Source of the DNA: Anaerocolumna aminovalerica
Lineage (GTDB): Bacteria; Bacillota; Clostridia; Lachnospirales; Lachnospiraceae
DNA: 64,000 nt
Assembly: GCF_900115365.1 (NCBI RefSeq)
Contig: NZ_FOWD01000022.1
Location: 1-64,000, forward strand
Reading direction: 5' to 3'
Every line of letters starts with the position of its first letter. Positions within the stretch are counted from its first letter, which is position 1. The position numbers and the translations under genes are program-made. This document shows positions 1 to 64,000 of the stretch, piece after piece. A model generated the notes under the pieces. It was given only the letters and a program-made list of their open reading frames with translations, ran no database searches and was not told where the DNA came from.

Positions 1-251
1 AGCTTAAAAGACATCATGGTAGAGCGGTCGTTGGAGTACTTGTTGCCACAGGTAGGGCAAAACTTGGAGTGACAGCGAAACGGAACGAATTTAAGTTCAC
101 CACAATGGGAACAGCCGTACATGGCACCGCCAAAGGAAGGATCGCCGCAGTTAATCATCTTTTCAATGTTTTCCATAACAACATGGCGAGGATGAAGAGA
201 ATATTTAATTATTTCATAATTGTCATTGAAAATCTTCTGTAATATATTCAT
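1..251 (-). CDS. IS91-type transposase, N-terminal zinc-binding part (cut by window edge)
   Basis: Reading the minus strand from the ATG at 251 gives 83 open codons running off the left edge. The protein has a short helical start, then a conserved block with Cys pairs (INCG..FGG, CSHCGEL, FRCHSKFCPTCGNK) typical of the N-terminal zinc-ribbon of IS91-family transposases, which mobilise DNA by a rolling-circle-like mechanism using a catalytic tyrosine. That catalytic region lies outside the window. The spacing CxxC...CHSxFCPxCG is what I recognise; the family name is from memory of the domain. It lies head to head with a broken uracil-DNA-glycosylase-like gene, so this is probably the left arm of an insertion. 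Confidence 0.72.
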   Translation of the reverse strand, partial: MNILQKIFNDNYEIIKYSLHPRHVVMENIEKMINCGDPSFGGAMYGCSHCGELKFVPFRCHSKFCPTCGNKYSNDRSTMMSFK

Positions 252-296
252 ATGACTATTATGAAACAGAATGACAAAAAAAGAAACCCCCAGATT

Positions 297-314
297 CCCC
301 TCATGAATGAGGGG
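297..314. repeat. Perfect 8-bp inverted repeat at the transposase upstream end
   Basis: CCCCTCAT, 2-nt loop, ATGAGGGG: a perfect palindrome 46 bp upstream of the transposase start and just before the first recognisable codons of the broken glycosylase gene at 329. Subterminal hairpins are usual at one end of IS91-type elements, so this may mark the element boundary. Without the other end this cannot be fixed. Confidence 0.4.
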
Positions 315-328
315 CTAGGGGAGCTGAT

Positions 329-628
329 GTGCCGAAGACACTTTTTTATGCTCATTCATTTGTATATAAAAAAAGAAGTCCTGAAAGTGACATCTATTTA
401 ACTTATCTTTTAAAATGCAGACCCCTTCGCCAATATAACAAAGAAGAATTGAGAGCTTTCAGTAAACCATTTCTTATCCAACAAATAAAAACCATACAAC
501 CGAAATTCATCGTTTGTCTGGGAGATACCGTTGTTCAGGTGATGGTTGATGATAAGGAGGCTCATGTAAAAAATCTGAGAGGGTCATGGCATGTTGTACT
601 TGGATATTCCTGTATTTTGATAAAGTGA
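329..628 (+). pseudogene. Uracil-DNA glycosylase family 4/5-like remnant
   Basis: The 99-residue reading frame resembles the middle of family 4/5 uracil-DNA glycosylases: YLTYLLKCRPLRQ, then a helix ending PFLIQQIKTIQPKFIVCLGDTVVQ, then LRGSWH. In intact enzymes (about 190-220 aa) this is preceded by the GExPG motif and the FeS cysteines and followed by TYHPS. Both ends are missing here: the frame begins at the apparent insertion-sequence boundary, and it stops right after GYSCILIK, where TYHP would be expected. There is no convincing ribosome binding site. I read it as a gene broken by the adjacent insertion and decayed at its 3' end. Activity is not expected. Confidence 0.6.
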
Positions 629-758
629 AGCTTTTAAAGATGTATAAAAAATAATCTGTTGAATAAATTATACTAATTACATATTCTGGATATAAAGGAT
701 GACTAAGCTTTTAGAGATCTAAAATATTTAAAACAAATTAAAATAAGGGGGATATTTC

Positions 759-2258
759 ATGAATGTTTTAAAGAAAAAATCCGTAACAAAATCACTGGTA
801 TTATTAGTAATGCTTGCTTTACTGTGGAATCTGTTCACGGCAATACCGGTAAGTGCAGCCGGCAGAGGCGCATGGGCTCCAGATACTGCATATGCAGCAG
901 GTGATACAGTAACATATAATGGAAGCACTTATACCTGCCTTCAGGCACATACTTCCCTTGCTGGTTGGGAACCATCCAATATTCCTGCTTTATGGGAACA
1001 AAGCGGCAGTGCACCGGAACAGGCGGCAACACCTATTTTCAGTCCTGCAGGCGGAACGTATACATCCCCACAGACCGTAACTATCTCATGTATAACGAAC
1101 GGTGCTGTCATAAGGTATACTACCGATGGTTCTACACCTACTTCATCCTCACCACAATATACAGGTGCAATATCTGTTGAAAGTAACATGACAATAAAGG
1201 CAATTGCTATGGTATCGGGAATGGGCAATTCAGTCATAGCCTCAGCTACTTATACAATTTCCACAACATCACCTACTGGCAAAAATCTGCTTGTTGGCTA
1301 CTGGCACAACTTTGATAATGGGTTAACTCCGGTTATGGCACTCAGGAACGTATCAACCAAGTGGGATGTCATTAACGTAGCTTTTGCCGATATAGCAGGT
1401 GATGGAACCGTTTCATTTACACCATTTAATGCTACGGATACTTCCTTCTCCTCTGATGTCTCATATCTTAAAGGCTTGGGTAAAAAGGTAGTGCTGTCAT
1501 TAGGAGGACAAAATGGAGCTTTAAATCTGCCTGATGGTGCAGCTAAAACAAGATTTATAAATTCACTTATTTCAACCATAGATAAATATGGATTTAGCGG
1601 TGTAGATATTGATATTGAAACCGGTATATTTTTAGGCGGCGGTGATACAGATTTCAAAAACCCCACAACTCCAACAATAGTAAATCTGATTGAAGCAATG
1701 AAAGATATCACTGCAAGATATGGTTCAAGCTTCACTTTAAGTATGGCTCCAGAAGTAGCTTATGTGCAAGGTGGTATAACAGCATATGGGGGACCTTGGG
1801 GTGCCTATCTGCCTATTATTTACGGATTAAAGGATAAGCTTACCTATATCCATGTACAGCACTATAATTGCGGTGGAAATGCAGCTCTGGACGGCAGAAC
1901 TTATAACCAGGGAACAGCAGATTTTGAAGTAGCAATGGCGGAAATGCTTCTGAAAGGCTTTCCTGTTGCAAACAATTCAGGCAATATGTTCCCTGCACTG
2001 AGGCAGGATCAGGTAATAATCGGTTTACCGGCTGCTGCAGGTGCTGCTCCCAGCGGAGGATACATCAATCCTGCAGAAATGAAGAAAGCATTGGATTACC
2101 TGATTAAAGGAACACCCTATGGTGGAACATACCAACTTCAGAATGCTTCCGGCTATTCCGGATTCAAAGGCCTAATGTCCTGGTCAGTAAATTGGGATGC
2201 TCAGAACAATTACGAGTTTACAAATAATTACCGTGCCTACTTTGATACATTGAATTAG
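759..2258 (+). CDS. Secreted GH18 chitinase with CBM5/12 and chitobiase-type Ig-like domain
   Basis: Hydrolyses beta-1,4 links of chitin outside the cell (family knowledge). Order: signal peptide (residues 1 to about 33, ending PVSAA), CBM5/12 chitin-binding module (about 36-85, aromatic-rich, ending WEPSNIPALWE), a CHB_HEX_C-type domain (about 90-168, with the IRYTTDGSTP motif), then a GH18 barrel (about 175-499). The catalytic strand reads GFSGVDIDIE: Asp283, Asp285 and the acid Glu287 are present, but the first Asp of the usual DGxDxDxE is Ser280. The start follows AAGGGGG at good spacing. The next gene, 65 bp downstream, carries the same signal peptide and CBM, so the two are probably co-expressed. 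The domain set suggests a chitinase D-like enzyme. Confidence 0.9.
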   Translation: MNVLKKKSVTKSLVLLVMLALLWNLFTAIPVSAAGRGAWAPDTAYAAGDTVTYNGSTYTCLQAHTSLAGWEPSNIPALWEQSGSAPEQAATPIFSPAGGTYTSPQTVTISCITNGAVIRYTTDGSTPTSSSPQYTGAISVESNMTIKAIAMVSGMGNSVIASATYTISTTSPTGKNLLVGYWHNFDNGLTPVMALRNVSTKWDVINVAFADIAGDGTVSFTPFNATDTSFSSDVSYLKGLGKKVVLSLGGQNGALNLPDGAAKTRFINSLISTIDKYGFSGVDIDIETGIFLGGGDTDFKNPTTPTIVNLIEAMKDITARYGSSFTLSMAPEVAYVQGGITAYGGPWGAYLPIIYGLKDKLTYIHVQHYNCGGNAALDGRTYNQGTADFEVAMAEMLLKGFPVANNSGNMFPALRQDQVIIGLPAAAGAAPSGGYINPAEMKKALDYLIKGTPYGGTYQLQNASGYSGFKGLMSWSVNWDAQNNYEFTNNYRAYFDTLN

Positions 2259-2323
2259 TACCGTAAACCTGTGGCTGGAATCATGGGTGAGCCACAGATA
2301 AATAAATACAAGGAGGTCTGGAA

Positions 2324-3322
2324 ATGACTAATAAAAAGTTTTCTTTTAAAGCCCTGTCACTTATGATAATCTTAACATTATTCATATCCACATTTTGCGT
2401 AGCCTTACCGGTAAGCGCAGCCGCTAGAGGAGCATGGGCTCCAAATACTGCATATGCAGTAAATGATACAGTAACATACAGTGGAAGTACTTATACCTGT
2501 CGTCAGGCACATACTTCCCTCCAGGGTTGGGAACCATCCAATGTTCCTGCTTTATGGGAGAAAGGAGGCAGCGGAACTACACCACCAATAACAAGCGGAG
2601 TGACATTTTATGCAGATATAAACTATGGTGGAACGGCAATAACACTTGGAGTAGGCAATTATACACTGTCTCAGCTGAATGCAAAAGGAATTCCAAACGA
2701 CTGGATGTCCTCTCTTAAGGTTCCCAGCGGCTGGACAGTTGAAGTATATGAGCATGATAATTTTGGTGGAACAAAATGGACATATACTTCAAGTTCTTCC
2801 TGGGTTGGCAGCGCTGTAAATGATAAAATGTCATCGGTTAAGATTTATATCGGTTCACCAGCTCCTTCAGTAACAAAGCCTTCCGAAGTTCCAAGCAACA
2901 TATGGACTTATACAATAAATGTGGACAATAAATTTGGTAAAGGCGGAGATTTTGCTTTATTGCTGTGTGCTGTTATTAAAAAGGAAAGCAGCTTTGGAGC
3001 AGGCTTGCCAGGTAGTCCGTCAGCCGGCGACGGATTGATGCAGGTAGAACCAAATACACGTAATGCTTATTTATCTCAATTCAGTTCAAAATTTGGTCGT
3101 ACTTATAATCATAGCAGTGAACAAGATCAGGTATGTATGGGCGCAATGATTTTAGATGAAAAGATTATTAAGTTCGGCAACATATATAACGGTTTATTGC
3201 ACTATAACGGAGGAGATTACTGGTATCCGGGAGCTACAGATTCTTATGGCCGCCCTATTCTGGCAAATCAATATGCTGATGCAGTTTACGCTACATATAA
3301 GGGATACGGCGGTAAGAATTAA
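2324..3322 (+). CDS. Secreted CBM5/12 - beta/gamma-crystallin - GH23-type lytic enzyme
   Basis: Signal peptide (about 1-33, ending PVSAA) and CBM5/12 module almost identical to the preceding chitinase. Next is a beta/gamma-crystallin-like domain (about 93-185), with two Greek-key motifs each carrying an N-D-x-x-S-S calcium signature (NDWMSS, NDKMSS). The C-terminal third (about 195-332) resembles lysozyme-like SLT/GH23 enzymes: catalytic Glu in KKESSFGA, then GLMQVEP and a late HYNGGD block. It could cut chitin or peptidoglycan; the chitin-binding module favours chitin or fungal wall, since GH23 chitinases are known. The start has a strong AAGGAGG. The GH23 assignment is by motif, not alignment. 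Confidence 0.8.
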   Translation: MTNKKFSFKALSLMIILTLFISTFCVALPVSAAARGAWAPNTAYAVNDTVTYSGSTYTCRQAHTSLQGWEPSNVPALWEKGGSGTTPPITSGVTFYADINYGGTAITLGVGNYTLSQLNAKGIPNDWMSSLKVPSGWTVEVYEHDNFGGTKWTYTSSSSWVGSAVNDKMSSVKIYIGSPAPSVTKPSEVPSNIWTYTINVDNKFGKGGDFALLLCAVIKKESSFGAGLPGSPSAGDGLMQVEPNTRNAYLSQFSSKFGRTYNHSSEQDQVCMGAMILDEKIIKFGNIYNGLLHYNGGDYWYPGATDSYGRPILANQYADAVYATYKGYGGKN

Positions 3323-3359
3323 TAGATAGGCATCTGAAAAAACAGGGGTAAAATCAAAT

Positions 3360-3396
3360 AGGAGGCTAGCCAACTAATGACTAGCCTTCTATTTTA
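3360..3396 (+). terminator. Intrinsic terminator of the chitin-active gene pair
   Basis: AGGAGGCTAG and CTAGCCTTCT form a 10-bp stem (one G-T pair) around a 12-nt loop, followed by ATTTT. It lies 38 bp after the stop of the GH23-type gene and can also serve the convergent SDR gene. Confidence 0.75.
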
Positions 3397-3523
3397 ATGT
3401 CCAGCTCTATTTTAAATGTCTCACTAATAATATATAGCTTCCATAAAAATTAATAGTCAGCCATAAATCTGAATTCAAACAAGAAAATTCAGGTTTTTAG
3501 TGCCTATTAAATCTTTAAAGTAT

Positions 3524-4423
3524 TTATGATTGCATCGACTGCCCGCCATCCACATGAAGAACCTGACCTGTAACAAAAGAAGAATCTTCAGAAGCAAGGT
3601 ATACATAGGTGGGGCCAAGCTCAACGGGTTGACCTGCTCTCTTCATTGGAGTATCGGAGCCAAAGGTTTTAATGTATTCTGCCGGATAACTAGCCGGTTG
3701 AAGCGGTGTCCAGATGGGACCGGGAGCTACGGCGTTCACCCGGATACCTTTTGATACAAGGGAATGTGCCATGGCACGTGTAAAGCTGACGATGGCACCT
3801 TTTGTACTGGAGTAATCGATCAATAGATCATTTCCCACATATGCAGTTATGGAAGTGGTATTGATGATGGTACTACCGCAAGTTAAATAGGGAAGGACTA
3901 GTTTCGTCATCAGAAAGATGCCAAAAAAGTTAATCTGGAAAGTAGTCTCCATCTGCTCCATGGTAATGTCCTCAATACTGGTTTGAGGAAATTGAACACC
4001 AGCATTATTTACCAGTACATCAATACCCCCCAGTTTCGAAACGCAACTTTCTACAGCATTCCTGCAAAAGGCTTCGTCCCGCACATCCCCTGCAAATAAA
4101 AGACACCTTCTACCTTGTTCTTCTATGTATGACTTGGTTATCATTGCATCTTCGTGTTCGTTGTAATAAATGATACACAGGTCTGCACCCTCTTTTGCAA
4201 ATGCTAGTGAAACCGCTCTTCCTATTCCACTGTCTCCACCGGTAATTATAACTACTTTATCTTTTAACTTTCCGGTGCCGATATAATTGGGGTTGTCAAA
4301 GATCGGGGGAGGAACCATCAGTGTTTCCAACCCAGGCTGTATTGGCTGGTGCTGGGGTGGAAATTGAATTGGAACCTTCTGACATTCTTCTTTATAGCCT
4401 AAGTATGGATAAAATAAGTGCAT
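3524..4423 (-). CDS. SDR-family oxidoreductase (glucose/aldehyde dehydrogenase-like)
   Basis: Classical short-chain dehydrogenase with an N-terminal extension of about 50 residues rich in Pro/Gln, as in the YhdF/YhxC/GspA-like group of general-stress SDRs. Visible motifs: cofactor loop TGGDSGIGRA, NNAG, the catalytic Ser (TTSITAY) and YSSTK pair, and the C-terminal GQVLHVDGG. Predicted to oxidise or reduce a small carbonyl/alcohol with NAD(P); substrate unknown. Length (299 aa) is normal. It stands alone on the minus strand, convergent with the chitin-enzyme pair and divergent from the padR gene. Confidence 0.88.
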   Translation of the reverse strand: MHLFYPYLGYKEECQKVPIQFPPQHQPIQPGLETLMVPPPIFDNPNYIGTGKLKDKVVIITGGDSGIGRAVSLAFAKEGADLCIIYYNEHEDAMITKSYIEEQGRRCLLFAGDVRDEAFCRNAVESCVSKLGGIDVLVNNAGVQFPQTSIEDITMEQMETTFQINFFGIFLMTKLVLPYLTCGSTIINTTSITAYVGNDLLIDYSSTKGAIVSFTRAMAHSLVSKGIRVNAVAPGPIWTPLQPASYPAEYIKTFGSDTPMKRAGQPVELGPTYVYLASEDSSFVTGQVLHVDGGQSMQS

Positions 4424-4583
4424 TCTCTGACTCCGATAAAAATAAGGTTATTATATTATAGTAAACTAACTGGACTATTATGTTGATATTTTCTTAACAA
4501 AGGGTGAGGTTCAAAAAATACTAAATTAATAATAAAAATATCCTTGACAAAATATAGAAATAGAAGTAGTATTATAATACAAA

Positions 4584-4606
4584 TGATATGTCTAAACGAC
4601 ACATCA
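4584..4606. promoter_or_regulatory. Candidate PadR operator
   Basis: TGATaTGTC and GACAcATCA form an inverted repeat (8 of 9 pairs) around TAAAC, placed 27 bp before the padR start and immediately after the likely promoter (TATAAT at 4573-4578). Position and symmetry fit autoregulation, which is usual for PadR proteins. No binding site is proven. Confidence 0.45.
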
Positions 4607-4632
4607 TAATATATTAATAAAGGAGTAATTGG

Positions 4633-5187
4633 ATGATAGAGTTGATTATTTTAGGATTTTTATCTTATAATTATCCACTCACCTTATACGACATTAAAAA
4701 GGGGATGGAAAGAAGCACCGAATATTTTGCAAGTACAAGTCAAGGCGCAATACATCCAGCCTTAGTGAAACTTGAGAAGAATGGATATATAAATTCAAAA
4801 GAAGAAGTTAAGAATAACAGGATAAAAAAGTTTTATAGCATTACTGATTCTGGAAGAGAGAGATTTAGCAAGTTGATGAGACAAGATTTGGGTCCTGATA
4901 AGTATAAGTCCACACAACTACTAAAGATGCTTTTCTTCAATGAGCTAACCAAAGATGAACGGTTGGTATCTATTAGCACCCATATTAAGTATTTTAGAGA
5001 TATGCACCAAGATCTGATTCATATTAGAGATGAGGGAAGGCTTCGGCTTGAGGAAATGGGGTTATCTTTAGAAACCTTCAAGCCGGCAAAATATGAAAAT
5101 GATGCTCTTGAGTTTGGCCTTGCATATTCCAGCTTTATTATAAAGTGGTTTGAAGATTATTTAAAAAGGATTGAGGAGGAGTCATGA
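4633..5187 (+). CDS. PadR-family transcriptional regulator
   Basis: 184 residues: N-terminal winged helix (ILGFLSYNYPLTLYDIKKGME, then QGAIHPALVKLEKNGYI and KKFYSITDSGRE, the PadR signature) followed by a C-terminal coiled-coil dimerisation domain (about 95-180), the subfamily-2 (Vir_act_alpha_C-like) architecture. PadR proteins normally repress neighbouring detoxification or efflux genes and release on ligand binding. It overlaps the following flavoprotein gene by 4 bp, so they are co-transcribed. A candidate operator lies just upstream. The start follows AAAGGAG at good spacing. Confidence 0.9.
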   Translation: MIELIILGFLSYNYPLTLYDIKKGMERSTEYFASTSQGAIHPALVKLEKNGYINSKEEVKNNRIKKFYSITDSGRERFSKLMRQDLGPDKYKSTQLLKMLFFNELTKDERLVSISTHIKYFRDMHQDLIHIRDEGRLRLEEMGLSLETFKPAKYENDALEFGLAYSSFIIKWFEDYLKRIEEES

Positions 5188-6431
5188 AGATAGCGATTTT
5201 TGATTTAGGGAAAAATATGAAAAATGAATTATTGGCTCAAGAAATTAAGAATTGTTACAGGGAAAAGAATAAAGAAACTGAGGTAATTATCTATAACTCC
5301 ATTGATACCGAGATAAAGGATTGTATAGGCTGTTGGAGTTGTTGGTGGAAGAGCCCTGGAAAATGTGCTTTGAAGGATGAAGCTTATAAATTGTATAAGG
5401 ACTATATAAATAGTGATGAAGTGGTTATTCTTTTTCATACAGAAAATGGATTTATTGATGGCAAGGGAAAAACATTTCTGGATAGATTAATACTACATTA
5501 TTTACCTTATATTAAATTAAGAAATGGTGAATGTGGTCATTTGAAAAGATATGATAAATATCCCCTTATTAACTTCTATTTTGAAAAAAGTGGGTTATGT
5601 AATGAGGAAGTGAAAGTCATAAGGAGTTATCTTGCTCGGACAGCATACCATTTTCACAGCACTTGTAAAGAACTATTGTATGAAAATGAAAAGGTACAAA
5701 CAGCTGACCTGGAAACTACAAAACCTATGGATGAGGTTCTGTCAAAAGAAGTTCTGGAAAGAAAGGCAAATGGTAAATGGGTGATTTATAATGGATCTCC
5801 AAGAGGGAATCATTCTAACAGTAAGCTGATTATTGAAAAGATAATTATGGGAATGAAAGCACAGGGAGTAGAAAATATAGAGGTAAGGAACCTGATAAAT
5901 ATTAAGGAACATAAAATATGGGCTGAGAAGTTCAGTTCCAATGAGAATAACTTATTTGTGTTTCCCCTTTATATTCATGCTATGCCGGGTTCAGTAATGA
6001 AATTTTTTGAACAGCTAAAACCTATAAACAATAAAGAGGTGCATATGGCGTTTTTAGTTCAGTCCGGATTTCCGGAGACTAGTCAGTCGTACTATTTGAG
6101 ACCTTATCTTGAGCTAATAACCAAAAGGCTGGGGGTGTCCTTCGATGGAACAATTATAAAAGGCGGTGTAGAAGGCATTCAGATGAAACCAGAAAAAGCT
6201 AACAAAAAGTTCTTTGATCAAATGGAGTTAGTAGGTAGAACCTATGCCAGCAAAGGAATTATGGATTTAACATTGAAAAAAGAGTATGAAAAAGCTGAAT
6301 ATCTATCAAAAGGTACCCAATTATTATTTTCTATATTTTCATTAACCGGATTAATAAACTACTATTGGGATTTCAATCTTAAGAAAAATGGTGCTTATAA
6401 AAAAAGATTCGCAAAACCATACATGGAATAA
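5184..6431 (+). CDS. Two-domain flavodoxin-fold NAD(P)H/FMN oxidoreductase
   Basis: Two flavodoxin-like halves in one chain. The N-half (1 to about 190) carries CX2CX2CX7C (Cys47, 50, 53, 61), the arrangement of iron-sulfur flavoproteins and of NADPH-dependent FMN reductases, then a GFIDGKGKTFLDR-type segment. The C-half (about 195-345) starts a second FMN-binding fold, WVIYNGSPRGNHSNSK, with NLFVFPLYIHAMPGSVMKFFEQL as the usual flavodoxin-domain signature. The last 70 residues are a helical tail. Co-transcribed with padR (4-bp overlap), so likely inducible, perhaps quinone, nitro or other xenobiotic reduction. Substrate and whether the cysteines hold a cluster are unknown. Confidence 0.75.
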   Translation: MKIAIFDLGKNMKNELLAQEIKNCYREKNKETEVIIYNSIDTEIKDCIGCWSCWWKSPGKCALKDEAYKLYKDYINSDEVVILFHTENGFIDGKGKTFLDRLILHYLPYIKLRNGECGHLKRYDKYPLINFYFEKSGLCNEEVKVIRSYLARTAYHFHSTCKELLYENEKVQTADLETTKPMDEVLSKEVLERKANGKWVIYNGSPRGNHSNSKLIIEKIIMGMKAQGVENIEVRNLINIKEHKIWAEKFSSNENNLFVFPLYIHAMPGSVMKFFEQLKPINNKEVHMAFLVQSGFPETSQSYYLRPYLELITKRLGVSFDGTIIKGGVEGIQMKPEKANKKFFDQMELVGRTYASKGIMDLTLKKEYEKAEYLSKGTQLLFSIFSLTGLINYYWDFNLKKNGAYKKRFAKPYME

Positions 6432-6483
6432 GAAGTTAACAAATTTAGTCCTATATAGTAATATACCGTATAGGAGGATTAAC

Positions 6484-6921
6484 ATGTTGGAAAAAACAAA
6501 TGGAGGATTTCTTATTTCTCAAATAAAACAGATACAAGGAAGGATTTTTGAAAAATTACTTAACCAGGCAGGTATTGAAGAATTTAATGGTGCCCAAGGA
6601 AGAATTTTATATGTGCTTTGGCAAAAGGATTCGATACCAATAGCAGAACTGTCAAAGAAAACCGGCCTTGCAAAGACCACCCTTACAAGTATGCTAGACC
6701 GTTTAGAGAAAGCAGCTCTTATCTATCGCAGGTACAGCGAGACGGACCGCAGGCAGATAAACATAGTTTTGACTGAAAAGGCGAAGCTGCTAAGTGTTAA
6801 ATACAACCGTGTGTCTATGCAGATGAACGAAATATTTTACAAGGGTTTTACCGATAACAAGATTATTCAATTTGAAATATTACTAAATAAAATTTTAAAA
6901 AATCTTACAGAAAGCGAGTGA
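6484..6921 (+). CDS. MarR-family transcriptional regulator
   Basis: A 145-residue MarR protein: helices for dimerisation, then the winged helix (SIPIAELSKKTGLAKTTLTSMLDRLEKAALIYRRYSETDRRQINIVLTEKA shows helix-turn-helix and the DxR wing). I place the start at the ATG at 6484, preceded by TAGGAGGATT; a longer frame starts upstream but overlaps the previous gene and lacks a binding site. It is followed within a few bases by the PNPOx-like gene, which it probably controls. Ligand unknown. Confidence 0.9.
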   Translation: MLEKTNGGFLISQIKQIQGRIFEKLLNQAGIEEFNGAQGRILYVLWQKDSIPIAELSKKTGLAKTTLTSMLDRLEKAALIYRRYSETDRRQINIVLTEKAKLLSVKYNRVSMQMNEIFYKGFTDNKIIQFEILLNKILKNLTESE

Positions 6922-6926
6922 ATAAA

Positions 6927-7358
6927 ATGACAAACCTATTAAAAAATGAAATTGCCGACCTGGTTGAATCTGCGAAAATCGTATATGTTTCTTCAATTGA
7001 TGAAGCTGGTTTTCCAAACACAAAAGCCGTGCTATCCTTACAGCATGATGACTTGTTTACCCATTATTTTTCAACTAATCTTTCCGCGAAAAGAACCCAG
7101 CAATTTTTAAAAAATCCCAATGCCTGTATTTATTTTTGCAAGGAGGCAGAGTTTAAGGGTTTGATGCTTATCGGTACAATACAAGTCTTAACGGACCTGG
7201 AGCATAAAACAATGCTTTGGCGGGAAGGCTTTGAAATCTATTATCCTGATGGAGTAAATACCGAAGATTATTGCGTCTTAAAATTTACTTCTCAAAAAGG
7301 CAATTATTATCATGGGCTAAAGAACAATTCATTTGTAGCGGAAGATTTTATAGACTGA
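6927..7358 (+). CDS. Pyridoxamine 5'-phosphate oxidase-like (FMN split-barrel) protein
   Basis: About 143 residues. Features of the PNPOx-like split barrel: KIVYVSSIDEAGFPNTKAVL at the start, then TNLSAKRTQQFLKNPNACIYFC and a C-terminal block with YCVLKFTSQKGNYYHG. Such small proteins bind FMN, F420 or heme and act in stress or general reduction; true PdxH activity is unlikely for this short form. The ATG at 6927 is preferred; a GTG 9 bp earlier overlaps the marR stop. Co-transcribed with marR. Function beyond the fold is not known. Confidence 0.8.
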   Translation: MTNLLKNEIADLVESAKIVYVSSIDEAGFPNTKAVLSLQHDDLFTHYFSTNLSAKRTQQFLKNPNACIYFCKEAEFKGLMLIGTIQVLTDLEHKTMLWREGFEIYYPDGVNTEDYCVLKFTSQKGNYYHGLKNNSFVAEDFID

Positions 7359-7379
7359 AGGGTTTCAAAATAACAGGCC

Positions 7380-7517
7380 TTGCTTTTTTCTCAGCAATAT
7401 TGTGAACAGAAACGGGTAATTCCGCAGTTACTCTGTGTGGAAGCGTTAGAGCCTTATTATGAAAAATTGGGGTTTAAAAAATTTTCTCTTGGAATGACAC
7501 GAGGTGTACTCCACTAA
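7380..7517 (+). pseudogene. C-terminal remnant of a GNAT acetyltransferase
   Basis: An open stretch without a start or ribosome binding site ends in LCVEALEPYYEKLGFKKFSLGMTRG, the typical closing strand-helix of GNAT acetyltransferases. The acetyl-CoA-binding part is absent. Most likely a decayed gene fragment between the PNPOx-like gene and the nitrogenase-like cluster. Confidence 0.5.
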
Positions 7518-7574
7518 AAATATGGGAAGATTCTATGCCTTTGGAATGCCGAATAAATTAGAATACATCATCTT

Positions 7575-7605
7575 AACCACAGGTTGGAGTCTGTGGTTTT
7601 TTATA
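7575..7605 (+). terminator. Intrinsic terminator before the nitrogenase-like cluster
   Basis: AACCACAG and CTGTGGTT form a perfect 8-bp stem around an 8-nt loop, followed by a T run (TTTTTTAT). It insulates the next transcription unit. Confidence 0.8.
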
Positions 7606-7653
7606 TATTAACGTATATTATTTATAAATAAATAATTAATCATATTAAACTTA

Positions 7654-7682
7654 TTGACAAAGTGGGAATTAAAGGATATACT
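7654..7682 (+). promoter_or_regulatory. Consensus sigma-A promoter of the nitrogenase-like cluster
   Basis: TTGACA at 7654-7659, 17-bp spacer, TATACT at 7677-7682. It is the best promoter match in the window and lies about 75 bp before the YezD-like gene. A near-consensus strength suggests the unit is limited by a repressor or attenuator rather than by an activator; no sigma-54 (NifA-type) -24/-12 element is seen here. Confidence 0.75.
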
Positions 7683-7755
7683 ATCAAAAAAGAAAAATAT
7701 TTTATATCTTTTCCAATAGAAATGAATAATTTTCTGTATGAGAGGTGATAGGTGA

Positions 7756-7923
7756 GTGGAGGTAAAAAAAGACATTTCCATGAAAAGAAACAGTGTAAAT
7801 GGAAAAGATCTACAAACAATAATTGAATTTATTGAATCCATACAGTTTGGTTCAATAACAATTATAGTGCAGGATGGACGAATCGTACAGATTGAGAAAA
7901 ATGAAAAGGTGAGAATGAAATAA
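7756..7923 (+). CDS. YezD-like small protein (DUF2292)
   Basis: A 55-codon gene starting at GTG 7756 (after GAGAGGTGAT at good spacing); ATG 7780 is an internal alternative giving 47 residues. The core FIESIQFGSITIIVQDGRIVQIEK followed by a basic end matches the small DUF2292/YezD family as I know it (a Gly-Ser-hydrophobic beta strand, then VQDGxVVQIExxEKxR). Members are commonly found beside sulfur-assimilation operons; their biochemical role is unknown. Here it is the first gene after a strong promoter and is followed by a terminator-like hairpin, then the nifB-like gene. Its presence supports a sulfur role for the cluster. Confidence 0.72.
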   Translation: MEVKKDISMKRNSVNGKDLQTIIEFIESIQFGSITIIVQDGRIVQIEKNEKVRMK

Positions 7924-7952
7924 TCTTTGATTAAGTTGACCGGATAACTGGA

Positions 7953-7992
7953 GGCTTAAGAAAAACACATTGTGTTTTTCTTAAGCCTTTTG
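7953..7992 (+). terminator. Strong hairpin between yezD-like and nifB-like genes (terminator/attenuator)
   Basis: GGCTTAAGAAAAACACA and TGTGTTTTTCTTAAGCC are fully complementary (17 bp, minimal loop), followed by TTTTG. It either ends a short yezD transcript or lets only part of transcription pass into nifB. The arms also contain A-runs, so it would work as a terminator in both directions. Confidence 0.78.
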
Positions 7993-8105
7993 CTTTATAA
8001 TCTTTTGCTTATAAACAGTAAAAAATGAATGGTTATCCTATCCGGCAGCAGAATAGTTCTTAAATTGTAACCCATAACTATAACTTTTATTTTAAGAGGT
8101 GTCTT

Positions 8106-8966
8106 ATGGAAAGAGATGTGAAAAAATTGCATCCTTGCTTTGGTAGTTTACCTAATACCGGCAGAATTCATTTGCCTGTATGCCAGAGATGTAATATTCA
8201 GTGCAATTTTTGTGACAGAAAGATAAATGATTATGAGAAACGTCCGGGTGTTACAGCCTCTATACTAGAACCGGGAGAGGCTATAGCTATTTTAGAGGAA
8301 GCATTAAAAATCTGTCCGGAAATTACAGTAGCAGGAATTGCTGGACCGGGAGATACTCTGGCCTCAGATCATGCAGTAGAAACCTTTAAATTAATTAAGA
8401 ATACCCATCCCCATCTTCTAAGATGTATGAGTACAAACGGTCTTTTGCTAAATGAGAGGGCACAGGAGCTTATAGATGTGGGCATAGACAGTTTAACTGT
8501 AACAGTGAATGCAGTAGCACCAGAAATTCTTGAAAAAATTGTATCGGGAATTGTATACCATGGAACATACATAAGGGGAACAAAAGCTGCTGAGCTGCTT
8601 ATTTTTAACCAGTTGGAAGGAATTAAAAAAATGGCGGCTGCCGGTACTGCCATAAAGGTTAACACCGTTTTAATCAATGAAATTAACAAAGAGCACATAA
8701 AAGAGGTAGCAAGGACTGTAAAAGCAGCCGGTGCATCTATGTATAACATAATTCCTTTGATTCCACAGTATAAATTCAGACACTTGAAAGAACCGGGATG
8801 CGGTGATATTGATGGTGCCAGAAGAGAGGCAGGGGAGTATATAGATGTATTCAGACATTGTCAAAGATGCCGGGCAGATGCAGTTGGAATTCCTGGTGTA
8901 TTGGATGTAGCCGGGCAGCTTTATAAAGGAAAAATAAAGATAAGGGAAACTTTTTCCCATGGTTAA
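8106..8966 (+). CDS. nifB: NifB-type radical SAM enzyme (L-cluster/NifB-co synthase)
   Basis: NifB joins two [4Fe-4S] units with a SAM-derived carbon into the [Fe8S9C] precursor of nitrogenase cofactors. The 286 residues match the NifB core: HPC at 9-11, radical-SAM CNIQCNFC (Cys29, 33, 36), GIAGPGD (77-83), RCMSTNG with Cys107, and C-terminal HCQRCRADAVG (Cys252, 255). Cys11, 107, 252 and 255 sit where NifB holds its K clusters. The C-terminal NifX domain of longer NifB proteins is absent; a separate NifX gene follows at once. Start: ATG after AAGAGGTG. The symbol denotes family; it presumably serves the nitrogenase-like enzyme, not N2 fixation. Alternative: a NifB paralogue with another product; the retained cluster cysteines argue against that. 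Confidence 0.9.
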   Translation: MERDVKKLHPCFGSLPNTGRIHLPVCQRCNIQCNFCDRKINDYEKRPGVTASILEPGEAIAILEEALKICPEITVAGIAGPGDTLASDHAVETFKLIKNTHPHLLRCMSTNGLLLNERAQELIDVGIDSLTVTVNAVAPEILEKIVSGIVYHGTYIRGTKAAELLIFNQLEGIKKMAAAGTAIKVNTVLINEINKEHIKEVARTVKAAGASMYNIIPLIPQYKFRHLKEPGCGDIDGARREAGEYIDVFRHCQRCRADAVGIPGVLDVAGQLYKGKIKIRETFSHG

Positions 8967-8982
8967 TAGCAGGAGGGATGTA

Positions 8983-9312
8983 TTGGGTTATCGAATTGCA
9001 GTTGCATCAAAGGATGGAAAAGTAGTAACGGATCATTTCGGTCATTGCAGCAAATTTATAATTATTGAAGTTGATAATGAGAACTACCGATTTATAGAGC
9101 AGCGTTTAGTGACTCCGCCCTGCCGGGGAGGAATCCATACAAAAAGTGGTATAGAAGAAGTTTTAACTACTATAGAAGACTGTATGTATATACTGGTGTA
9201 TCAGATTGGCCAGGGAGCAGAAAAAATGGCTTTAAAAAACAATTTTATAGTAATCACTTACAAAGGATTTGTTACAGATGCCTTAGACCAGATTATGTCC
9301 GCTCATCCTTAA
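8983..9312 (+). CDS. NifX/NifB-C-type cofactor-binding protein, copy 1
   Basis: Belongs to the dinitrogenase FeMo-cofactor biosynthesis domain family (NifX, NafY, C-terminus of NifB), which binds or carries NifB-co/FeMo-co. I set the start at TTG 8983, preceded by AGGAGGG at good spacing, which gives MGYRIAVASKDGK; a frame from ATG 8959 overlaps nifB and lacks a binding site. With this start, His18-Phe-Gly-x-Cys22 lines up exactly with the second copy at 14497. The family His of this motif is implicated in cofactor binding. Also visible: a middle Cys (TPPCRGG) and a late ILVYQIGQGAE strand. Translationally linked to nifB (109 residues). Confidence 0.85.
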   Translation: MGYRIAVASKDGKVVTDHFGHCSKFIIIEVDNENYRFIEQRLVTPPCRGGIHTKSGIEEVLTTIEDCMYILVYQIGQGAEKMALKNNFIVITYKGFVTDALDQIMSAHP

Positions 9313-9576
9313 GAAAGATAGAATTACAAAACCATTTTTGGCTATAGTTTTAAAGTTATCTGTTGATTAAAAAGAAGAACAGAAAGAGAGTTAAAAAAGT
9401 TTCATAAGCTATAACTGCGTTTCGTTAATATTGAAAAAATATTATGTAAGTAGTATAAGCATGATTCGTTATTTGTACCATGTTGAAAGAAAATAATACA
9501 AGAAAGGAAAGCCACAAACAATTCTTTCGACGACTTTATGTGGCGGCATCCATATCAGGTATGCATGGAGTAAGAG
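9313..9576 (+). promoter_or_regulatory. Leader and second promoter before the nifH-like gene
   Basis: TTGAAA at 9431-9436, 17-bp spacer, TATAAG at 9454-9459 form a plausible promoter. Downstream, GCCACA (9511-9516) and TGTGGC (9539-9544) form a hairpin about 33 bp before the start codon, with the GGAG ribosome binding site following it. There is no -24/-12 sigma-54 element that I can see. The hairpin may be a regulatory leader or an RNA processing/stability element. Confidence 0.5.
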
Positions 9577-10455
9577 ATGGCTAAGAAAGTAAAACAAATC
9601 GCTATTTATGGAAAAGGAGGAATTGGGAAATCAACAACAACCTCCAATATAAGTGCAGCGTTATCAAAGCTGGGTTATAAGGTAATGCAGTTTGGTTGTG
9701 ACCCCAAAAGTGATTCCACCAATACATTGAGAAACGGCGAATACATTCCCACCGTATTAGATACTCTGAGAGAAAGAGCTGCGGTAAAAGCAAATGATGT
9801 GATTTTTGAAGGATTTAACGGCGTTTACTGTGTGGAGGCAGGGGGGCCGGCACCGGGTGTAGGCTGCGCCGGAAGAGGTATTATTACGGCGGTACAATTA
9901 TTTAAGCAGCAGCATGTTTTTGAAGATTTGGATTTAGATATTGTAATTTATGATGTATTGGGAGATGTTGTCTGCGGAGGATTTGCAGTTCCCATTAGGG
10001 AAGGAATAGCAGAACATGTATTTACGGTATCATCAGCGGATTTTATGAGTGTATATGCTTCTAACAACTTATTTAAGGGAATTCATAAATACTCTACCAG
10101 CGGAGGAGCATTGCTTGGAGGAATAATTGCCAATTCCATTAATCAGCCTTATGCAAAGAATATTATAGATGATTTTGCTACAAGAACCGGAACCAAGATT
10201 ATGCAATATGTTCCCCGTAGTGTTACCGTTACCCAAAGTGAGTTACAAGGTAAAACAACCATAGAAGCAGCACCGGATTCAGCACAGGCAGGTATTTATA
10301 CGGAACTTGCAGAAAGAATAGCAGAACATGACAAATCTGATATACCCAATCCTATGGATACGGTTACATTACGACAATGGGCCTCTGACTGGGGAAATCA
10401 GCTCCTTGAACTGGAAACAGGTGTTATAGCGGGAGGTGCTAAAGCCGGAATCTAA
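9577..10455 (+). CDS. nifH: NifH-like nitrogenase reductase (Fe protein)
   Basis: Homodimeric ATP-dependent electron donor carrying one [4Fe-4S] cluster between subunits. 292 residues, close to true NifH: P-loop GKGGIGKST (12-20), GCDPKSDST (40-48), switch with Cys97 (GVGCAGRGI, including Arg100, the ADP-ribosylation site in some NifH) and Cys133 ([16 protein letters not shown]). It is much nearer NifH/VnfH than to BchL/ChlL in these blocks. It starts after GGAG at 7-bp spacing, and heads a block with K-like, D-like, cysK, NifX and importer genes. It should reduce the K/D complex beside it. The symbol marks family membership only; the partner subunits argue against N2 fixation. Confidence 0.93.
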
Positions 10456-10556
10456 AAATAGACGAATCGGTACTAAAGTCTAAATACATGATGACATAAA
10501 TGGAATATAAGAAAGCTCATAATGGGATTAATCGAAATGGAAAGGGAGGTTTTATT

Positions 10557-11891
10557 TTGGCGGAATTTATTGAGAGGGCAAAATTTTCTTGTGCTCTTGG
10601 AGGAGCACTTACAACAATTGCAGGAATACCAAGGGTGGTACCCATTGTACACGCATCAGGAGGTTGCGCCGCAGCTTTATCCGGTACCTATAATTTAGCC
10701 TCAGGATACCGTGGCACCGGATATTGCGGCGGTACTATGATACCTACGACGAATATATCAGAGAATCATATCGTATTCGGCGGAGAAGAAAGACTGGAAG
10801 AACAAATAGAGAATTCACTTGAAATACTGGATGGAGATTTATTTATTGTTGTGACCGGATGTCAGGTAGAAATTATTGGTGATGATGCGGTAAATGTAGC
10901 AAGACGTTTCAGGGATAGAAATGTAATCGGAGCCAATACACCGGGTTTCCTAGGGAATACCTTTCAGGGCTATGATGCCGTTCTTAATGCCATTATTAGT
11001 GAAGTAATTGAAGCTTCTGAGGAGAAGGAAGAAAAAGTAGTCAATATTTTAGGGGTGGTTCCCGGCCATGATGTATTTTACAGAGGTAATCTGGATGAAA
11101 TAGTACTTCTCCTAAGTAAAATCGGAGTAAAAGCAAATACCTTTTTTGGAACGGGAGAAAGTATTGCTTCTATCAGGCAATACGGAAAGGCTGTTCTAAA
11201 CCTTTTGTTTTCAGGCCAGGCAGGAGTTGCCCCTGCTAAGTTATTTCAAGAGTTACATAATATACCTTTTATATCTGTTGATGTACCGGTGGGACCTACA
11301 GGTACAGAAGAATTTTTATACCGGGTGGGTAAGGAGTTAAAGATTGATAAGGCATCCATTGATAAAGTAATCCGGGAGGAAAGAAAAGAGTATTATTCTT
11401 TTTTTGAAAGAATTGTGGATATTTATTCAGACATGGATTTCCAAAGATATGCTCTGATTGCAGCAGACAGCTATTATGCATTTTCATTAACCAGATTCCT
11501 GGCCAATGATTTAGGTTGGATACCCCACCTTACGGCTATTAATGATATTGATGATGTTAATGACAGAGAAGAATACTTATCGAAATTTAATAGTCTTACT
11601 TCTGAAACAAAACCAACAGTAATATTTGAGGAACATGCTGGGGCAATTTTAAATGAACTTCGTAAAACCTGGCCTAATAATAACAATCAGAAATACTATG
11701 ATGCATTCAATGCAGCTTTTGTAGTGGGAAGCGGTATTGAAAGAAGTCTGGCAGAAAAATTAGGGGCAGGATTTTTATCCGTAGCCTTTCCGGTAAGTAA
11801 TCGTGTCGTGCTTAATAAAGGGTATACAGGATTTAGGGGCGGTCTTACTTTAGTGGAAGATTTAATCAGCCAATTGGTGGCAGCCAGATAG
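10557..11891 (+). CDS. NifK-like subunit of a nitrogenase-like reductase
   Basis: Beta-type subunit of the nitrogenase superfamily. I place the start at TTG 10557, behind AAAGGGAGG, giving 444 residues; an ATG at 10500 has no binding site. In this numbering Cys12, Cys37 (VHASGGC) and Cys102 (VVTGCQVEIIGDD) correspond to P-cluster beta-Cys70, 95 and 153; the 25-residue spacing of the first two is identical to NifK. NTPGFLGNTFQGYDA matches the NifK HTPSFxGSHxxGxD block. An extra Cys57 precedes FGGEERL. The C-terminus (SVAFPVSNRVVLNKGYTGFRGG) follows the NifK pattern without its HHLH. It precedes the D-like gene, the reverse of nifDK order. Substrate unknown. Confidence 0.85.
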   Translation: MAEFIERAKFSCALGGALTTIAGIPRVVPIVHASGGCAAALSGTYNLASGYRGTGYCGGTMIPTTNISENHIVFGGEERLEEQIENSLEILDGDLFIVVTGCQVEIIGDDAVNVARRFRDRNVIGANTPGFLGNTFQGYDAVLNAIISEVIEASEEKEEKVVNILGVVPGHDVFYRGNLDEIVLLLSKIGVKANTFFGTGESIASIRQYGKAVLNLLFSGQAGVAPAKLFQELHNIPFISVDVPVGPTGTEEFLYRVGKELKIDKASIDKVIREERKEYYSFFERIVDIYSDMDFQRYALIAADSYYAFSLTRFLANDLGWIPHLTAINDIDDVNDREEYLSKFNSLTSETKPTVIFEEHAGAILNELRKTWPNNNNQKYYDAFNAAFVVGSGIERSLAEKLGAGFLSVAFPVSNRVVLNKGYTGFRGGLTLVEDLISQLVAAR

Positions 11892-11934
11892 GATTGCCTG
11901 TTGAGTTCTGTAGATTTCAGAAAGGATGAAAAAT

Positions 11935-13473
11935 ATGTCAAATTCAAGTTATGTTAACAGTCTTACTTATAATTATTTAACATCGGATGCCCCACCTACC
12001 AGAGAAGAAAGAATCGGTGTCTGTCACGCTTTTTGCGGTTCCTGTGGTGAATTAAAAGATGGGCTGAAATCCGGTTGTGCTCAGCTGCAAAACCGTAGAT
12101 TTTCACAAAGCGGTGGCTGTCAGTTAACTCTTGCGGTAGGTATCGTAAGCAGTTTGACCAATGTGGTTATGATTATACATTCTCCCCTTGGATGCTGTTC
12201 TAATTTTGTAGGAAGCGGCGGGCTTAGAAAAACTATGAGAGCCTCCAAAGGTAAAGTGGATGAGGACTTTATCTGGCTTCATACCAACCTGAACGAGTTG
12301 GATGTTGTACAGGGAGGTATTGACAAATTAAGAAAAACCATTCTTTATGCGGAGAAAGAATACCATCCTGAGGCTATTATTATTGCCAACGGCTGTGTGC
12401 CCGGGATTATAGGAGATGACATTGATTCTTTGGTAACAGAATTATCTGACAGAATATCTGCTAAGATTGTTCCTGTTCATTGCGAGGGCTTTAAGAGTAA
12501 ATACGTGGCCTCTGGTTATGACTCGGCCTACCATGGAATTTTAAGACATCTTATTAATCCTGCTCAAAAGTATGAAAAGGTAATTCCTATAATAGACAGG
12601 GACTTAAAGGAGGAATATCGAATCAGCCGTACTGTCAATATCTTTAATGTGGGTTCAAACAGTAACGGTGATGAAGTGGAATTGTCAAGGCTTGTCAGTG
12701 CTTTAGGTCTTATACCCAGAGTGCTGCCCCTTCATTCTTCATTGGGTGATTTGGAAAGAATAGGAGAGGCGGCCCTGAATGTAAGTATTTGCGCTACTCA
12801 CGATGACTATTTGTTAGGGCATTTAAAGGAACGCTTTGGTACAGATTATTTAATAGATACACTTCCTATCGGTATTAAGAATACCAACCAATGGATTCGC
12901 CGGATTGCTGCTTACTTTCATTTGGAAGAAGAGGCAGAGAAATTAATTAAATTTGAAAATCAACAGCTTATAGCTTCTTTGAAACCCTTGAAGGAAGCCT
13001 TAAAGGGGAAAAGTGTATTTGTTGGGGGCGGAGAAACAAGAATCATAACTACAGCGGAATTCTTCTATTATCTTGGTATGGAGTTAGTTGGAGTTAAAGC
13101 CCATAATGTGGACCGGTTTGTTGAAGATATACTGGATGATATTAATGAGCCCGGACTTGTAATCGAGGTGGCAGCAGGTATGCCTGCTGAGGAACTAAAC
13201 TTACTAAAACGTCTGCAGCCTGATTTATATATCGGGCATTTAAATGCCAATGGATGGGTTAGTAAGCTTGGCATACCAAACTTTCCTTTATTTGGCCAGA
13301 CTTTAAATTATATGGGATATTCCGGTGCATTTGAATTGGCAAGAAAAGCGGTTAAGATTCTTAAGAATACTAATTTCTTTAAGAATGTATCTTCTAATAT
13401 TTCGTTGCCCTTAAGCAAAGACTGGTATGAAAGAGACCCGAAAGAGAATATTAAAGAAGCAGCTAACTATTAA
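11935..13473 (+). CDS. NifD-like catalytic subunit of a nitrogenase-like reductase
   Basis: Alpha-type subunit. The ATG at 11935 fits the AAAGGA site; ATG 11926 (three codons longer) overlaps it. Residues are numbered from 11926. Cys65, Cys90 (HSPLGCC) and Cys157 (NGCVPGIIGDD) match P-cluster alpha-Cys62, 88, 154; IVPVHCEGF is the NifD IVPVRCEGF block. Cys289 (VSICATHDDY) aligns with cofactor ligand alpha-Cys275. Val194 and Tyr198 replace alpha-Gln191 and alpha-His195, and no His occurs after residue 438, so alpha-His442 is lost (Asn461 or a neighbour). The N-terminus adds CX3CX2C (Cys33, 37, 40) plus Cys51, possibly an extra FeS site. It therefore binds a cofactor but is unlikely to reduce N2. 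Confidence 0.87.
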   Translation: MSNSSYVNSLTYNYLTSDAPPTREERIGVCHAFCGSCGELKDGLKSGCAQLQNRRFSQSGGCQLTLAVGIVSSLTNVVMIIHSPLGCCSNFVGSGGLRKTMRASKGKVDEDFIWLHTNLNELDVVQGGIDKLRKTILYAEKEYHPEAIIIANGCVPGIIGDDIDSLVTELSDRISAKIVPVHCEGFKSKYVASGYDSAYHGILRHLINPAQKYEKVIPIIDRDLKEEYRISRTVNIFNVGSNSNGDEVELSRLVSALGLIPRVLPLHSSLGDLERIGEAALNVSICATHDDYLLGHLKERFGTDYLIDTLPIGIKNTNQWIRRIAAYFHLEEEAEKLIKFENQQLIASLKPLKEALKGKSVFVGGGETRIITTAEFFYYLGMELVGVKAHNVDRFVEDILDDINEPGLVIEVAAGMPAEELNLLKRLQPDLYIGHLNANGWVSKLGIPNFPLFGQTLNYMGYSGAFELARKAVKILKNTNFFKNVSSNISLPLSKDWYERDPKENIKEAANY

Positions 13474-13486
13474 AGGAGGTTAAAAA

Positions 13487-14452
13487 ATGAGCAAAGTTGT
13501 AGAAAATCTAACCCAATTAATTGGAAACACACCTATTTTAAAACCTTTGGCATTTTCTGAACTGGCTAAAATAGAAGATGCAGTACTGCTTCTGAAACTG
13601 GAATATTTTAATCCCTTAGGAAGTGTAAAAGACAGAATCGCTTATGCAATGATAAGAGAAGCAGAGGAAAAAGGGCTTCTAAAGAAAGAGACAGTTCTTA
13701 TAGAACCCTCCAGCGGAAATACAGGAGTAGGGCTTGCCTTTGTGGCAGCCGCAAAAGGATATAAACTTATTATTACCATGCCGGATTCCATGAGTATTGA
13801 AAGGAGAAGCCTTCTTACGGCACTTGGAGCAGAACTGGTATTAACACCAGGTACCCTTGGTATGAAAGGGGCAATAAGGAAAGCAGAAGAATTAAATATT
13901 CAAATCCCTGATAGTTTGATTTTACAACAGTTTGAGAATAAAGCAAATCCTAAAATACATAAAGAGACTACCGGACCTGAAATCTGGGAAGCAACAGAGG
14001 GAAAGATAGATATTCTTGTTGCAGGGGTAGGTACGGGAGGAACCATAACAGGAGCAGGAACTTACTTAAAGGAGAAAAATCCGGATATAAAAGTAATAGC
14101 CGTAGAGCCACAAGCCTCACCTGTTCTTTCGGGAGGAAATCCCGGTCCCCATAAGATTCAGGGAATCGGTGCAGGATTCTTTCCGGAAATATTGGATTTA
14201 TCCGTTATCGATGAAATATATAGAGTAAGAAATGAAGAAGCAATAGATACTGCCAGAGTTCTTGCAAGGGCGGAAGGACTTTTAGTGGGAATATCATCCG
14301 GAGCGGCGGCATTTGCGGCAGCCTTAATAGCCAAGAGGCTGGAAAACAAAGGGAAAACGGTTCTGGCAGTATTACCGGATACAGGGGAGAGATATCTTTC
14401 AACAGAGTTATTTAATACGGATTCTGCCCAAAAAAGCAGAATCTGGTATTAG
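13487..14452 (+). CDS. cysK: Cysteine synthase (O-acetylserine sulfhydrylase)
   Basis: PLP enzyme condensing O-acetylserine with sulfide to give cysteine. 321 residues with all main marks: IGNTPIL at the start, PLP lysine in [16 protein letters not shown] loop, [10 protein letters not shown] phosphate-binding loop, KIQGIGAGF, and [11 protein letters not shown]. It begins 13 bp after the D-like subunit with AAAGGAGG, so it belongs to the same transcript. A sulfhydrylase inside a nitrogenase-like operon implies that the reductase releases sulfide or a thiol that is captured here, or that cysteine supply for FeS assembly is coupled. The first reading fits the sulfonate-type importer downstream. 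The family assignment is secure; the coupling is inference. Confidence 0.93.
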
Positions 14453-14496
14453 GTATCCGGCAGACAGGAAAGTTGAAAGTAGAAATGAGGTGTTTT

Positions 14497-14856
14497 ATGA
14501 AGTACCGTGTGGCAATCGGCACAAAGGACGGCAAGAATATAACGGAACATTTCGGCACCTGCGGTCATTTTCAAATAGTGGAAATAAACCAGGAAAACGG
14601 TGAGACTACAGTGATTGAAAAGAGAATTACAGTTCATCTGGAGCAATGTGGAAATCATCTTGAGGATAACATTATTGAAAAAATAAAAGCGCTGAATGAT
14701 TGTCATATTATTTTGGTAAAACAAATAGGAGGAAGATCTGAAAAATTACTAGTTCATTATGGATTCATTCCTCTTACAAATTCCGGGCCAATAGATGTAG
14801 CTTTGGCTAAGATTATTAAATTTTACAAGAATCAGATTTTTAAAAGGGAGGAATAA
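14497..14856 (+). CDS. NifX/NifB-C-type cofactor-binding protein, copy 2
   Basis: Second member of the FeMo-cofactor biosynthesis domain family. Start set at ATG 14497 after GAGGTG (119 residues; an upstream in-frame ATG at 14473 lacks a site), so the N-terminus MKYRVAIGTKDGK parallels copy 1 and His18-Phe-Gly-Thr-Cys22 occupies the same positions. A middle Cys (HLEQCGNH) and NDCHIILVKQIGG follow. It probably carries or protects the [Fe8S9C]-type cluster on the way from NifB to the K/D complex, as no NifEN scaffold is present. The two copies differ clearly in sequence, so they may act at different steps. It ends 3 bp before the permease gene. Confidence 0.85.
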   Translation: MKYRVAIGTKDGKNITEHFGTCGHFQIVEINQENGETTVIEKRITVHLEQCGNHLEDNIIEKIKALNDCHIILVKQIGGRSEKLLVHYGFIPLTNSGPIDVALAKIIKFYKNQIFKREE

Positions 14857-14859
14857 ATT

Positions 14860-15846
14860 TTGGCTGAAAGAAAAGAAATATTAAGGGATAAAAAGATCCG
14901 TTTTGACTACAGATCAGCCATTCCCAGCTTAACATTAATTGTCGCCCTTCTGACGGAAATACTTATACCGAATCATATGGATGCAAAGTACAGAACTTTA
15001 ACGAATTTTAAAAGTGTTCTAATTACTTTTACGGTAGTTTCCCTATTACTTTTATTGATTTCAATATTCCATGAAAAAACAAGAAACCGCTATGTACGTA
15101 AAGGCTGGTTTCTTGGAGGAACAGTAGTATTTATTACAATGTTAAATCTGGTTACAGTGAAGCTGCTGTTACTGCCTCAGATTTATTTTCCCAGCATTAA
15201 CAGAATATTAAATGTCTACATAGAAGATAAAAACCTGCTGCTTAAGTGCCTTATCAGTTCTTTTACTTTGTTAGTGGAAGGACTGCTATTTGGTACGGTA
15301 ATAGGTATTATAACAGGTATTTTGGTGGGCTGGAGTAAAAATTGGAATTACTGGATCTATCCTTTAATCAGGATATTAGGTCCCATACCTTCTTCAACCT
15401 GGATACCACTTACCTTAATTATATTTCCTACCTCCAGAGGGGCGGCTATTTTTCTGATTGCCTTTGGTGTTTGGTTTCAGATTACGATTTTAACCAGTTC
15501 GGGAATACAAAGTGTGAAACAATCCTATTTTGAAGTATCCTCCACATTAGGTGCCACAAATTTGCAAAACTTATTATTTATTGCTATACCCGATGCCCTG
15601 CCCTCCATGTTCTTAGGACTTTTCAATGCTACCTGCAGTTCTTTTGTGGCACTAATGGCTGCTGAAATGTTTGGTGTAAAAGCAGGAATCGGTTGGTATA
15701 TCAACTGGCAGAAGGAAATGATAGCTTATTCCAATGTATATGCAGGACTTATTCTGATAGCCGGTTTTTGCTACCTCTTTATAACAGTACAGTTTAAAGT
15801 CAGGGATAAGTTACTTAGCTGGCAGAAAGGGGTGATTAAATGGTAG
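14860..15846 (+). CDS. ABC importer permease, SsuC/TauC type
   Basis: Inner membrane subunit of a sulfonate/nitrate/taurine-type importer. Starts at TTG 14860 behind AAGGGAGG. Two early hydrophobic segments (about 20-40 and 45-65, plus one near 85-105) precede the usual SsuC core (about 130-320): GTVIGIITGILVGWS, PIPSSTWIPLTLIIFP, and the cytoplasmic EAA loop EVSSTLGATNLQNLLFIAIPDALPSM that contacts the ATPase. At 328 residues it is longer than usual SsuC (about 260) because of the N-terminal extension. It overlaps the ATPase gene by 7 bp. Substrate is not readable from the permease; the family transports alkanesulfonates, taurine, nitrate or thiamine precursors. Confidence 0.88.
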   Translation: MAERKEILRDKKIRFDYRSAIPSLTLIVALLTEILIPNHMDAKYRTLTNFKSVLITFTVVSLLLLLISIFHEKTRNRYVRKGWFLGGTVVFITMLNLVTVKLLLLPQIYFPSINRILNVYIEDKNLLLKCLISSFTLLVEGLLFGTVIGIITGILVGWSKNWNYWIYPLIRILGPIPSSTWIPLTLIIFPTSRGAAIFLIAFGVWFQITILTSSGIQSVKQSYFEVSSTLGATNLQNLLFIAIPDALPSMFLGLFNATCSSFVALMAAEMFGVKAGIGWYINWQKEMIAYSNVYAGLILIAGFCYLFITVQFKVRDKLLSWQKGVIKW

Positions 15847-16670
15847 ATACGAAATCCCAGGCATCCTGTATTCATTCCCATACTGGTAATATAAGAGCAA
15901 GAGATATTTCAAAAGAATTTATAAGACCGGATGGTGAAAAAGTGATTGCCTTAAGTAATTTAGACGCGGATATTAAAGCAGGGGAATTTATCTGCCTTAT
16001 TGGTCCCTCTGGATGCGGAAAGTCCACTCTTTTAAGATTAATAGCAGGTTTAAATGAACCAAACAGCGGAGATATCAAACTGGACGGGCAGACAATCAAA
16101 GGTCCCGGATATGAGAGGGGTCTGGTGTTTCAAGATCCCACTCTTTTTCCCTGGCTTACGGTTCATGACAATATAGCATATGGATTAAAAGTGCGCCATG
16201 TATACAAACACAAGAAAGAAGAAATTCATGAATTTATACAGCTTGTTGGACTGAAAGGTTTTGAAAAATCCTATCCACATCAACTTTCCGGCGGTATGGC
16301 ACAACGGGCAAGTCTTGCAAGAGCGTTGGTAAATCACCCCAAAGTACTGTTACTGGATGAGCCTCTTGGTGCATTGGATGCATTTACGAGAATGAATATG
16401 CAGGATGAGATACTAAGAATCTGGAAGGAAAGGGGAACCACGATGATTATGGTCACTCACGATGTGGATGAGGCTATTTACTTAAGTGACAGAGTATTTG
16501 TTATGACGCCAAGACCTGCCAGGATAGAAAGAATCATAGATGTGAATATAGGAAGGAATGAGAGTCTGGGAAGACAAAGAGACAGTGGGGATTTCTTGCA
16601 GCTTCGTTCAAAAATACTGCAGATACTGGATTTTACCGGAAAAGTACAACAGCCGGAATTTTACTTGTAG
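15840..16670 (+). CDS. ABC importer ATPase, SsuB/TauB type
   Basis: Energises the importer. Walker A GPSGCGKST, Q-loop VFQDPTLFPWLTVHDN, signature LSGGMAQRASLARAL, Walker B VLLLDEPLGALDAFTR and switch VTHDVDEAIYLSDR are all intact; PLFPW-LTVxxN and GALDAxTR are typical of the nitrate/sulfonate/taurine group. A roughly 20-residue polar N-terminus precedes the domain. 276 residues, normal length. Overlaps the permease gene and is followed 96 bp later by the binding lipoprotein, so one operon encodes the full transporter. Confidence 0.93.
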   Translation: MVDTKSQASCIHSHTGNIRARDISKEFIRPDGEKVIALSNLDADIKAGEFICLIGPSGCGKSTLLRLIAGLNEPNSGDIKLDGQTIKGPGYERGLVFQDPTLFPWLTVHDNIAYGLKVRHVYKHKKEEIHEFIQLVGLKGFEKSYPHQLSGGMAQRASLARALVNHPKVLLLDEPLGALDAFTRMNMQDEILRIWKERGTTMIMVTHDVDEAIYLSDRVFVMTPRPARIERIIDVNIGRNESLGRQRDSGDFLQLRSKILQILDFTGKVQQPEFYL

Positions 16671-16766
16671 ATATGGGGATGGAAAGAGAAAACAATAAAA
16701 ATTATAAAATGAAAAAATTATGGAGTTAACAAATAAATGAAAATAAGTATGGGAGGAAGAAAATCT

Positions 16767-17945
16767 ATGAAAAAGGCCATAAGGTTTACAGCAATCTTTT
16801 TAACAATGGCATTGTTTACACTCTTATTTACTGCCTGTCAGAAGGCGGAAAAAACAAATGTCAATGACAGCACGGTGGCTGTAACAGAAGAAGCAAAAGA
16901 AAATGGAGATAATGCATCTGATGAAAATAAAGTGAAAGAAGTTGCTGCTAATGGGAATACAACTTCTGATAAAGTTTTGGAAGATGGAATTATTAAAATA
17001 TTATATGGTTCCAGTTTGTGTGGCATTCCTCTGCATATAGCCAAACAGCTTCAGTTTTTTGAAGGGGAAGGTTTAGTGGAAGGTGTGGATTATGAATATG
17101 TGACTTCAAGTACGCCGGGGGTTGAAATGCTTTCTACCAAGCAGGCTGATGTAAGCTTTGGTCTAGTTGCAGCTATGCTTGCTCCTTTGGATAATGGGCT
17201 GGAAGCGAAAACTGTGCTTGGCATACATACGGGGTGTATTCAAATCATAGCAGGTGCTGGTTCAGGGATTAAAAGTGTAGCGGATCTTAAAGGCAAAAGA
17301 ATCGGTGTTACCCAACTGGCTTCATCAGACCATATTGTTACACAGCGCGCTTTGGCAAGTGAAGGAATTGGTTCTACAGCTGATAATATGGAGGTTGAAT
17401 TTATTGTATATGATAAAGATAATCTTCCCATTGCTCTAAAAGAAGGAGCTGTGGACGCTATAGCCATTGGTGATCCGAAGGCTACCATACTTGTTAATGA
17501 AGGAACCGGTATTTCCATATTTAATTCTGCCACCTCAGAGCTGTTAAAAGATGAATATTGCTGTGCACTATGGGCAAGAAATGAAACCATAGAAAAACAG
17601 CCTAATAAATTAGCCAAAATAGTAACTGCAATACAAAAAGCTTCAGTATGGGTAGATCAGAATAAAGAACTGGCAGCTGAAATTCAGTTAGATAATGAAT
17701 GGCTTGTAGGGGATTTGGAAATTGATATTGCTACAATTAAACATTTTAAATATCTCCCTTCTGTAAGCGGAGTTAAAGAAGCATTAACAAGAAATATTTT
17801 TGATATGAAGGATCTAGGACTTATCAGGAAAGATACGGATGCAGAACAACTTTCCAGAACAAGCTTTGCAAGACTTGAAGGAGTTGCAGATGAATTAACG
17901 GATAAGGTAGAACCACCGGTTGATCCTGCTTTACATTTAAAATAG
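16767..17945 (+). CDS. Substrate-binding lipoprotein, SsuA/NMT1-like
   Basis: Extracytoplasmic binding protein of the importer. ATG 16767 follows GGGAGGAAG; ten in-frame codons upstream are unlikely to be translated. Signal peptide with lipobox LLFTAC (Cys24), an acidic linker (about 25-75), then an NMT1/SsuA fold: LYGSSLCGIPLHIAKQLQFFEGEGL, SSTPGVEMLSTKQADVSFG, DLKGKRIGV, KEGAVDAIAIGDPKA. The opening GIPLHIAKQLQFF block corresponds to the sulfonate/taurine/nitrate group. Length 392. Candidate ligands are alkanesulfonates, taurine or another organosulfur anion, judged from family plus cysK context. Last protein-coding gene of the cluster. Confidence 0.88.
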   Translation: MKKAIRFTAIFLTMALFTLLFTACQKAEKTNVNDSTVAVTEEAKENGDNASDENKVKEVAANGNTTSDKVLEDGIIKILYGSSLCGIPLHIAKQLQFFEGEGLVEGVDYEYVTSSTPGVEMLSTKQADVSFGLVAAMLAPLDNGLEAKTVLGIHTGCIQIIAGAGSGIKSVADLKGKRIGVTQLASSDHIVTQRALASEGIGSTADNMEVEFIVYDKDNLPIALKEGAVDAIAIGDPKATILVNEGTGISIFNSATSELLKDEYCCALWARNETIEKQPNKLAKIVTAIQKASVWVDQNKELAAEIQLDNEWLVGDLEIDIATIKHFKYLPSVSGVKEALTRNIFDMKDLGLIRKDTDAEQLSRTSFARLEGVADELTDKVEPPVDPALHLK

Positions 17946-17972
17946 AAGATATGAAAGATGGCTTATTCCAGC

Positions 17973-18085
17973 TTATAATGTGTGGACCCGATTCAAAGGA
18001 CTAAGAAACCCTTGAGCACCCATTACCTGGGGTTCGGGTATATCACAATGGACTTAGGCATGCAGAGACAGTGTTTCTTTTATCT
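17973..18085 (+). ncRNA. Structured RNA candidate, possibly 6S RNA-like
   Basis: No protein frame fits this stretch. GACCCGA (17983-17989) pairs with TTCGGGT (18033-18039); inside, AACCC pairs with GGGTT, and CCC/GGG closes a short loop; outside, TGTG pairs with CACA. A purine-rich bulge lies on the 5' side, and CTAAG/CTTAG can pair in an alternative fold. A TATAAT lies just before it (17975-17980) and a terminator follows at 18135. The long irregular hairpin with an open central part and the CCTTGAGCACCC segment remind me of clostridial 6S RNA (SsrS). This is a resemblance from memory, not a model match; a 3' UTR element or another RNA class is possible. Confidence 0.45.
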
Positions 18086-18134
18086 TAAAAAGGAAAATCT
18101 ATTTTAAGAACTTGTAATGAAGATTAAGAAAGAA

Positions 18135-18166
18135 AAGAGGTTACTTATAATAGTAACCTCTTGCTA
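18135..18166 (+). terminator. Terminator closing the nitrogenase-like region
   Basis: AAGAGGTTACT and AGTAACCTCTT form an 11-bp stem around a 6-nt loop (TATAAT), followed by a weak T tract. It ends the importer/RNA transcript before the M28 peptidase gene. Confidence 0.75.
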
Positions 18167-18244
18167 TTTATGCATACAAATGATAAATTTATAGATATAA
18201 ATTTTCCGGACAAATATGCCCATAGATTGGTGAGAAATTTACGG

Positions 18245-18340
18245 GTTTTATTACATCATATATAGAAGTTAAAGTGAAATTATAGTGGATGGAACAGAAC
18301 CCATAATGGAGTTTTATTACATCATATATAGAAGTTAAAG
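18245..18340 (+). repeat. Pair of 30-bp direct repeats before the M28 peptidase gene
   Basis: The same 30 bases (beginning GTTTTATTACATC, ending GAAGTTAAAG) occur at 18245-18274 and 18311-18340, a 66-bp period. The second copy runs straight into the GGGGG ribosome binding site of the next gene. The bases between them are not repeated. It may be a duplicated leader, or a tandem binding site for a regulator. Confidence 0.85.
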
Positions 18341-18349
18341 GGGGAACAA

Positions 18350-19453
18350 ATGGATAAATTAAAAGTGATAACTGCAGTTATGGTTATAGCTGTATTTTTA
18401 GCAGCCTGTCAAAATAAAGATGAACATTCAGAATCAAAGGAACCTGATATTACAGATGTATCGGCTGCTGAAATAGAAGACGGGAATTCAACGATAGTAA
18501 CTTCTGAAGAGCAGACATCTTCACAGGAAACCCTAAAAGAAACAAAAAAAGCAGATGCCAAAATTATAGAGCAGAATATACAGGAGCTTATAAAAAACGG
18601 TAGCCGGAAATGGAATACGGATAGTGAACTTTTGGCTGCGAACTACTTAAAGAAACAAATGGAGAGCTACGGATATAATATCCACATTCAAGAATTCCCT
18701 GCTTATGAGTTTGATATAATGGCATCAGGAAATGGCGATTATTTTAATTTAAATCCCTATAATAGTGAAGCCATTGGAACAGGGCATAATGTTATAGCAG
18801 ATATTAATACAGGAAAAGAGACAGATAAAGTCCTTGTAATGACTGCCCATTATGATACGGTATCAAAAGAACTTGGTATTATAGATAATACTTCCGGAGT
18901 AGTAACGCTATTAGAAGTTGCACGTCTGGTTTCTGAATTACATCTTCCTTTTAATCTAAGATTTATATTTTTTAGTTCGGAAGAAAGGTTTTTATATGGA
19001 TCCAGGTACTATGTATCATCCTTAAGTTCAGAAGAATTGAGTAAAATAGCAGCATGTATTAATGTTGATATGGTGGGATATAAGAATGGGCAGGAGTTAA
19101 TTGTGGCAACTCCTTACTTTGCTGACGACATTAATATTGTACACAACTCAGTGGATGGGGTAGAAAATTCCCTGGCCAAAGAATGGCATAGGATATTCCC
19201 TGAACTGGAAACCTTTGTTAAGGTTGAATCCTCAAGCGACCATTTCTCCTTTGAGAAAATGGAAATACCCAATATGATGATCACACAAAAATATTTCGAT
19301 GTGGAGACAACCAGAAAGACCGATTCCGATCTGGACAATTTATCAATTACTGAATTGGAAAATACTATAAACTTAATAAAAGAGTATATTGAAAATTTAG
19401 ATATATCAAAAGTTTATTATGAAAACATTCCATTAGTACCAGCAGTTAAGTAG
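18350..19453 (+). CDS. M28-family zinc aminopeptidase lipoprotein
   Basis: Secreted, membrane-anchored peptidase. Lipobox LAAC near residue 20, an acidic Ser/Thr/Glu-rich linker to about 65, then the M28 catalytic domain. The co-catalytic metal ligands are visible: HYDT, the bridging Asp in IIDNTSG, the Glu pair in SSEE, Asp in NVDMVG, and His in SSSDHFSFE. M28 enzymes remove N-terminal amino acids from peptides. 367 residues with normal spacing of the motifs. It starts 10 bp after the second direct repeat. No clear operon partner; the next gene is about 100 bp away. Confidence 0.9.
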   Translation: MDKLKVITAVMVIAVFLAACQNKDEHSESKEPDITDVSAAEIEDGNSTIVTSEEQTSSQETLKETKKADAKIIEQNIQELIKNGSRKWNTDSELLAANYLKKQMESYGYNIHIQEFPAYEFDIMASGNGDYFNLNPYNSEAIGTGHNVIADINTGKETDKVLVMTAHYDTVSKELGIIDNTSGVVTLLEVARLVSELHLPFNLRFIFFSSEERFLYGSRYYVSSLSSEELSKIAACINVDMVGYKNGQELIVATPYFADDINIVHNSVDGVENSLAKEWHRIFPELETFVKVESSSDHFSFEKMEIPNMMITQKYFDVETTRKTDSDLDNLSITELENTINLIKEYIENLDISKVYYENIPLVPAVK

Positions 19454-19556
19454 AGAAATATCAGGAAACAAAAGCCAAATCAGCTATTCAGGTATTTTTT
19501 CTTACGAAGTGCCTTTGAAACACAAATACAGTCAGGCTCCTTAAGGAGTTAAACAG

Positions 19557-20198
19557 ATGACATTAAATTTTTCATGGTGGATTGGAGAGGAAATGATGGG
19601 AAATACAGATAAGTTTGAAATGATAGCTAATATATATGACACCTCTGAAAGAGTCCAAATTGCTAAGGTATCATCAGATGCCATTCGTGAATGTTTATTT
19701 GATACTAAAAGCAAGAAAGCTATAGATTTCGGGTGTGGAACTGGTCTTGTAGGAATGGATTTGTTAAAGGATTTTAATACTATGCTTTTTCTGGATACAT
19801 CACAAAACATGATTAATCAAATTAAGCAAAAAATATCCGGTTCTAATATACAGAATGCAGATACACTATGCTTTGACTTTGAAAAAGATAGTCTTTTGGA
19901 TTTACATGCTGACTATATTTTTATGGCTCAGGTTTTACTCCATATTAGCGATGTTGAATTAGTGTTATCAAGATTATATGAGGTTCTAGAAGAAAGCGGA
20001 CATTTACTAATTGTAGATTTTAATAAAAATGAAGAAATAGTTTCAGATATAGTTCATAACGGATTTGACCAAATAGAGTTAACGGATATTATGACTAAAA
20101 TAGGATACAGGAATATTCGATCTAAAACTTTCTATACTGGAAGTAAAATATTCATGGGACATGACGCATCTTTATTCATTCTTGATTCTCAGAAGTAG
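19557..20198 (+). CDS. Class I SAM-dependent methyltransferase
   Basis: Methyltransferase with the SAM-binding motif I AIDFGCGTGLVGMDLL, a following acidic loop LFLDTS, and motif IV-like DYIFMAQVLLHISD. 213 residues. Two starts are possible: ATG 19557 behind AAGGAG, or ATG 19593/19596 behind GGAGAGG, which gives the family-typical opening MGNTDKFEMIANIYDTSERV; the longer form is given here. Close relatives are annotated as generic methyltransferases; the acceptor is unknown. Stands alone between the peptidase and a YCII gene. Confidence 0.85.
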   Translation: MTLNFSWWIGEEMMGNTDKFEMIANIYDTSERVQIAKVSSDAIRECLFDTKSKKAIDFGCGTGLVGMDLLKDFNTMLFLDTSQNMINQIKQKISGSNIQNADTLCFDFEKDSLLDLHADYIFMAQVLLHISDVELVLSRLYEVLEESGHLLIVDFNKNEEIVSDIVHNGFDQIELTDIMTKIGYRNIRSKTFYTGSKIFMGHDASLFILDSQK

Positions 20199-20287
20199 AG
20201 CCAAAAATATTTATTATTATGCTGGGCTTAAGAATCTTAAGATTAATTGAAATTAGAAATCTTTAATACAAAGGAGCTGGAACAATA

Positions 20288-20560
20288 ATGTATGTATACT
20301 TAATGAATAACATAAAGCCTCTCAATGAGGAGCTCATAAAAAGCCACGTGGAGCATTTAAAAAAATTAAAGAGCCAAGGTAAACTTGTACTTTGCGGGCC
20401 TTTCACGGATTATCCAGGAGGAATGGTTGTTTTCTTGGCTGAAGATTTGGCTGAAGCCATGAATATAGCAAAAGCGGATCCTTTTATTGCTTCAGGATGT
20501 AAATCCTTTGAGATTAGAACATTGGAATCAGCCAATGACGAAAATAATTATTTATTGTAG
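20288..20560 (+). CDS. YCII-family protein
   Basis: 90 residues with the YCII/YciI fold: an opening beta strand (MYVYLMNN), helix with HVEHLKKLKSQGKL, LVLCGPFTDYPGGMVVF and a final KSFEIRTLE strand. The fold is dimeric and its conserved His/Asp pair (here His in SHVEHL) suggests an enzyme, but the reaction is mostly unknown; some members are dehalogenases or lyases. Start follows AAAGGAGCTGG. Its neighbours give no hint. Confidence 0.85.
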   Translation: MYVYLMNNIKPLNEELIKSHVEHLKKLKSQGKLVLCGPFTDYPGGMVVFLAEDLAEAMNIAKADPFIASGCKSFEIRTLESANDENNYLL

Positions 20561-20714
20561 AATAGATAATTATTTTTAAAATTGAAGTAACATTTATCTT
20601 TGACGAAACTCCCTTATGTACCAAAGAGAGACGAGTTTGAATAGGTAAAAGATTCATTAATATTTAATACTAGCTACACAATTTAATAAAAATTATTAAA
20701 CAATTGAGGTATAA

Positions 20715-21155
20715 ATGAAAGATAATATTTTAGTTTTAGAAGCCAAACAAACAAATTATGAAGAATTACGGGATATATTCTTTACTGTCCGCCGAGATAC
20801 TTTTCACTGGATAGATCCAAAAGAGTTGAAATTATCAGATTTTGACGAAAGTACAAAAGATGAGCTAATATTGGCTGCATTTATAAAAAATAAAATTGTT
20901 GGATTTGTATCAATTTGGGTACCAGATAAATTTATTCATAATTTATTTGTACTACAAGACTTTCAAGGTAAAGGTGTTGGAACAGTTCTTGTTAATGAAG
21001 CCATTAAAAAGGTAGGGCTGCCATTAACCTTAAAATGTGTAAAATCAAATACGAAGGCTTTTAATTATTACAAATCCCACAATTGGAAAATTGAAAAAGA
21101 AGAAATGGGCAGTGAAGGGTTATATTATCTAATGAAATATAGTAATCCTTCATAG
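20715..21155 (+). CDS. GNAT-family N-acetyltransferase
   Basis: 146 residues with the GNAT core: ILAAFIKNKIVGFVSIW, then the acetyl-CoA loop VLQDFQGKGVGTVLVNEAI (QGKGVG motif A) and the closing KAFNYYKSHNWK. Transfers an acetyl group to an amine; acceptor unknown. The nearest start follows TTGAGG at about 8 bp. Single gene with its own leader. Confidence 0.88.
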   Translation: MKDNILVLEAKQTNYEELRDIFFTVRRDTFHWIDPKELKLSDFDESTKDELILAAFIKNKIVGFVSIWVPDKFIHNLFVLQDFQGKGVGTVLVNEAIKKVGLPLTLKCVKSNTKAFNYYKSHNWKIEKEEMGSEGLYYLMKYSNPS

Positions 21156-21265
21156 ATGAGTATAGGTTGCAATTAAAAATGAAAATAGTAAACCTTGAAC
21201 TGCTATTTATGACTAACTAATGTTAATTCTAATTAAGCTTGTAATGACACAGATGGAGGCATGGG

Positions 21266-21940
21266 ATGAATAAAATATTGGTTGTTGAAGATGAAGATAT
21301 TTTACGTGAAGTGATAGTAGACTATCTAATGGAGGATGGATATCAGGTATTAGAGGCTGCAGATGGTGAAAAAGCTTTTGAGCTGTTTCAAACAAATTCC
21401 GTTGATTTAGTTATTTTAGATATTGTTCTTCCAAAGATTGACGGTTGGTCAGTATGCCGCAGAATACGGAAAAGTTCCGGTATCCCTATAATTATCTTAA
21501 CCGCCCGCTCAGATGAGGATGACTCCCTTCTGGGATATGAGCTGGGAGCAGATGATTATCTGATTAAACCTTATAGCCCCCGCGTTTTAATGGCAAAAGT
21601 GAAACGGTTTCTTGAAAAATACTCAAGTACTGTGGAAGAAATACACCTGTCCGCTTGTGGTATTGTCATAAATATAGGATCAAGGCTTGTTTCTGTTGAT
21701 GGTATTACAATAAATCTCACACATACAGAATTTGAGATTCTCCTTTACTTAATGCAAAATAAAGGAATTGTAATTACCAGAGAGCAATTAATCTCTAAAA
21801 TATGGGGATATGATTTTTATGGTGATGAAAAGACAGTGAACAGCCATATCAGAAACCTGCGTGCCAAGCTGGGAAATAAGGGAAGCTGTATTGTAACGGT
21901 CATCCGTTCTGGATATAGATTTGAAGAGGAACAGATATGA
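21266..21940 (+). CDS. OmpR/PhoB-type response regulator
   Basis: Receiver domain (1 to about 118) with the acidic pocket Glu8/Asp9, phosphoacceptor Asp52 (VILDIVLP), the Thr of ILTAR and Lys in LIKPYSP; then a winged-helix DNA-binding domain (about 130-224) with NLTHTEFEILLYL and EKTVNSHIRNLRAKLG. Starts after GGAGGC. Overlaps the histidine kinase gene by 4 bp, so the pair is co-translated. Targets unknown; the SGNH/MBOAT genes downstream are candidates by position only. Confidence 0.93.
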   Translation: MNKILVVEDEDILREVIVDYLMEDGYQVLEAADGEKAFELFQTNSVDLVILDIVLPKIDGWSVCRRIRKSSGIPIIILTARSDEDDSLLGYELGADDYLIKPYSPRVLMAKVKRFLEKYSSTVEEIHLSACGIVINIGSRLVSVDGITINLTHTEFEILLYLMQNKGIVITREQLISKIWGYDFYGDEKTVNSHIRNLRAKLGNKGSCIVTVIRSGYRFEEEQI

Positions 21941-23673
21941 AGAAAAGTATTGTTTTTAAATGGTTTGTTCTGACAGTTTTATTATTCTCTACCATGTTCT
22001 TATTCGTTGGAATCACGCAAAATTACTTTTTTGAGAAATATTATATTAATGAGAAATCAGATACCCTTGGAATGTATATGGACGAATACTCGGAAATAGC
22101 AATAAAAAAAGGAGGGGAAGCTGCATCTGGAGAGTTATATAGGAATAACCATGTTTGGATTACTAAGTTGGATGAATATGGACGCATTTGTGATGTGGAA
22201 AATTACTATATCGAAGTGGAATTGCAGAATGAATCCCAGAGTACTTTGCGAATTCCAATGTATTCCTTTGAAGGAGAATATTCTTCAGATGTACTCTCTT
22301 TATTAGAGGCAGGTGAAGAAGTGATTATAGATACAGTGAATATAGCAGACGAAAGGATACCTTATCTTATACAGACTGATTCCACGGGAGCGGTAAATTT
22401 AGATATTGCAAACAAGCTCCATGGCCCTTATGCAGATAAAGCTTATAATCACCTTATCACTGGCATATTAAGAGGAAGGATAACGAAAACTGAATTCCCT
22501 GAGCAAAGTTCCTATATTTTGTTTCCTTACAATGAACATTATTTTATAAAACAGGTAAAAGAATTTCAAGTTGGTCTGTTGGCGGACAATGGGAAACCCC
22601 TTCAGCATACGAAAGAACTCAGTGCAACAGAAAATTTTGCAGAATATAAGATCATTATTAAACCAGTTATTGAAAATGGTGTAACGAAATATATTTTTGC
22701 TATGACTTCTCTTCAGCCGGTAGATGAAGCAGTGGCGGTTATACGGCAATTCTATCCATACTATTTTGGATTTACCTTTCTATGTATTATATTTTTAGCA
22801 TTTATTTTTTCAAAGTGGCTGGCAAAACCACTGATATCTATTAATCAGGTAACAGGGAAAATAGCAAACATGGATTTTACAGAAAAGCTGCCGGTACGTT
22901 CTGCAGATGAAATTGGTCAGCTATCCCAAAAAATTAACTACCTGTCGAATCAGATGGAAACATATATTGGTCAGCTTAAACAGGATCTTGATAAGGAGAG
23001 AAAGCTGGAAACTATACGGAAGGAATTTATTGCAGGGGTATCTCATGAACTGAAGACGCCTCTTGCTGTTATGAAAAGTTGTCTGTCTATTTTAAGAGAC
23101 GGAATTGCAGCTGAAAAAAGGGAACATTACTTTCAGGCCATGGAAGACGAAATACAGCGGACGGACTTGCTGGTTGTTAATATGCTGGATCTGGCTAAGT
23201 TTGAATCTGGTACCTATAAGCCTGAAATGGCTCCTTTTGAAATAGATATGGCGATTACCGAAGTATGCAGGTCACTGGCTGAGCAAATAAAGAAGAAAAA
23301 TCTCTCTCTTACATTAAGTATTTGTTCTCAAATGGTAGTTGGTCATAAAGGTCTAATCAGCCGTGTTATCACTAATTTTCTAAGTAATGCAATTAGGCAT
23401 ACTGAAAATGGACATACAATCGTAATTGCTGTAAAATGCAATGAACAGACTGCAGAAATCAGCGTAGAAAATCAGGGGAACCCCATATCGGAGGAATACA
23501 GAAAAAAGATATGGGATCAATTCTACCGGGTAGAGGCACGGACATCCAAAGCAGGTACAGGTCTTGGACTATCCATATCCAAGGAAATACTGGAGCTTCA
23601 TCATGCAGTTTATGGCGTAGAAAATACGAAAGATGGCGTACGATTTTTCTTTACTCTGCCAATACAGCCGTAA
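21937..23673 (+). CDS. Membrane sensor histidine kinase
   Basis: 578 residues: first membrane segment (about 8-28), a large extracytoplasmic sensor domain of about 240 residues, second membrane segment (about 272-292), HAMP linker (about 293-345, with KPLISINQVTGKIANMDF), HisKA with phosphoacceptor His370 (VSHELKTP), and HATPase (NFLSNAIRHTENG, GTGLGLSISKEI). Autophosphorylates and passes phosphate to the adjacent regulator. The extracytoplasmic domain has no motif I recognise, so the signal is unknown. Confidence 0.93.
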   Translation: MKKSIVFKWFVLTVLLFSTMFLFVGITQNYFFEKYYINEKSDTLGMYMDEYSEIAIKKGGEAASGELYRNNHVWITKLDEYGRICDVENYYIEVELQNESQSTLRIPMYSFEGEYSSDVLSLLEAGEEVIIDTVNIADERIPYLIQTDSTGAVNLDIANKLHGPYADKAYNHLITGILRGRITKTEFPEQSSYILFPYNEHYFIKQVKEFQVGLLADNGKPLQHTKELSATENFAEYKIIIKPVIENGVTKYIFAMTSLQPVDEAVAVIRQFYPYYFGFTFLCIIFLAFIFSKWLAKPLISINQVTGKIANMDFTEKLPVRSADEIGQLSQKINYLSNQMETYIGQLKQDLDKERKLETIRKEFIAGVSHELKTPLAVMKSCLSILRDGIAAEKREHYFQAMEDEIQRTDLLVVNMLDLAKFESGTYKPEMAPFEIDMAITEVCRSLAEQIKKKNLSLTLSICSQMVVGHKGLISRVITNFLSNAIRHTENGHTIVIAVKCNEQTAEISVENQGNPISEEYRKKIWDQFYRVEARTSKAGTGLGLSISKEILELHHAVYGVENTKDGVRFFFTLPIQP

Positions 23674-23752
23674 AATATTATTATATTTAATATGAAAGAT
23701 ATATACTTTAATTGCAACACCTCTTATTCAAAAATTAAGATTTAACCGATGA

Positions 23753-23788
23753 AACAGCTATGGAGAATTCTTCATAGCTGTTATTTTA
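23753..23788 (+). terminator. Intrinsic terminator of the two-component operon
   Basis: AACAGCTATG and CATAGCTGTT form a perfect 10-bp stem around a 10-nt loop, followed by ATTTTA. It lies 80 bp after the kinase stop. Confidence 0.82.
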
Positions 23789-23885
23789 AAATAATTATTT
23801 AATATCTAAACTTTATCCTATCTGCATCTGTTCTGCATCAAACAGATGTAATATCTATGTATCAAATAAGAAAAGAGGTTTTTAT

Positions 23886-24491
23886 ATGAAAAAAATAATG
23901 ATCAGTTTCCTAATAGGTATTTTACTGGTTGGTGTAACTGCCTGCGGGAACACAAAGGACGAAAAAGATATTGCAGCTAATTTTAAGAACAGTGTACTTA
24001 TGGGAGATTCCATTACCGAGGGCTTTGCCATTAATGAAATTCTACCGCTGGAAAATGTAATAGCCGGGGCGGGAGCTACAGCCGGTTTTACTTATGATGA
24101 TATTGACACTTTGGTTGAAAAGAAACCGGATAACGTCTTTATCATGTTAGGATCCTGTGACATACTCATGCCTGTGGATGATCCTAAAGAATTATTCAGA
24201 GATGATTTAACGAAATTAATCAACTCGATAAAGGAAGAACTTCCTGACTGTAAAATATATCTTCAATCCATAACACCTGTAACACAGGAGACAATAAAAC
24301 AAGAACCCCGCTATGAAGGAATAGATGAATATAATGAACTTATAAAGGAGTTAGCAGACAAGTTATCGGTAGATTATGTTGACATAGGAACAATAGTAAA
24401 GGAAAATACCCATTTATTTGCCGAAGATGGTGTTCATTTCAAGAAAGAATTTTATAACATATGGCTAAAAGAACTCTCTAAATCATTATAG
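23886..24491 (+). CDS. SGNH/GDSL-type esterase lipoprotein
   Basis: Signal peptide with lipobox VTAC near residue 20, then an SGNH hydrolase fold: block I VLMGDSITEG (catalytic Ser), an Asn/Gly-containing block MLGSCDI, and block V DGVHF (Asp-x-x-His). Removes or transfers acyl groups on carbohydrates. It begins an operon with the MBOAT gene 12 bp downstream and a DHHW fragment, the standard set for O-acylation of an extracellular polysaccharide. Polymer unknown; the beta-glucan made by the next operon is a possible target. Confidence 0.85.
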   Translation: MKKIMISFLIGILLVGVTACGNTKDEKDIAANFKNSVLMGDSITEGFAINEILPLENVIAGAGATAGFTYDDIDTLVEKKPDNVFIMLGSCDILMPVDDPKELFRDDLTKLINSIKEELPDCKIYLQSITPVTQETIKQEPRYEGIDEYNELIKELADKLSVDYVDIGTIVKENTHLFAEDGVHFKKEFYNIWLKELSKSL

Positions 24492-24502
24492 GGGGTGGAC
24501 AT

Positions 24503-25909
24503 ATGGTTTTCAGCAGTCTGTTTTTTATATTTGCTTTTTTACCGGTTACAGTCATTTTGTATTATTCTTCAGGAAAGCATCTCAGGAATATTGTTCTGCT
24601 GGTCGCAAGCCTGTTTTTCTATGCATGGGGAGAGCCTGCCTATGTGTTATTGATGTGTATATCTATAATAATTAATTACTATATAGCAACTCTCTTTGGT
24701 AGAAATGACATCTGTAATCGAAAAAATAAGTTTTATTTAATTATAAGCCTGGTGTTCAATTTAGGCTGCCTTGCATATTTTAAATATTTTGGCATGATCA
24801 TAAGTACAATAGCATCCATGGGCAATTGGAAATTGAATGGGGGAACACCAGCACTTCCTATAGGAATTTCCTTTTATACCTTTCAGTCTCTATCCTACGT
24901 GATTGATGTATACAGAGGCAAAACAAAGCCTCAGAAAAACCTGATAATTTATGCTCTTTATATAACTATGTTTCCCCAGTTAGTGGCAGGTCCTATTGTA
25001 AATTATGGAGATATTGAAAGACAGTTAGCTGACAGGAGGGTTAATTTAAAGGAATTTTCCTTCGGAATACGGCGTTTCCTATGTGGACTTGCAAAAAAAG
25101 TTCTTCTTGCCAACAACATAGGTGTATTCTGGTCTAATGTAAAAAATATGCCAGGTACAGAAATTTCAATGGTCATGGCATGGGCTGGAATTATTGCTTT
25201 TACATTACAAATTTACTTCGATTTTAGTGGGTATTCAGATATGGCCATTGGTTTAGGAAAAATGTTTGGATTTCATTTCAAAGAAAATTTCCAATATCCA
25301 TATATTTCACAAAGTATCTCGGAATTTTGGCAGAGGTGGCATATCTCTCTGGGATCATGGTTTAAGGAATATGTATATATTCCTCTAGGCGGAAGCCGTG
25401 TCGGTAAGTGGAAACTGATACGGAACTTATTCATCGTATGGTTCCTCACAGGACTCTGGCATGGTGCAAGCTGGAATTTTGCTTTATGGGGATTATATTT
25501 TGGAACTTTAATTTTTATAGAAAAAGTAGTTTTTCGTAAAAGTATGATGGTTTGGCCAAAGGCTATTCGGCATATATACTCCTTGTTCTTTGTTGTTATA
25601 GGTTGGGTATTTTTTGAATTTACTAACCTGACGGACATATTTTGCTTTCTGAGGCTCATGTTTGGAATTAAGGTAAATTCCTTTGCAGATAATCAAGCAA
25701 TTGTTGAACTAAAATCTTATATCATATTATATATGGTTTGTATCATTGCCGCTTCCCCATGGCCAAAGAAAGTGTCATTGTATTTTAGAAATACCTATAG
25801 TAATTTTTACAGGTTAGCCGTTAACATATATTATTGCATACTGTTGTTCTTTTCAACAGCATATATGGTCGCTTCCACCTATAACCCATTTATATATTTT
25901 CGATTTTAA
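24503..25909 (+). CDS. MBOAT-family O-acyltransferase (AlgI/DltB-like)
   Basis: Polytopic membrane protein of 468 residues that passes an acyl group across the membrane for polysaccharide O-acylation. Conserved blocks: NIVLLVASLFFYAWGEP near the start, LPIGISFYTFQSLSYVIDVYRG, FPQLVAGPI, LQIYFDFSGYSDMAIGL, EFWQRWHISLGSWFKEYVYIPLGGSR, and the catalytic His in LTGLWHGASWNF. These match AlgI. Starts with GGGGGTG-type site 12 bp after the SGNH gene. Confidence 0.93.
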   Translation: MVFSSLFFIFAFLPVTVILYYSSGKHLRNIVLLVASLFFYAWGEPAYVLLMCISIIINYYIATLFGRNDICNRKNKFYLIISLVFNLGCLAYFKYFGMIISTIASMGNWKLNGGTPALPIGISFYTFQSLSYVIDVYRGKTKPQKNLIIYALYITMFPQLVAGPIVNYGDIERQLADRRVNLKEFSFGIRRFLCGLAKKVLLANNIGVFWSNVKNMPGTEISMVMAWAGIIAFTLQIYFDFSGYSDMAIGLGKMFGFHFKENFQYPYISQSISEFWQRWHISLGSWFKEYVYIPLGGSRVGKWKLIRNLFIVWFLTGLWHGASWNFALWGLYFGTLIFIEKVVFRKSMMVWPKAIRHIYSLFFVVIGWVFFEFTNLTDIFCFLRLMFGIKVNSFADNQAIVELKSYIILYMVCIIAASPWPKKVSLYFRNTYSNFYRLAVNIYYCILLFFSTAYMVASTYNPFIYFRF

Positions 25910-25924
25910 AGGGAGGATTCATAA

Positions 25925-26245
25925 ATGAATAATAAAAAATACTTTGATATTATAAAGAATTTTCTAGATATGGTTCCAATTTTATTTATACTTGCTATGT
26001 TTATATTACATCTGGTTCTTCCCAATAAAACCTTTTCAACAGAGGAGCGGCGTTATTTAAACCAATGGCCCTCTTTTCATATTGAAAAAGTATTAAATGG
26101 TAGTTATGGTACTAAAGTCGAATCCTATTTTTCAGATCAGTTTCCTTTTCGTAATTTTTGGATTCAAATTCAGGAAGATTGCAATCAAATTATACATGAA
26201 ATAAAAACTGAAGAAAATTATAGTCATACAAACTACCTTAAATAG
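25925..26245 (+). pseudogene. Truncated DHHW/AlgJ-like protein (N-terminal part only)
   Basis: 106 residues: cytoplasmic start, membrane anchor (about 15-33), then NKTFSTEERRYLNQWPSF and SYFSDQFPFRNFWI, which are the opening blocks of the DHHW/AlgJ/AlgX-like partners of MBOAT acyltransferases. Full members have about 350-400 residues with an SGNH-like catalytic domain (DHHW motif); here the frame stops at residue 106. No downstream continuation was found before the terminator at 26337. It may be a decayed gene or a shortened anchor subunit; the separate SGNH lipoprotein upstream could supply the missing activity. Confidence 0.7.
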
Positions 26246-26336
26246 ATATTTAGCCATGGCCAAGGTTCGTAGGAACAAGAAATTTTGTATAAATTTTATA
26301 AATCTGACAGGAAATTAATAAGAAACATAAAAATTG

Positions 26337-26366
26337 GCACAATATAATATTGTGCTATTTTTTTTG
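26337..26366 (+). terminator. Intrinsic terminator of the acylation cassette
   Basis: GCACAATA and TATTGTGC form a perfect stem around TAA, followed by a run of T. It falls across the upstream TTG at 26350 that would extend the next gene, and so argues against that start. Confidence 0.82.
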
Positions 26367-26439
26367 GAAAAACAGACAAACTATCTGTAAGAAGATACTA
26401 ATCTTGTCAAAGGATTTCTTAAATAAGGAGGAGCTTCAA

Positions 26440-29400
26440 TTGCTGATCATCTTGTTGGAAGGAATTAATTTTTATATAAATTCACCGTTTTTGCTGATTA
26501 TTTTATTGATATTAATTGCATTGATCTGTTTTGTTTTATTAATGCTATATTATAGGTACAACCATATTGGTAAAAAAGTACATTTTCCCGTTTGTTTACC
26601 TGATGAAGGAGAAAAACCGGGTCACAGTGAATGGGAGAAACAGATGCTTGATCTGGCAGAAAGCCATGATCAGGTCAGACTAATCGGATACAGCTTTGTT
26701 CTTAATGACTATAATCAGGCTGCCTATAAAAAACTGAATAAAATTAGGGACAGCATCTCTGTCCTGTCCACTGATATTATTTCCCTGATTCCGGCAGCAC
26801 GCTGGCTCTTTGACAATTTCCAGATGATGTACCGGGAGATTAAAAAAGTGCGTACCTCGGGAAACAGTTATGCGGTATTGCCAATCCTGAAGGTAAAGGA
26901 ATACCGTAACTTTCCACGTATATATGTTGTGGCTAAGAAAATGGTGGCCCTTACCGGCGGACACCTAAGTGAAGAAAATATTTCTGTGATGCTGAAGGCT
27001 TATCAGCAGAAGATTTCACTTACGGACAAGGAAATCTGGGTTTTGCCGGAAATGCTGGGATTTTGCCTTCTTGAAGAAATCATTGTAATTGCGGATGAGA
27101 TTCTTCATATAATTGATGTGAAGTCAAAGGCTGATAAATTCCTTAGGGAAAAGCTGGAGGAGAAGCAGGGATTGGTAGATATATCGGCGTTGCTTTGCGA
27201 AATAGAAGATAACCTGAAACTGAATTACTCGTTTCATGCCCATGTAATATACCTGCTGAAAAATATGTCTTTTAATGAAGCATCCATTCAAAGGTATTTG
27301 GAATATCATTTTGCTTCCTTAGATAGACAGGTAAAAACCTCTGACATATTTTTGGAGGAAGGAAGGATTGAATCATTCCTTGAGACGAATATCAGGACTT
27401 TAATTGTCAGCCTCAGGGATATTGATGAAGTGGATGAAGAAAAATTCTTTGAAGAATATTCCTGCCTGGAGCAGATTTTGTCACAGGATCCGGACGGTGT
27501 TTATTCAAAGATGGATTTGGAAGCCCGGGGAATGTACCGGGGAGTTATCGTTAAATTATCCCTCCGTTATCAGCTGGCGGAGGAAAAGATAGCGAAAGAT
27601 TGTCTGGAACTGGCAATACAGGGAAGGGAGGATCTGCACTGTTCTCATCATGTGGGTGCCTATCTTTTGGGCAAGGGTTACCCTATTCTGAAAGCAAAGG
27701 TATTAGGTAAACCTATCCCACAAAACCTAAAGAAAAAGAAAAATGTAAAGGGCATCATTTACTTCCTTTCTCTGTTCCTTATTATTCTGGGGCTGAGTGC
27801 CTGCCTGCTCTATGGCTTCCGAACCTCTGGTGCCATACAGCTTACCATCCGGTCTGTAATTACCCTTCTGGTGGTAATGCCGCTATTAATGGGTATTTCC
27901 ATAGAGATTACTAATTTTATATTTACCAGAAGAATAATGGTTAAGAAGATTCCTTCTCTTAATTACTTGAAAGAAATACCTGAGGAAGCAAGAACATTTG
28001 TAGTCATGCCAGTTATCGTCTCCTCCAAGGAACAGGGGATTGAGTATATGAACCGCCTTCAGAAGAATTATCTGGCAAACCGGCAGCCCAACCTTTACTA
28101 TGCATTGCTCCTTGATTTTGAGGATTCTCCCCGCCAGTTCATGCCGAAGGATAAGGTGATCCAGAGTGCCCTTGTTGCACGTATGGAGGAACTGAATGAA
28201 CTCTACCCATCAGAACACCAGCGGTTTTCACTATTTTTCCGCTACCGCAAATGGAATGAGGCGGAGAACTGTTATATGGGCTGGGAACGCAAGAGAGGAA
28301 AGCTGGAAGAGTTTAATAACCTTTTAAATGGGGTCAAAAAGGAGAATACCACTTTTTCTTCCGTTTTTTGTGATGATGAGCTTCTTACCACCTTCCGATA
28401 TGTTATTACACTGGATGCAGATACGAATCTGATTCGTGACAATGCTTCAAAACTGGTGGGATTGATTGATCATCCTTTAAATAAACCAATTTTGGATCCC
28501 GTAGATCAAAAGGTAAAGGAGGGCTATGTCATAATTCAGCCTTCGGTAAGAAATCATATTGCAGATAAGAACGGCAGCAGGTTTACGAAAATCTTTGGAG
28601 GAGAATCGGGACTTGCTCATTATGGAACTGTAATATCGGATATCTACCAGGATATTTTCAACGAAGGTATCTATATCGGGAAGGGCATCTATGATATTAA
28701 AGCCTTTCACAAGGTCCTTCATAATAAGGTGCCGGAAAACCGGATACTCAGTCATGACCTTTTTGAGAGCTGTTATGCACGAACGGCTTTTTCCAGTACT
28801 GCTAAGATTATGGACAATTTCCCTAACAGCGTTTTATCTTTCACCAAAAGGGAACACCGATGGCTGCGAGGGGATTGGCAGCTGCTGCCCTGGTTGTTTA
28901 TGAAGAAGACCCCTGACGGGAGATGCCTAAGCCCATTGTCAAAATGGAAAATCTTTGACAACTTAAGACGAAGCCTGGTTCCCTTAAGTAAAACTCTGTT
29001 CGTCTTACTGAATCTGGCATGGATGCCAAAAGCATATTACCTTTGGATACCATTGGTTTTCTTTAATGATATATTTAACCTGATTATTTTATTGCTTGCA
29101 GTAATTACCCAGAAGCTGATCCGGCCAAAGCTTGCTCTTGTTTATAAAGGCTTTTTTAAGGAGCTTGCTGCCATGTTGGAAAGAGCATTCCTGGAGTTTA
29201 CAATCACTCCCTACCGTGCCTATGTGGCATCAGATGCAATTGTCAGAACCCTGTATCGGATCTTTATCAGCAAAAAGGATCTGCTTCGCTGGAATACGGC
29301 AGAATCAGTAGATGCCTCCATTATAAATACCAGAAAAGGATATTTTCTTACTATGTGGAGCTCTCTTCTTCCGGCATTGGCAATTTTGATGATTTTATTC

Positions 29401-32400
29401 ATGGGATATTTGAGCCCGGCAGGAATTATTCTGTCAGTAATCATTATTGCCGACTGGAGCATTGCTTTTGAAATTGCATACCGTATCAGCCAGCCGGAAA
29501 AGAAGCATCATCAGAGGGATAAAGCGCAGGACAGAGGAGTACTTTTGGATACTGCCCGCAGAACCTGGCAGTTTTTTAAGGATTTTACTAACAAGGAGAA
29601 TAACTGGCTTTGTCCGGATAATTACCAGATTGGGGTAGTTGAAAAAGTCAGTGAAAAAACATCTCCCACCAATATCGGACTTCAATTTTTGGCAATCCTG
29701 TCAGCAAGGGATTTTGGGTTTGAAACTCTCAGCTCTACGGTAGAAGCCGTGGAAAAACTAATGGATACAGTTCAGAAAATGCCGAAATGGAAGGGACATC
29801 TCTATAACTGGTATCATATTAAAACCCTGGAAGTTCTGGATCCTGCCTATATATCGACTGTAGACAGCGGTAATTTCCTGGGACATCTGGTGGCCTTAAA
29901 AAACGGCCTTCTGGAACAGATTGACAAACCAGTTTATCCGGATAATTTTCTTTCTGAACTTAAGATTGCGGTAAAGAACAGCAATAAGGAAATTCAGCAA
30001 AGAACAGGAAAGCCTGGGGGAAATGAGCTTAAAATGGGTTATACAAGGATAGGTGAGCTAATAGAAGATGTTGCGGATATATGGGAAAATTTAAACGAGA
30101 GGGATCTTAGACCAGTAAAAGATTACCGCTATACCCGGAAGCTGATGAACCTCATTGATAGTTTTGTTATTGAAGCTGCGGTTTTAAAGCTGAAGGAAGA
30201 AAGTTTTTCCTCCCATCCTACCCTTCGCCGTATTGCAGCTGAGGGAAATAAATTTGCTAATACCATGATTAACCGGATTATAGAACTTAGTAATAAAATA
30301 GATAATATTTTAGAAAATGTTGATTTTCGTTTTTTATTCAACAAAAAGAGAATGTTATTCCATATCGGATATCACGTACCCTCCCACATGCTGGATGAGG
30401 GTTGTTACGACCTGATGGCATCGGAATCAGCACTTACAAGCCTTCTTGCCATAGCGATGGGGGAAGTACCATTAAAACATTGGAATAAATTAGGAAGACC
30501 CCTGACTATCGTTAAAGGTATTCCGTGCTTTGTATCCTGGAGCGGTACCATGTTTGAATATCTGATGCCCAATCTTGTATTCAAAGAATATGAAGGCTCA
30601 GTTTATGCACAGACCTCCAGAGCAGCGGTATTCCAGCATATGAAGTATGCAAAGGATTCCGATATACCTTGGGGTATATCAGAATCCCAATATTACCGTT
30701 TTGATTTACACTCAAATTACCAGTACAAAGCCTTCGGTGTTCCAAAAATAAGGCTTCAGCCGGTCCGTAAGAATCCCCTTGTGGTTGCTCCCTATGCAAC
30801 AATGCTGGCACTGGATATCGCAGGAGAGGAATCCATGAGAAATCTTAAGCGGCTGAAGGAATTAGGAGCCTTTGGGGATTACGGTTTCTTTGAATCTATA
30901 GATTTTAACGTACCGAATTCTGTGGAATTGACACCCTATTGCATTGTGAAATCCTATATGGCCCATCATCAGGGGATGAATCTGGCTGCCATTAATAATT
31001 ATCTGAATAAGGGTATCCTTAGGGAAAGATTTCATGGGGAGATGATGATAAAGGCAACAGAAGTCTTACTGGAGGAAAAACGCCAGTCCCATTTGATTTC
31101 CATTGCCAAACGTGGATATACAATAAAGATCGGTAAACCTCTCTTTAAAGAAATTATTTACAGTAATCGATATGTTAACAGTGTGGCAGTGAATCCAACC
31201 GTTGCAAATTATCTGTCAAATGGCAAGTATTCACTGATGATAACTTCTGATGGGGACGGTTTCAGTAAATATGATGACCGGATGCTTTACCGCTGGAGAT
31301 CGGATATTTATGCAAATACAGGCAATTATATTTATATTAAAGATATGAAGCAGGGGAAGATTTGGAGTACCACCTATCATCCTACAAAGACGGAGCCTGA
31401 GGATTATCAGGTAGTATACTGTCCCCATAAAGCGGAATTTAAACGGAGGGACGGGGATATCTCAACACACATGATCGTAAGCCTGGATGCGGATCATAAT
31501 CTGGAGATACGAAAGGTCACACTTACCAATCACGGGAATGAAGAAAAACAGTTGGAAGTGACCAGTTATCTGGAGGTGGTGGATGATACCCATCTGGCAG
31601 AGATAAGCCATCCTGCCTTTAATAAACTCTTTCTGGAAAGTGAGTATTTGGAAGAACAGGAAATCTTTCTTGCAAAAAGACGGCGCAAGAAGGAGGAGGA
31701 TAATCCTTATCTTATGCATATGGTAAGAACAGGAAGAAAGTTATGCAAAAAAGTAGAATACGAAAATGACAGAAAGCGCTTTATAGGAAGAAATAACACC
31801 TTAGAAAATCCGGATTCAGTAGTTAACAGTATCACCTTTTTCAATAATTCGGGCTTTTGCAATGATCCCATTATGAGCCTGCGGGCGCAGTTTTGCATAG
31901 AGCCGGGTGAAACAGCCTGTATTTCTTTCATTACCGGAGTGTGTAACAGTAAAGAGGAAGCAATAAAAATAGGAGGGGAATTGAATGTATGTTACCGGAT
32001 TGATGATATCCTGGAGAAATTCCGGCTTCAAAAGAACCTGGAGTTAAAGTATTTGGAAATAACAAGGGCTCAGCTAAACGCCTTTCAGGATCTGATCAGC
32101 CCCATCTTCTATCCTGCAGGTATTTATCGGGGGCCGGATGAAAATATAAGACGGAACTTTAAGAATCAAAGTTTCTTATGGAAATTCGGCGTATCCGGCG
32201 ATAATCCCATTCTGCTTTTAACGGTTCGCTCCATTGATGAGGAAAGAATCGTAAGGGATGTATTAAAGGCTTACGAATATCTGAGAATCAACCGTGTTAT
32301 GGTGGATCTGATTATCCTTATTGATTCTAAACATGGTTATCTTCAAGAAGTAGATGAATTAATTAATGATATGACAAGTTCACTTCGGATTTATGATTCC

Positions 32401-32562
32401 GGAAGCGAGAAACCAAGCTTTTTTACATTGCATACCTATGATATGATACCGGCGGAAATTGATTTGCTGTACACGGTAGCCCGGGTGGTATTTTCAGAGA
32501 AGACGGGAATTTATTTTACCAATGTAAAAGAAAATCAGTATGAGTTACTTGAGGAATATTAG
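26440..32562 (+). CDS. Cyclic beta-1,2-glucan synthase, GT84/glycoamylase half (NdvB/Cgs-like)
   Basis: Makes beta-1,2-glucan from UDP-glucose at the membrane (family role). I place the start at TTG 26440 behind AAGGAGGAG, giving 2040 residues; the longer frame from 26350 begins inside a terminator. N-terminal membrane segments (about 10-35), further ones near 436-480, then the GT84 domain (about 510-900) with VITLDADTN (near 656) and EHRWLRGDWQ, more membrane segments (near 860-1010), the glycoamylase domain with FGDYGFFESIDF (near 1480), and a sandwich domain to the end. Known NdvB/Cgs proteins are single chains of about 2830-2870 residues ending in GH94; here the final GH94 part is the separate next gene. 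Confidence 0.88.
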   Translation: MLIILLEGINFYINSPFLLIILLILIALICFVLLMLYYRYNHIGKKVHFPVCLPDEGEKPGHSEWEKQMLDLAESHDQVRLIGYSFVLNDYNQAAYKKLNKIRDSISVLSTDIISLIPAARWLFDNFQMMYREIKKVRTSGNSYAVLPILKVKEYRNFPRIYVVAKKMVALTGGHLSEENISVMLKAYQQKISLTDKEIWVLPEMLGFCLLEEIIVIADEILHIIDVKSKADKFLREKLEEKQGLVDISALLCEIEDNLKLNYSFHAHVIYLLKNMSFNEASIQRYLEYHFASLDRQVKTSDIFLEEGRIESFLETNIRTLIVSLRDIDEVDEEKFFEEYSCLEQILSQDPDGVYSKMDLEARGMYRGVIVKLSLRYQLAEEKIAKDCLELAIQGREDLHCSHHVGAYLLGKGYPILKAKVLGKPIPQNLKKKKNVKGIIYFLSLFLIILGLSACLLYGFRTSGAIQLTIRSVITLLVVMPLLMGISIEITNFIFTRRIMVKKIPSLNYLKEIPEEARTFVVMPVIVSSKEQGIEYMNRLQKNYLANRQPNLYYALLLDFEDSPRQFMPKDKVIQSALVARMEELNELYPSEHQRFSLFFRYRKWNEAENCYMGWERKRGKLEEFNNLLNGVKKENTTFSSVFCDDELLTTFRYVITLDADTNLIRDNASKLVGLIDHPLNKPILDPVDQKVKEGYVIIQPSVRNHIADKNGSRFTKIFGGESGLAHYGTVISDIYQDIFNEGIYIGKGIYDIKAFHKVLHNKVPENRILSHDLFESCYARTAFSSTAKIMDNFPNSVLSFTKREHRWLRGDWQLLPWLFMKKTPDGRCLSPLSKWKIFDNLRRSLVPLSKTLFVLLNLAWMPKAYYLWIPLVFFNDIFNLIILLLAVITQKLIRPKLALVYKGFFKELAAMLERAFLEFTITPYRAYVASDAIVRTLYRIFISKKDLLRWNTAESVDASIINTRKGYFLTMWSSLLPALAILMILFMGYLSPAGIILSVIIIADWSIAFEIAYRISQPEKKHHQRDKAQDRGVLLDTARRTWQFFKDFTNKENNWLCPDNYQIGVVEKVSEKTSPTNIGLQFLAILSARDFGFETLSSTVEAVEKLMDTVQKMPKWKGHLYNWYHIKTLEVLDPAYISTVDSGNFLGHLVALKNGLLEQIDKPVYPDNFLSELKIAVKNSNKEIQQRTGKPGGNELKMGYTRIGELIEDVADIWENLNERDLRPVKDYRYTRKLMNLIDSFVIEAAVLKLKEESFSSHPTLRRIAAEGNKFANTMINRIIELSNKIDNILENVDFRFLFNKKRMLFHIGYHVPSHMLDEGCYDLMASESALTSLLAIAMGEVPLKHWNKLGRPLTIVKGIPCFVSWSGTMFEYLMPNLVFKEYEGSVYAQTSRAAVFQHMKYAKDSDIPWGISESQYYRFDLHSNYQYKAFGVPKIRLQPVRKNPLVVAPYATMLALDIAGEESMRNLKRLKELGAFGDYGFFESIDFNVPNSVELTPYCIVKSYMAHHQGMNLAAINNYLNKGILRERFHGEMMIKATEVLLEEKRQSHLISIAKRGYTIKIGKPLFKEIIYSNRYVNSVAVNPTVANYLSNGKYSLMITSDGDGFSKYDDRMLYRWRSDIYANTGNYIYIKDMKQGKIWSTTYHPTKTEPEDYQVVYCPHKAEFKRRDGDISTHMIVSLDADHNLEIRKVTLTNHGNEEKQLEVTSYLEVVDDTHLAEISHPAFNKLFLESEYLEEQEIFLAKRRRKKEEDNPYLMHMVRTGRKLCKKVEYENDRKRFIGRNNTLENPDSVVNSITFFNNSGFCNDPIMSLRAQFCIEPGETACISFITGVCNSKEEAIKIGGELNVCYRIDDILEKFRLQKNLELKYLEITRAQLNAFQDLISPIFYPAGIYRGPDENIRRNFKNQSFLWKFGVSGDNPILLLTVRSIDEERIVRDVLKAYEYLRINRVMVDLIILIDSKHGYLQEVDELINDMTSSLRIYDSGSEKPSFFTLHTYDMIPAEIDLLYTVARVVFSEKTGIYFTNVKENQYELLEEY

Positions 32563-32582
32563 GTTTTAAGGAGGAAAAGGCT

Positions 32583-35015
32583 TTGAACACAGCATATGTA
32601 CCAACGATACAGGAGAAAGAAACAGGAAATTATGAATTTTTTAACGGCTTCGGGGCATTTGTCTGTGAGGGCAGAGAGTATGAAATTCTGCTGGAAGGTA
32701 ATAACAGACCGCCGGCACCCTGGATTAATGTTGTCTCAAATAAGAACTTTGGCTTCCAGATATCGGAGTCGGGCGGGGGTTTTACCTGGAGTATCAACAG
32801 CAGGGAGAATAAGCTTACACCCTGGTCCAACGACCCTGTAAGTGACATGGCCTCCGAGGCGATCTATATTCTGGATGAAATAACCGGTGAGGTGATAACG
32901 CCCATGTCCCTTGGAAGATCTGACCGGGGCATTTACCGGGTAAGACACGGTTTTGGCTACAGCAAATTCCTTCATGAGGAAGGACTCCTTAATCAGGAAC
33001 TGACGGTTTTTACTCCTCTGGATGAATCATTGAAGCTATGGAATCTTAAGCTGACAAATCACTCTGATAAAGTAAAATATTTAAGCCTGACCTATTATGT
33101 GGAATGGGTTCTTGGCACCCAGAGGGAGCAAACCAGTCCCTATGTTCTAACTTCTTATGACAATGAGCACGAATATTTATATGCTAAGAATATTTACACC
33201 CTGAATTTTCAAAACAGCTATCCTTATCTGTTTTCCAGTGAGATGATTGTCGGTTATACTGGAGACAGGCAGGAGTTCCTGGGACAGACAGGCAGTATCC
33301 GGGAACCTCGGGGAGCTGAAGTCAAGCTATCCTGTAATACAGGAGTGTGCTATGATCCCTGCGGAGCAATTCAGGTATCTGTGGCAATACAGCCCCAGGA
33401 AAGTAAGACTGTATTGTTCGGACTTGGGTACAGCAGCAACCTTAACGAGATATATAAAATCAGGTACAAGTACAGGGATGTGACCGCTTCAGAAAAGGAG
33501 CTTGATAGGGTGAAAGCCTACTGGAACAGGTTATTAGGGACAGTTCAGGTGAAGACGAGAGACAGGGCTATTGATATTCTGGTTAACGGCTGGCTGCTAT
33601 ATCAGACTGTATCCTGCCGTATTAATGCAAGAGCAGGCTTTTATCAGTGCGGAGGGGCTTATGGATACCGGGACCAGCTTCAGGATACCCTTTCCCTTCT
33701 TTTTACAGAATCAGATATTCTGCGCAGTCAAATACTAATTGCCTGCAGCAGGCAGTTTGAGGAAGGGGATGTCCAGCATTGGTGGCATCCTCCGATGGGG
33801 TTAGGGGTAAGAACGAGAATAACCGATGATTTACTATGGCTGCCTTATTGCACTGCCGCTTACATCCGAAGTACCGGAGATACCACAATTTTAAAGGAGC
33901 AGGTGCCTTATATCAAAGGTCCGGTACTGGAGGAAGATCAGCATGATGTAATGTTTACCCCTGAAATATCCCAGCGTTCCGAAAGTGTTTATGAACATTG
34001 TAAAAAAGCCATCCAACGGACTGGTTTTGGAGAACACGGACTTCCTCTCATGGGGGGAGGTGACTGGAATGACGGTATGAATGAGGTAGGAATCATGGGG
34101 AAGGGAGAGAGTGTTTGGCTGGCCTGGTTCTTATATACCGTATTGGGTGACTTCATTCCTTTGTGTTATCTTGAAGGCGATGGGGCTTACGGCCAGGAAC
34201 TGGAGAAGAAGCGGGAAACCCTGCTAAAAAGCATTGAAGAACACGCCTGGGATGGGGAGTGGTATCTTCGGGCCTTTTATGATGACGGCTCGAAGCTTGG
34301 TTCAAAGGAAAATGATGAGTGCAGAATAGATTCCATCAGCCAGTCCTGGAGTGTGATATCTAAAGGGGCGCAGAAGGAACGGGCAAAAACAGCAATGCAG
34401 TCGGCATGGCGTTATCTGGTAATGGAGGAAGAAGCACTTTCTTTACTTTTGGCACCTCCCTTTAATAAAACAAGCAAGAACCCAGGATATATCAAGAATT
34501 ATATCCCCGGTATCCGGGAAAACGGAGGCCAATATACCCACGCGGCAGCTTGGCTGGCGATTGCTACATCCATGCTCCATGACTATAATATGGCAGAAAC
34601 CCTGTTCACCATACTTAATCCCATTCACATTACGAAAAACCGGAAGGATGCCCTTAGATACGAAAAGGAACCTTATGTTATGACAGCTGATATATCTCTT
34701 AGCCCCCCCTATACCGGAAGAGGTGGTTGGAGCTGGTATACCGGTTCCGCAGGCTGGATGTATCAGGGGCTGCTAAGCTGGTTTTTAGGCATTCGTAAAG
34801 AGGGGAATGAGCTGATCATTGATCCGGCAACACCGGCAAGTTTTGGCGATTTTTCCATTGAATATAAGTATGGCAGTTCACTCTATGAAATCAGAGTTGA
34901 GAGCAGAAGCAAGGGAATGCTGACAACGGAAACAATCATTGTGGATGACAGGTTGGTACAGGGGAACAGAGTTATGTTGGAGGACGACGGAGAAAGGCAT
35001 CGGATTATAGTATAG
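32583..35015 (+). CDS. GH94 phosphorylase-type protein, second half of the split glucan synthase
   Basis: Starts at TTG 32583 behind AAGGAGG, 20 bp after the previous stop. 810 residues: beta-sandwich (1 to about 290; APWINV, SRENKLTPWSNDPV), linker helix, and an (alpha/alpha)6 barrel with GYRDQLQDTLSLL and the catalytic-acid block GGDWNDGMNEVG (near 490). This is the GH94 fold of the C-terminus of NdvB/Cgs, where it controls glucan length, and also of cellobiose/sophorose-type phosphorylases. As 2040+810 equals the length of one full NdvB, I read it as the detached C-terminal part; an independent beta-1,2-oligoglucan phosphorylase is the alternative. Confidence 0.88.
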   Translation: MNTAYVPTIQEKETGNYEFFNGFGAFVCEGREYEILLEGNNRPPAPWINVVSNKNFGFQISESGGGFTWSINSRENKLTPWSNDPVSDMASEAIYILDEITGEVITPMSLGRSDRGIYRVRHGFGYSKFLHEEGLLNQELTVFTPLDESLKLWNLKLTNHSDKVKYLSLTYYVEWVLGTQREQTSPYVLTSYDNEHEYLYAKNIYTLNFQNSYPYLFSSEMIVGYTGDRQEFLGQTGSIREPRGAEVKLSCNTGVCYDPCGAIQVSVAIQPQESKTVLFGLGYSSNLNEIYKIRYKYRDVTASEKELDRVKAYWNRLLGTVQVKTRDRAIDILVNGWLLYQTVSCRINARAGFYQCGGAYGYRDQLQDTLSLLFTESDILRSQILIACSRQFEEGDVQHWWHPPMGLGVRTRITDDLLWLPYCTAAYIRSTGDTTILKEQVPYIKGPVLEEDQHDVMFTPEISQRSESVYEHCKKAIQRTGFGEHGLPLMGGGDWNDGMNEVGIMGKGESVWLAWFLYTVLGDFIPLCYLEGDGAYGQELEKKRETLLKSIEEHAWDGEWYLRAFYDDGSKLGSKENDECRIDSISQSWSVISKGAQKERAKTAMQSAWRYLVMEEEALSLLLAPPFNKTSKNPGYIKNYIPGIRENGGQYTHAAAWLAIATSMLHDYNMAETLFTILNPIHITKNRKDALRYEKEPYVMTADISLSPPYTGRGGWSWYTGSAGWMYQGLLSWFLGIRKEGNELIIDPATPASFGDFSIEYKYGSSLYEIRVESRSKGMLTTETIIVDDRLVQGNRVMLEDDGERHRIIV

Positions 35016-35194
35016 TTCCTTGTTTTTATGGTTTACAATCAATAGGATTGAGGAAATCGGACGGCAGTTAAATGGAAGTTCCTCTACATTGATTCATAGC
35101 GTGCTGGTTGCTAGGGGAAAGGGAATAAGTAATATTTAAATACAATATTGACAGAAATAATACTAAAGCTTATACTTTCGATATCCAATACTCC

Positions 35195-35440
35195 ATGCTT
35201 GTGTCAAAAATCATTTGCTGGATATACGGTATCCTAAATCCCAAGTATGTTGCCCTTGGAGGACCTGACTTTAGAAAAGAATGCATTGGAGCAATCAGGG
35301 ATAACTTGTATGCCTCACTTCCCCATAATATGCTTGCTGAAATCCTCCATTCACCGGATATCCGGCATGATTATTATGAGGGCATGGCTTTTCTTACGGC
35401 AGGCAGGATTTTTGATGATGTTCAATTCTTAAAGGAGTAA
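35195..35440 (+). pseudogene. C-terminal remnant of a ROK-family regulator/kinase
   Basis: Short frame whose WIYGILNPKYVALGGPDFRKECIGAIR resembles the C-terminal part of ROK proteins (NxLxPExIVLGG, then a helix), followed by an ending GMAFLTAGRIFDDV. The DNA-binding or ATP-binding part and a proper ribosome binding site are missing. It starts about 180 bp after the GH94 gene. Likely the tail of a lost NagC/XylR-type sugar regulator that may once have controlled the glucan genes. Confidence 0.5.
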
Positions 35441-35488
35441 CAGAAAAAAAGCGCGGAAAGCCGCAGCAAAGTATCAGGGGGAATTTTA

Positions 35489-36382
35489 ATGTCAAAAGTT
35501 GATTTGCATATTCATTCGAAATACAGTGATGACGGTGAATTTTCAGTTACAGAAATCTTAGATAGGTGTAAAGGGTTAGAAATGAAGCTGGTGTCTATTA
35601 CAGACCACAATTCCGTAAAGGCTGTAGCCGATGCACTTGAATGTAATGCAGGACTTCGCGTTATATCCGGCGTGGAGCTGGATTGCACCTATAAAGGCAT
35701 GAATTTTCATTTACTAGGTTACAGTTTTGACCATACACGAAGAGAATTTTCAGAAATTGAGCAGGACATATTTACCCAAGAGATGGGGGCGGCGGAGGAA
35801 AAAATCCACTTATTTCGAAAAGCAACCGGTATTCCGGTTAGCATAGTTGAGGTTGTTACCGCCGCAAAAGGCGGCATTATTACAGGAGAACTAATCGGGG
35901 AGATTGTTCTGGCAAAAGAAAATGCCTCAGAGTTCGAGGTGTTAAAGCCATATTTGCCAGGCGGAGTAAAAAGCGATATGCCAAATGTTCGGCTCTATTG
36001 GGACTACTTTTCTCCGGGGAAACCGGCATACGTACCAATCCGATATATCTCCCTACCGGACGGGATAAAGCTTATCCATAAAGCAAATGGATTTTCTGTA
36101 TTAGCTCATCCCGGTCAAAATTTATCCAATCATTATAATGTGCTAAACAAAATCATAGCGGAGGGTATTGATGGTATTGAAGTTTTTTCATCCTATCATT
36201 CTCCGGAGGAAAAAACTTATTTTCTTAATGTTGCGAAACAAAACGGATTGCTGATTACCTGTGGAAGTGATTTTCACGGAAAGAATAAGCCTAATATACA
36301 GATTGGCTGTCACGGTTCCACATTAGATGATAGAGAATTGATTGAAAACATTATTGAAAGACAGGGATCAGGGGCTTTATAG
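35489..36382 (+). CDS. PHP-domain metal-dependent phosphoesterase
   Basis: 297 residues. PHP motifs: DLHIHSKYSDDG (motif 1, metal His), SITDHNSV (motif 2), SGVELDC (motif 3) and GSDFHGKNKP (last metal site), with VLAHPGQ in between. This is the TrpH/YciV-type stand-alone phosphoesterase, acting on nucleotide or sugar phosphates (known members cut 3',5'-bisphosphates or short RNA ends). Start after GGGGGA. Ends before a terminator at 36439; apparently monocistronic. Confidence 0.9.
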   Translation: MSKVDLHIHSKYSDDGEFSVTEILDRCKGLEMKLVSITDHNSVKAVADALECNAGLRVISGVELDCTYKGMNFHLLGYSFDHTRREFSEIEQDIFTQEMGAAEEKIHLFRKATGIPVSIVEVVTAAKGGIITGELIGEIVLAKENASEFEVLKPYLPGGVKSDMPNVRLYWDYFSPGKPAYVPIRYISLPDGIKLIHKANGFSVLAHPGQNLSNHYNVLNKIIAEGIDGIEVFSSYHSPEEKTYFLNVAKQNGLLITCGSDFHGKNKPNIQIGCHGSTLDDRELIENIIERQGSGAL

Positions 36383-36438
36383 CTGGCACGTTATGATTTA
36401 GATGAAACTGTAAAAACACAAATAGAATAGAGGAAATC

Positions 36439-36477
36439 CAAAGGCATCAGCATGAAAATTCTGGTGCCTTTGTTTTC
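36439..36477 (+). terminator. Intrinsic terminator after the PHP gene
   Basis: CAAAGGCATCAG and CTGGTGCCTTTG pair over 12 bp (one G-T) around a 10-nt loop, followed by TTTTC. Confidence 0.82.
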
Positions 36478-36550
36478 ATAAAAACCAATATGGTTGATCC
36501 ACCACTATAATAGTGGCTTTGGAGCAAAAGAAGAACAATTAAAAAAAATC

Positions 36551-36593
36551 TTGACAAAAAATATATAACAGGCTAAAATACTAACAGTGTTAG
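36551..36593 (+). promoter_or_regulatory. Promoter and MarR-type operator of the ABC exporter operon
   Basis: TTGACA (36551-36556), 17-bp spacer, TAAAAT (36574-36579). Directly after it, CTAACAGTGTTAG (36581-36593) is a perfect palindrome covering the start of transcription. A related site lies at 37093 before the first ABC gene. This is the expected arrangement for MarR autoregulation. Confidence 0.7.
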
Positions 36594-36620
36594 GCTATTA
36601 TTGAAAGAAGGTGTGTATTA

Positions 36621-37055
36621 ATGGATTACATGGAGTTAGCAAAACAATTTCTTCATAACTCTTACCAGTTTCGGAAGCGGGGGCATCAAAAGAAAATTGA
36701 TGAAACCATGCAGGGAGAAGCTTTTGCCATACTATATATTTTAAGACAAGGGGACATCGTCTTGCCAAGTGAGATCAGCAATGAAATGAATATAAGCTCT
36801 GCAAGGGTTGCTGCTATGCTGAACAGCCTTGAGAACAAAGGGCTTGTCACACGGCAAATTGACAAAAGTGATCGAAGAAAGATTTTGGTTGAACTTACTC
36901 AGGAAGGAAAAGAACTGGCAGAAAAACATAATCAAATGGTTGTTAACAATACAGCGCGGATGCTGGAGCTGTTAGGTGAGCATGACGCCAAAGAATTGGT
37001 GAGAATTATGGGAAAGCTGGCCATGTTAGCACCGAAAATTACACATTGTGAATAA
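36621..37055 (+). CDS. MarR-family repressor of the ABC exporter
   Basis: 144 residues; winged helix with PSEISNEMNISSARVAAMLNSLENKGLVTRQIDKSDRRKILVELT (recognition helix and DRR wing). Promoter with palindromic operator just upstream; two ABC exporter genes follow after a small CGGCCG hairpin (37058-37077). The unit resembles drug-responsive MarR/BmrCD-type operons: inducer binding would release the repressor and raise efflux. Start after AGAAGGTG at good spacing. Confidence 0.9.
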   Translation: MDYMELAKQFLHNSYQFRKRGHQKKIDETMQGEAFAILYILRQGDIVLPSEISNEMNISSARVAAMLNSLENKGLVTRQIDKSDRRKILVELTQEGKELAEKHNQMVVNNTARMLELLGEHDAKELVRIMGKLAMLAPKITHCE

Positions 37056-37092
37056 TGCGGCCGATATTGCGGCCGTAAAAAATACTCAGATT

Positions 37093-37107
37093 ACTAACAC
37101 TATTAGT
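37093..37107 (+). promoter_or_regulatory. Second MarR-type operator
   Basis: ACTAACACTATTAGT is an inverted repeat (ACTAA/TTAGT) closely similar to the palindrome at 36581, 35 bp before the first ABC gene. It suggests a second repressor contact point inside the operon. Confidence 0.5.
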
Positions 37108-37141
37108 ATGTATCATTATTAGGAAAGGCAGGAATCAATAA

Positions 37142-38902
37142 ATGTTAAAGATTTTTAAATATCTAAAATCAAAAGAATGGCTTCAGATTGCTGCCAGCCT
37201 TGTGTTCATTGTGGCACAGGTTTGGCTGGATTTGAAACTGCCTGATTATATGTCCCAGATTACAATGCTTGTGCAAACGCCGGGAAGCGCCATGAGCGAC
37301 ATTTGGAAGCAAGGGGGATACATGCTTCTTTGTGCCCTGGGAAGTGTTGCATCTGCCATTGTTGTAGGTTTTTTTGCTGCACGTATTGCTGCGTCATTTT
37401 CACAAAGGCTTCGAAGCATGCTGTTTTCCAAAGTAGATTCTTTTTCTATGGAAGAAATCAACAGGTTTTCAACTGCCAGCCTTATTACCCGTTCCACCAA
37501 CGATGTTACACAAATTCAAATGATTGTAACAATGGGGCTTCAATTGATTATAAAAGCACCTATTATGGCAGTTTGGGCAGTTACTAAAATTGCAGGCAAA
37601 GGTTTTGAATGGTCCCTTATAACCGGAGCCGCAGTTTTGATACTAGTTGCTACTATCGCTTTCATCATGATCTTTGTTATGCCGAAGTTCCGGAAAATGC
37701 AGACGCTGACAGACAACTTAAATAAAATTACCCGTGAGAACCTCACAGGACTACGTGTTGTACGGGCTTACAATGCCGAAGCTTATCAGGAGGAAAAGTT
37801 TGAAAAAGCCAATGATGATTTAACTGGAACACATCTTTACACCAGCCGTGGTATGGCTGTTATGATGCCAATGATGAGCATGATTATGAGTGGGCTTTCC
37901 CTGGCAATCTACTGGATTGGCGCATACTTAATCAATAATGCTGAGGCAATGGATAAACTAGCTATTTTTTCCAATATGGTTGTATTCTCCTCTTATGCCA
38001 TGCAAGTTATCATGTCATTTATGATGCTGGCAATGATGTTTATAATTCTCCCAAGAGCGTCTGTGTCCGCCAAACGTATTAACGAGGTATTGGACACTGA
38101 GCCGACTATACTTGACGGCAGGGAACATAGTGGAAAACCGGGACATATTGGGGAGGTTGAGTTCAAGAATGTAAGCTTCAAGTATCCCGGTGCTGCTGAT
38201 TATGTTTTGCAGAATATCAGTTTTACTGTAAAGCAAGGTGAAACCATAGCTTTTATCGGTTCTACCGGAAGTGGTAAGAGCACATTAATTAATCTAGTAC
38301 CGCGTTTTTTCGACGTTACGGAAGGTGAGGTACTGATTGACGGAGTGAATGTTAAAGATTATGCCGGAGAATCCTTATTCAATAAAATCGGCTATGTTCC
38401 CCAAAAGGCAGTTTTATTCAGAGGTACAGTCAGTTCTAATGTTGGATACGGTGAGAACGGAAAAGAAGCCCCCACTGTTGATGAAATAAAAAGAGCTGTT
38501 TCGATTGCTCAAGGCACAGATTTCGTGGAATCTATGAACGGGCAATATGAAGGGGATATATCTCAGGGCGGTACCAATATATCCGGTGGACAAAAACAGC
38601 GGCTTGCCATTGCTCGTGCTGTTTGTCGGAAGCCGGAAATCTATATCTTTGACGACAGTTTTTCCGCACTGGATTATAAAACCGATCGTATACTGCGCAG
38701 AGCTCTAAAGGAAGAAACTGCCGGAGTCACAAGTATGATTGTGGCACAGCGTATTGGAACTATAATGGATGCTGACCAGATTGTTGTTCTTGACGAGGGC
38801 AGAATGGCAGGTAAAGGTACCCATAAAGAACTTCTTGTATCATGCGAAGTATACAAAGAAATTGCAATGTCACAGTTTAGTGAGGAGGAGCTTGTATCAT
38901 GA
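37142..38902 (+). CDS. Heterodimeric ABC exporter subunit 1 (degenerate ATPase site)
   Basis: 586 residues: six membrane helices (about 15-310), then an ATPase domain. Walker A GSTGSGKST; signature ISGGQKQR is canonical; Walker B reads IYIFDDSFSALD, with Asp where the catalytic Glu should be. That pattern is known for the non-hydrolysing site of heterodimers such as TM287/288 and BmrCD. Exports lipophilic or drug-like compounds, by family. Overlaps its partner gene by 4 bp; controlled by the adjacent MarR. Confidence 0.92.
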   Translation: MLKIFKYLKSKEWLQIAASLVFIVAQVWLDLKLPDYMSQITMLVQTPGSAMSDIWKQGGYMLLCALGSVASAIVVGFFAARIAASFSQRLRSMLFSKVDSFSMEEINRFSTASLITRSTNDVTQIQMIVTMGLQLIIKAPIMAVWAVTKIAGKGFEWSLITGAAVLILVATIAFIMIFVMPKFRKMQTLTDNLNKITRENLTGLRVVRAYNAEAYQEEKFEKANDDLTGTHLYTSRGMAVMMPMMSMIMSGLSLAIYWIGAYLINNAEAMDKLAIFSNMVVFSSYAMQVIMSFMMLAMMFIILPRASVSAKRINEVLDTEPTILDGREHSGKPGHIGEVEFKNVSFKYPGAADYVLQNISFTVKQGETIAFIGSTGSGKSTLINLVPRFFDVTEGEVLIDGVNVKDYAGESLFNKIGYVPQKAVLFRGTVSSNVGYGENGKEAPTVDEIKRAVSIAQGTDFVESMNGQYEGDISQGGTNISGGQKQRLAIARAVCRKPEIYIFDDSFSALDYKTDRILRRALKEETAGVTSMIVAQRIGTIMDADQIVVLDEGRMAGKGTHKELLVSCEVYKEIAMSQFSEEELVS

Positions 38903-40746
38903 GTGAGAATACAGAGAAAAGACAAATGCCCATGGGCGGACGCCGGGGTATGGGCGGCGTAGTGGAAAAACCGAAAAACTTCAAAGCAACATGGGCGAAA
39001 CTGATAGAATACAGCAAATCTTATGTACCGGCAATTATCATTGCTTTATTAGCGGCAGCTATCGGTACCCTGCTACAGATCGTCGGCCCGGATAAGCTCA
39101 AGGATATGACAAACGAGATTGCTAAAGGGCTTCCGGCTTTGATTAATGGAAAACCTATTATTGGAAGCATTGATATGAATGCGGTAATAAATATCGCATG
39201 GCTGTTAGTATTTTTCTATGCAGGTTCGGCTCTGCTGAGCTTTGCACAGAGCTTTATCATGGCTACGGTCACCCAGAAAATCTCAAAAACTATGCGTACA
39301 GACATCTCCCAGAAAATAAACCGTCTGCCCCTCAGATACTTTGACAAATCCAGTTATGGCGATGTGCTCAGCCGTGTTACCAACGATGTTGACGCCATCG
39401 GGCAAACCCTGAACCAAAGCATTGGATCCCTTGTCACCTCCATTACCATGTTTGTTGGCGCTTTGATCATGATGTTTTATAATAGCTGGATTCTTGCTTT
39501 GACTTCAGTAGGAGCAAGTTTGATTGGTTTTGTTTTAATGATGGTTATCATGAAAAAGTCCCAAAAACATTTTGTATCTCAACAAAAAAGTCTAGGAAGT
39601 ATTAACGGTCACATTGAGGAGATTTATTCCGGCCATAATGTGGTTAAGGTATATAACGGTGGTAGAGAAGCAAAGAAAACTTTTGAAGAAATCAATGAGA
39701 ACCTATATAACAGTGCATGGAAATCACAATTTTTATCAGGGCTTATGATGCCTATAATGCAGTTTATTGGAAACTTCGGTTATGTGGCTGTCTGCGTAGT
39801 TGGCGCGGCTCTGGCCATAAACGGTACCATCTCTTTCGGTGTAATCGTTGCATTTATGATGTATATTCGTTTGTTCACCCAGCCACTCTCACAGATGGCA
39901 CAGGCCGCAAATAACTTACAAAGAGCAGCCGCTGCCGGAGAGCGTGTATTTGAATTCCTGGATGAAACGGAGCTTGAGGACGAGAGCCATAAGGCTAAGA
40001 CTTTACAGAATATACAAGGTAATGTTGAGTTTAAGCATGTCAAATTTGGATATACTCCCGAAAAGACAATTATCAACGATTTCTCCGCTAAGATAAAGCA
40101 GGGACAGAAGGTTGCAATTGTGGGGCCAACCGGTGCAGGTAAAACTACTATTGTGAATCTGTTAATGCGGTTCTACGAATTGGATGGCGGTGAAATTTTC
40201 CTTGACGGGACACCCATCAGCCAAGTGCCCAGAGAGAACGTTCATGAACAATTTTGTATGGTTTTGCAAGATACATGGCTTTTTGAAGGTACTATTAAGG
40301 AGAATATTATTTTTAGTAAACAAGGTATTACCGATGAACAAGTTATTAAGGCTTGTAAAACCGTTGGTCTTCATCATTTCATCAAGACTCTGCCGGATGG
40401 CTACGATACTATTTTGAACGACAAAGCCAGTCTGTCCGAAGGACAAAAGCAGCTTATCACTATAGCCCGTGCTATGATTCAGAATGCGCCGTTACTCATA
40501 CTTGACGAAGCAACCAGTTCGGTGGACACCCGCACCGAGCGCATCGTACAGGCGGCAATGGATAAGTTAACAGTTGGAAGAACTTCATTTGTTATTGCCC
40601 ATAGGCTTTCCACAATCAAAAACGCCGATATGATTCTTGTAATGAAGGATGGTGACATTATTGAAAGCGGCAGCCACAATGAACTACTTGATAAGGGTGG
40701 CTTCTATGAGGAACTGTATAACAGTCAGTTTGAAGCGGTAGCATAA
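38899..40746 (+). CDS. Heterodimeric ABC exporter subunit 2 (consensus ATPase site)
   Basis: 615 residues with a Gly/Met-rich N-terminus (PMGGRRGMGG), six membrane helices and ATPase domain. Walker A GPTGAGKTT and Walker B LLILDEATSSVD have the catalytic Glu, while the signature is altered (LSEGQKQ). Together with subunit 1 it makes one working and one degenerate ATP site. Start overlaps subunit 1 by 4 bp (ATGA-type coupling). Followed by a terminator at 40797. Confidence 0.92.
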   Translation: MSENTEKRQMPMGGRRGMGGVVEKPKNFKATWAKLIEYSKSYVPAIIIALLAAAIGTLLQIVGPDKLKDMTNEIAKGLPALINGKPIIGSIDMNAVINIAWLLVFFYAGSALLSFAQSFIMATVTQKISKTMRTDISQKINRLPLRYFDKSSYGDVLSRVTNDVDAIGQTLNQSIGSLVTSITMFVGALIMMFYNSWILALTSVGASLIGFVLMMVIMKKSQKHFVSQQKSLGSINGHIEEIYSGHNVVKVYNGGREAKKTFEEINENLYNSAWKSQFLSGLMMPIMQFIGNFGYVAVCVVGAALAINGTISFGVIVAFMMYIRLFTQPLSQMAQAANNLQRAAAAGERVFEFLDETELEDESHKAKTLQNIQGNVEFKHVKFGYTPEKTIINDFSAKIKQGQKVAIVGPTGAGKTTIVNLLMRFYELDGGEIFLDGTPISQVPRENVHEQFCMVLQDTWLFEGTIKENIIFSKQGITDEQVIKACKTVGLHHFIKTLPDGYDTILNDKASLSEGQKQLITIARAMIQNAPLLILDEATSSVDTRTERIVQAAMDKLTVGRTSFVIAHRLSTIKNADMILVMKDGDIIESGSHNELLDKGGFYEELYNSQFEAVA

Positions 40747-40796
40747 CCATATTGAGGCTGTTTGTCTGCTTGAATAAGCCCATCAGACTGGAACAT

Positions 40797-40840
40797 AAGA
40801 GTCTATGCTTTTCTTTTTGAGAAGCATGGGCTCTTTTTAT
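40797..40840 (+). terminator. Terminator of the MarR/ABC operon, member of a repeated hairpin
   Basis: AAGAGTCTATGCTT and AAGCATGGGCTCTT form a long stem with G-T pairs, then TTTTTAT. Nearly the same hairpin recurs at 55234-55275. It lies 50 bp after the exporter stop. Confidence 0.8.
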
Positions 40841-41298
40841 TGCCAAAAAACCCAATCAATCCTGATTTAGCCTTAATAGAAAAGCAATCCATTTTATTTC
40901 ATAAATTGAACAATCATAATTAACCTTCCTATCCTATTATAAAATTAAAATTAATAAAAATCATCTCATCCTTAGTGGGGGTTTTTATAGTATAATAAGT
41001 TTAATAAAACTTTTAAAATTGATTATTTCCCAAGATTTTAAGTAAGATTTACGAAATCATATGGATTATTTTAAATTTTGTTGAAATTGCTTAATATAAA
41101 AGAGGTAAATTCAAATTGGTAAAGAGACTTAGGTATCTGTACGAATAATTTACCGAGATATAAAAGAGTTGTATCTCCCCAGAATATTTATATATACAAA
41201 GGGTAGAAAGGGTAGAATTACCTGGTGGAAAATTATGTATTTGATGTACCTTATTATAAAGAAAATGTATATTTCCGACGAAAAGGAGTGGTTGCGTA
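40841..41298. other. AT-rich intergenic region
   Basis: About 460 bp between the exporter terminator and the response regulator. No coding frame with a start site, hairpin or clear promoter can be defended; it is strongly AT-rich. It ends in the AAAGGAG site of the next gene. Confidence 0.5.
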
Positions 41299-41994
41299 AT
41301 GAATGAAAAAGTTCTGGTGATAGAGGATGAGAAAAAGATAGCAGATGCAATTATGTATGCGTTAAAAAGGGAAGGGTATATTGCGGAGGCTGTTTATCAT
41401 GGAGAAGCAGCTATGAAGAAACTGGGGGAGTTTCATCCGGATGCCATTATTTTAGATGTAATGCTTCCTGGTTTGGACGGATATGAAATTCTTAAGAAGC
41501 TCCAGGATAAAGGAAGGATAGGAGTTATCATGGTAACAGCAAAAGAGGATATTGTTAATAAAATACTGGGACTTGAACTGGGAGCGGACGATTATATAAC
41601 AAAGCCTTTTGATATGAGAGAACTCCTTGCACGCTTAAAATCTTTGTTACGGAGAATGCAGATTGCGGAAAAGAAGCAGGAGTCTGCCAAGGTTATTCTG
41701 GGAGGAATTGTACTTTATACCAATAAAAGAACAGCTTTTGCAGGAGATAAATCCCTGGATCTGACACCGAAAGAATATGATCTGCTAGCTCTTTTATTGT
41801 CTAATCCGGACCTGGTCTATACAAGGGAGCAGCTTCTTAATCTGATATGGGGGATGGATTATATTGGAGGAACACGTACTGTGGATATTCATGTCCAGCG
41901 GGTTAGGAAAAAGCTTGGCAAGGAATTTGACGATGTAATTCAAACGGTTTACGGGATTGGCTATAAAGCCTTAGGAGGCAGCAGTGAAGATTAG
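41299..41994 (+). CDS. OmpR/PhoB-type response regulator
   Basis: 231 residues. Receiver with Glu9/Asp10, phosphoacceptor Asp53 (IILDVMLPG), Thr in MVTAKED and Lys in ITKPFDM; winged helix (about 130-228) with DLTPKEYDLLALLLS and GGTRTVDIHVQRVRKKLG. Start after AAAGGAG. Overlaps the kinase gene by 11 bp. Regulon unknown; the beta-propeller lipoprotein downstream is a plausible member. Confidence 0.93.
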   Translation: MNEKVLVIEDEKKIADAIMYALKREGYIAEAVYHGEAAMKKLGEFHPDAIILDVMLPGLDGYEILKKLQDKGRIGVIMVTAKEDIVNKILGLELGADDYITKPFDMRELLARLKSLLRRMQIAEKKQESAKVILGGIVLYTNKRTAFAGDKSLDLTPKEYDLLALLLSNPDLVYTREQLLNLIWGMDYIGGTRTVDIHVQRVRKKLGKEFDDVIQTVYGIGYKALGGSSED

Positions 41995-43441
41995 TATAAA
42001 AATAAAATTCAGTCTGTTTCTTGCTGGTTTGCTGCTTCTGGTAGTTTTTTTACTAAGTCTGCTGGTTTTACGAGGCATAAAAAGTAACCAACAAAATCAG
42101 TATGAACAGTATTTAGCCGGGCAGGGGAAGACTGCAAATACGTATTTTATTCAGAGTATTTTATCGGAAGAAAACAAGGTGCCCCAGACCTTTCTATCAG
42201 AAAAAGGGCAGAGGTTTGCAGAGCAATTGGAATTGATCAGTGGTTTACCCCTGGTTTTATATGATAGGCAGGGAGAACTGGTCAGTAAAAAAGTGACGGA
42301 TACGGAGTCGGACAATATAAAGAAAACACTGGGATATGCACTAAATAATAAGACTGCGTATCTTATGGAAGGAGATTCACTGTACTACCTGACTCCTTTA
42401 AAAATCGGAAATGATCAGGTAGGTGTCATACAATTTTATTATTCTCTATCAGAGCATCATGCATTTTATAATAATATCAGGCAGTTGTTTATCTATATAG
42501 GAGCTGGTTTATTTATTCTGAGCTTCTTTCTTGGCAATATATATTATAACTCCTTTGCTACCGGCATAATAAAGCTTGATAAGATGGTGGATAAGATACG
42601 GGAAGGTCACTATGAAACCACCGTATTAAAACGTAAGGATGAAATCGGTAAATTAAGTGAGGGAATTCATGCAATGAGCGGGCAGATTATGAGAACCATA
42701 CAGGGTATGGAAGCCGAACAGAATAAACTTAAGCTTGCCGTTGATAAATTATCTCTGCTTGATAAGCAGCAGAAGGAGTTTATTGGTAACGTGACCCACG
42801 AATTTAAAACTCCCTTAACCTCAATTAAGGCATATATTGATTTATTAGAAATGTATCCGGATGATGAAAAACTTTTGCAAACTTCGATAGCCAATATTAA
42901 GAGTGAAACCGAACGTTTATATGAAATGGTAGATAAGGTATTACAATTATCTTCTCTGGAGAAATATGATTTTGAATTGAAATTTGAAAAATTAGCGGTT
43001 AAGCAGGCAATTGAGCGGGTGCTAAAGGGCTTAAAGGGCAGGATGGATAAGTTTGGAATCGGGCTTAATAGTGATCTGAATGAAGCCTATATTGAAGGGG
43101 ATAAAGACAGTTTGACAATAGTACTGATTAACCTTTTGGACAATGCCATCAAATACAATAAAAGAAACGGAGCCATTTTTATTAAAGCTTATGTATGGTC
43201 TCATCAGGTGTATATTGAAATATCCGATACCGGTATCGGTATTCCCAAGGAATTGATTCATAAAGTGTTTGAACCTTTTTATATGGTGGATAAAAATAGA
43301 GCAAGAGAAAGTGGCGGAGCCGGCTTAGGATTGTCACTTGCCAAAAAACATGCAGAATTAATGGGTGGTACTATTGTTCTGTTAAATACCGGGATTGAGG
43401 GCACCAGTTTCAGAGTCACCTTTCCGACGGTGATAAACTAA
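41984..43441 (+). CDS. Membrane sensor histidine kinase
   Basis: GTG start inside the regulator gene. 485 residues: membrane segments at about 8-28 and 165-185 enclosing a sensor domain of about 135 residues, HAMP (about 186-240), HisKA with His272 (VTHEFKTPLTSIKAY), HATPase with NLLDNAIKYNKRNG and GGAGLGLSLAKKHAEL. It is the partner of the regulator before it. Sensor domain not recognised. Confidence 0.92.
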   Translation: MKISIKIKFSLFLAGLLLLVVFLLSLLVLRGIKSNQQNQYEQYLAGQGKTANTYFIQSILSEENKVPQTFLSEKGQRFAEQLELISGLPLVLYDRQGELVSKKVTDTESDNIKKTLGYALNNKTAYLMEGDSLYYLTPLKIGNDQVGVIQFYYSLSEHHAFYNNIRQLFIYIGAGLFILSFFLGNIYYNSFATGIIKLDKMVDKIREGHYETTVLKRKDEIGKLSEGIHAMSGQIMRTIQGMEAEQNKLKLAVDKLSLLDKQQKEFIGNVTHEFKTPLTSIKAYIDLLEMYPDDEKLLQTSIANIKSETERLYEMVDKVLQLSSLEKYDFELKFEKLAVKQAIERVLKGLKGRMDKFGIGLNSDLNEAYIEGDKDSLTIVLINLLDNAIKYNKRNGAIFIKAYVWSHQVYIEISDTGIGIPKELIHKVFEPFYMVDKNRARESGGAGLGLSLAKKHAELMGGTIVLLNTGIEGTSFRVTFPTVIN

Positions 43442-43606
43442 AGTATATGGCTTGTGTCCACATGGAGCAAGAACTGCTTACAGACTTGTTTTATGGGATT
43501 TGATTTAATGTTTACATTTTAGATACAATTGTTTACAGGAAATCTATAATTGTATATTGTGCGGAAACAAATTCTTGATAATCTATATCTCAAGGAGGTG
43601 ATTTAT

Positions 43607-44722
43607 ATGAAGAAGACACAAATAATAAAAATAATATGTGCTCTTATTTTATTAGTAACTACAACAGGCTGCAGTGCGGAAAATAAAAAAGATAAAGTAA
43701 CAAGGCAGGAACCCGGAGGTTCCATAACAATTATTGATAATGCTGGCAATGAGGCAGGTAATCCTGGTGTCTCCATAGTCAGGATTGATTCCTATGAGAA
43801 TCTGGAAATCTCTGATTGGCTGGATTCAGATACCCTTATTGTTTCAAAAGAAAATCAGTCTCTGGGAAAAATGAGTCTGGAAGAATTATCGGATTCTTAT
43901 CCAAGAAGCCTTTACCGGTATAATCTTAATACTAAGGAATACAAGCTGTTAAAAGAACAGAAAGAACTTAACCTTGGAGGGGCAAAACTATCACCTGATA
44001 AGAAAAACCTGTTATACTATGGCTACAGTCTGGGCGATCCTTCCTATTATATGCTTAATATTGAAAGCTTGAAAAGTTTTAGTATTTCAGGTGAGCCTAT
44101 AGGAAATGCAGGGAGTGCTAAATGGGCTGATAAAGATACCGTTATGGGAGCCGGATATGTGAATGGTGCCTATTCTGCCACTACAGAAGGCCATATTACT
44201 TCTTTTGAGGAATTGGATCAAAAAGCTGTATTAATTATTGAGAAGATAAAAGATACGGTTTACTACAACACTGCCGATGATGCTACTTTGATGGCTTTAA
44301 ATCAGTCTAATAAAGATATAGTGAGTCTTGGACTGACCAATGTTTCTGGGGTATATCCCTCTCCGGATGAAAATCAGATGCTGGTTTTACAGTATAACGG
44401 ATCAAAACAGATTCTATTACTTTGTGACAGGGATGGAAACAATATTAAAACCATTGCCGAAGGGATTGAGCTTGGGGGAGTATCCTGGTCTCCTGATCAG
44501 CGGATGATTGCTTACAGCATAAAGGGAGATGGAAGGGGTACTGGAGCTGGCAGTTTGAACATATATGATATGTTAACCAGCAAGTCCACTCAGATCGCGG
44601 TGGATATCGGAAATGCAAATACCTGCTGGAGCCCATCCGGTGAAGAACTTGCTTATTCCCAGTGGGATGGAAAACAGTATAATAGCAGTATTGTTTATTT
44701 GGAATATTCCTTGCAGAAATAG
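43607..44722 (+). CDS. Beta-propeller lipoprotein (TolB/WD40-like)
   Basis: Start at ATG 43607 behind CAAGGAGGTG; an upstream in-frame start lacks a site. Signal peptide with lipobox TTGC near residue 23. The rest shows repeated propeller blades of TolB-like type: LSPDKKNLLYYG, YPSPDENQMLVL, WSPDQRMIAYS, WSPSGEELAYSQWDG. Such proteins act as binding scaffolds or signal modulators. Directly downstream of the two-component system, so possibly its accessory sensor or target. Function unknown. Confidence 0.8.
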   Translation: MKKTQIIKIICALILLVTTTGCSAENKKDKVTRQEPGGSITIIDNAGNEAGNPGVSIVRIDSYENLEISDWLDSDTLIVSKENQSLGKMSLEELSDSYPRSLYRYNLNTKEYKLLKEQKELNLGGAKLSPDKKNLLYYGYSLGDPSYYMLNIESLKSFSISGEPIGNAGSAKWADKDTVMGAGYVNGAYSATTEGHITSFEELDQKAVLIIEKIKDTVYYNTADDATLMALNQSNKDIVSLGLTNVSGVYPSPDENQMLVLQYNGSKQILLLCDRDGNNIKTIAEGIELGGVSWSPDQRMIAYSIKGDGRGTGAGSLNIYDMLTSKSTQIAVDIGNANTCWSPSGEELAYSQWDGKQYNSSIVYLEYSLQK

Positions 44723-44780
44723 TTGCAATAACCAAAATTAGAAAAATTACTTTAGAAAGTCAGCAGTATGCTGTAGTATG

Positions 44781-44818
44781 GAGGTGGGGAAATTTATTTG
44801 AATTTTCCCACCTCTTCA
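44781..44818. terminator. Bidirectional terminator between convergent genes
   Basis: GAGGTGGGGAAATT and AATTTTCCCACCTC form a stem of up to 14 bp (one mismatch) around TATTTG, with TTCATT after it and an A-run in the arms. It can end both the lipoprotein gene and the minus-strand P-type ATPase. Confidence 0.8.
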
Positions 44819-44851
44819 TTGTGTGCCCACCATGGGCATAATCACTATATA

Positions 44852-47233
44852 CTAGTTTCCAGATACCAGCACCTTTTTATCCTGCTCAAACTTAAAAACC
44901 AGGTCTACCACCTTTGACAGGATAAGTATGATTACCGGACAGAGTAATGCAAGACCGGCAAAGAGTAGAACGGCAGGTAAAGAAAGTGGAGCCACATACA
45001 AAATACGGGCAAACAGGAAGGTTGCAATATAAAATCCGAAAAATGCAGTGATACAAATAAATGCACGCACCAAATTAAAGGGGCGGCAAGCCTTAAAGAC
45101 TGCCAATAGGCCAACAAAGCTGGTAATGTAATACATAACCGTATTAGCCGCCGTGCCGGAGACACCGACAAGTGGCGAAATGATGGCCGTCAGTATTATA
45201 TTAATAAATACCAGTATCGCATATGGAGTGGCCCTGCTAATGACATTGGGCAAAAATCTGCCCCGGATAGGGCTATTGTCTGGCTCCAGCATCAGAAGGA
45301 AGGATGGGTATGCTTCTACCGCGAAATCATATAAAGTGACTTGTATGGGTACAAAGGGAAATACCTGCATGGTAAATAAGGACAGAATGGACAACAGCAT
45401 GGAATAGATGGTCTTAATTAAAAAGACACCGCCGAACCGTGTAACATTGTTGACAACGCGGCGGCCCTCCATTACCATATCCGGCACCACAGTAAAATCC
45501 GAATCCAGCAGGACAAGATTAGCTACCTGTCTGGCTGCGTCACTGCCGTTTCCTACAGCAATACTGCAATCGGCTTCTTTAAGAGCCAGCACATCGTTCA
45601 CGCCATCGCCGGTCATGCCTACAGTATGACCTTTAGCCTGAAGAGCTTTGACAAGTTGGCTTTTCTGCTGGGGGGTAACTCTACCGAAAACACTGTACTG
45701 TTCAGCTGCCGCCGCTATCTCAGTTTCCGTTTGTATCTTTGACATATCAATATAATCACCGTAGTTTTTCAAGCCTGCTTTCTTGGCAATACCGGAAACA
45801 GTAGCAGGGTTGTCCCCAGAAATGATTTTGATGTCCACTCCCTCTTTGTGGAAAAAAGTAAGGGTTTCCCTGGCGTTTTTCCGAATGGGGTCATCCAACT
45901 CGATTACCGCTATCAGTTTCATGGCGGGCAGCATGGTATCTACAATGGGATCTTTTGTGTAGGCAAGGCACAGGATGCGTCGCCCGGCATTCTGTGCTTC
46001 CACAGCCTCTGACGGCAGCAGAGTCATATGATGTTTTAGCACCATTTCAGGGGCGCCTACCACAAGAGTCCCTATATTCTCAAAAGTGACAGCGCTCCAT
46101 TTCCGTTCAGAGGAAAATGGTATGCTATGGAGGGCCCTAATAGGACAATCTTCAGTAAAATACTCTTTTAGTGCAGCAAAAGTAGCGTTGTTGTCCTGCA
46201 AAGCCCCTACAAAACTGGAAATAGCCTGACTTGCTGAGATTGATAATGACTCATCGTCAATAACATGGAAGGCTGAAACACACATTTTTCCCTCTGTAAT
46301 TGTGCCGGTCTTATCAAGGCAAAGGATATCCACATGGGCCAGCGTTTCCAGGGCATATAAGTCCTGCACAAGCACCCGCTTCTTTGACAATTTGACAATG
46401 CCCACCACAAGGGATGTGCTGATAAGCAGCACCAAACCTTTGGGCAGCATCCCCAAAAGACTGGCAGAAGAAGAGACTACCGCATCATATAGGGAATCGC
46501 CCCTTATCACAAAGGATTCAACAAACAACAGAACCCCAATGGGAACTATGAAATAGCTGGTAAACTTCGTTACCTTCCGCATGGACATCAAAAGTTCGGA
46601 TTTTGCTTTTTTGTACCTTTTAGCACCTGTAGTCAGCCTTGCTACAAAATTGTCAGCGCCAACATGTTCGACCTTGGCATATCCGTTTCCGCTGACAATA
46701 AAACTGCCGGAGAGCAGCTTGTCCCCAGGTTTTTTGAACACAGGGTCAGCTTCTCCGGTAAGCAGGGATTCGTTTACTTCCAGCTCTCCCTCTACAACTA
46801 TGGAATCTGCACATACCTGATTCCCCCTTTGCAACAGGGATATGTCATCCAAAACCAAATCTTCCACAGGAATTCTCTGGGTTTTGCCATCCCGTACTAC
46901 CCACGCCATAGTGGCGCTTAGCAAGGACAAGTTCTCCACCATCTTCTTGGCGTGAAATTCCTGAACAATGCCAATCAGCACGTTGATAGTCACAATCACC
47001 ATAAAGAACATGTTGGAGTATGCGCCAACCAAAGCCAGACATATCCCGATTGCCAGATTGTAGGCATTGAAAAGGGTCAGAACATTATCCTTGATGATTT
47101 GACCGGTGGTTTTCGTAATCTTTTCCTGTGCTATATTTACATAACCCTGTTCTATCCGGGTTTCAACCTGCTGTGCTGTAAGTCCTTCTTTGACAGATGG
47201 ATGATACCTTATTTGTCTATTATTTTCATTCAT
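44852..47233 (-). CDS. P-type cation-transporting ATPase (CtpE-like)
   Basis: 793 residues, about ten membrane helices. Phosphorylation site LCLDKTGTITEG, actuator LLTGEADPV, M4 motif PKGLVLL in place of PEGL, and hinge GMTGDGVNDVLALKEADCSIAVG with the following DSDF. It has no N-terminal metal-binding domain and lacks CPx, so it is not a heavy-metal pump. PKGL-type sequences are seen in CtpE-like ATPases, for which Ca2+ transport has been proposed. Ion not readable here. Monocistronic on the minus strand, ATG behind AAAGGAGA. Confidence 0.85.
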   Translation of the reverse strand: MNENNRQIRYHPSVKEGLTAQQVETRIEQGYVNIAQEKITKTTGQIIKDNVLTLFNAYNLAIGICLALVGAYSNMFFMVIVTINVLIGIVQEFHAKKMVENLSLLSATMAWVVRDGKTQRIPVEDLVLDDISLLQRGNQVCADSIVVEGELEVNESLLTGEADPVFKKPGDKLLSGSFIVSGNGYAKVEHVGADNFVARLTTGAKRYKKAKSELLMSMRKVTKFTSYFIVPIGVLLFVESFVIRGDSLYDAVVSSSASLLGMLPKGLVLLISTSLVVGIVKLSKKRVLVQDLYALETLAHVDILCLDKTGTITEGKMCVSAFHVIDDESLSISASQAISSFVGALQDNNATFAALKEYFTEDCPIRALHSIPFSSERKWSAVTFENIGTLVVGAPEMVLKHHMTLLPSEAVEAQNAGRRILCLAYTKDPIVDTMLPAMKLIAVIELDDPIRKNARETLTFFHKEGVDIKIISGDNPATVSGIAKKAGLKNYGDYIDMSKIQTETEIAAAAEQYSVFGRVTPQQKSQLVKALQAKGHTVGMTGDGVNDVLALKEADCSIAVGNGSDAARQVANLVLLDSDFTVVPDMVMEGRRVVNNVTRFGGVFLIKTIYSMLLSILSLFTMQVFPFVPIQVTLYDFAVEAYPSFLLMLEPDNSPIRGRFLPNVISRATPYAILVFINIILTAIISPLVGVSGTAANTVMYYITSFVGLLAVFKACRPFNLVRAFICITAFFGFYIATFLFARILYVAPLSLPAVLLFAGLALLCPVIILILSKVVDLVFKFEQDKKVLVSGN

Positions 47234-47481
47234 ATTTGGTCTCCTTTGGAAGTAGTCTTGGCATCAAAACACTGTATTTGTTCTCTTTTTATGCTTTAGT
47301 ATTCTAACAATAAACTATATTTAAGTCAAGGATCCATCCACATATTCCCCTTAGCCCAGCATAAACTAACGAAGAATTTTTGATGACTCTATTTGTATAT
47401 AGAAAAGATGCTCCTTTCAATTCATGCTACATGGACGCTCATCTTAAACCCTACTCAGCATGGTATATGGACTACAATAAT
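47234..47481. other. Intergenic region between P-type ATPase and ABC genes
   Basis: About 250 bp, AT-rich, holding the ATPase promoter region on one side and the 3' end of the ABC pair on the other. No gene or convincing terminator seen. Confidence 0.4.
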
Positions 47482-49218
47482 TTAAACAGGTGCGAACTGA
47501 CTGTTATATAGTTTTTTATAATAACTTCCATTATTTAATAGCTGAGTATGAGTTCCACTCTCTACAATATTACCATTATCCAATACCAAAATCAGATCTG
47601 CCTCCCGTATTGTTGAAAGCCTGTGGGCTATAACAAAACTTGTCCTGCCTTCGATCATTTTCAGAAATGCTTTTTGAATGTGTATTTCCGTTCTGGTATC
47701 TATGTTACTTGTGGCTTCATCCAAAATAAGCATAGGCGGATCAACAAGCATCACTCTGGCAATGGTAAGGAGCTGTTTTTGCCCTTGAGACAAATTTTCA
47801 CCAGCATCTGAAATAAGGGTGCTGTAACCCTTAGGTAAACATTTTATAAAGCCGTGAGCGTCAGCAGATTTAGCCGCAGCAATAATTTCTTCATCTGTTG
47901 CATCTGGTTTACTATAAGCAATATTATCACGTATGCTGCCTGAAAATAACCAGGTGTCTTGCAGCACCATCCCAAAGCTGCATCGTAAATCATCACGGGC
48001 GATATCCCTAATATCAATACCATCCACAGATATGGAACCACTATCAACATCATAAAATCGCATAAGTAAGTTTACGAGAGTCGTCTTACCCGAACCGGTT
48101 TGACCAACTATGGCTATTCTGGTTCCGGGCGCTACGTTCAGATTGAAATCAGTAATCAGAGGATGGTCGGTGGTGTATGAGAAATTTACATTTTTAAAGT
48201 CAATTTCACCTTGACTATTTTTAATGCTAATGCTTTCCTTATCATCAGGTTTTTCTGACTGCAGATCAAGAATATAAAATATACGCTGTGCTGATGCAGC
48301 CGCAGATTGTATCTGAGTAAATACTCCGGTTATTTCGTTAAAAGGTTTTGCAAACAGACTTGAGTAAATTAGAAAACTTGATATATCACCAACTGATAGC
48401 TTGCCTGAAATAGCTAAAATACTTCCTATCACCCCTATGGCAATGTAGGTAATATTATTTACAAGACGGGTAGTTGGGCCGGATAATGAACCATAGAACT
48501 GAGATTTTACACCGGAACTATATAAAATATTGTTAATCTTCTCAAACTCTTTATAAGAACGTTCTTCATAATTAAAAGCCTTAACAACTTTTTGTCCGTC
48601 AATAATTTCTTCAATATAGCCATTTAATTTACCTAAACTTTTTGCTTGAGTCTTAAACATTTGCTGTGAACGCTTGGTAATAAACCGTGCCATCAGAAAG
48701 GAAGCCGGAGCAGATATTAGAACAACAACTGTCATAATTGGGCTTATATACAACATAAATGCTACGGAACCTATTATAGTAACAATACCCGTAAGTAATA
48801 TTGATATAACTTGAAGCATTCCATCAGAAATTGCATCCATATCATTTATAAAACAGCTTATTGTATCGCCATGGGCATTGTTGTCATAAAATTTTAGGGG
48901 TAAAGTATTAATTTTATCAATAAGCTGATGACGCATATCATTAACAATTTGATAGGATACCCGGTTGGCTAAATAGGTCAAAAGCCATACAAATAGATTA
49001 CCAATGGCGTATACTATGGCGAGAATAATTAAAATCCTGAATAATGCTCCGAAGTCTACCGCTCCTATTCCAGTCATATAGTCAATAGACTTACCAATCA
49101 GCATCGGTCCAATCAAGCTGGAAACAACACTTAAAATGGCAGCTATAAATGAACTGTATACATAGCATTTATACTTACTGATATATTTTGAAATTCTTGT
49201 CAATGTATCTTTGCTCAT
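47482..49218 (-). CDS. Heterodimeric ABC exporter subunit 2 (second pair)
   Basis: 578 residues: six membrane helices (about 15-310) and ATPase domain with Walker A GQTGSGKTT, Walker B MLILDEATSNID (catalytic Glu present) and a deviant signature LSQGQKQ. It is the consensus-Glu half, matching the arrangement at 38899. Overlaps its partner by 4 bp, downstream on the minus strand. Probably a lipid or drug exporter. Confidence 0.92.
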   Translation of the reverse strand: MSKDTLTRISKYISKYKCYVYSSFIAAILSVVSSLIGPMLIGKSIDYMTGIGAVDFGALFRILIILAIVYAIGNLFVWLLTYLANRVSYQIVNDMRHQLIDKINTLPLKFYDNNAHGDTISCFINDMDAISDGMLQVISILLTGIVTIIGSVAFMLYISPIMTVVVLISAPASFLMARFITKRSQQMFKTQAKSLGKLNGYIEEIIDGQKVVKAFNYEERSYKEFEKINNILYSSGVKSQFYGSLSGPTTRLVNNITYIAIGVIGSILAISGKLSVGDISSFLIYSSLFAKPFNEITGVFTQIQSAAASAQRIFYILDLQSEKPDDKESISIKNSQGEIDFKNVNFSYTTDHPLITDFNLNVAPGTRIAIVGQTGSGKTTLVNLLMRFYDVDSGSISVDGIDIRDIARDDLRCSFGMVLQDTWLFSGSIRDNIAYSKPDATDEEIIAAAKSADAHGFIKCLPKGYSTLISDAGENLSQGQKQLLTIARVMLVDPPMLILDEATSNIDTRTEIHIQKAFLKMIEGRTSFVIAHRLSTIREADLILVLDNGNIVESGTHTQLLNNGSYYKKLYNSQFAPV

Positions 49219-50951
49219 TTTGATGCCTCCTCATTTGAAAGCTGTGATAGACATATTTCTTTATATACTTCACAGTTATTCATAAGTTCCTTATGTGTAC
49301 CAAAACCCGCAATATGTCTGTTATCAAATACAATAATCTTGTCAGCTTGCTTTATTGTGCTTGCTCTTTGAGATACAATAAGAACCGTCATATTTTTACT
49401 GCTTTCAGTAATTGCCCGTCTAAGTTTTGCATCGGTGGCAAAGTCCAATGCACTTGAAGAATCATCCAATATCAGAATATCAGGCTTTGAAACCACAGCA
49501 CGGGCAATGGTCAAACGCTGTTTTTGACCGCCTGAAAAATTTAATCCACCCCGAGATACCTGAGTGTTATATCCCTCCGGCAGTTTGGAAATAAATTCAT
49601 CAGCCTGTGCAATTTTGGCTGCTGCTTTAATTTCTTCATCTGTTGCATTTTGTTTTCCCCAACGTATATTTTCAGCTATGGTCCCAGTAAATAGCACAGC
49701 TTTTTGAGGTACAATGCTGATTTTATTACGTAGTTCGTGAAGATGATAATCTTTAACATTTATACCGTCTACAAAGATACTGCCTTCCGTCACATCATAG
49801 AATCTAGGAATAAGGTTAACAAAAGTAGACTTTCCGGATCCGGTACTACCTATAATTCCAATGGTCTCACCACGTTCAAGAGTGACCGAAATATCCTCAA
49901 GGACCTTATCACCTGTATTATTGTAAGCAAAGGACACTCTATTAAACTGAATGGATGGGGAGGTGCCGCTAATAACATGCTGAACTTGACTTTCGCTGTC
50001 CTGTATTGATGTGCTTACTGCCAACACTTCATTTATACGGCTGGCAGAAGTAACTGCCTTGGTGAATATAATCACAAGATTGGACACAACAATTAGCGCC
50101 AACAGTATTTGAGTAATATAATTGACAAATGCAATAATCTCCCCCTGGGAAAGCCTTCCTGCATTGATATGGAATCCGGCAAACCATAATATAGCTATGA
50201 TGGCAGCATTCATAACAAAGGATGTCATAGGATTAAGCAATGCAGATACCTTACCAACATGAATTGCAGTGTGGGTCAAATCATCATTGGCAGCATAAAA
50301 GCGTTTCTTCTCGCTTTCAGTCCTGGCAAATGCGCGGATTACCCTTACTCCGGAAAGATTCTCACGCAAGATTAATGCGATTTTATCAAGCTTCTGTTGA
50401 TATTTACGGTAAAGAGGTGAGGATTTACTTATGACAAGGTACAATATAACAGCAAAAACAGGGGTAGCAGCTAAAAAAATCAATGATAACCGAAAGTCCA
50501 TTATCATGGACATGATAATAGCACCGATACATATAAATGGTGCCCGTATGACGAGACGTATCAGCATGGCTACCGCTAGTTGAAGTTGATTTACGTCATT
50601 TGTAATTCGATTTATAAGGGATGGTGTACCTAATGTATCTATTTCCGCATAGGAAAGAGTGGATATATGTTTGAAAATGGTATTTCTCAAGGTGGTACCG
50701 AACCCCTGTGAAGCCCGGGCCGCATAATACTGGCATATCATGGAGCAACAAAAACCCAGTATTGCCATCAGAAGCATAACCCCGCCCATTTTAAGTACAT
50801 ATTCTATGTTACGTTTATCAACTCCATTGTTAATGATAAGTGCCATAATTGTGGGCAGCAGTAACTCAAAAGTTGCCTCCAGCAGTTTAAAAGCCGGACC
50901 AATTATACATTCTTTTTTGTATGGTTTTAAAAAGACTGCAAGTTTGAACAA
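49215..50951 (-). CDS. Heterodimeric ABC exporter subunit 1 (second pair, degenerate site)
   Basis: I set the start at the TTG at 50951, behind GGAGG, giving the family-typical opening MFKLAVFLKPYKKECIIGPAFKLLEA; 14 further in-frame codons upstream lack a site. 578 residues: six membrane helices and ATPase with Walker A GSTGSGKST, canonical signature FSGGQKQR and Walker B ILILDDSSSALD, Asp replacing Glu. Divergent from a LysR gene 150 bp away that probably controls it. Confidence 0.92.
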   Translation of the reverse strand: MFKLAVFLKPYKKECIIGPAFKLLEATFELLLPTIMALIINNGVDKRNIEYVLKMGGVMLLMAILGFCCSMICQYYAARASQGFGTTLRNTIFKHISTLSYAEIDTLGTPSLINRITNDVNQLQLAVAMLIRLVIRAPFICIGAIIMSMIMDFRLSLIFLAATPVFAVILYLVISKSSPLYRKYQQKLDKIALILRENLSGVRVIRAFARTESEKKRFYAANDDLTHTAIHVGKVSALLNPMTSFVMNAAIIAILWFAGFHINAGRLSQGEIIAFVNYITQILLALIVVSNLVIIFTKAVTSASRINEVLAVSTSIQDSESQVQHVISGTSPSIQFNRVSFAYNNTGDKVLEDISVTLERGETIGIIGSTGSGKSTFVNLIPRFYDVTEGSIFVDGINVKDYHLHELRNKISIVPQKAVLFTGTIAENIRWGKQNATDEEIKAAAKIAQADEFISKLPEGYNTQVSRGGLNFSGGQKQRLTIARAVVSKPDILILDDSSSALDFATDAKLRRAITESSKNMTVLIVSQRASTIKQADKIIVFDNRHIAGFGTHKELMNNCEVYKEICLSQLSNEEASK

Positions 50952-51022
50952 ATATATCAACCTCCAATTTATAATTTTAGAAATATATTGCATATTTTCA
51001 TATCTCCGGCTATGATTATAGC

Positions 51023-51058
51023 ATACGAACTTCCATATGAATAATATCTGTTTCGTAT
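51023..51058. promoter_or_regulatory. Candidate operator between ABC pair and lysR
   Basis: ATACGAA (51023-51029) and TTCGTAT (51052-51058) are perfect inverted repeats, 22 bp apart, midway between the divergent starts at 50951 and 51105. Position suits LysR control of both genes. Confidence 0.45.
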
Positions 51059-51104
51059 ACGTAATATATGAAAATCATATAGATAATAATTATTGGAGGC
51101 TTTT

Positions 51105-51974
51105 ATGGATATTAAACAATTAAAATATTTTCTTACAATTGCAGAAGAAGGACAGATAACTTCTGCTGCTAAAAAACTTAATATGGCACAGCCGCCATTA
51201 AGTCAACAGCTCAAGCTGCTGGAAGAAGAACTTGGGGTGAAGCTTGTAGAGAGGGGCTCACGGCACCTGAAGCTAACGGATACGGGAAAAATACTTATGA
51301 ACAGAGCACGTCAAATTTTAGAGCTAACCAATTCAGCAGTAAAAGAAGTCAAGGATTTCAGCAAAGGATTACAAGGAACCTTATCTATAGGTACGGTTTC
51401 CTCCTCAGGAGCAACACTTCTAAATGAAAGTGTGTTAGAGTTTCACAAGGAGTATTCTGGAATTGAATTTGAGATATATGAGGGTAATACTTTTACACTT
51501 ATTGATTTATTGAATAAAGGTATTATTGAGGTGGGCATTGTAAGAACGCCCTTTAATGCTTTAAATTTTGAGTGTAAATATGCAAAGACTGAACCTATGA
51601 TAGCAGCGATACCAAGGGAATACTATTGGGAACCAGCTAAGTATTCTATATCAGTCAGTGCACTAAAAAATAAGCCATTAATCATTTACCGCAGGTTTGA
51701 ACAACTAATTTGTGAGACTTGTATGGAGTATGGTTTCGAACCGCAGATATTCTGTAAATGTGACGATGCACGAACCGCACTTTTATGGGCAAATGCAGGG
51801 GCTGGAATAGCTATTGTCCCCAAATCTGCATTTGAACTTGCAGCTAATAGTAATTTGCTTTACAAAGAGATAGAAAATGAAAAGCTGAAAACTAAGATAG
51901 CTGCCATATGGGTAAAGGATAGATATATTTCTCCTCTTGCATCGAAATTTATAGAAAGCTTTGGAATCGTGTAG
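51105..51974 (+). CDS. LysR-family regulator (ABC exporter side)
   Basis: ATG 51105 follows TTGGAGG; four earlier codons are not needed. 289 residues: N-terminal helix-turn-helix (QLKYFLTIAEEGQITSAAKKLNMAQPPLSQQLKLLEEELGVKLVER) and a LysR substrate-binding domain (about 90-289) with GTLSIGTVSSSGATLL and GAGIAIVPKSA. Effector unknown. Divergent from the ABC exporter pair, the usual layout for its target. Confidence 0.9.
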   Translation: MDIKQLKYFLTIAEEGQITSAAKKLNMAQPPLSQQLKLLEEELGVKLVERGSRHLKLTDTGKILMNRARQILELTNSAVKEVKDFSKGLQGTLSIGTVSSSGATLLNESVLEFHKEYSGIEFEIYEGNTFTLIDLLNKGIIEVGIVRTPFNALNFECKYAKTEPMIAAIPREYYWEPAKYSISVSALKNKPLIIYRRFEQLICETCMEYGFEPQIFCKCDDARTALLWANAGAGIAIVPKSAFELAANSNLLYKEIENEKLKTKIAAIWVKDRYISPLASKFIESFGIV

Positions 51975-52012
51975 AGAAAATATAATTGTGCACTCTTAAA
52001 AAGTCATAGTGA

Positions 52013-53296
52013 TCATGAACTTCTCTGAAGTACATTTAGATCTTCTTCCTGTGTTTCATCAACTGTTAGCTTAGCTTTATCGTCACTAATGGTCAGTTTC
52101 TCTTTTTTTATTGAACCAGAATAGATCAGTGCAATCTTAGCACATGCAGGCCCAATTAACTCGTATAAAACCGAAGAGGATAATATTATTGTCAACAGCA
52201 TATTACCCATGGCATCAGGTAAAACTCTTTTGCCTAAAAAAGCAAGGCCAATTGCAACCCCGGCTTGAGGGATCAGGGCTAACCCTAAATAATTTCGTAC
52301 AGCTTTTGGAGTTTTAGCCATCCTACAACCCAGATAAGCACCAAGATATTTTCCGGCAATCCGAATTATAAAATATGATGCACCTATTATCCCTAAAGTG
52401 TTAAAGGAGTTAATATCCAAACTCATTCCCGATAATACAAAAAAGATTGATAAAATAGGGGGAGTGAATTTTTCAACCTGCTTATATAACTCCTTGTCTT
52501 TTGTCATGTTGATATATGTGGTGCTAAATAGCATACAAGATAGTAAAGGAGATATATCCACTGCGGCACATAGACCTGCAATGCCCAAAAGAAGTGAAAT
52601 TGTTAATATCAGCCGGTTATCTTCACTCCGTTTCGAGGTCATAAGTTTACTTAGTCCAATTCCACTTACAAAGCCAATTGCCAATGCCCCTATATTATAA
52701 GCTAAAGGAAGGACTATTTCAGAAACAGAAACACTTGCCCCGGTATTGGCATTGATAACGGCAGTAGCGATGCTAAATGCAACAAGACATACAGCGTCAT
52801 CCAGTGCCACCACCTGCAATAAGGTATTAACAAAGTTCCCACGTGCATGATATTGGCGGATGGTAACCATAGTGCTTGCAGGTGCCGTTGCTGTTGCAAT
52901 AGCTCCTAAAAGCAGGCAAAAGTTCCAATCCAAACGGAATATATAATGCATACATATGGTAACAAGTATTCCGGCCAGTAAAGATTCCAGTAAAGTAATC
53001 ACAATGATACCAAATCCGGTTTCCTGAAAAGCCTCTTTTTTAAAAAAACGCCCCACACCAAATGCGATAAAGGCTAAAGCAATATCGCTGACAAATCCCA
53101 TATTTTTAACTATGTCAGAAGGAACCAGATTTAAAACATAGGGGCCGATTAAGACACCGGCAATAATATAACCGGTTACGTTAGGCAGCTTTGCCAGTTT
53201 TGTAATACGTGTAAGCAGAAATCCGGCAAGCAAAATTACTGATAACGATAATAGAACAATTGTTGTGTCATTTAATTGACTTAAAATATTTTTCAT
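52013..53296 (-). CDS. CPA2-family cation/proton antiporter
   Basis: 427 residues with about 12 membrane helices. Typical openings: TKLAKLPNVTGYIIAGVLIGPYVLNL, GVGRFF, and the helix-5 segment GAIATATAPASTMVTIRQY followed by ALDDAVCLVAFSIA, where the Asp-Asp acts as ion site in the family. No RCK/TrkA-N domain at the C-terminus. Exchanges Na+ or K+ for protons. Followed (14 bp upstream in sequence, same strand) by a small membrane protein gene, and the pair is divergent from a LysR gene. Confidence 0.9.
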   Translation of the reverse strand: MKNILSQLNDTTIVLLSLSVILLAGFLLTRITKLAKLPNVTGYIIAGVLIGPYVLNLVPSDIVKNMGFVSDIALAFIAFGVGRFFKKEAFQETGFGIIVITLLESLLAGILVTICMHYIFRLDWNFCLLLGAIATATAPASTMVTIRQYHARGNFVNTLLQVVALDDAVCLVAFSIATAVINANTGASVSVSEIVLPLAYNIGALAIGFVSGIGLSKLMTSKRSEDNRLILTISLLLGIAGLCAAVDISPLLSCMLFSTTYINMTKDKELYKQVEKFTPPILSIFFVLSGMSLDINSFNTLGIIGASYFIIRIAGKYLGAYLGCRMAKTPKAVRNYLGLALIPQAGVAIGLAFLGKRVLPDAMGNMLLTIILSSSVLYELIGPACAKIALIYSGSIKKEKLTISDDKAKLTVDETQEEDLNVLQRSS

Positions 53297-53310
53297 TGAT
53301 TAACTCTCCT

Positions 53311-53766
53311 CTAAAATACAATATTTTCAAATGCGGCTAAAAACACACATGTCAAAGTCCAATATGATGATGATATCAGACAGCTAAAAATGTAAAGAAG
53401 TTTTAAATAATTTCGACTGTCACGAAAATAAAGGATATCAAATTTACTTAACATCATCAAAAGAAGTATTACATTGATTATTACTCTAATCGAAAGCAAA
53501 TGTGTAATATGGATTAACCAATCCGCTGAAATGCTGATTGGTATACAAAAAAGCAAAAGTGCAATATTTACTACAATTACACCTAACCAACCAAACTGTT
53601 CTTTTCCAACCCTAACAATCTGTATATAGTGGGATGAGAATCCATATTTAACAGTATTTTGCCTTAATAAGCGAAAGTGCTTGTTAAAGTATCGGGACGA
53701 ACACGGAAGGGGCTTAATAACATTAAAGATTAGAATATGCCAAATAAATAAAAGCTTTTGTCGCAT
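53311..53766 (-). CDS. Small membrane protein of unknown function
   Basis: 151 residues with about three hydrophobic segments (WLGVIVVNIALLLFCIPISIS, VIINVILLLMMLSKF, LLYIFSCLISSSYWTL) after a basic N-terminal region of 65 residues. No family recognised. It shares a transcript with the CPA2 antiporter, which starts 14 bp after it, and may assist it or be an unrelated orphan. Start after AGGAGGCAAGG on the minus strand. Confidence 0.6.
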   Translation of the reverse strand: MRQKLLFIWHILIFNVIKPLPCSSRYFNKHFRLLRQNTVKYGFSSHYIQIVRVGKEQFGWLGVIVVNIALLLFCIPISISADWLIHITHLLSIRVIINVILLLMMLSKFDILYFRDSRNYLKLLYIFSCLISSSYWTLTCVFLAAFENIVF

Positions 53767-53879
53767 TATCCTTGCCTCCTCTCTTGACTTATGCTATCAT
53801 TATAATCACAAATTGCATAAAGTAAATTTATTATTTATTAGGATGTCATAACAAATCATTATAATTGGAGATGGACAAA

Positions 53880-54782
53880 ATGATTGATTCTAAGCTTTAC
53901 ACCTTATTAGCGGTAGTTGAATTTAATAGCTACACACATGCGGCAGAACATCTTTCTTTGACGCAGCCAGCCGTAACTCAACATATAAAACAATTGGAAA
54001 AGGAATTAAATATTAAAATTTTTAACCGTGTTGGAAATGAAATAAAGCCCACAAATGAAGGGAATATCGTAATTAGATATGCCCGGCGGATTATTGCTTT
54101 ATATCAGAACATGGAACAAAGTATTATAGACGAACAACGTAATATAAGACGGTTTACCGTTGGGATTACCCATACTGCTGAGAGTAATGCTGTGGCAGAA
54201 GTGTTAGGAAAATATAGTGCTAAAAATCCCGGTACCAGTATAACGATTATTACTGACTCTATAAGTAATCTTTATGATATGCTTAAGAACTATGAGGTGG
54301 ATCTGGCTGTTGTAGAGGGAAAAATGCAAGATGACAGTATTAATTCTCTTTTACTTGATACCGATTCTTTGGTATTGGTTGTATCGAATAATCATCCTCT
54401 GGCAAAAAAAAGCATGGTAACCATCAATGAGTTGAAAAAACAACCATTAATTCTTCGCAGACCATCATCGGGTACCAGGAACCTTTTTACAGCACACTTG
54501 GAAAGTAATAACATGTCACTTGATGAATTCAATGTTATTTTAGAAGTAGATAATATAGCAACTATCAAAGACCTGATAAGACGAGATATAGGCGTCTCAA
54601 TACTCTCCCGCAGTGTTTGTCTGAATGAGCTTAAGAAAGGCAAAATAACAGTATTACCTATTGAGAATCTAAGCATGATTCGAGAAATTAACGTTTTATA
54701 TCACAACGATTTTAAGCATGTAGATATTTTGAAAAACATTATGAAAGAATACAGTAAGGTAATAAAGTTCTACGCCTCTTAA
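53880..54782 (+). CDS. LysR-family regulator (antiporter side)
   Basis: ATG 53880 behind TTGGAGATGG gives 300 residues; an earlier in-frame TTG at 53865 overlaps the site. HTH domain: LYTLLAVVEFNSYTHAAEHLSLTQPAVTQHIKQLEKELNIKIFNR. Effector domain from about 90 with DLAVVEG, SLVLVVSNNHPLAKK, LIRRDIGVSILSRS. Divergent from the small membrane protein and antiporter (about 115 bp between starts). Role inferred from position. Confidence 0.9.
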   Translation: MIDSKLYTLLAVVEFNSYTHAAEHLSLTQPAVTQHIKQLEKELNIKIFNRVGNEIKPTNEGNIVIRYARRIIALYQNMEQSIIDEQRNIRRFTVGITHTAESNAVAEVLGKYSAKNPGTSITIITDSISNLYDMLKNYEVDLAVVEGKMQDDSINSLLLDTDSLVLVVSNNHPLAKKSMVTINELKKQPLILRRPSSGTRNLFTAHLESNNMSLDEFNVILEVDNIATIKDLIRRDIGVSILSRSVCLNELKKGKITVLPIENLSMIREINVLYHNDFKHVDILKNIMKEYSKVIKFYAS

Positions 54783-54908
54783 GCCAACCTTTAGTTTCCG
54801 GTTATTTTGGGTATAATAATTAATATATCTTTTAATTTATAATAAAAGTGTGTCCTAAGGCGAACTATTTATTAAGTATTTATATATTTATACGAAAGGG
54901 ATGATAAA

Positions 54909-55172
54909 ATGGCAAAAGAATCAATGTGTCAAAGTTGTGGTTTACCATTTAACGATGAACATGCACATTTCATGACAACTGAACCAGATGGAAGTATAAG
55001 CATTTACTGCACAAACTGTTATAAAGACGGAAAATTCACTGATCCCAATCTATCTATGGAAGAATTGATTGAGATGATTGTACCTGTTTTAGGAAAAGCA
55101 ATTGGTGAAGAAGAAGCAAGAAAAGAAATGGTGGCTTTACTACCAACTCTTAAGCGTTGGAAAAAGGAATAA
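54909..55172 (+). CDS. Small zinc-ribbon protein
   Basis: 87 residues: CQSCGLPF near the start and CTNCYKDG (Cys pairs) make a zinc ribbon, followed by an acidic helix with SMEELIEMIVPVLGKAIG and a closing KRWKKE. This matches the putative zinc-ribbon domain family found in many Firmicutes, of unknown role. Start after AAAGGGATG. Single gene; ends before the hairpin at 55234. Confidence 0.75.
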   Translation: MAKESMCQSCGLPFNDEHAHFMTTEPDGSISIYCTNCYKDGKFTDPNLSMEELIEMIVPVLGKAIGEEEARKEMVALLPTLKRWKKE

Positions 55173-55233
55173 TAAACGAGAAAACTTAATACAATATTTA
55201 TGTTTTATAAATACTTCCATCAGTTAGGAGGAT

Positions 55234-55277
55234 AAGAGTCTATGTTTTTTTATTAAGAAGCATAGCCTCTTTTTTGA
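55234..55277 (+). terminator. Terminator, second copy of the repeated hairpin
   Basis: AAGAGTCTATG and CATAGCCTCTT pair with G-T and one mismatch, then TTTTTT. The left arm and overall layout are almost the same as at 40797, though the genes before them are unrelated. Confidence 0.75.
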
Positions 55278-55421
55278 TACTATTATAGAAGAAATATTGG
55301 GAAAAAGTATTATGTAACATGGAATGCAACTGTAATGTAACATTAAGAAACCAAAACTTGATTGAGTATTTATAGTATTTTGATATACTTTAGAAGTACA
55401 TAAAAAACACGGAGGTGCTAT

Positions 55422-55871
55422 ATGGGTTTAGGTAATAAGATAGCAGATGCCAGAAAAGCAAAAAATATGACACAGGAGCAGCTGGCAGAATTAATGTCTG
55501 TAACCAGACAATCAATTTCGAGATGGGAATCAGATCAATCTTGTCCGGAGATGGATAAGGTTGTTTATTTAGCTGAAATTTTAGGGGTAAGCTGTGACTA
55601 CCTTTTAAAAGACAATTATGACAAGACAGAGACAAAAAAAGAAGGCGGCAATGTCATCACCCGTCTTTTGTATGGATTAAAAGGTAAAAGTGTCCGTTTA
55701 AGTTTTTATACTAACGAGGTGGATTATGATCTGGCAAATACAGACTGCACAATAGTAGACTTTGATGGTCAATGGATTAATGTTGAATATACAAAGGGCA
55801 AGAAAACAGAAACTAAGCTTTTGCCGGTATCATCAATACTCTCTATTAAGTTTGTAAAGGAGAGGAGGTAG
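55422..55871 (+). CDS. XRE-family regulator with C-terminal beta domain
   Basis: 149 residues. N-terminal HTH (IADARKAKNMTQEQLAELMSVTRQSISRWESDQSCPEMDKVVYLAEILGVSCDYLL). After a charged linker comes a short C-terminal domain (about 88-149) with DYDLANTDCTIVDFDGQWINVEY and a final ILSIKF. The next gene carries a clear copy of the latter domain behind a membrane anchor, so the two may act together. Start after GGAGGTG. Target unknown. Confidence 0.85.
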   Translation: MGLGNKIADARKAKNMTQEQLAELMSVTRQSISRWESDQSCPEMDKVVYLAEILGVSCDYLLKDNYDKTETKKEGGNVITRLLYGLKGKSVRLSFYTNEVDYDLANTDCTIVDFDGQWINVEYTKGKKTETKLLPVSSILSIKFVKERR

Positions 55872-55874
55872 TAT

Positions 55875-56198
55875 ATGGAATATTTAGGTTTTATTTTTGG
55901 AATCATTGCATTTACCTGGTGTATGAATTTAAAATCACAAGTTGACAAGTTAGAGCGTATTCTAAAAGATAATGGTATGCTTGATATAGAAAAAACCTCT
56001 TTAAAAGAGATTATTGAGAAGAATATAGGAAAGCATGGGAGAATTAACCTGGAAAATAATGCAACGGATTATGAGATATTATCAAAAGACTGTATACTTA
56101 AGGATGTGGATGAGGACTGGCTGCTGTTAGAAGTTGAAAAATCAGGAATTCAAAAATTGATAAGAATTGAATCAATTAAGGGTATACAATTTAAATAG
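55875..56198 (+). CDS. Membrane-anchored protein sharing the XRE C-terminal domain
   Basis: 107 residues: one N-terminal membrane helix (about 4-20, YLGFIFGIIAFTWCMNL), a helical linker, and a beta domain (about 50-107) DYEILSKDCILKDVDEDWLLLEV...SIKGIQF which is clearly homologous to the end of the XRE protein before it. The gap is 3 bp, so they are co-translated. I do not recognise the domain; its short strands look like a small beta barrel (Lsm/PH-like). Possibly it holds the regulator at the membrane. Confidence 0.7.
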   Translation: MEYLGFIFGIIAFTWCMNLKSQVDKLERILKDNGMLDIEKTSLKEIIEKNIGKHGRINLENNATDYEILSKDCILKDVDEDWLLLEVEKSGIQKLIRIESIKGIQFK

Positions 56199-56236
56199 TT
56201 CTGTTTGACATAACAGAGCTTGCAAAATGTAGTCGA

Positions 56237-56330
56237 AGCATGGATGCTATAGCATTCATGCTAAAGATTGCAATCAGGAATATAGAAGCAAGGGATTCCT
56301 AACCTCCGAAATAGCGGAATGGAAGCGGTA
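56237..56330. repeat. Consecutive hairpins in a non-coding gap
   Basis: AGCATGGATGCT and AGCATTCATGCT form a stem with few mismatches at 56238-56263; AGGAAT/ATTCCT at 56276-56300 and CCG/CGG pieces follow. There is no T run. The gap separates the small membrane protein from the AI-2E gene. May be a REP-like element or a structured RNA end; no family recognised. Confidence 0.45.
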
Positions 56331-56439
56331 CCGGACCTTATTTCTCACCACTTTTCATAATTATTTAATAATTAATAAATTGATTTACTGAGGGGTAGTC
56401 TGTATAATTGTTGTAAAACGTTAACAGAAAGGAATAATT

Positions 56440-57705
56440 ATGGCAAAAGTATCAGAGAGTAAATCACATAATTTATCAGAGAAAGAGCAAAAAAAGTGTG
56501 AAAATCCGGTAAATGAAAGGGTTGAAGAAACAAAGGACCAGAGAATACAATTACTGGCTAATAAGAATTATTTGACCATTAGCATATATGCACTTTTTGT
56601 TATTGTAATAGGGGCATTTATCATATATATGTTTGTTAATATGAAACAAACAAAGACAGTTATCTCTAATTTTATCAATAATATATCCCCTTTTATCGTT
56701 GCCTTATTTATAGCATTTTTAATTAATCCTATGATTAAGAGACTAGACAATTTTTTGCATCATGTTGTAAAACTTAAGTCCAAAGGTTTAAGGATATTTA
56801 TATCTATGCTTACTTCATACCTGTTAGTAATTGGGGGATTAACCATTACGATTCTTTATGTAACCCCTCAGTTAATTCAGAGTATTTCAGATTTAGTGTC
56901 TAAGCAATCTTTAATGCGTGACGAAGTGTACAACTTTTTTTCAGGTATATATGAGAAATATCCCGACTTGAATCTGGAGTCCGTTGTTCAGTATGTAGAA
57001 AATATGATACCTGATTTATTCATTCAGGGAACCCAGTTACTAAGCAGTATGATACCAAAGTTATATTTGTTCTCGGTATCTTTAATTAAAATGTTCGTTA
57101 ATATTTTGCTTTCTATAGTAATTTCCTGCTATTTGATACTGGACAAGAAGAATCTTAAATTTAATGCCAAAAGAATTATCTTTTCCGTAATGTCCGAAGA
57201 AAAGGCGAGAGGTTTTATTCAGACAGGAAAAGAATGCGCAAATATTTTTAACAAATTTATTGTAGGAAAATTTATCGACTCCCTTATTATTGGTATCTTA
57301 TGTTTTATCATAATGTCCATACTAAGGCTACCTTATTCTATATTAATCAGTGTTATTGTAGGAATTACCAATATGATACCATATTTTGGTCCCTTTATCG
57401 GTGCGATTCCGGGAATAGTAATTTATATTTTTATCAATCCTATCCAGTGCCTGATTTTTACCGTTATGATATTTTTACTTCAGCAGTTTGATGGCTTGTA
57501 TTTGGGACCTAAAATTCTTGGAGAATCTACCGGTTTAAAACCCCTTTGGATTATACTTGCCATAACTTTAGGGGGAGCTTATGCAGGTGTGGTAGGAATG
57601 TTTTTAGCAGTTCCTGTAGTTGCAGTAATAACCTATCTAATGGATAAGGTTATCAAGAAGCGTTTGGATAGTAAAAATATAGTGTTGGAAAAAAGCCCGG
57701 ATTAA
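56440..57705 (+). CDS. AI-2E family transporter
   Basis: 421 residues; polar N-terminus of about 40 residues, then about 8 membrane helices. Family blocks: FIVALFIAFLINPMIKRL, FIVGKFIDSLIIGILCFI, GITNMIPYFGPFIGAIPG, LQQFDGLYLGPKILGESTGL, and TLGGAYAGVVGMFLAVPVVAV. Members export AI-2 or act as Na+/H+ antiporters; which one applies is not visible. Start after AGAAAGG. Single gene. Confidence 0.9.
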   Translation: MAKVSESKSHNLSEKEQKKCENPVNERVEETKDQRIQLLANKNYLTISIYALFVIVIGAFIIYMFVNMKQTKTVISNFINNISPFIVALFIAFLINPMIKRLDNFLHHVVKLKSKGLRIFISMLTSYLLVIGGLTITILYVTPQLIQSISDLVSKQSLMRDEVYNFFSGIYEKYPDLNLESVVQYVENMIPDLFIQGTQLLSSMIPKLYLFSVSLIKMFVNILLSIVISCYLILDKKNLKFNAKRIIFSVMSEEKARGFIQTGKECANIFNKFIVGKFIDSLIIGILCFIIMSILRLPYSILISVIVGITNMIPYFGPFIGAIPGIVIYIFINPIQCLIFTVMIFLLQQFDGLYLGPKILGESTGLKPLWIILAITLGGAYAGVVGMFLAVPVVAVITYLMDKVIKKRLDSKNIVLEKSPD

Positions 57706-57846
57706 ACGAATTAAAGGGATATTAATTTAATGTCCTAAAAAAGATGTTATTTGATTTCTGTTTAAAAAGATTATTAAATTTAAATCTAAATAAAGGTAAG
57801 GAAACATAAGATTTACTGAAAGTGACCATTAGCAAGGAGCAATGAT

Positions 57847-58401
57847 ATGATAGAAATTATTACAAGTTTTGATTGGACAGTTTTAAACTGGATTCATGAT
57901 ACACTTACCTGTCCTGTATTGGATTATTTAATGCCTAAAATTACGGCACTTGGAGACGGAGGCTTAATCTGGATAGTGACAGCACTGGTTTTGCTAACGA
58001 GTAAAAAATACCGAAAGTACGGAATTACTTTGATTATTGGACTTGTCATGGGTGTCCTTGTTGGGAATGTTTTTTTAAAAAACTTTTTTGAACGATCAAG
58101 GCCATCCTGGTCTGACCCTTCTATTACACTGCTAATATCAAATCCAACAGATTTCTCATTTCCATCGGGGCATACACTGGCATCTGCCATTGCTGCAACA
58201 ATTCTTACCATGAGTAATAAGAAATTTGGATGCGTAGCTATTCCACTGGCCTGCTTGATTGCATTCTCAAGGTTATATCTGTATGTTCATTTTCCAAGTG
58301 ATGTTCTGGGAGCGGCTTTGATTGGTTTAGTGATAGGTGTGTCGGTTTTTTTTGGTGTAAGGTGGTTAATTTCTAAAGTAAGTAAAAGAAGTTCTTATTA
58401 A
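57847..58401 (+). CDS. PAP2-family phosphatase
   Basis: 184 residues, about five membrane helices. Phosphatase motifs: KNFFERSRPSW (motif 1), FPSGHTLAS (motif 2), SRLYLYVHFPSDVLGA (motif 3, catalytic His). Dephosphorylates undecaprenyl pyrophosphate or phosphatidate-type lipids at the outer face of the membrane. Start after AGCAAGGAG. Single gene. Confidence 0.9.
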   Translation: MIEIITSFDWTVLNWIHDTLTCPVLDYLMPKITALGDGGLIWIVTALVLLTSKKYRKYGITLIIGLVMGVLVGNVFLKNFFERSRPSWSDPSITLLISNPTDFSFPSGHTLASAIAATILTMSNKKFGCVAIPLACLIAFSRLYLYVHFPSDVLGAALIGLVIGVSVFFGVRWLISKVSKRSSY

Positions 58402-58522
58402 TAGAGAAAAGAGTTATTTATTAACTGCCTATGGGGTACCTTTTAATTACTATGTTCAAAAGCCACTTGTAAATTTTTATCGAGATTTTTTTACATTTGT
58501 TAGTTATATTCCAAATATTACT

Positions 58523-58580
58523 TGACAAATATATTAGTATTCTTTATTATTAAGTTAACTTAAATATTAAGTTAGATTAA
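58523..58580 (+). promoter_or_regulatory. Promoter and tandem MarR operators
   Basis: TTGACA (58523-58528), 16-bp spacer, TATTAT (58545-58550). TTAAGTTAACTTAA (58550-58563) is a perfect palindrome, and TTAAGTTAGATTAA (58567-58580) is a second, degenerate copy 17 bp on. Both cover the start site, as expected for MarR autoregulation. Confidence 0.7.
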
Positions 58581-58599
58581 TGATAAAGGGGGTAAAGAT

Positions 58600-59073
58600 T
58601 TGGCTTCAAAAAGTGATAATAACAAGGAAAATGAATTATTTAATTTAGTTACAGAAATTGATGAGATAACTTATTCCATGAATACTCGTTTAATAAAAGA
58701 GCGTCAGTCTTTGTTTAATGATGATCTTTCAACTAAACAAATTATAGTAATGGATTTAGTAAAGAAGGAATCTCAAATATCAATAAGTCAACTGGCTGAA
58801 TCGATGAATGTTACTTCAAGTGCTGTTAGTCAGATTGTATCCAAATTAGAAAAAGAAAAATATCTATTAAGGACAATTAATCCTGACAATAGAAGAGAAA
58901 TAATTGTGCAGTTAGATGAGCGAGGACACCATTACTACTTAAAAGAAGAAGAGATTAACAAGGAAATTGTGAAACGTTTTTATTCTCGTATGGATATGAA
59001 AGACATAGTACAATTACGAGACATTTTAGTAAAACTCAATCTTGTGGTTGAAGAGGAATTATCAAAGAAATAA
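58600..59073 (+). CDS. MarR-family regulator of the hydrolase operon
   Basis: Starts at TTG behind AAAGGGGG. 157 residues; winged helix ISISQLAESMNVTSSAVSQIVSKLEKEKYLLRTINPDNRREIIVQL. Two palindromic operators lie in its own promoter. Followed after 16 bp by a serine hydrolase and 17 bp later by a C39-like peptidase: one operon. Ligand unknown. Confidence 0.9.
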   Translation: MASKSDNNKENELFNLVTEIDEITYSMNTRLIKERQSLFNDDLSTKQIIVMDLVKKESQISISQLAESMNVTSSAVSQIVSKLEKEKYLLRTINPDNRREIIVQLDERGHHYYLKEEEINKEIVKRFYSRMDMKDIVQLRDILVKLNLVVEEELSKK

Positions 59074-59089
59074 ATGAAAGGAAATAACA

Positions 59090-60475
59090 ATGAATAATAA
59101 GAGGGAAGTACTAAAAAAGTTTTTCGCAGAAATTCAATCTGAACAATTGATTAATGGAACTATCTTAATAGCTAAAGATAATGAAATATTATATAAAGGA
59201 GCTTTTGGCGAGGCTGAATTGGATTCAAAGCAAAAGTTAAAAATAAATTCCATATTTAATCTTGCATCAGTCTCAAAACCAATAACGGCATTGGGTATTA
59301 TGTTATTGGTACAGGATAACAAACTTTCTCTTGATGATTCTATAGAAAAATGGTTACCTGATATTCCTTATAAAGGGATTACAGTAAGGCAATTATTGAA
59401 TCACACCTCTGGGTTACCTGATTATTTAGAGTTATTCGAACATCACTGGGATAAATCCAAAATAGCGGTGAACCAAGACTTATTACAACTACTTATTAAG
59501 TATAAACCAGACCGGTTATTCCAGCCTAATGAGCGTATGGAATATAGTAATACAGGTTATGTGATGCTTGCTCTCATTATTGAAAAGGTTTCGGGACTTT
59601 CCTTTGGGGAGTATATGAAAGTAAATATCTTTTTACCTGTTGGAATGGAAAATACTGAAGTGTTCTGTCAAAGGTTAACGGATCAGACTATGGATAACTA
59701 TGCTTATGGATATATTTTTGATGTCTACAAAGGTAAACACGTTTTGCCAGATGAATTTCCTGAAACAAACTTTGTTGTTTATCTTGATGGGATTGTTGGA
59801 GATGGAGCGATACATTCCACAGTTGAAGACCTGTATTTACTTGACCGTGTATTGAGAAATGGGACGCTTATTGATGAAACTTTATTGAAAGAAGCCTATT
59901 CTCCATCTTCTCCAAGGCAGGCAGGTTATTCTGATTATGGATTTGGATGGATTTTAGAGAGTGAAGAGAAAAAGGGAAGGGCTGTATGGCACAGTGGTGG
60001 ATGGCCAGGTTATGCAACTTATTTTAAAAGATACATTGATAATGATTTAGTGATTATATTTTTAAGAAACAAAGAACAGGACTTTGATTTTGAGTATTCT
60101 ATATTACAATCAATTGAAAATATACTTTTTGATGAACCATATGAGAAACCTAAAGTACCAGAATTTCAAAAGGCAAAAATACTACATCCTGAGATTTTAA
60201 ACAGATATGTTGGGGAGTATCAATTGGAGGAGCATAATGAATTGATTGCAAAGGTTACCATGAAAGAACAACGGTTATTTCTTGAACTTCCAAAAACAAT
60301 GAAACTTGAAATGTACGCAACTTCGGATAATGAGTTTTTCCTTCGCAGCTTATCAGTAACAATTAATTTTACAAGTGATGGCAGTAATCATTATTTGACA
60401 ATTAATGATGGCAGTGACTCTCAAACTGCTAAACGTATTGAGAGTAAAATTGAGAAATCTGATGATACTAATTAA
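59090..60475 (+). CDS. Beta-lactamase-fold serine hydrolase
   Basis: 461 residues, class C/PBP4*-type fold. SxxK at Ser60-Lys63 (ASVSKP), Tyr motif EYSNTGY, and HSGGWPGY as third motif. The C-terminal 110 residues form an extra beta domain (YVGEYQLEEHNEL, DUF3471-like). No signal peptide is visible, so it is probably cytoplasmic, acting as esterase or peptidase rather than as beta-lactamase. Start after GAAAGGAA. In operon with marR and a C39-like gene. Confidence 0.88.
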   Translation: MNNKREVLKKFFAEIQSEQLINGTILIAKDNEILYKGAFGEAELDSKQKLKINSIFNLASVSKPITALGIMLLVQDNKLSLDDSIEKWLPDIPYKGITVRQLLNHTSGLPDYLELFEHHWDKSKIAVNQDLLQLLIKYKPDRLFQPNERMEYSNTGYVMLALIIEKVSGLSFGEYMKVNIFLPVGMENTEVFCQRLTDQTMDNYAYGYIFDVYKGKHVLPDEFPETNFVVYLDGIVGDGAIHSTVEDLYLLDRVLRNGTLIDETLLKEAYSPSSPRQAGYSDYGFGWILESEEKKGRAVWHSGGWPGYATYFKRYIDNDLVIIFLRNKEQDFDFEYSILQSIENILFDEPYEKPKVPEFQKAKILHPEILNRYVGEYQLEEHNELIAKVTMKEQRLFLELPKTMKLEMYATSDNEFFLRSLSVTINFTSDGSNHYLTINDGSDSQTAKRIESKIEKSDDTN

Positions 60476-60492
60476 GAGGTAAATAATCAATT

Positions 60493-60993
60493 ATGTATAG
60501 AAATTTTTTTATCAGTCAAAATGAACAAAGTTTTTGTCCAGAGTATGCATGCGGAATTGCTTGTCTTTCTATGTTATTAAAATATCACCAGATAACTGGT
60601 TATGAAAACTTTGAGAAACTTGCTATTGAATTAAATTTTAATGTTTCACCGGAAAAAAAAGGATATGACAGCGATGATATGAAGTGTGGGACTTACCCTG
60701 AAGATATATTCAGATACCTCATTAAAAACAACATTAATTTTAGAATGTCTTTTTATGAGGATGAATGGAAGGAGGCTCTAAAAAAGTCTCCAATTATGGC
60801 AATGATGACTGGAAATGAAGAAATGTTTGGTCTTAGGAATTGTCATTGGATCATATTAGTGGATAGAGATAAAGATTTTTTTACATATCTTGATCCATAT
60901 GAAACCATGCTGTCTGATAACTATGTGAAACATATTTGGTCAGGTGATTTTAAAAAATATTATACAGGAATAGCCTGTCAAATAATCATATGA
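60493..60993 (+). CDS. C39-like (papain-fold) cysteine peptidase
   Basis: 166 residues. Catalytic Cys20 in YACGIACLSMLLKYH, His118 in NCHWIILVD, and Asp134 in YLDPYE give the C39/BtrH-type triad. In ABC exporters this domain cuts double-glycine leaders; here it is free-standing with no membrane segment. Last gene of the marR operon; its end overlaps the convergent chelatase gene by 8 bp. Substrate unknown; could mature or degrade a peptide. Confidence 0.75.
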   Translation: MYRNFFISQNEQSFCPEYACGIACLSMLLKYHQITGYENFEKLAIELNFNVSPEKKGYDSDDMKCGTYPEDIFRYLIKNNINFRMSFYEDEWKEALKKSPIMAMMTGNEEMFGLRNCHWIILVDRDKDFFTYLDPYETMLSDNYVKHIWSGDFKKYYTGIACQIII

Positions 60994-61771
60994 AATGTGT
61001 TTCCACTTGCTTTATAAATAGTTGCTGAATGAAAGGCTCATTTCCTAGACCTGTTAGAATACAGTCTACTTTGAAACCGGCGTTAGTTAAAACGGAATAT
61101 AAAGAAGCTTGATGCTTGCCGGCCATATCATGTAAGACGTGATAACCGACAAGCATTAATAATGGAACTAACCGTATATATTTTATGCCTCTTGCATGTA
61201 ACCTGGCGATAAAGTCTTCAATATCTGAAATAAAATCGAGAGTTAACACTGAATAATTTATGTGATGATTATTATGAAAATATGTTTCAAGTTCACTATA
61301 ATAAATACTGGATGAGTGGGAGCTTCCATGCCCTAAAAATATTACAATCTCATCGTTATGGTGTATGGGATACAGGGTTGTAAGTGACATGGAAATTGAT
61401 TCATAGCATCCTTTTGTAGCCAGTAATGGTTTGCACATGTTAATCTCATTAAATAAATATTGATAGTCAGCCAGAGTTTGCTGCATTTTTAGAAAACTAT
61501 GACCAGGCAGAAGAAATGCTGGCAGGATATAAAGTGAAGTTATCTTATTATTATGTAGCTGCTCTAATACGTTACATAAAAAAGGCAAAACCGCAGAATC
61601 CTTATCCTGAGTATAATTATGGGTAATTATTGCTGGATATACAGCGTAATCATGGAAGGCTGACTTTAATTGTTCTTGCAGTGTTAAGATAAAGTTATTA
61701 CCAGCATTGTAAGAACTTGAACCGTAACTTACAATTAGAATTACTTTTTTTTGTTGATACAGGTAACTCAT
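60986..61771 (-). CDS. CbiK-type sirohydrochlorin chelatase
   Basis: Inserts Co2+ or Fe2+ into sirohydrochlorin; with iron this makes siroheme. 261 residues. Marks: LIVSYGSSSYNAGNN at the start, AFLLPGHSF, the catalytic HGSSH block near the middle, and LVPLLMLVGYHVLHDMAG. CbiK is usually a cobaltochelatase for B12, but its position next to a siroheme-dependent reductase gene, two genes on, fits siroheme production here. Minus strand, ATG behind AAGGAGT. Metal choice is inference. Confidence 0.85.
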   Translation of the reverse strand: MSYLYQQKKVILIVSYGSSSYNAGNNFILTLQEQLKSAFHDYAVYPAIITHNYTQDKDSAVLPFLCNVLEQLHNNKITSLYILPAFLLPGHSFLKMQQTLADYQYLFNEINMCKPLLATKGCYESISMSLTTLYPIHHNDEIVIFLGHGSSHSSSIYYSELETYFHNNHHINYSVLTLDFISDIEDFIARLHARGIKYIRLVPLLMLVGYHVLHDMAGKHQASLYSVLTNAGFKVDCILTGLGNEPFIQQLFIKQVETHFI

Positions 61772-61950
61772 AATAATAAGACTCCTTTCCTTTATATTGC
61801 AATTTAATAAATAATAGTCTACAAAATTAGTGATATATTTATCTATAAGCTAAAAAGACATTTAATGAAAGCTGAATGATTTACAACTTAATATTTATAA
61901 GATATCAGGCAAAGAACACTAAAATGTCTTTCTTATTTAAATTCTTTAGA

Positions 61951-62985
61951 TTAACCAATAAATCCTTTAAATAAGTGAATAAATATCATAGAGGAAGCAG
62001 CAACAGCTAACCAAGTACAACCACCAAGGATAATTGGCTTAATTCCTTTCGTTAATAATTCTTTAAATTTAATCTTGAATCCCACTCCTGCTAATGCAAC
62101 GGTAATAAATAATTTATAACTGGTTTTAAAGAATTTATCTAGTCCATCAACTGCCTGGAATAATCCAACGGTATTTAAAACTGCCATTAATAAAAATCCA
62201 AGGATAAACCATGGGAATACTTTAAATACAGTTTTTGAAATACTTGTTTGCTCCATATTTGCTGCATTATTTTTAGATTGTTGCCGAATTGTGATTACTG
62301 TAAAGATAACTGCTAATGCAATGAGCATGGTAGTACGTGTAAGCTTAACTGTAATTGCAAGATTTAAGTCTAAACCATTTACTGCATTATAGGTAGCTTC
62401 AGATGCTGCAACGCTTGATGTATCATTGATTGCAGTGCCTGCAAGGAATCCAAATTGATTAGGAGTTAAATTAAGTGCACCTGCTAAGTAAGGATATACT
62501 AGGGCTGCAAAAATATCAAAAAGAAAAATAGCTGTCATTGCGTAAGCAATCTCTGTTTCTTTTGCTTTAATAATAGAAGCCAGAGTAGCAATAGCAGTAC
62601 CACCACAGATACAAGTTCCTCCACCAACTAAAGTACAAGTATTCCAAGATTGCTTTAATTGTTTTCCAACTAAATATGCTACTGTAAAAGATAAGCAGAT
62701 ATTAAAAATGATTAAGGGAAGTGCTTTAGCGCCATATCCTAAAATTTGAGTAAAGTTAAGGGTTCCCCCTGCAAGGATAATACCTAAGTTAAGGCATTTT
62801 TTACCCGCAAAGGTTGTGCCCTTTTTAAAGTCTTTGTCTATGTTTGGCAAGATGTTTACAAGAAGCATACCGATAAATAGACCAATCATTGGTGCACCTA
62901 TAATATTTTGAAGTTTACCAAGGTAAGTTGCTACAATTGCAATAATAACGCAAGTCCCAATTGCTAAGTATGATTTTTTGTTCAT
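61951..62985 (-). CDS. YeiH-family putative sulfate/sulfite-type transporter
   Basis: 344 residues with about ten membrane helices (UPF0324/PSE family). Conserved blocks: LGIILAGGTLNFTQIL, CTLVGGGTCICGGTAIATLASIIKAK and FGFLAGTAINDTSSVAASEA. Named 'putative sulfate exporter' by family, with taurine, sulfite or thiosulfate roles suggested for relatives. It lies between the chelatase and a sulfite/nitrite reductase, so transport of a sulfur oxyanion is likely. ATG behind AGAAGGGA on the minus strand. Confidence 0.88.
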   Translation of the reverse strand: MNKKSYLAIGTCVIIAIVATYLGKLQNIIGAPMIGLFIGMLLVNILPNIDKDFKKGTTFAGKKCLNLGIILAGGTLNFTQILGYGAKALPLIIFNICLSFTVAYLVGKQLKQSWNTCTLVGGGTCICGGTAIATLASIIKAKETEIAYAMTAIFLFDIFAALVYPYLAGALNLTPNQFGFLAGTAINDTSSVAASEATYNAVNGLDLNLAITVKLTRTTMLIALAVIFTVITIRQQSKNNAANMEQTSISKTVFKVFPWFILGFLLMAVLNTVGLFQAVDGLDKFFKTSYKLFITVALAGVGFKIKFKELLTKGIKPIILGGCTWLAVAASSMIFIHLFKGFIG

Positions 62986-63085
62986 AATTTGTCATGTCCC
63001 TTCTGAGATGTTAAATTTTTAACAATGCATTTCTAAATAATAACCGACCAGAGTAAAAGTCTTATCGGTTATTATAAATCCTATA

Positions 63086-64000
63086 TTAACAAGTTGCGCC
63101 GCCTGCTAAGTGAAGTTTGGCGTCTAAGATTTCTTGTTTACGGTCTAGCAAATCATTGGAGTATAATTGAGCCTGAACATTTTCAAAACCGATACGGGTA
63201 ATAGTATCAGATAAACGTTCTCCGGTCTGTCCTTGTTCTCTATAAAGAAGAATTGTTTTTTCAATGATTTCTAAAGCTTCCTCTTTGCTGGTAAATACAC
63301 GGTCAAGAGAAATTCCGTGGGCTACTTTTTTGCCCCATCTGCCACCTATGTAAATTTTGTATCCATTTACCCCATCTTCGATACAATCAAAGTGACATTT
63401 ACCCACACAACGGCCACAGTTGTTACATGTATCTTCATCAATGGTAAGAACCCCATCTTCTAAAGCTGCAGCAGCCATAGGACATGATTCTACAACAGAG
63501 CATTTTTTACAGCCATTACAGCTATCTTCATCATAGTTAGGAACTAACTGGCCGATAATACCTAAGTCGTTTAAATCCGGTTTTACACAGTTATTAGGGC
63601 AGCCACCTACAGCAATTTTAAATTTATGAGGTAATTTTACATTAGCATAACCATTGTAGAAACGTTGGTGAATTTCTTCTGAAAGGGCAAATGTATCAAT
63701 AAGGCCATATTGACAAGTGGTTCCTTTACAAGATACAACGGGGCGTACTTTTGAACCGGTACCACCAGTAACAAGTCCTTCCTTTGCAATGTAATCGCGG
63801 AATTTCTCAATGTTATGGTAATGAATGCCTTGACATTCTATTGTTAATCTTGTTGTCAAAGTAACTATACCGTTACCATAAAGTTCAGCTGCTTCAGACA
63901 AGCATTTGTTTTGTGCAGCAGTAATTTTACCATTTACAGTAATAATTCTTCCTGAAAAATTATCAGTTCCTTTGTTTCTAAGAAAACCAAGGGCCTTCAC
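63086..64000 (-). CDS. Siroheme sulfite/nitrite reductase with ferredoxin domain (5' end at window edge)
   Basis: 304 residues in view; the frame reaches the right edge, and the family start is probably just beyond (a GTG at 64000 is possible). Ferredoxin-like half domain, VTLTTRLTIECQGIHY, then siroheme/[4Fe-4S] binding: VSCKGTTCQYGLIDT and GGCPNNCVKPDLNDLG. An inserted two-cluster ferredoxin follows (CNGCKKCSVVESCPM, CNNCGRCVGKC). Close to AsrC-type anaerobic sulfite reductases, and to small nitrite reductase-like proteins; CbiK and YeiH neighbours favour sulfite to sulfide. Interestingly, it would supply sulfide to cysteine synthase, as the nitrogenase-like cluster may also do. Confidence 0.85.
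   Translation of the reverse strand: MKALGFLRNKGTDNFSGRIITVNGKITAAQNKCLSEAAELYGNGIVTLTTRLTIECQGIHYHNIEKFRDYIAKEGLVTGGTGSKVRPVVSCKGTTCQYGLIDTFALSEEIHQRFYNGYANVKLPHKFKIAVGGCPNNCVKPDLNDLGIIGQLVPNYDEDSCNGCKKCSVVESCPMAAAALEDGVLTIDEDTCNNCGRCVGKCHFDCIEDGVNGYKIYIGGRWGKKVAHGISLDRVFTSKEEALEIIEKTILLYREQGQTGERLSDTITRIGFENVQAQLYSNDLLDRKQEILDAKLHLAGGATC

Follow-up and report, generated by a model that had tools for sequence, protein, structure and literature searches.

Gene organization of the locus

The window analysed here, a 64,000-nucleotide stretch of Anaerocolumna aminovalerica DNA, carries on the forward strand a run of genes encoding, in order, a NifB-like protein, a NifX/NifB-tail protein, the H, K and D components of a nitrogenase-like reductase, cysteine synthase, a second NifX-like protein and an SsuCBA-like importer. 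The D (alpha-like) subunit is encoded at 11926..13473 (+), exactly the bounds given in the initial annotation, and the 515-amino-acid product matches PF00148 with E=7e-75. It is preceded by genes for the K (beta-like) subunit at 10500..11891 (+) and a NifH-type reductase at 9577..10455 (+). The latter scored 402.9 bits with TIGR01287, above the cut-off, and shares Cys97 and Cys133 with MarH. K matches MarK best (9d9u_C, E=1.5e-74), and its Cys31, Cys56 and Cys121 correspond to MarK C32, C56 and C121.

The first gene of the run (8106..8966, +) encodes a NifB-like radical SAM enzyme, which matched the solved NifB structures 7bi7/7jma with E=4e-79 and has all the motifs that were checked (HPC, CxxxCxxC, RPG, AGPGD, TxTxN and CxxCRxDA). 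It is followed by a NifX/NifB-C-terminal-like cluster-binding protein (8959..9312, +; PF02579, and positions 330-416 of TIGR01290). The whole genome encodes one full-length D, one K and one full-length NifH; as this D and K are its only full-length PF00148 proteins, no NifEN was found in the genome, and therefore there is no standard FeMo-co route. Another contig (C17, 1301-1813, loci L003/L004) carries decayed D-like fragments with an in-frame stop, that is, a degenerate second nitrogenase-like D gene.

Downstream of D, the gene for cysteine synthase A (CysK) is located at 13487..14452 (+; TIGR01139, 448 bits against a cut-off of 351), followed by that of the second NifX-like cluster-binding protein at 14473..14856 (+; PF02579). 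The importer genes encode an SsuC/TauC-like ABC permease (14860..15846, +; PF00528, with the TauC, SsuC and ntrB models below cut-off), an SsuB/TauB-like ABC ATPase (15840..16670, +) and an SsuA-like substrate-binding protein (16737..17945, +; PF13379 and PF09084, with TIGR01728 at 111 bits, below its cut-off of 163.5). No riboswitch was found as a clue to regulation. Just upstream of the nifB-like gene, at 7954-8009, there is an AT-rich inverted repeat with a weak match, below threshold, to a Streptococcus sRNA model; it could be the terminator of the previous gene or an operator. A search for relatives in viral contigs found none.

Phylogenetic position and predicted cluster ligands of the D subunit

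The residues of D were mapped by phmmer against solved structures, by MAFFT L-INS-i with approximately 90 D-like proteins and by HHalign. The best solved relative in the phmmer search was MarD (9fmg/9d9u, E=3e-61), with other alpha chains at 1e-20 to 1e-33, and in a search with a profile of the clade the score of MarD was 331 bits and that of the others at most 205. In an IQ-TREE phylogeny of 76 proteins, D fell in a clade, hereafter clade A (34 rows, 100/99), and the Mar clade stood apart (26 rows, 100/100). The Isr-like sequences L031/L032, which form a distant clade, and two further clades were also separate from clade A.

The three cysteines that had been assigned to the alpha P-cluster were recovered by all three methods. 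Cys65 (12118..12120, +) aligns with MarD C66 and NifD C62 and is present in 35/35 clade sequences covering the position; Cys90 (12193..12195, +) aligns with MarD C91 and NifD C88, and Cys157 (12394..12396, +) with MarD C158 and NifD C154. The equivalence of Cys289 (12790..12792, +) to alpha-Cys275 also held in the alignment. This residue, which corresponds to C270 of MarD and is found in 36/36 clade members, is the predicted Fe1 ligand of the active-site cluster. The pattern is not due to chance, as a 35-sequence clade alignment with identity down to 34% shows no variation at C65, C90, C157, C289, Y198 or H438. The nitrogenase-like nature of the protein is supported, and it is expected to bind both a P-cluster and a large cofactor. 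With Mo-nitrogenase NifHDK it shares the fold, the P-cluster cysteines and the cofactor Cys275, but identity is only ~22-28%, and alpha-Gln191, His195, His442 and Val70 are not kept.

The MHSWDYS motif of NifD is absent from D, and the alpha-His442 column is a gap in the query and in all 36 clade members. The last His of D is His438, so that the initial annotation was correct in noting that no His lies beyond this residue and that alpha-His442 is missing. It had further concluded that the cofactor can be held by one Cys; this is probably wrong and we rejected it, because a second ligand had been sought only at alpha-His442. His438 (13237..13239, +) was placed on MarD His429 by phmmer, MAFFT L-INS-i and HHalign alike, and the His is invariant in 72/72 proteins, 36/36 in clade A and 36/36 in the Mar clade. 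In the comparison with NifD, the residue opposite His438 is the Gly of SGIKEK, which we take to be alpha-Gly424 (A. vinelandii numbering). Alpha-Gly424 is strictly conserved in nitrogenases (PMC12552129). The [Fe8S9C] cluster of MarDK is bound by Cys270 and His429, the latter residing on 'Loop I', a place different from alpha-His442, and it was overlooked in earlier sequence analysis (PMC12552129). His438 is thus a predicted second cluster ligand (Fe8) on a Mar-type Loop I, and two-point anchoring by Cys289 and His438 is the arrangement expected from homology.

An AlphaFold2 model of D, made from a shallow alignment of seven sequences, had a mean pLDDT of 54 and a pTM of 0.54. Its top fold match was methylthio-alkane reductase 9fmg_A (E=1.3e-22), which at this low confidence confirms the family only, the side chains of Cys289 and His438 being beyond the precision of the model. 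In this weak model His438 is the last residue of a predicted strand (434-438) and Cys289 comes directly after another (284-288); such placement is as for cofactor-facing residues in the nitrogenase-like fold, at the level of strands and not of side chains.

Other ligand patterns were seen among the D-like proteins collected. In another group IV clade, found on a Chlorohelix plasmid (L095:8971-10491) and in three Bacillota (L047, L090/L161 and L162), D carries Cys in place of the Loop I His (TGCPF/LTCPF) and, in addition, an HS motif close to alpha-His442, which may be a further means of capping the cluster. A further D-like clade (L013-L018, L020, L045 and L061, and also L019 and L063) replaces alpha-Gln191 by Cys or His and keeps the cofactor Cys, and Loop I is wholly absent from it.

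The substrate pocket

Both residues that had been placed at the N2-reduction site were located correctly: Val194 (12505..12507, +) is at alpha-Gln191 and Tyr198 (12517..12519, +) is at alpha-His195. The corresponding residues of MarD are Trp195 and Phe199, which are invariant in the Mar clade. Within clade A the first position is occupied by V, W, M, Q, F or S, and the second is Tyr in 36/36 proteins, compared with Phe in 36/36 Mar proteins. His393-Asn394 (13102..13107, +) lies at F374-H375 of MarD, where the H375 position is near S2B; His is found at 394 in 25/36 clade members, and Asn394 together with His393 in the subclade of the query. Further differences from MarD are Ile73/Gly72 for Gln74/Cys73 and Tyr193 for His194. 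The Arg that precedes the ligand His, Arg428 of MarD, was proposed as a hallmark of Mar (PMC12552129); it is present in 36/36 Mar-clade proteins and in 0/36 of clade A, where Loop I is one residue shorter than in Mar.

Judged from these alignments, the pocket of the query is unlike that of both NifD and MarD. The pocket residues vary within clade A and the predicted cluster ligands are constant, as would be anticipated for related enzymes that act on different substrates. The view that the site is remodelled is supported, and the argument that another substrate is used is likely right. The N2-reduction residues are indeed lost; their loss does not by itself exclude N2 reduction, however, because NifB and NifEN loaded with L-cluster reduce N2, also without the NifD residues (PMC13245594).

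Gene neighbourhood across clade A

We compared the gene context of 35 clade A loci with that of 27 Mar loci, counting CysK at an identity of at least 58% within 6 kb of D. CysK was found near D in 24/35 clade A loci and in 9/27 Mar loci (p=0.01 by Fisher's test, taking the loci as independent though they are related). The opposite was observed for MetY/MetB-type genes, with 3/35 in clade A against 13/27 in Mar (p=0.0009, same test, with the related loci again taken as independent). CysK is in itself a common gene. SsuB-like ATPase genes were present at 26 of the 35 clade A loci. Gene order differed as well, since K precedes D in 24/35 clade A loci and in only 3/27 Mar loci, the other 24 of the 27 having the DK order.

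A MtaA/CmuA-type methyltransferase, an MtbC-like corrinoid protein or a RACo/AcsV-type reactivase was encoded at 12/35 clade A loci. Group IV-A nitrogenase-like genes occur with type I mlp clusters, for which a role in methyl-sulfur metabolism has been proposed (Kountz and Balskus, PMC10418091). Because the corrinoid genes at these 12 loci resemble the type I mlp cluster, clade A is probably the poorly characterised group IV-A (Nfa), which includes NfaDK of Endomicrobium, Paenibacillus riograndensis and Heliophilum (PMC9147875, PMC10418091); CysK and, at part of the clade A loci, an association with mlp-like corrinoid genes would be common to both. A genome-wide search of A. aminovalerica with PF01208 found no corrinoid methyltransferase gene.

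Several anaerobes (loci L111, L114, L115 and L123; genomes G784, G937 and G631) have several nitrogenase-like DK pairs, belonging to different clades, next to one another within a single locus. This arrangement suggests that common H and B components serve a range of substrates.

Proposed function and alternatives

The function best supported by these data, which we consider somewhat probable, is that of an ATP-driven two-component group IV nitrogenase-like reductase predicted to cleave C-S bonds in a sulfur assimilation pathway feeding cysteine synthesis. The starting points, as read from the sequence, are H, K, D and NifB with their motifs and P-cluster cysteines, the positions of Cys289 and His438, and the loss of the N2-site Gln and His. 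NifB would make an [Fe8S9C] cluster, which would enter D without NifEN, Mo or homocitrate and be held there by Cys289 (Fe1) and His438 (Fe8). H would deliver electrons through the P-cluster to the active-site cluster. The SsuABC-like importer would bring in an organosulfur compound, and the cluster, in a pocket formed by Val194, Tyr198 and Ile73, would cleave its C-S bond. The sulfur would end as sulfide, either directly or via sulfite or methanethiol, and CysK would fix it into cysteine; Mar feeds methionine, and clade A would feed cysteine. There are precedents: MarDK contains [Fe8S9C] and cleaves C-S bonds (PMC12552129), and in the nitrogenase-like isethionate system the substrate is supplied by an SsuCAB importer (PMC11423573).

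At the end of the window, 60986-64000 on the reverse strand encodes a CbiK-like chelatase, a YeiH-like exporter and a DsrB/AsrC-like siroheme sulfite reductase, a possible sulfite-handling locus. The reductase (63086-64000, -) is the only PF01077 protein in the genome and lies ~50 kb from the nitrogenase-like genes. Because of this gene a sulfite intermediate is possible, and we relaxed the requirement for sulfide as the product. Were sulfite the product, this reductase, the only one found in the genome, would be required from a distance of ~50 kb, which counts against our explanation. The sulfur reading is also opposed by the scores of the importer models, which lie below the family cut-offs, by the absence of corrinoid genes from the A. 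aminovalerica genome and by the 15N2 result in Endomicrobium proavitum described below.

The main alternative is that the enzyme is a group IV-A (Nfa) nitrogenase, which would use an [Fe8S9C]-type cluster to reduce N2 and need no NifEN. Group IV-A has been proposed to fix N2: E. proavitum is reported to incorporate 15N2 and its only nif-like genes are subgroup IV-A NfaDK, and the same is predicted for Heliophilum (PMC9147875). This bears on the query through the probable identity of clade A with IV-A, itself drawn from the type I mlp association (PMC10418091), and the activity of the L-cluster-loaded proteins mentioned above shows that N2 can be reduced without the NifD residues (PMC13245594). 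Nevertheless, in clade A the alpha-Gln191 position is variable, alpha-His195 is uniformly Tyr and alpha-His442 is missing throughout; the neighbouring genes are sulfur genes, and MarDK has this cluster but fixes no N2 (PMC12552129). We regard N2 reduction as the function of this enzyme as unlikely.

MarHDK/MarB of Rhodospirillum rubrum (9fmg, 9d9u; PMC12552129) is the closest known system, and the query could be the same methylthio-alkane reductase after ordinary divergence. MarD and MarK are the best solved matches, the P-cluster cysteines of D and K and the equivalents of Cys270 and the Loop I His429 are shared, and both loci have a NifB-type maturase, no NifEN and sulfur genes nearby; methyl-sulfur genes are also found near part of clade A. 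On the other hand, clade A is separate from Mar at 100/99, the hallmark Arg428 is missing from every member, Trp195 and Phe199 are replaced, the KD order prevails over DK, and CysK takes the place of MetY/MetB. Assignment of the query to Mar was rejected on the tree and the pocket residues, and identity of function with MarHDK is equally improbable.

The importer and the sulfite reductase would together complete a route for an IsrHDK-like reductase of sulfonates such as isethionate, which releases sulfite. SsuCAB is essential with IsrBHDK (PMC11423573), and the Isr system resembles the query in being nitrogenase-like group IV, in its SsuABC importer and in serving anaerobic sulfur assimilation; the 64-kb window also contains the genes for the siroheme sulfite reductase and for the CbiK-like and YeiH-like proteins. 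But the gap to the sulfite reductase is 50 kb and the importer models are below cut-off. Moreover, IsrD keeps only one of the three P-cluster Cys and neither cofactor ligand, Cys or His, and IsrB is not NifB-like (PMC11423573). Since the query keeps all of these Cys residues, its assignment to Isr was rejected on the cysteines, and we give a sulfonate reductase the same low likelihood as the two preceding alternatives. Finally, a vestigial site, in which D has at most one Cys-anchored large cluster or none and works with [4Fe-4S] only, like DPOR, would accord with the earlier argument from the missing alpha-His442 and N2-site residues, but is very improbable given that every clade member retains Cys289 and His438 and that NifB with all its motifs is encoded in the operon.

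Implications for nitrogenase-like enzymes

The earlier reading of a single Cys ligand should be replaced by Cys plus a Loop I His, as the alignments indicate, and the remodelled substrate site is supported. Few nitrogenase-like enzymes have a known function, and of these only MarDK has been shown to contain both clusters of nitrogenase (PMC12552129). We tentatively propose, at slightly less than even confidence, that group IV-A is a second family of [Fe8S9C] C-S reductases, serving cysteine rather than methionine, and that the Loop I His ligand predates the split of Mar and IV-A. The change from one ligand loop to the other, Loop I or the alpha-His442 loop, would therefore mark the boundary between sulfur and N2 reductases; IV-A would fix N2 only as a side activity, or the assignment of that function would be mistaken.

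If clade A does hold [Fe8S9C] by Cys and the Loop I His, this mode of ligation would predate Mar and extend beyond it, with consequences for how the nitrogenase cofactor evolved, and the proposed Mar hallmark of Arg428 plus His429 would narrow to the Arg alone. It would also assign a testable sulfur role to a group that has been suggested to fix N2, here in anaerobes from a gut-related family.
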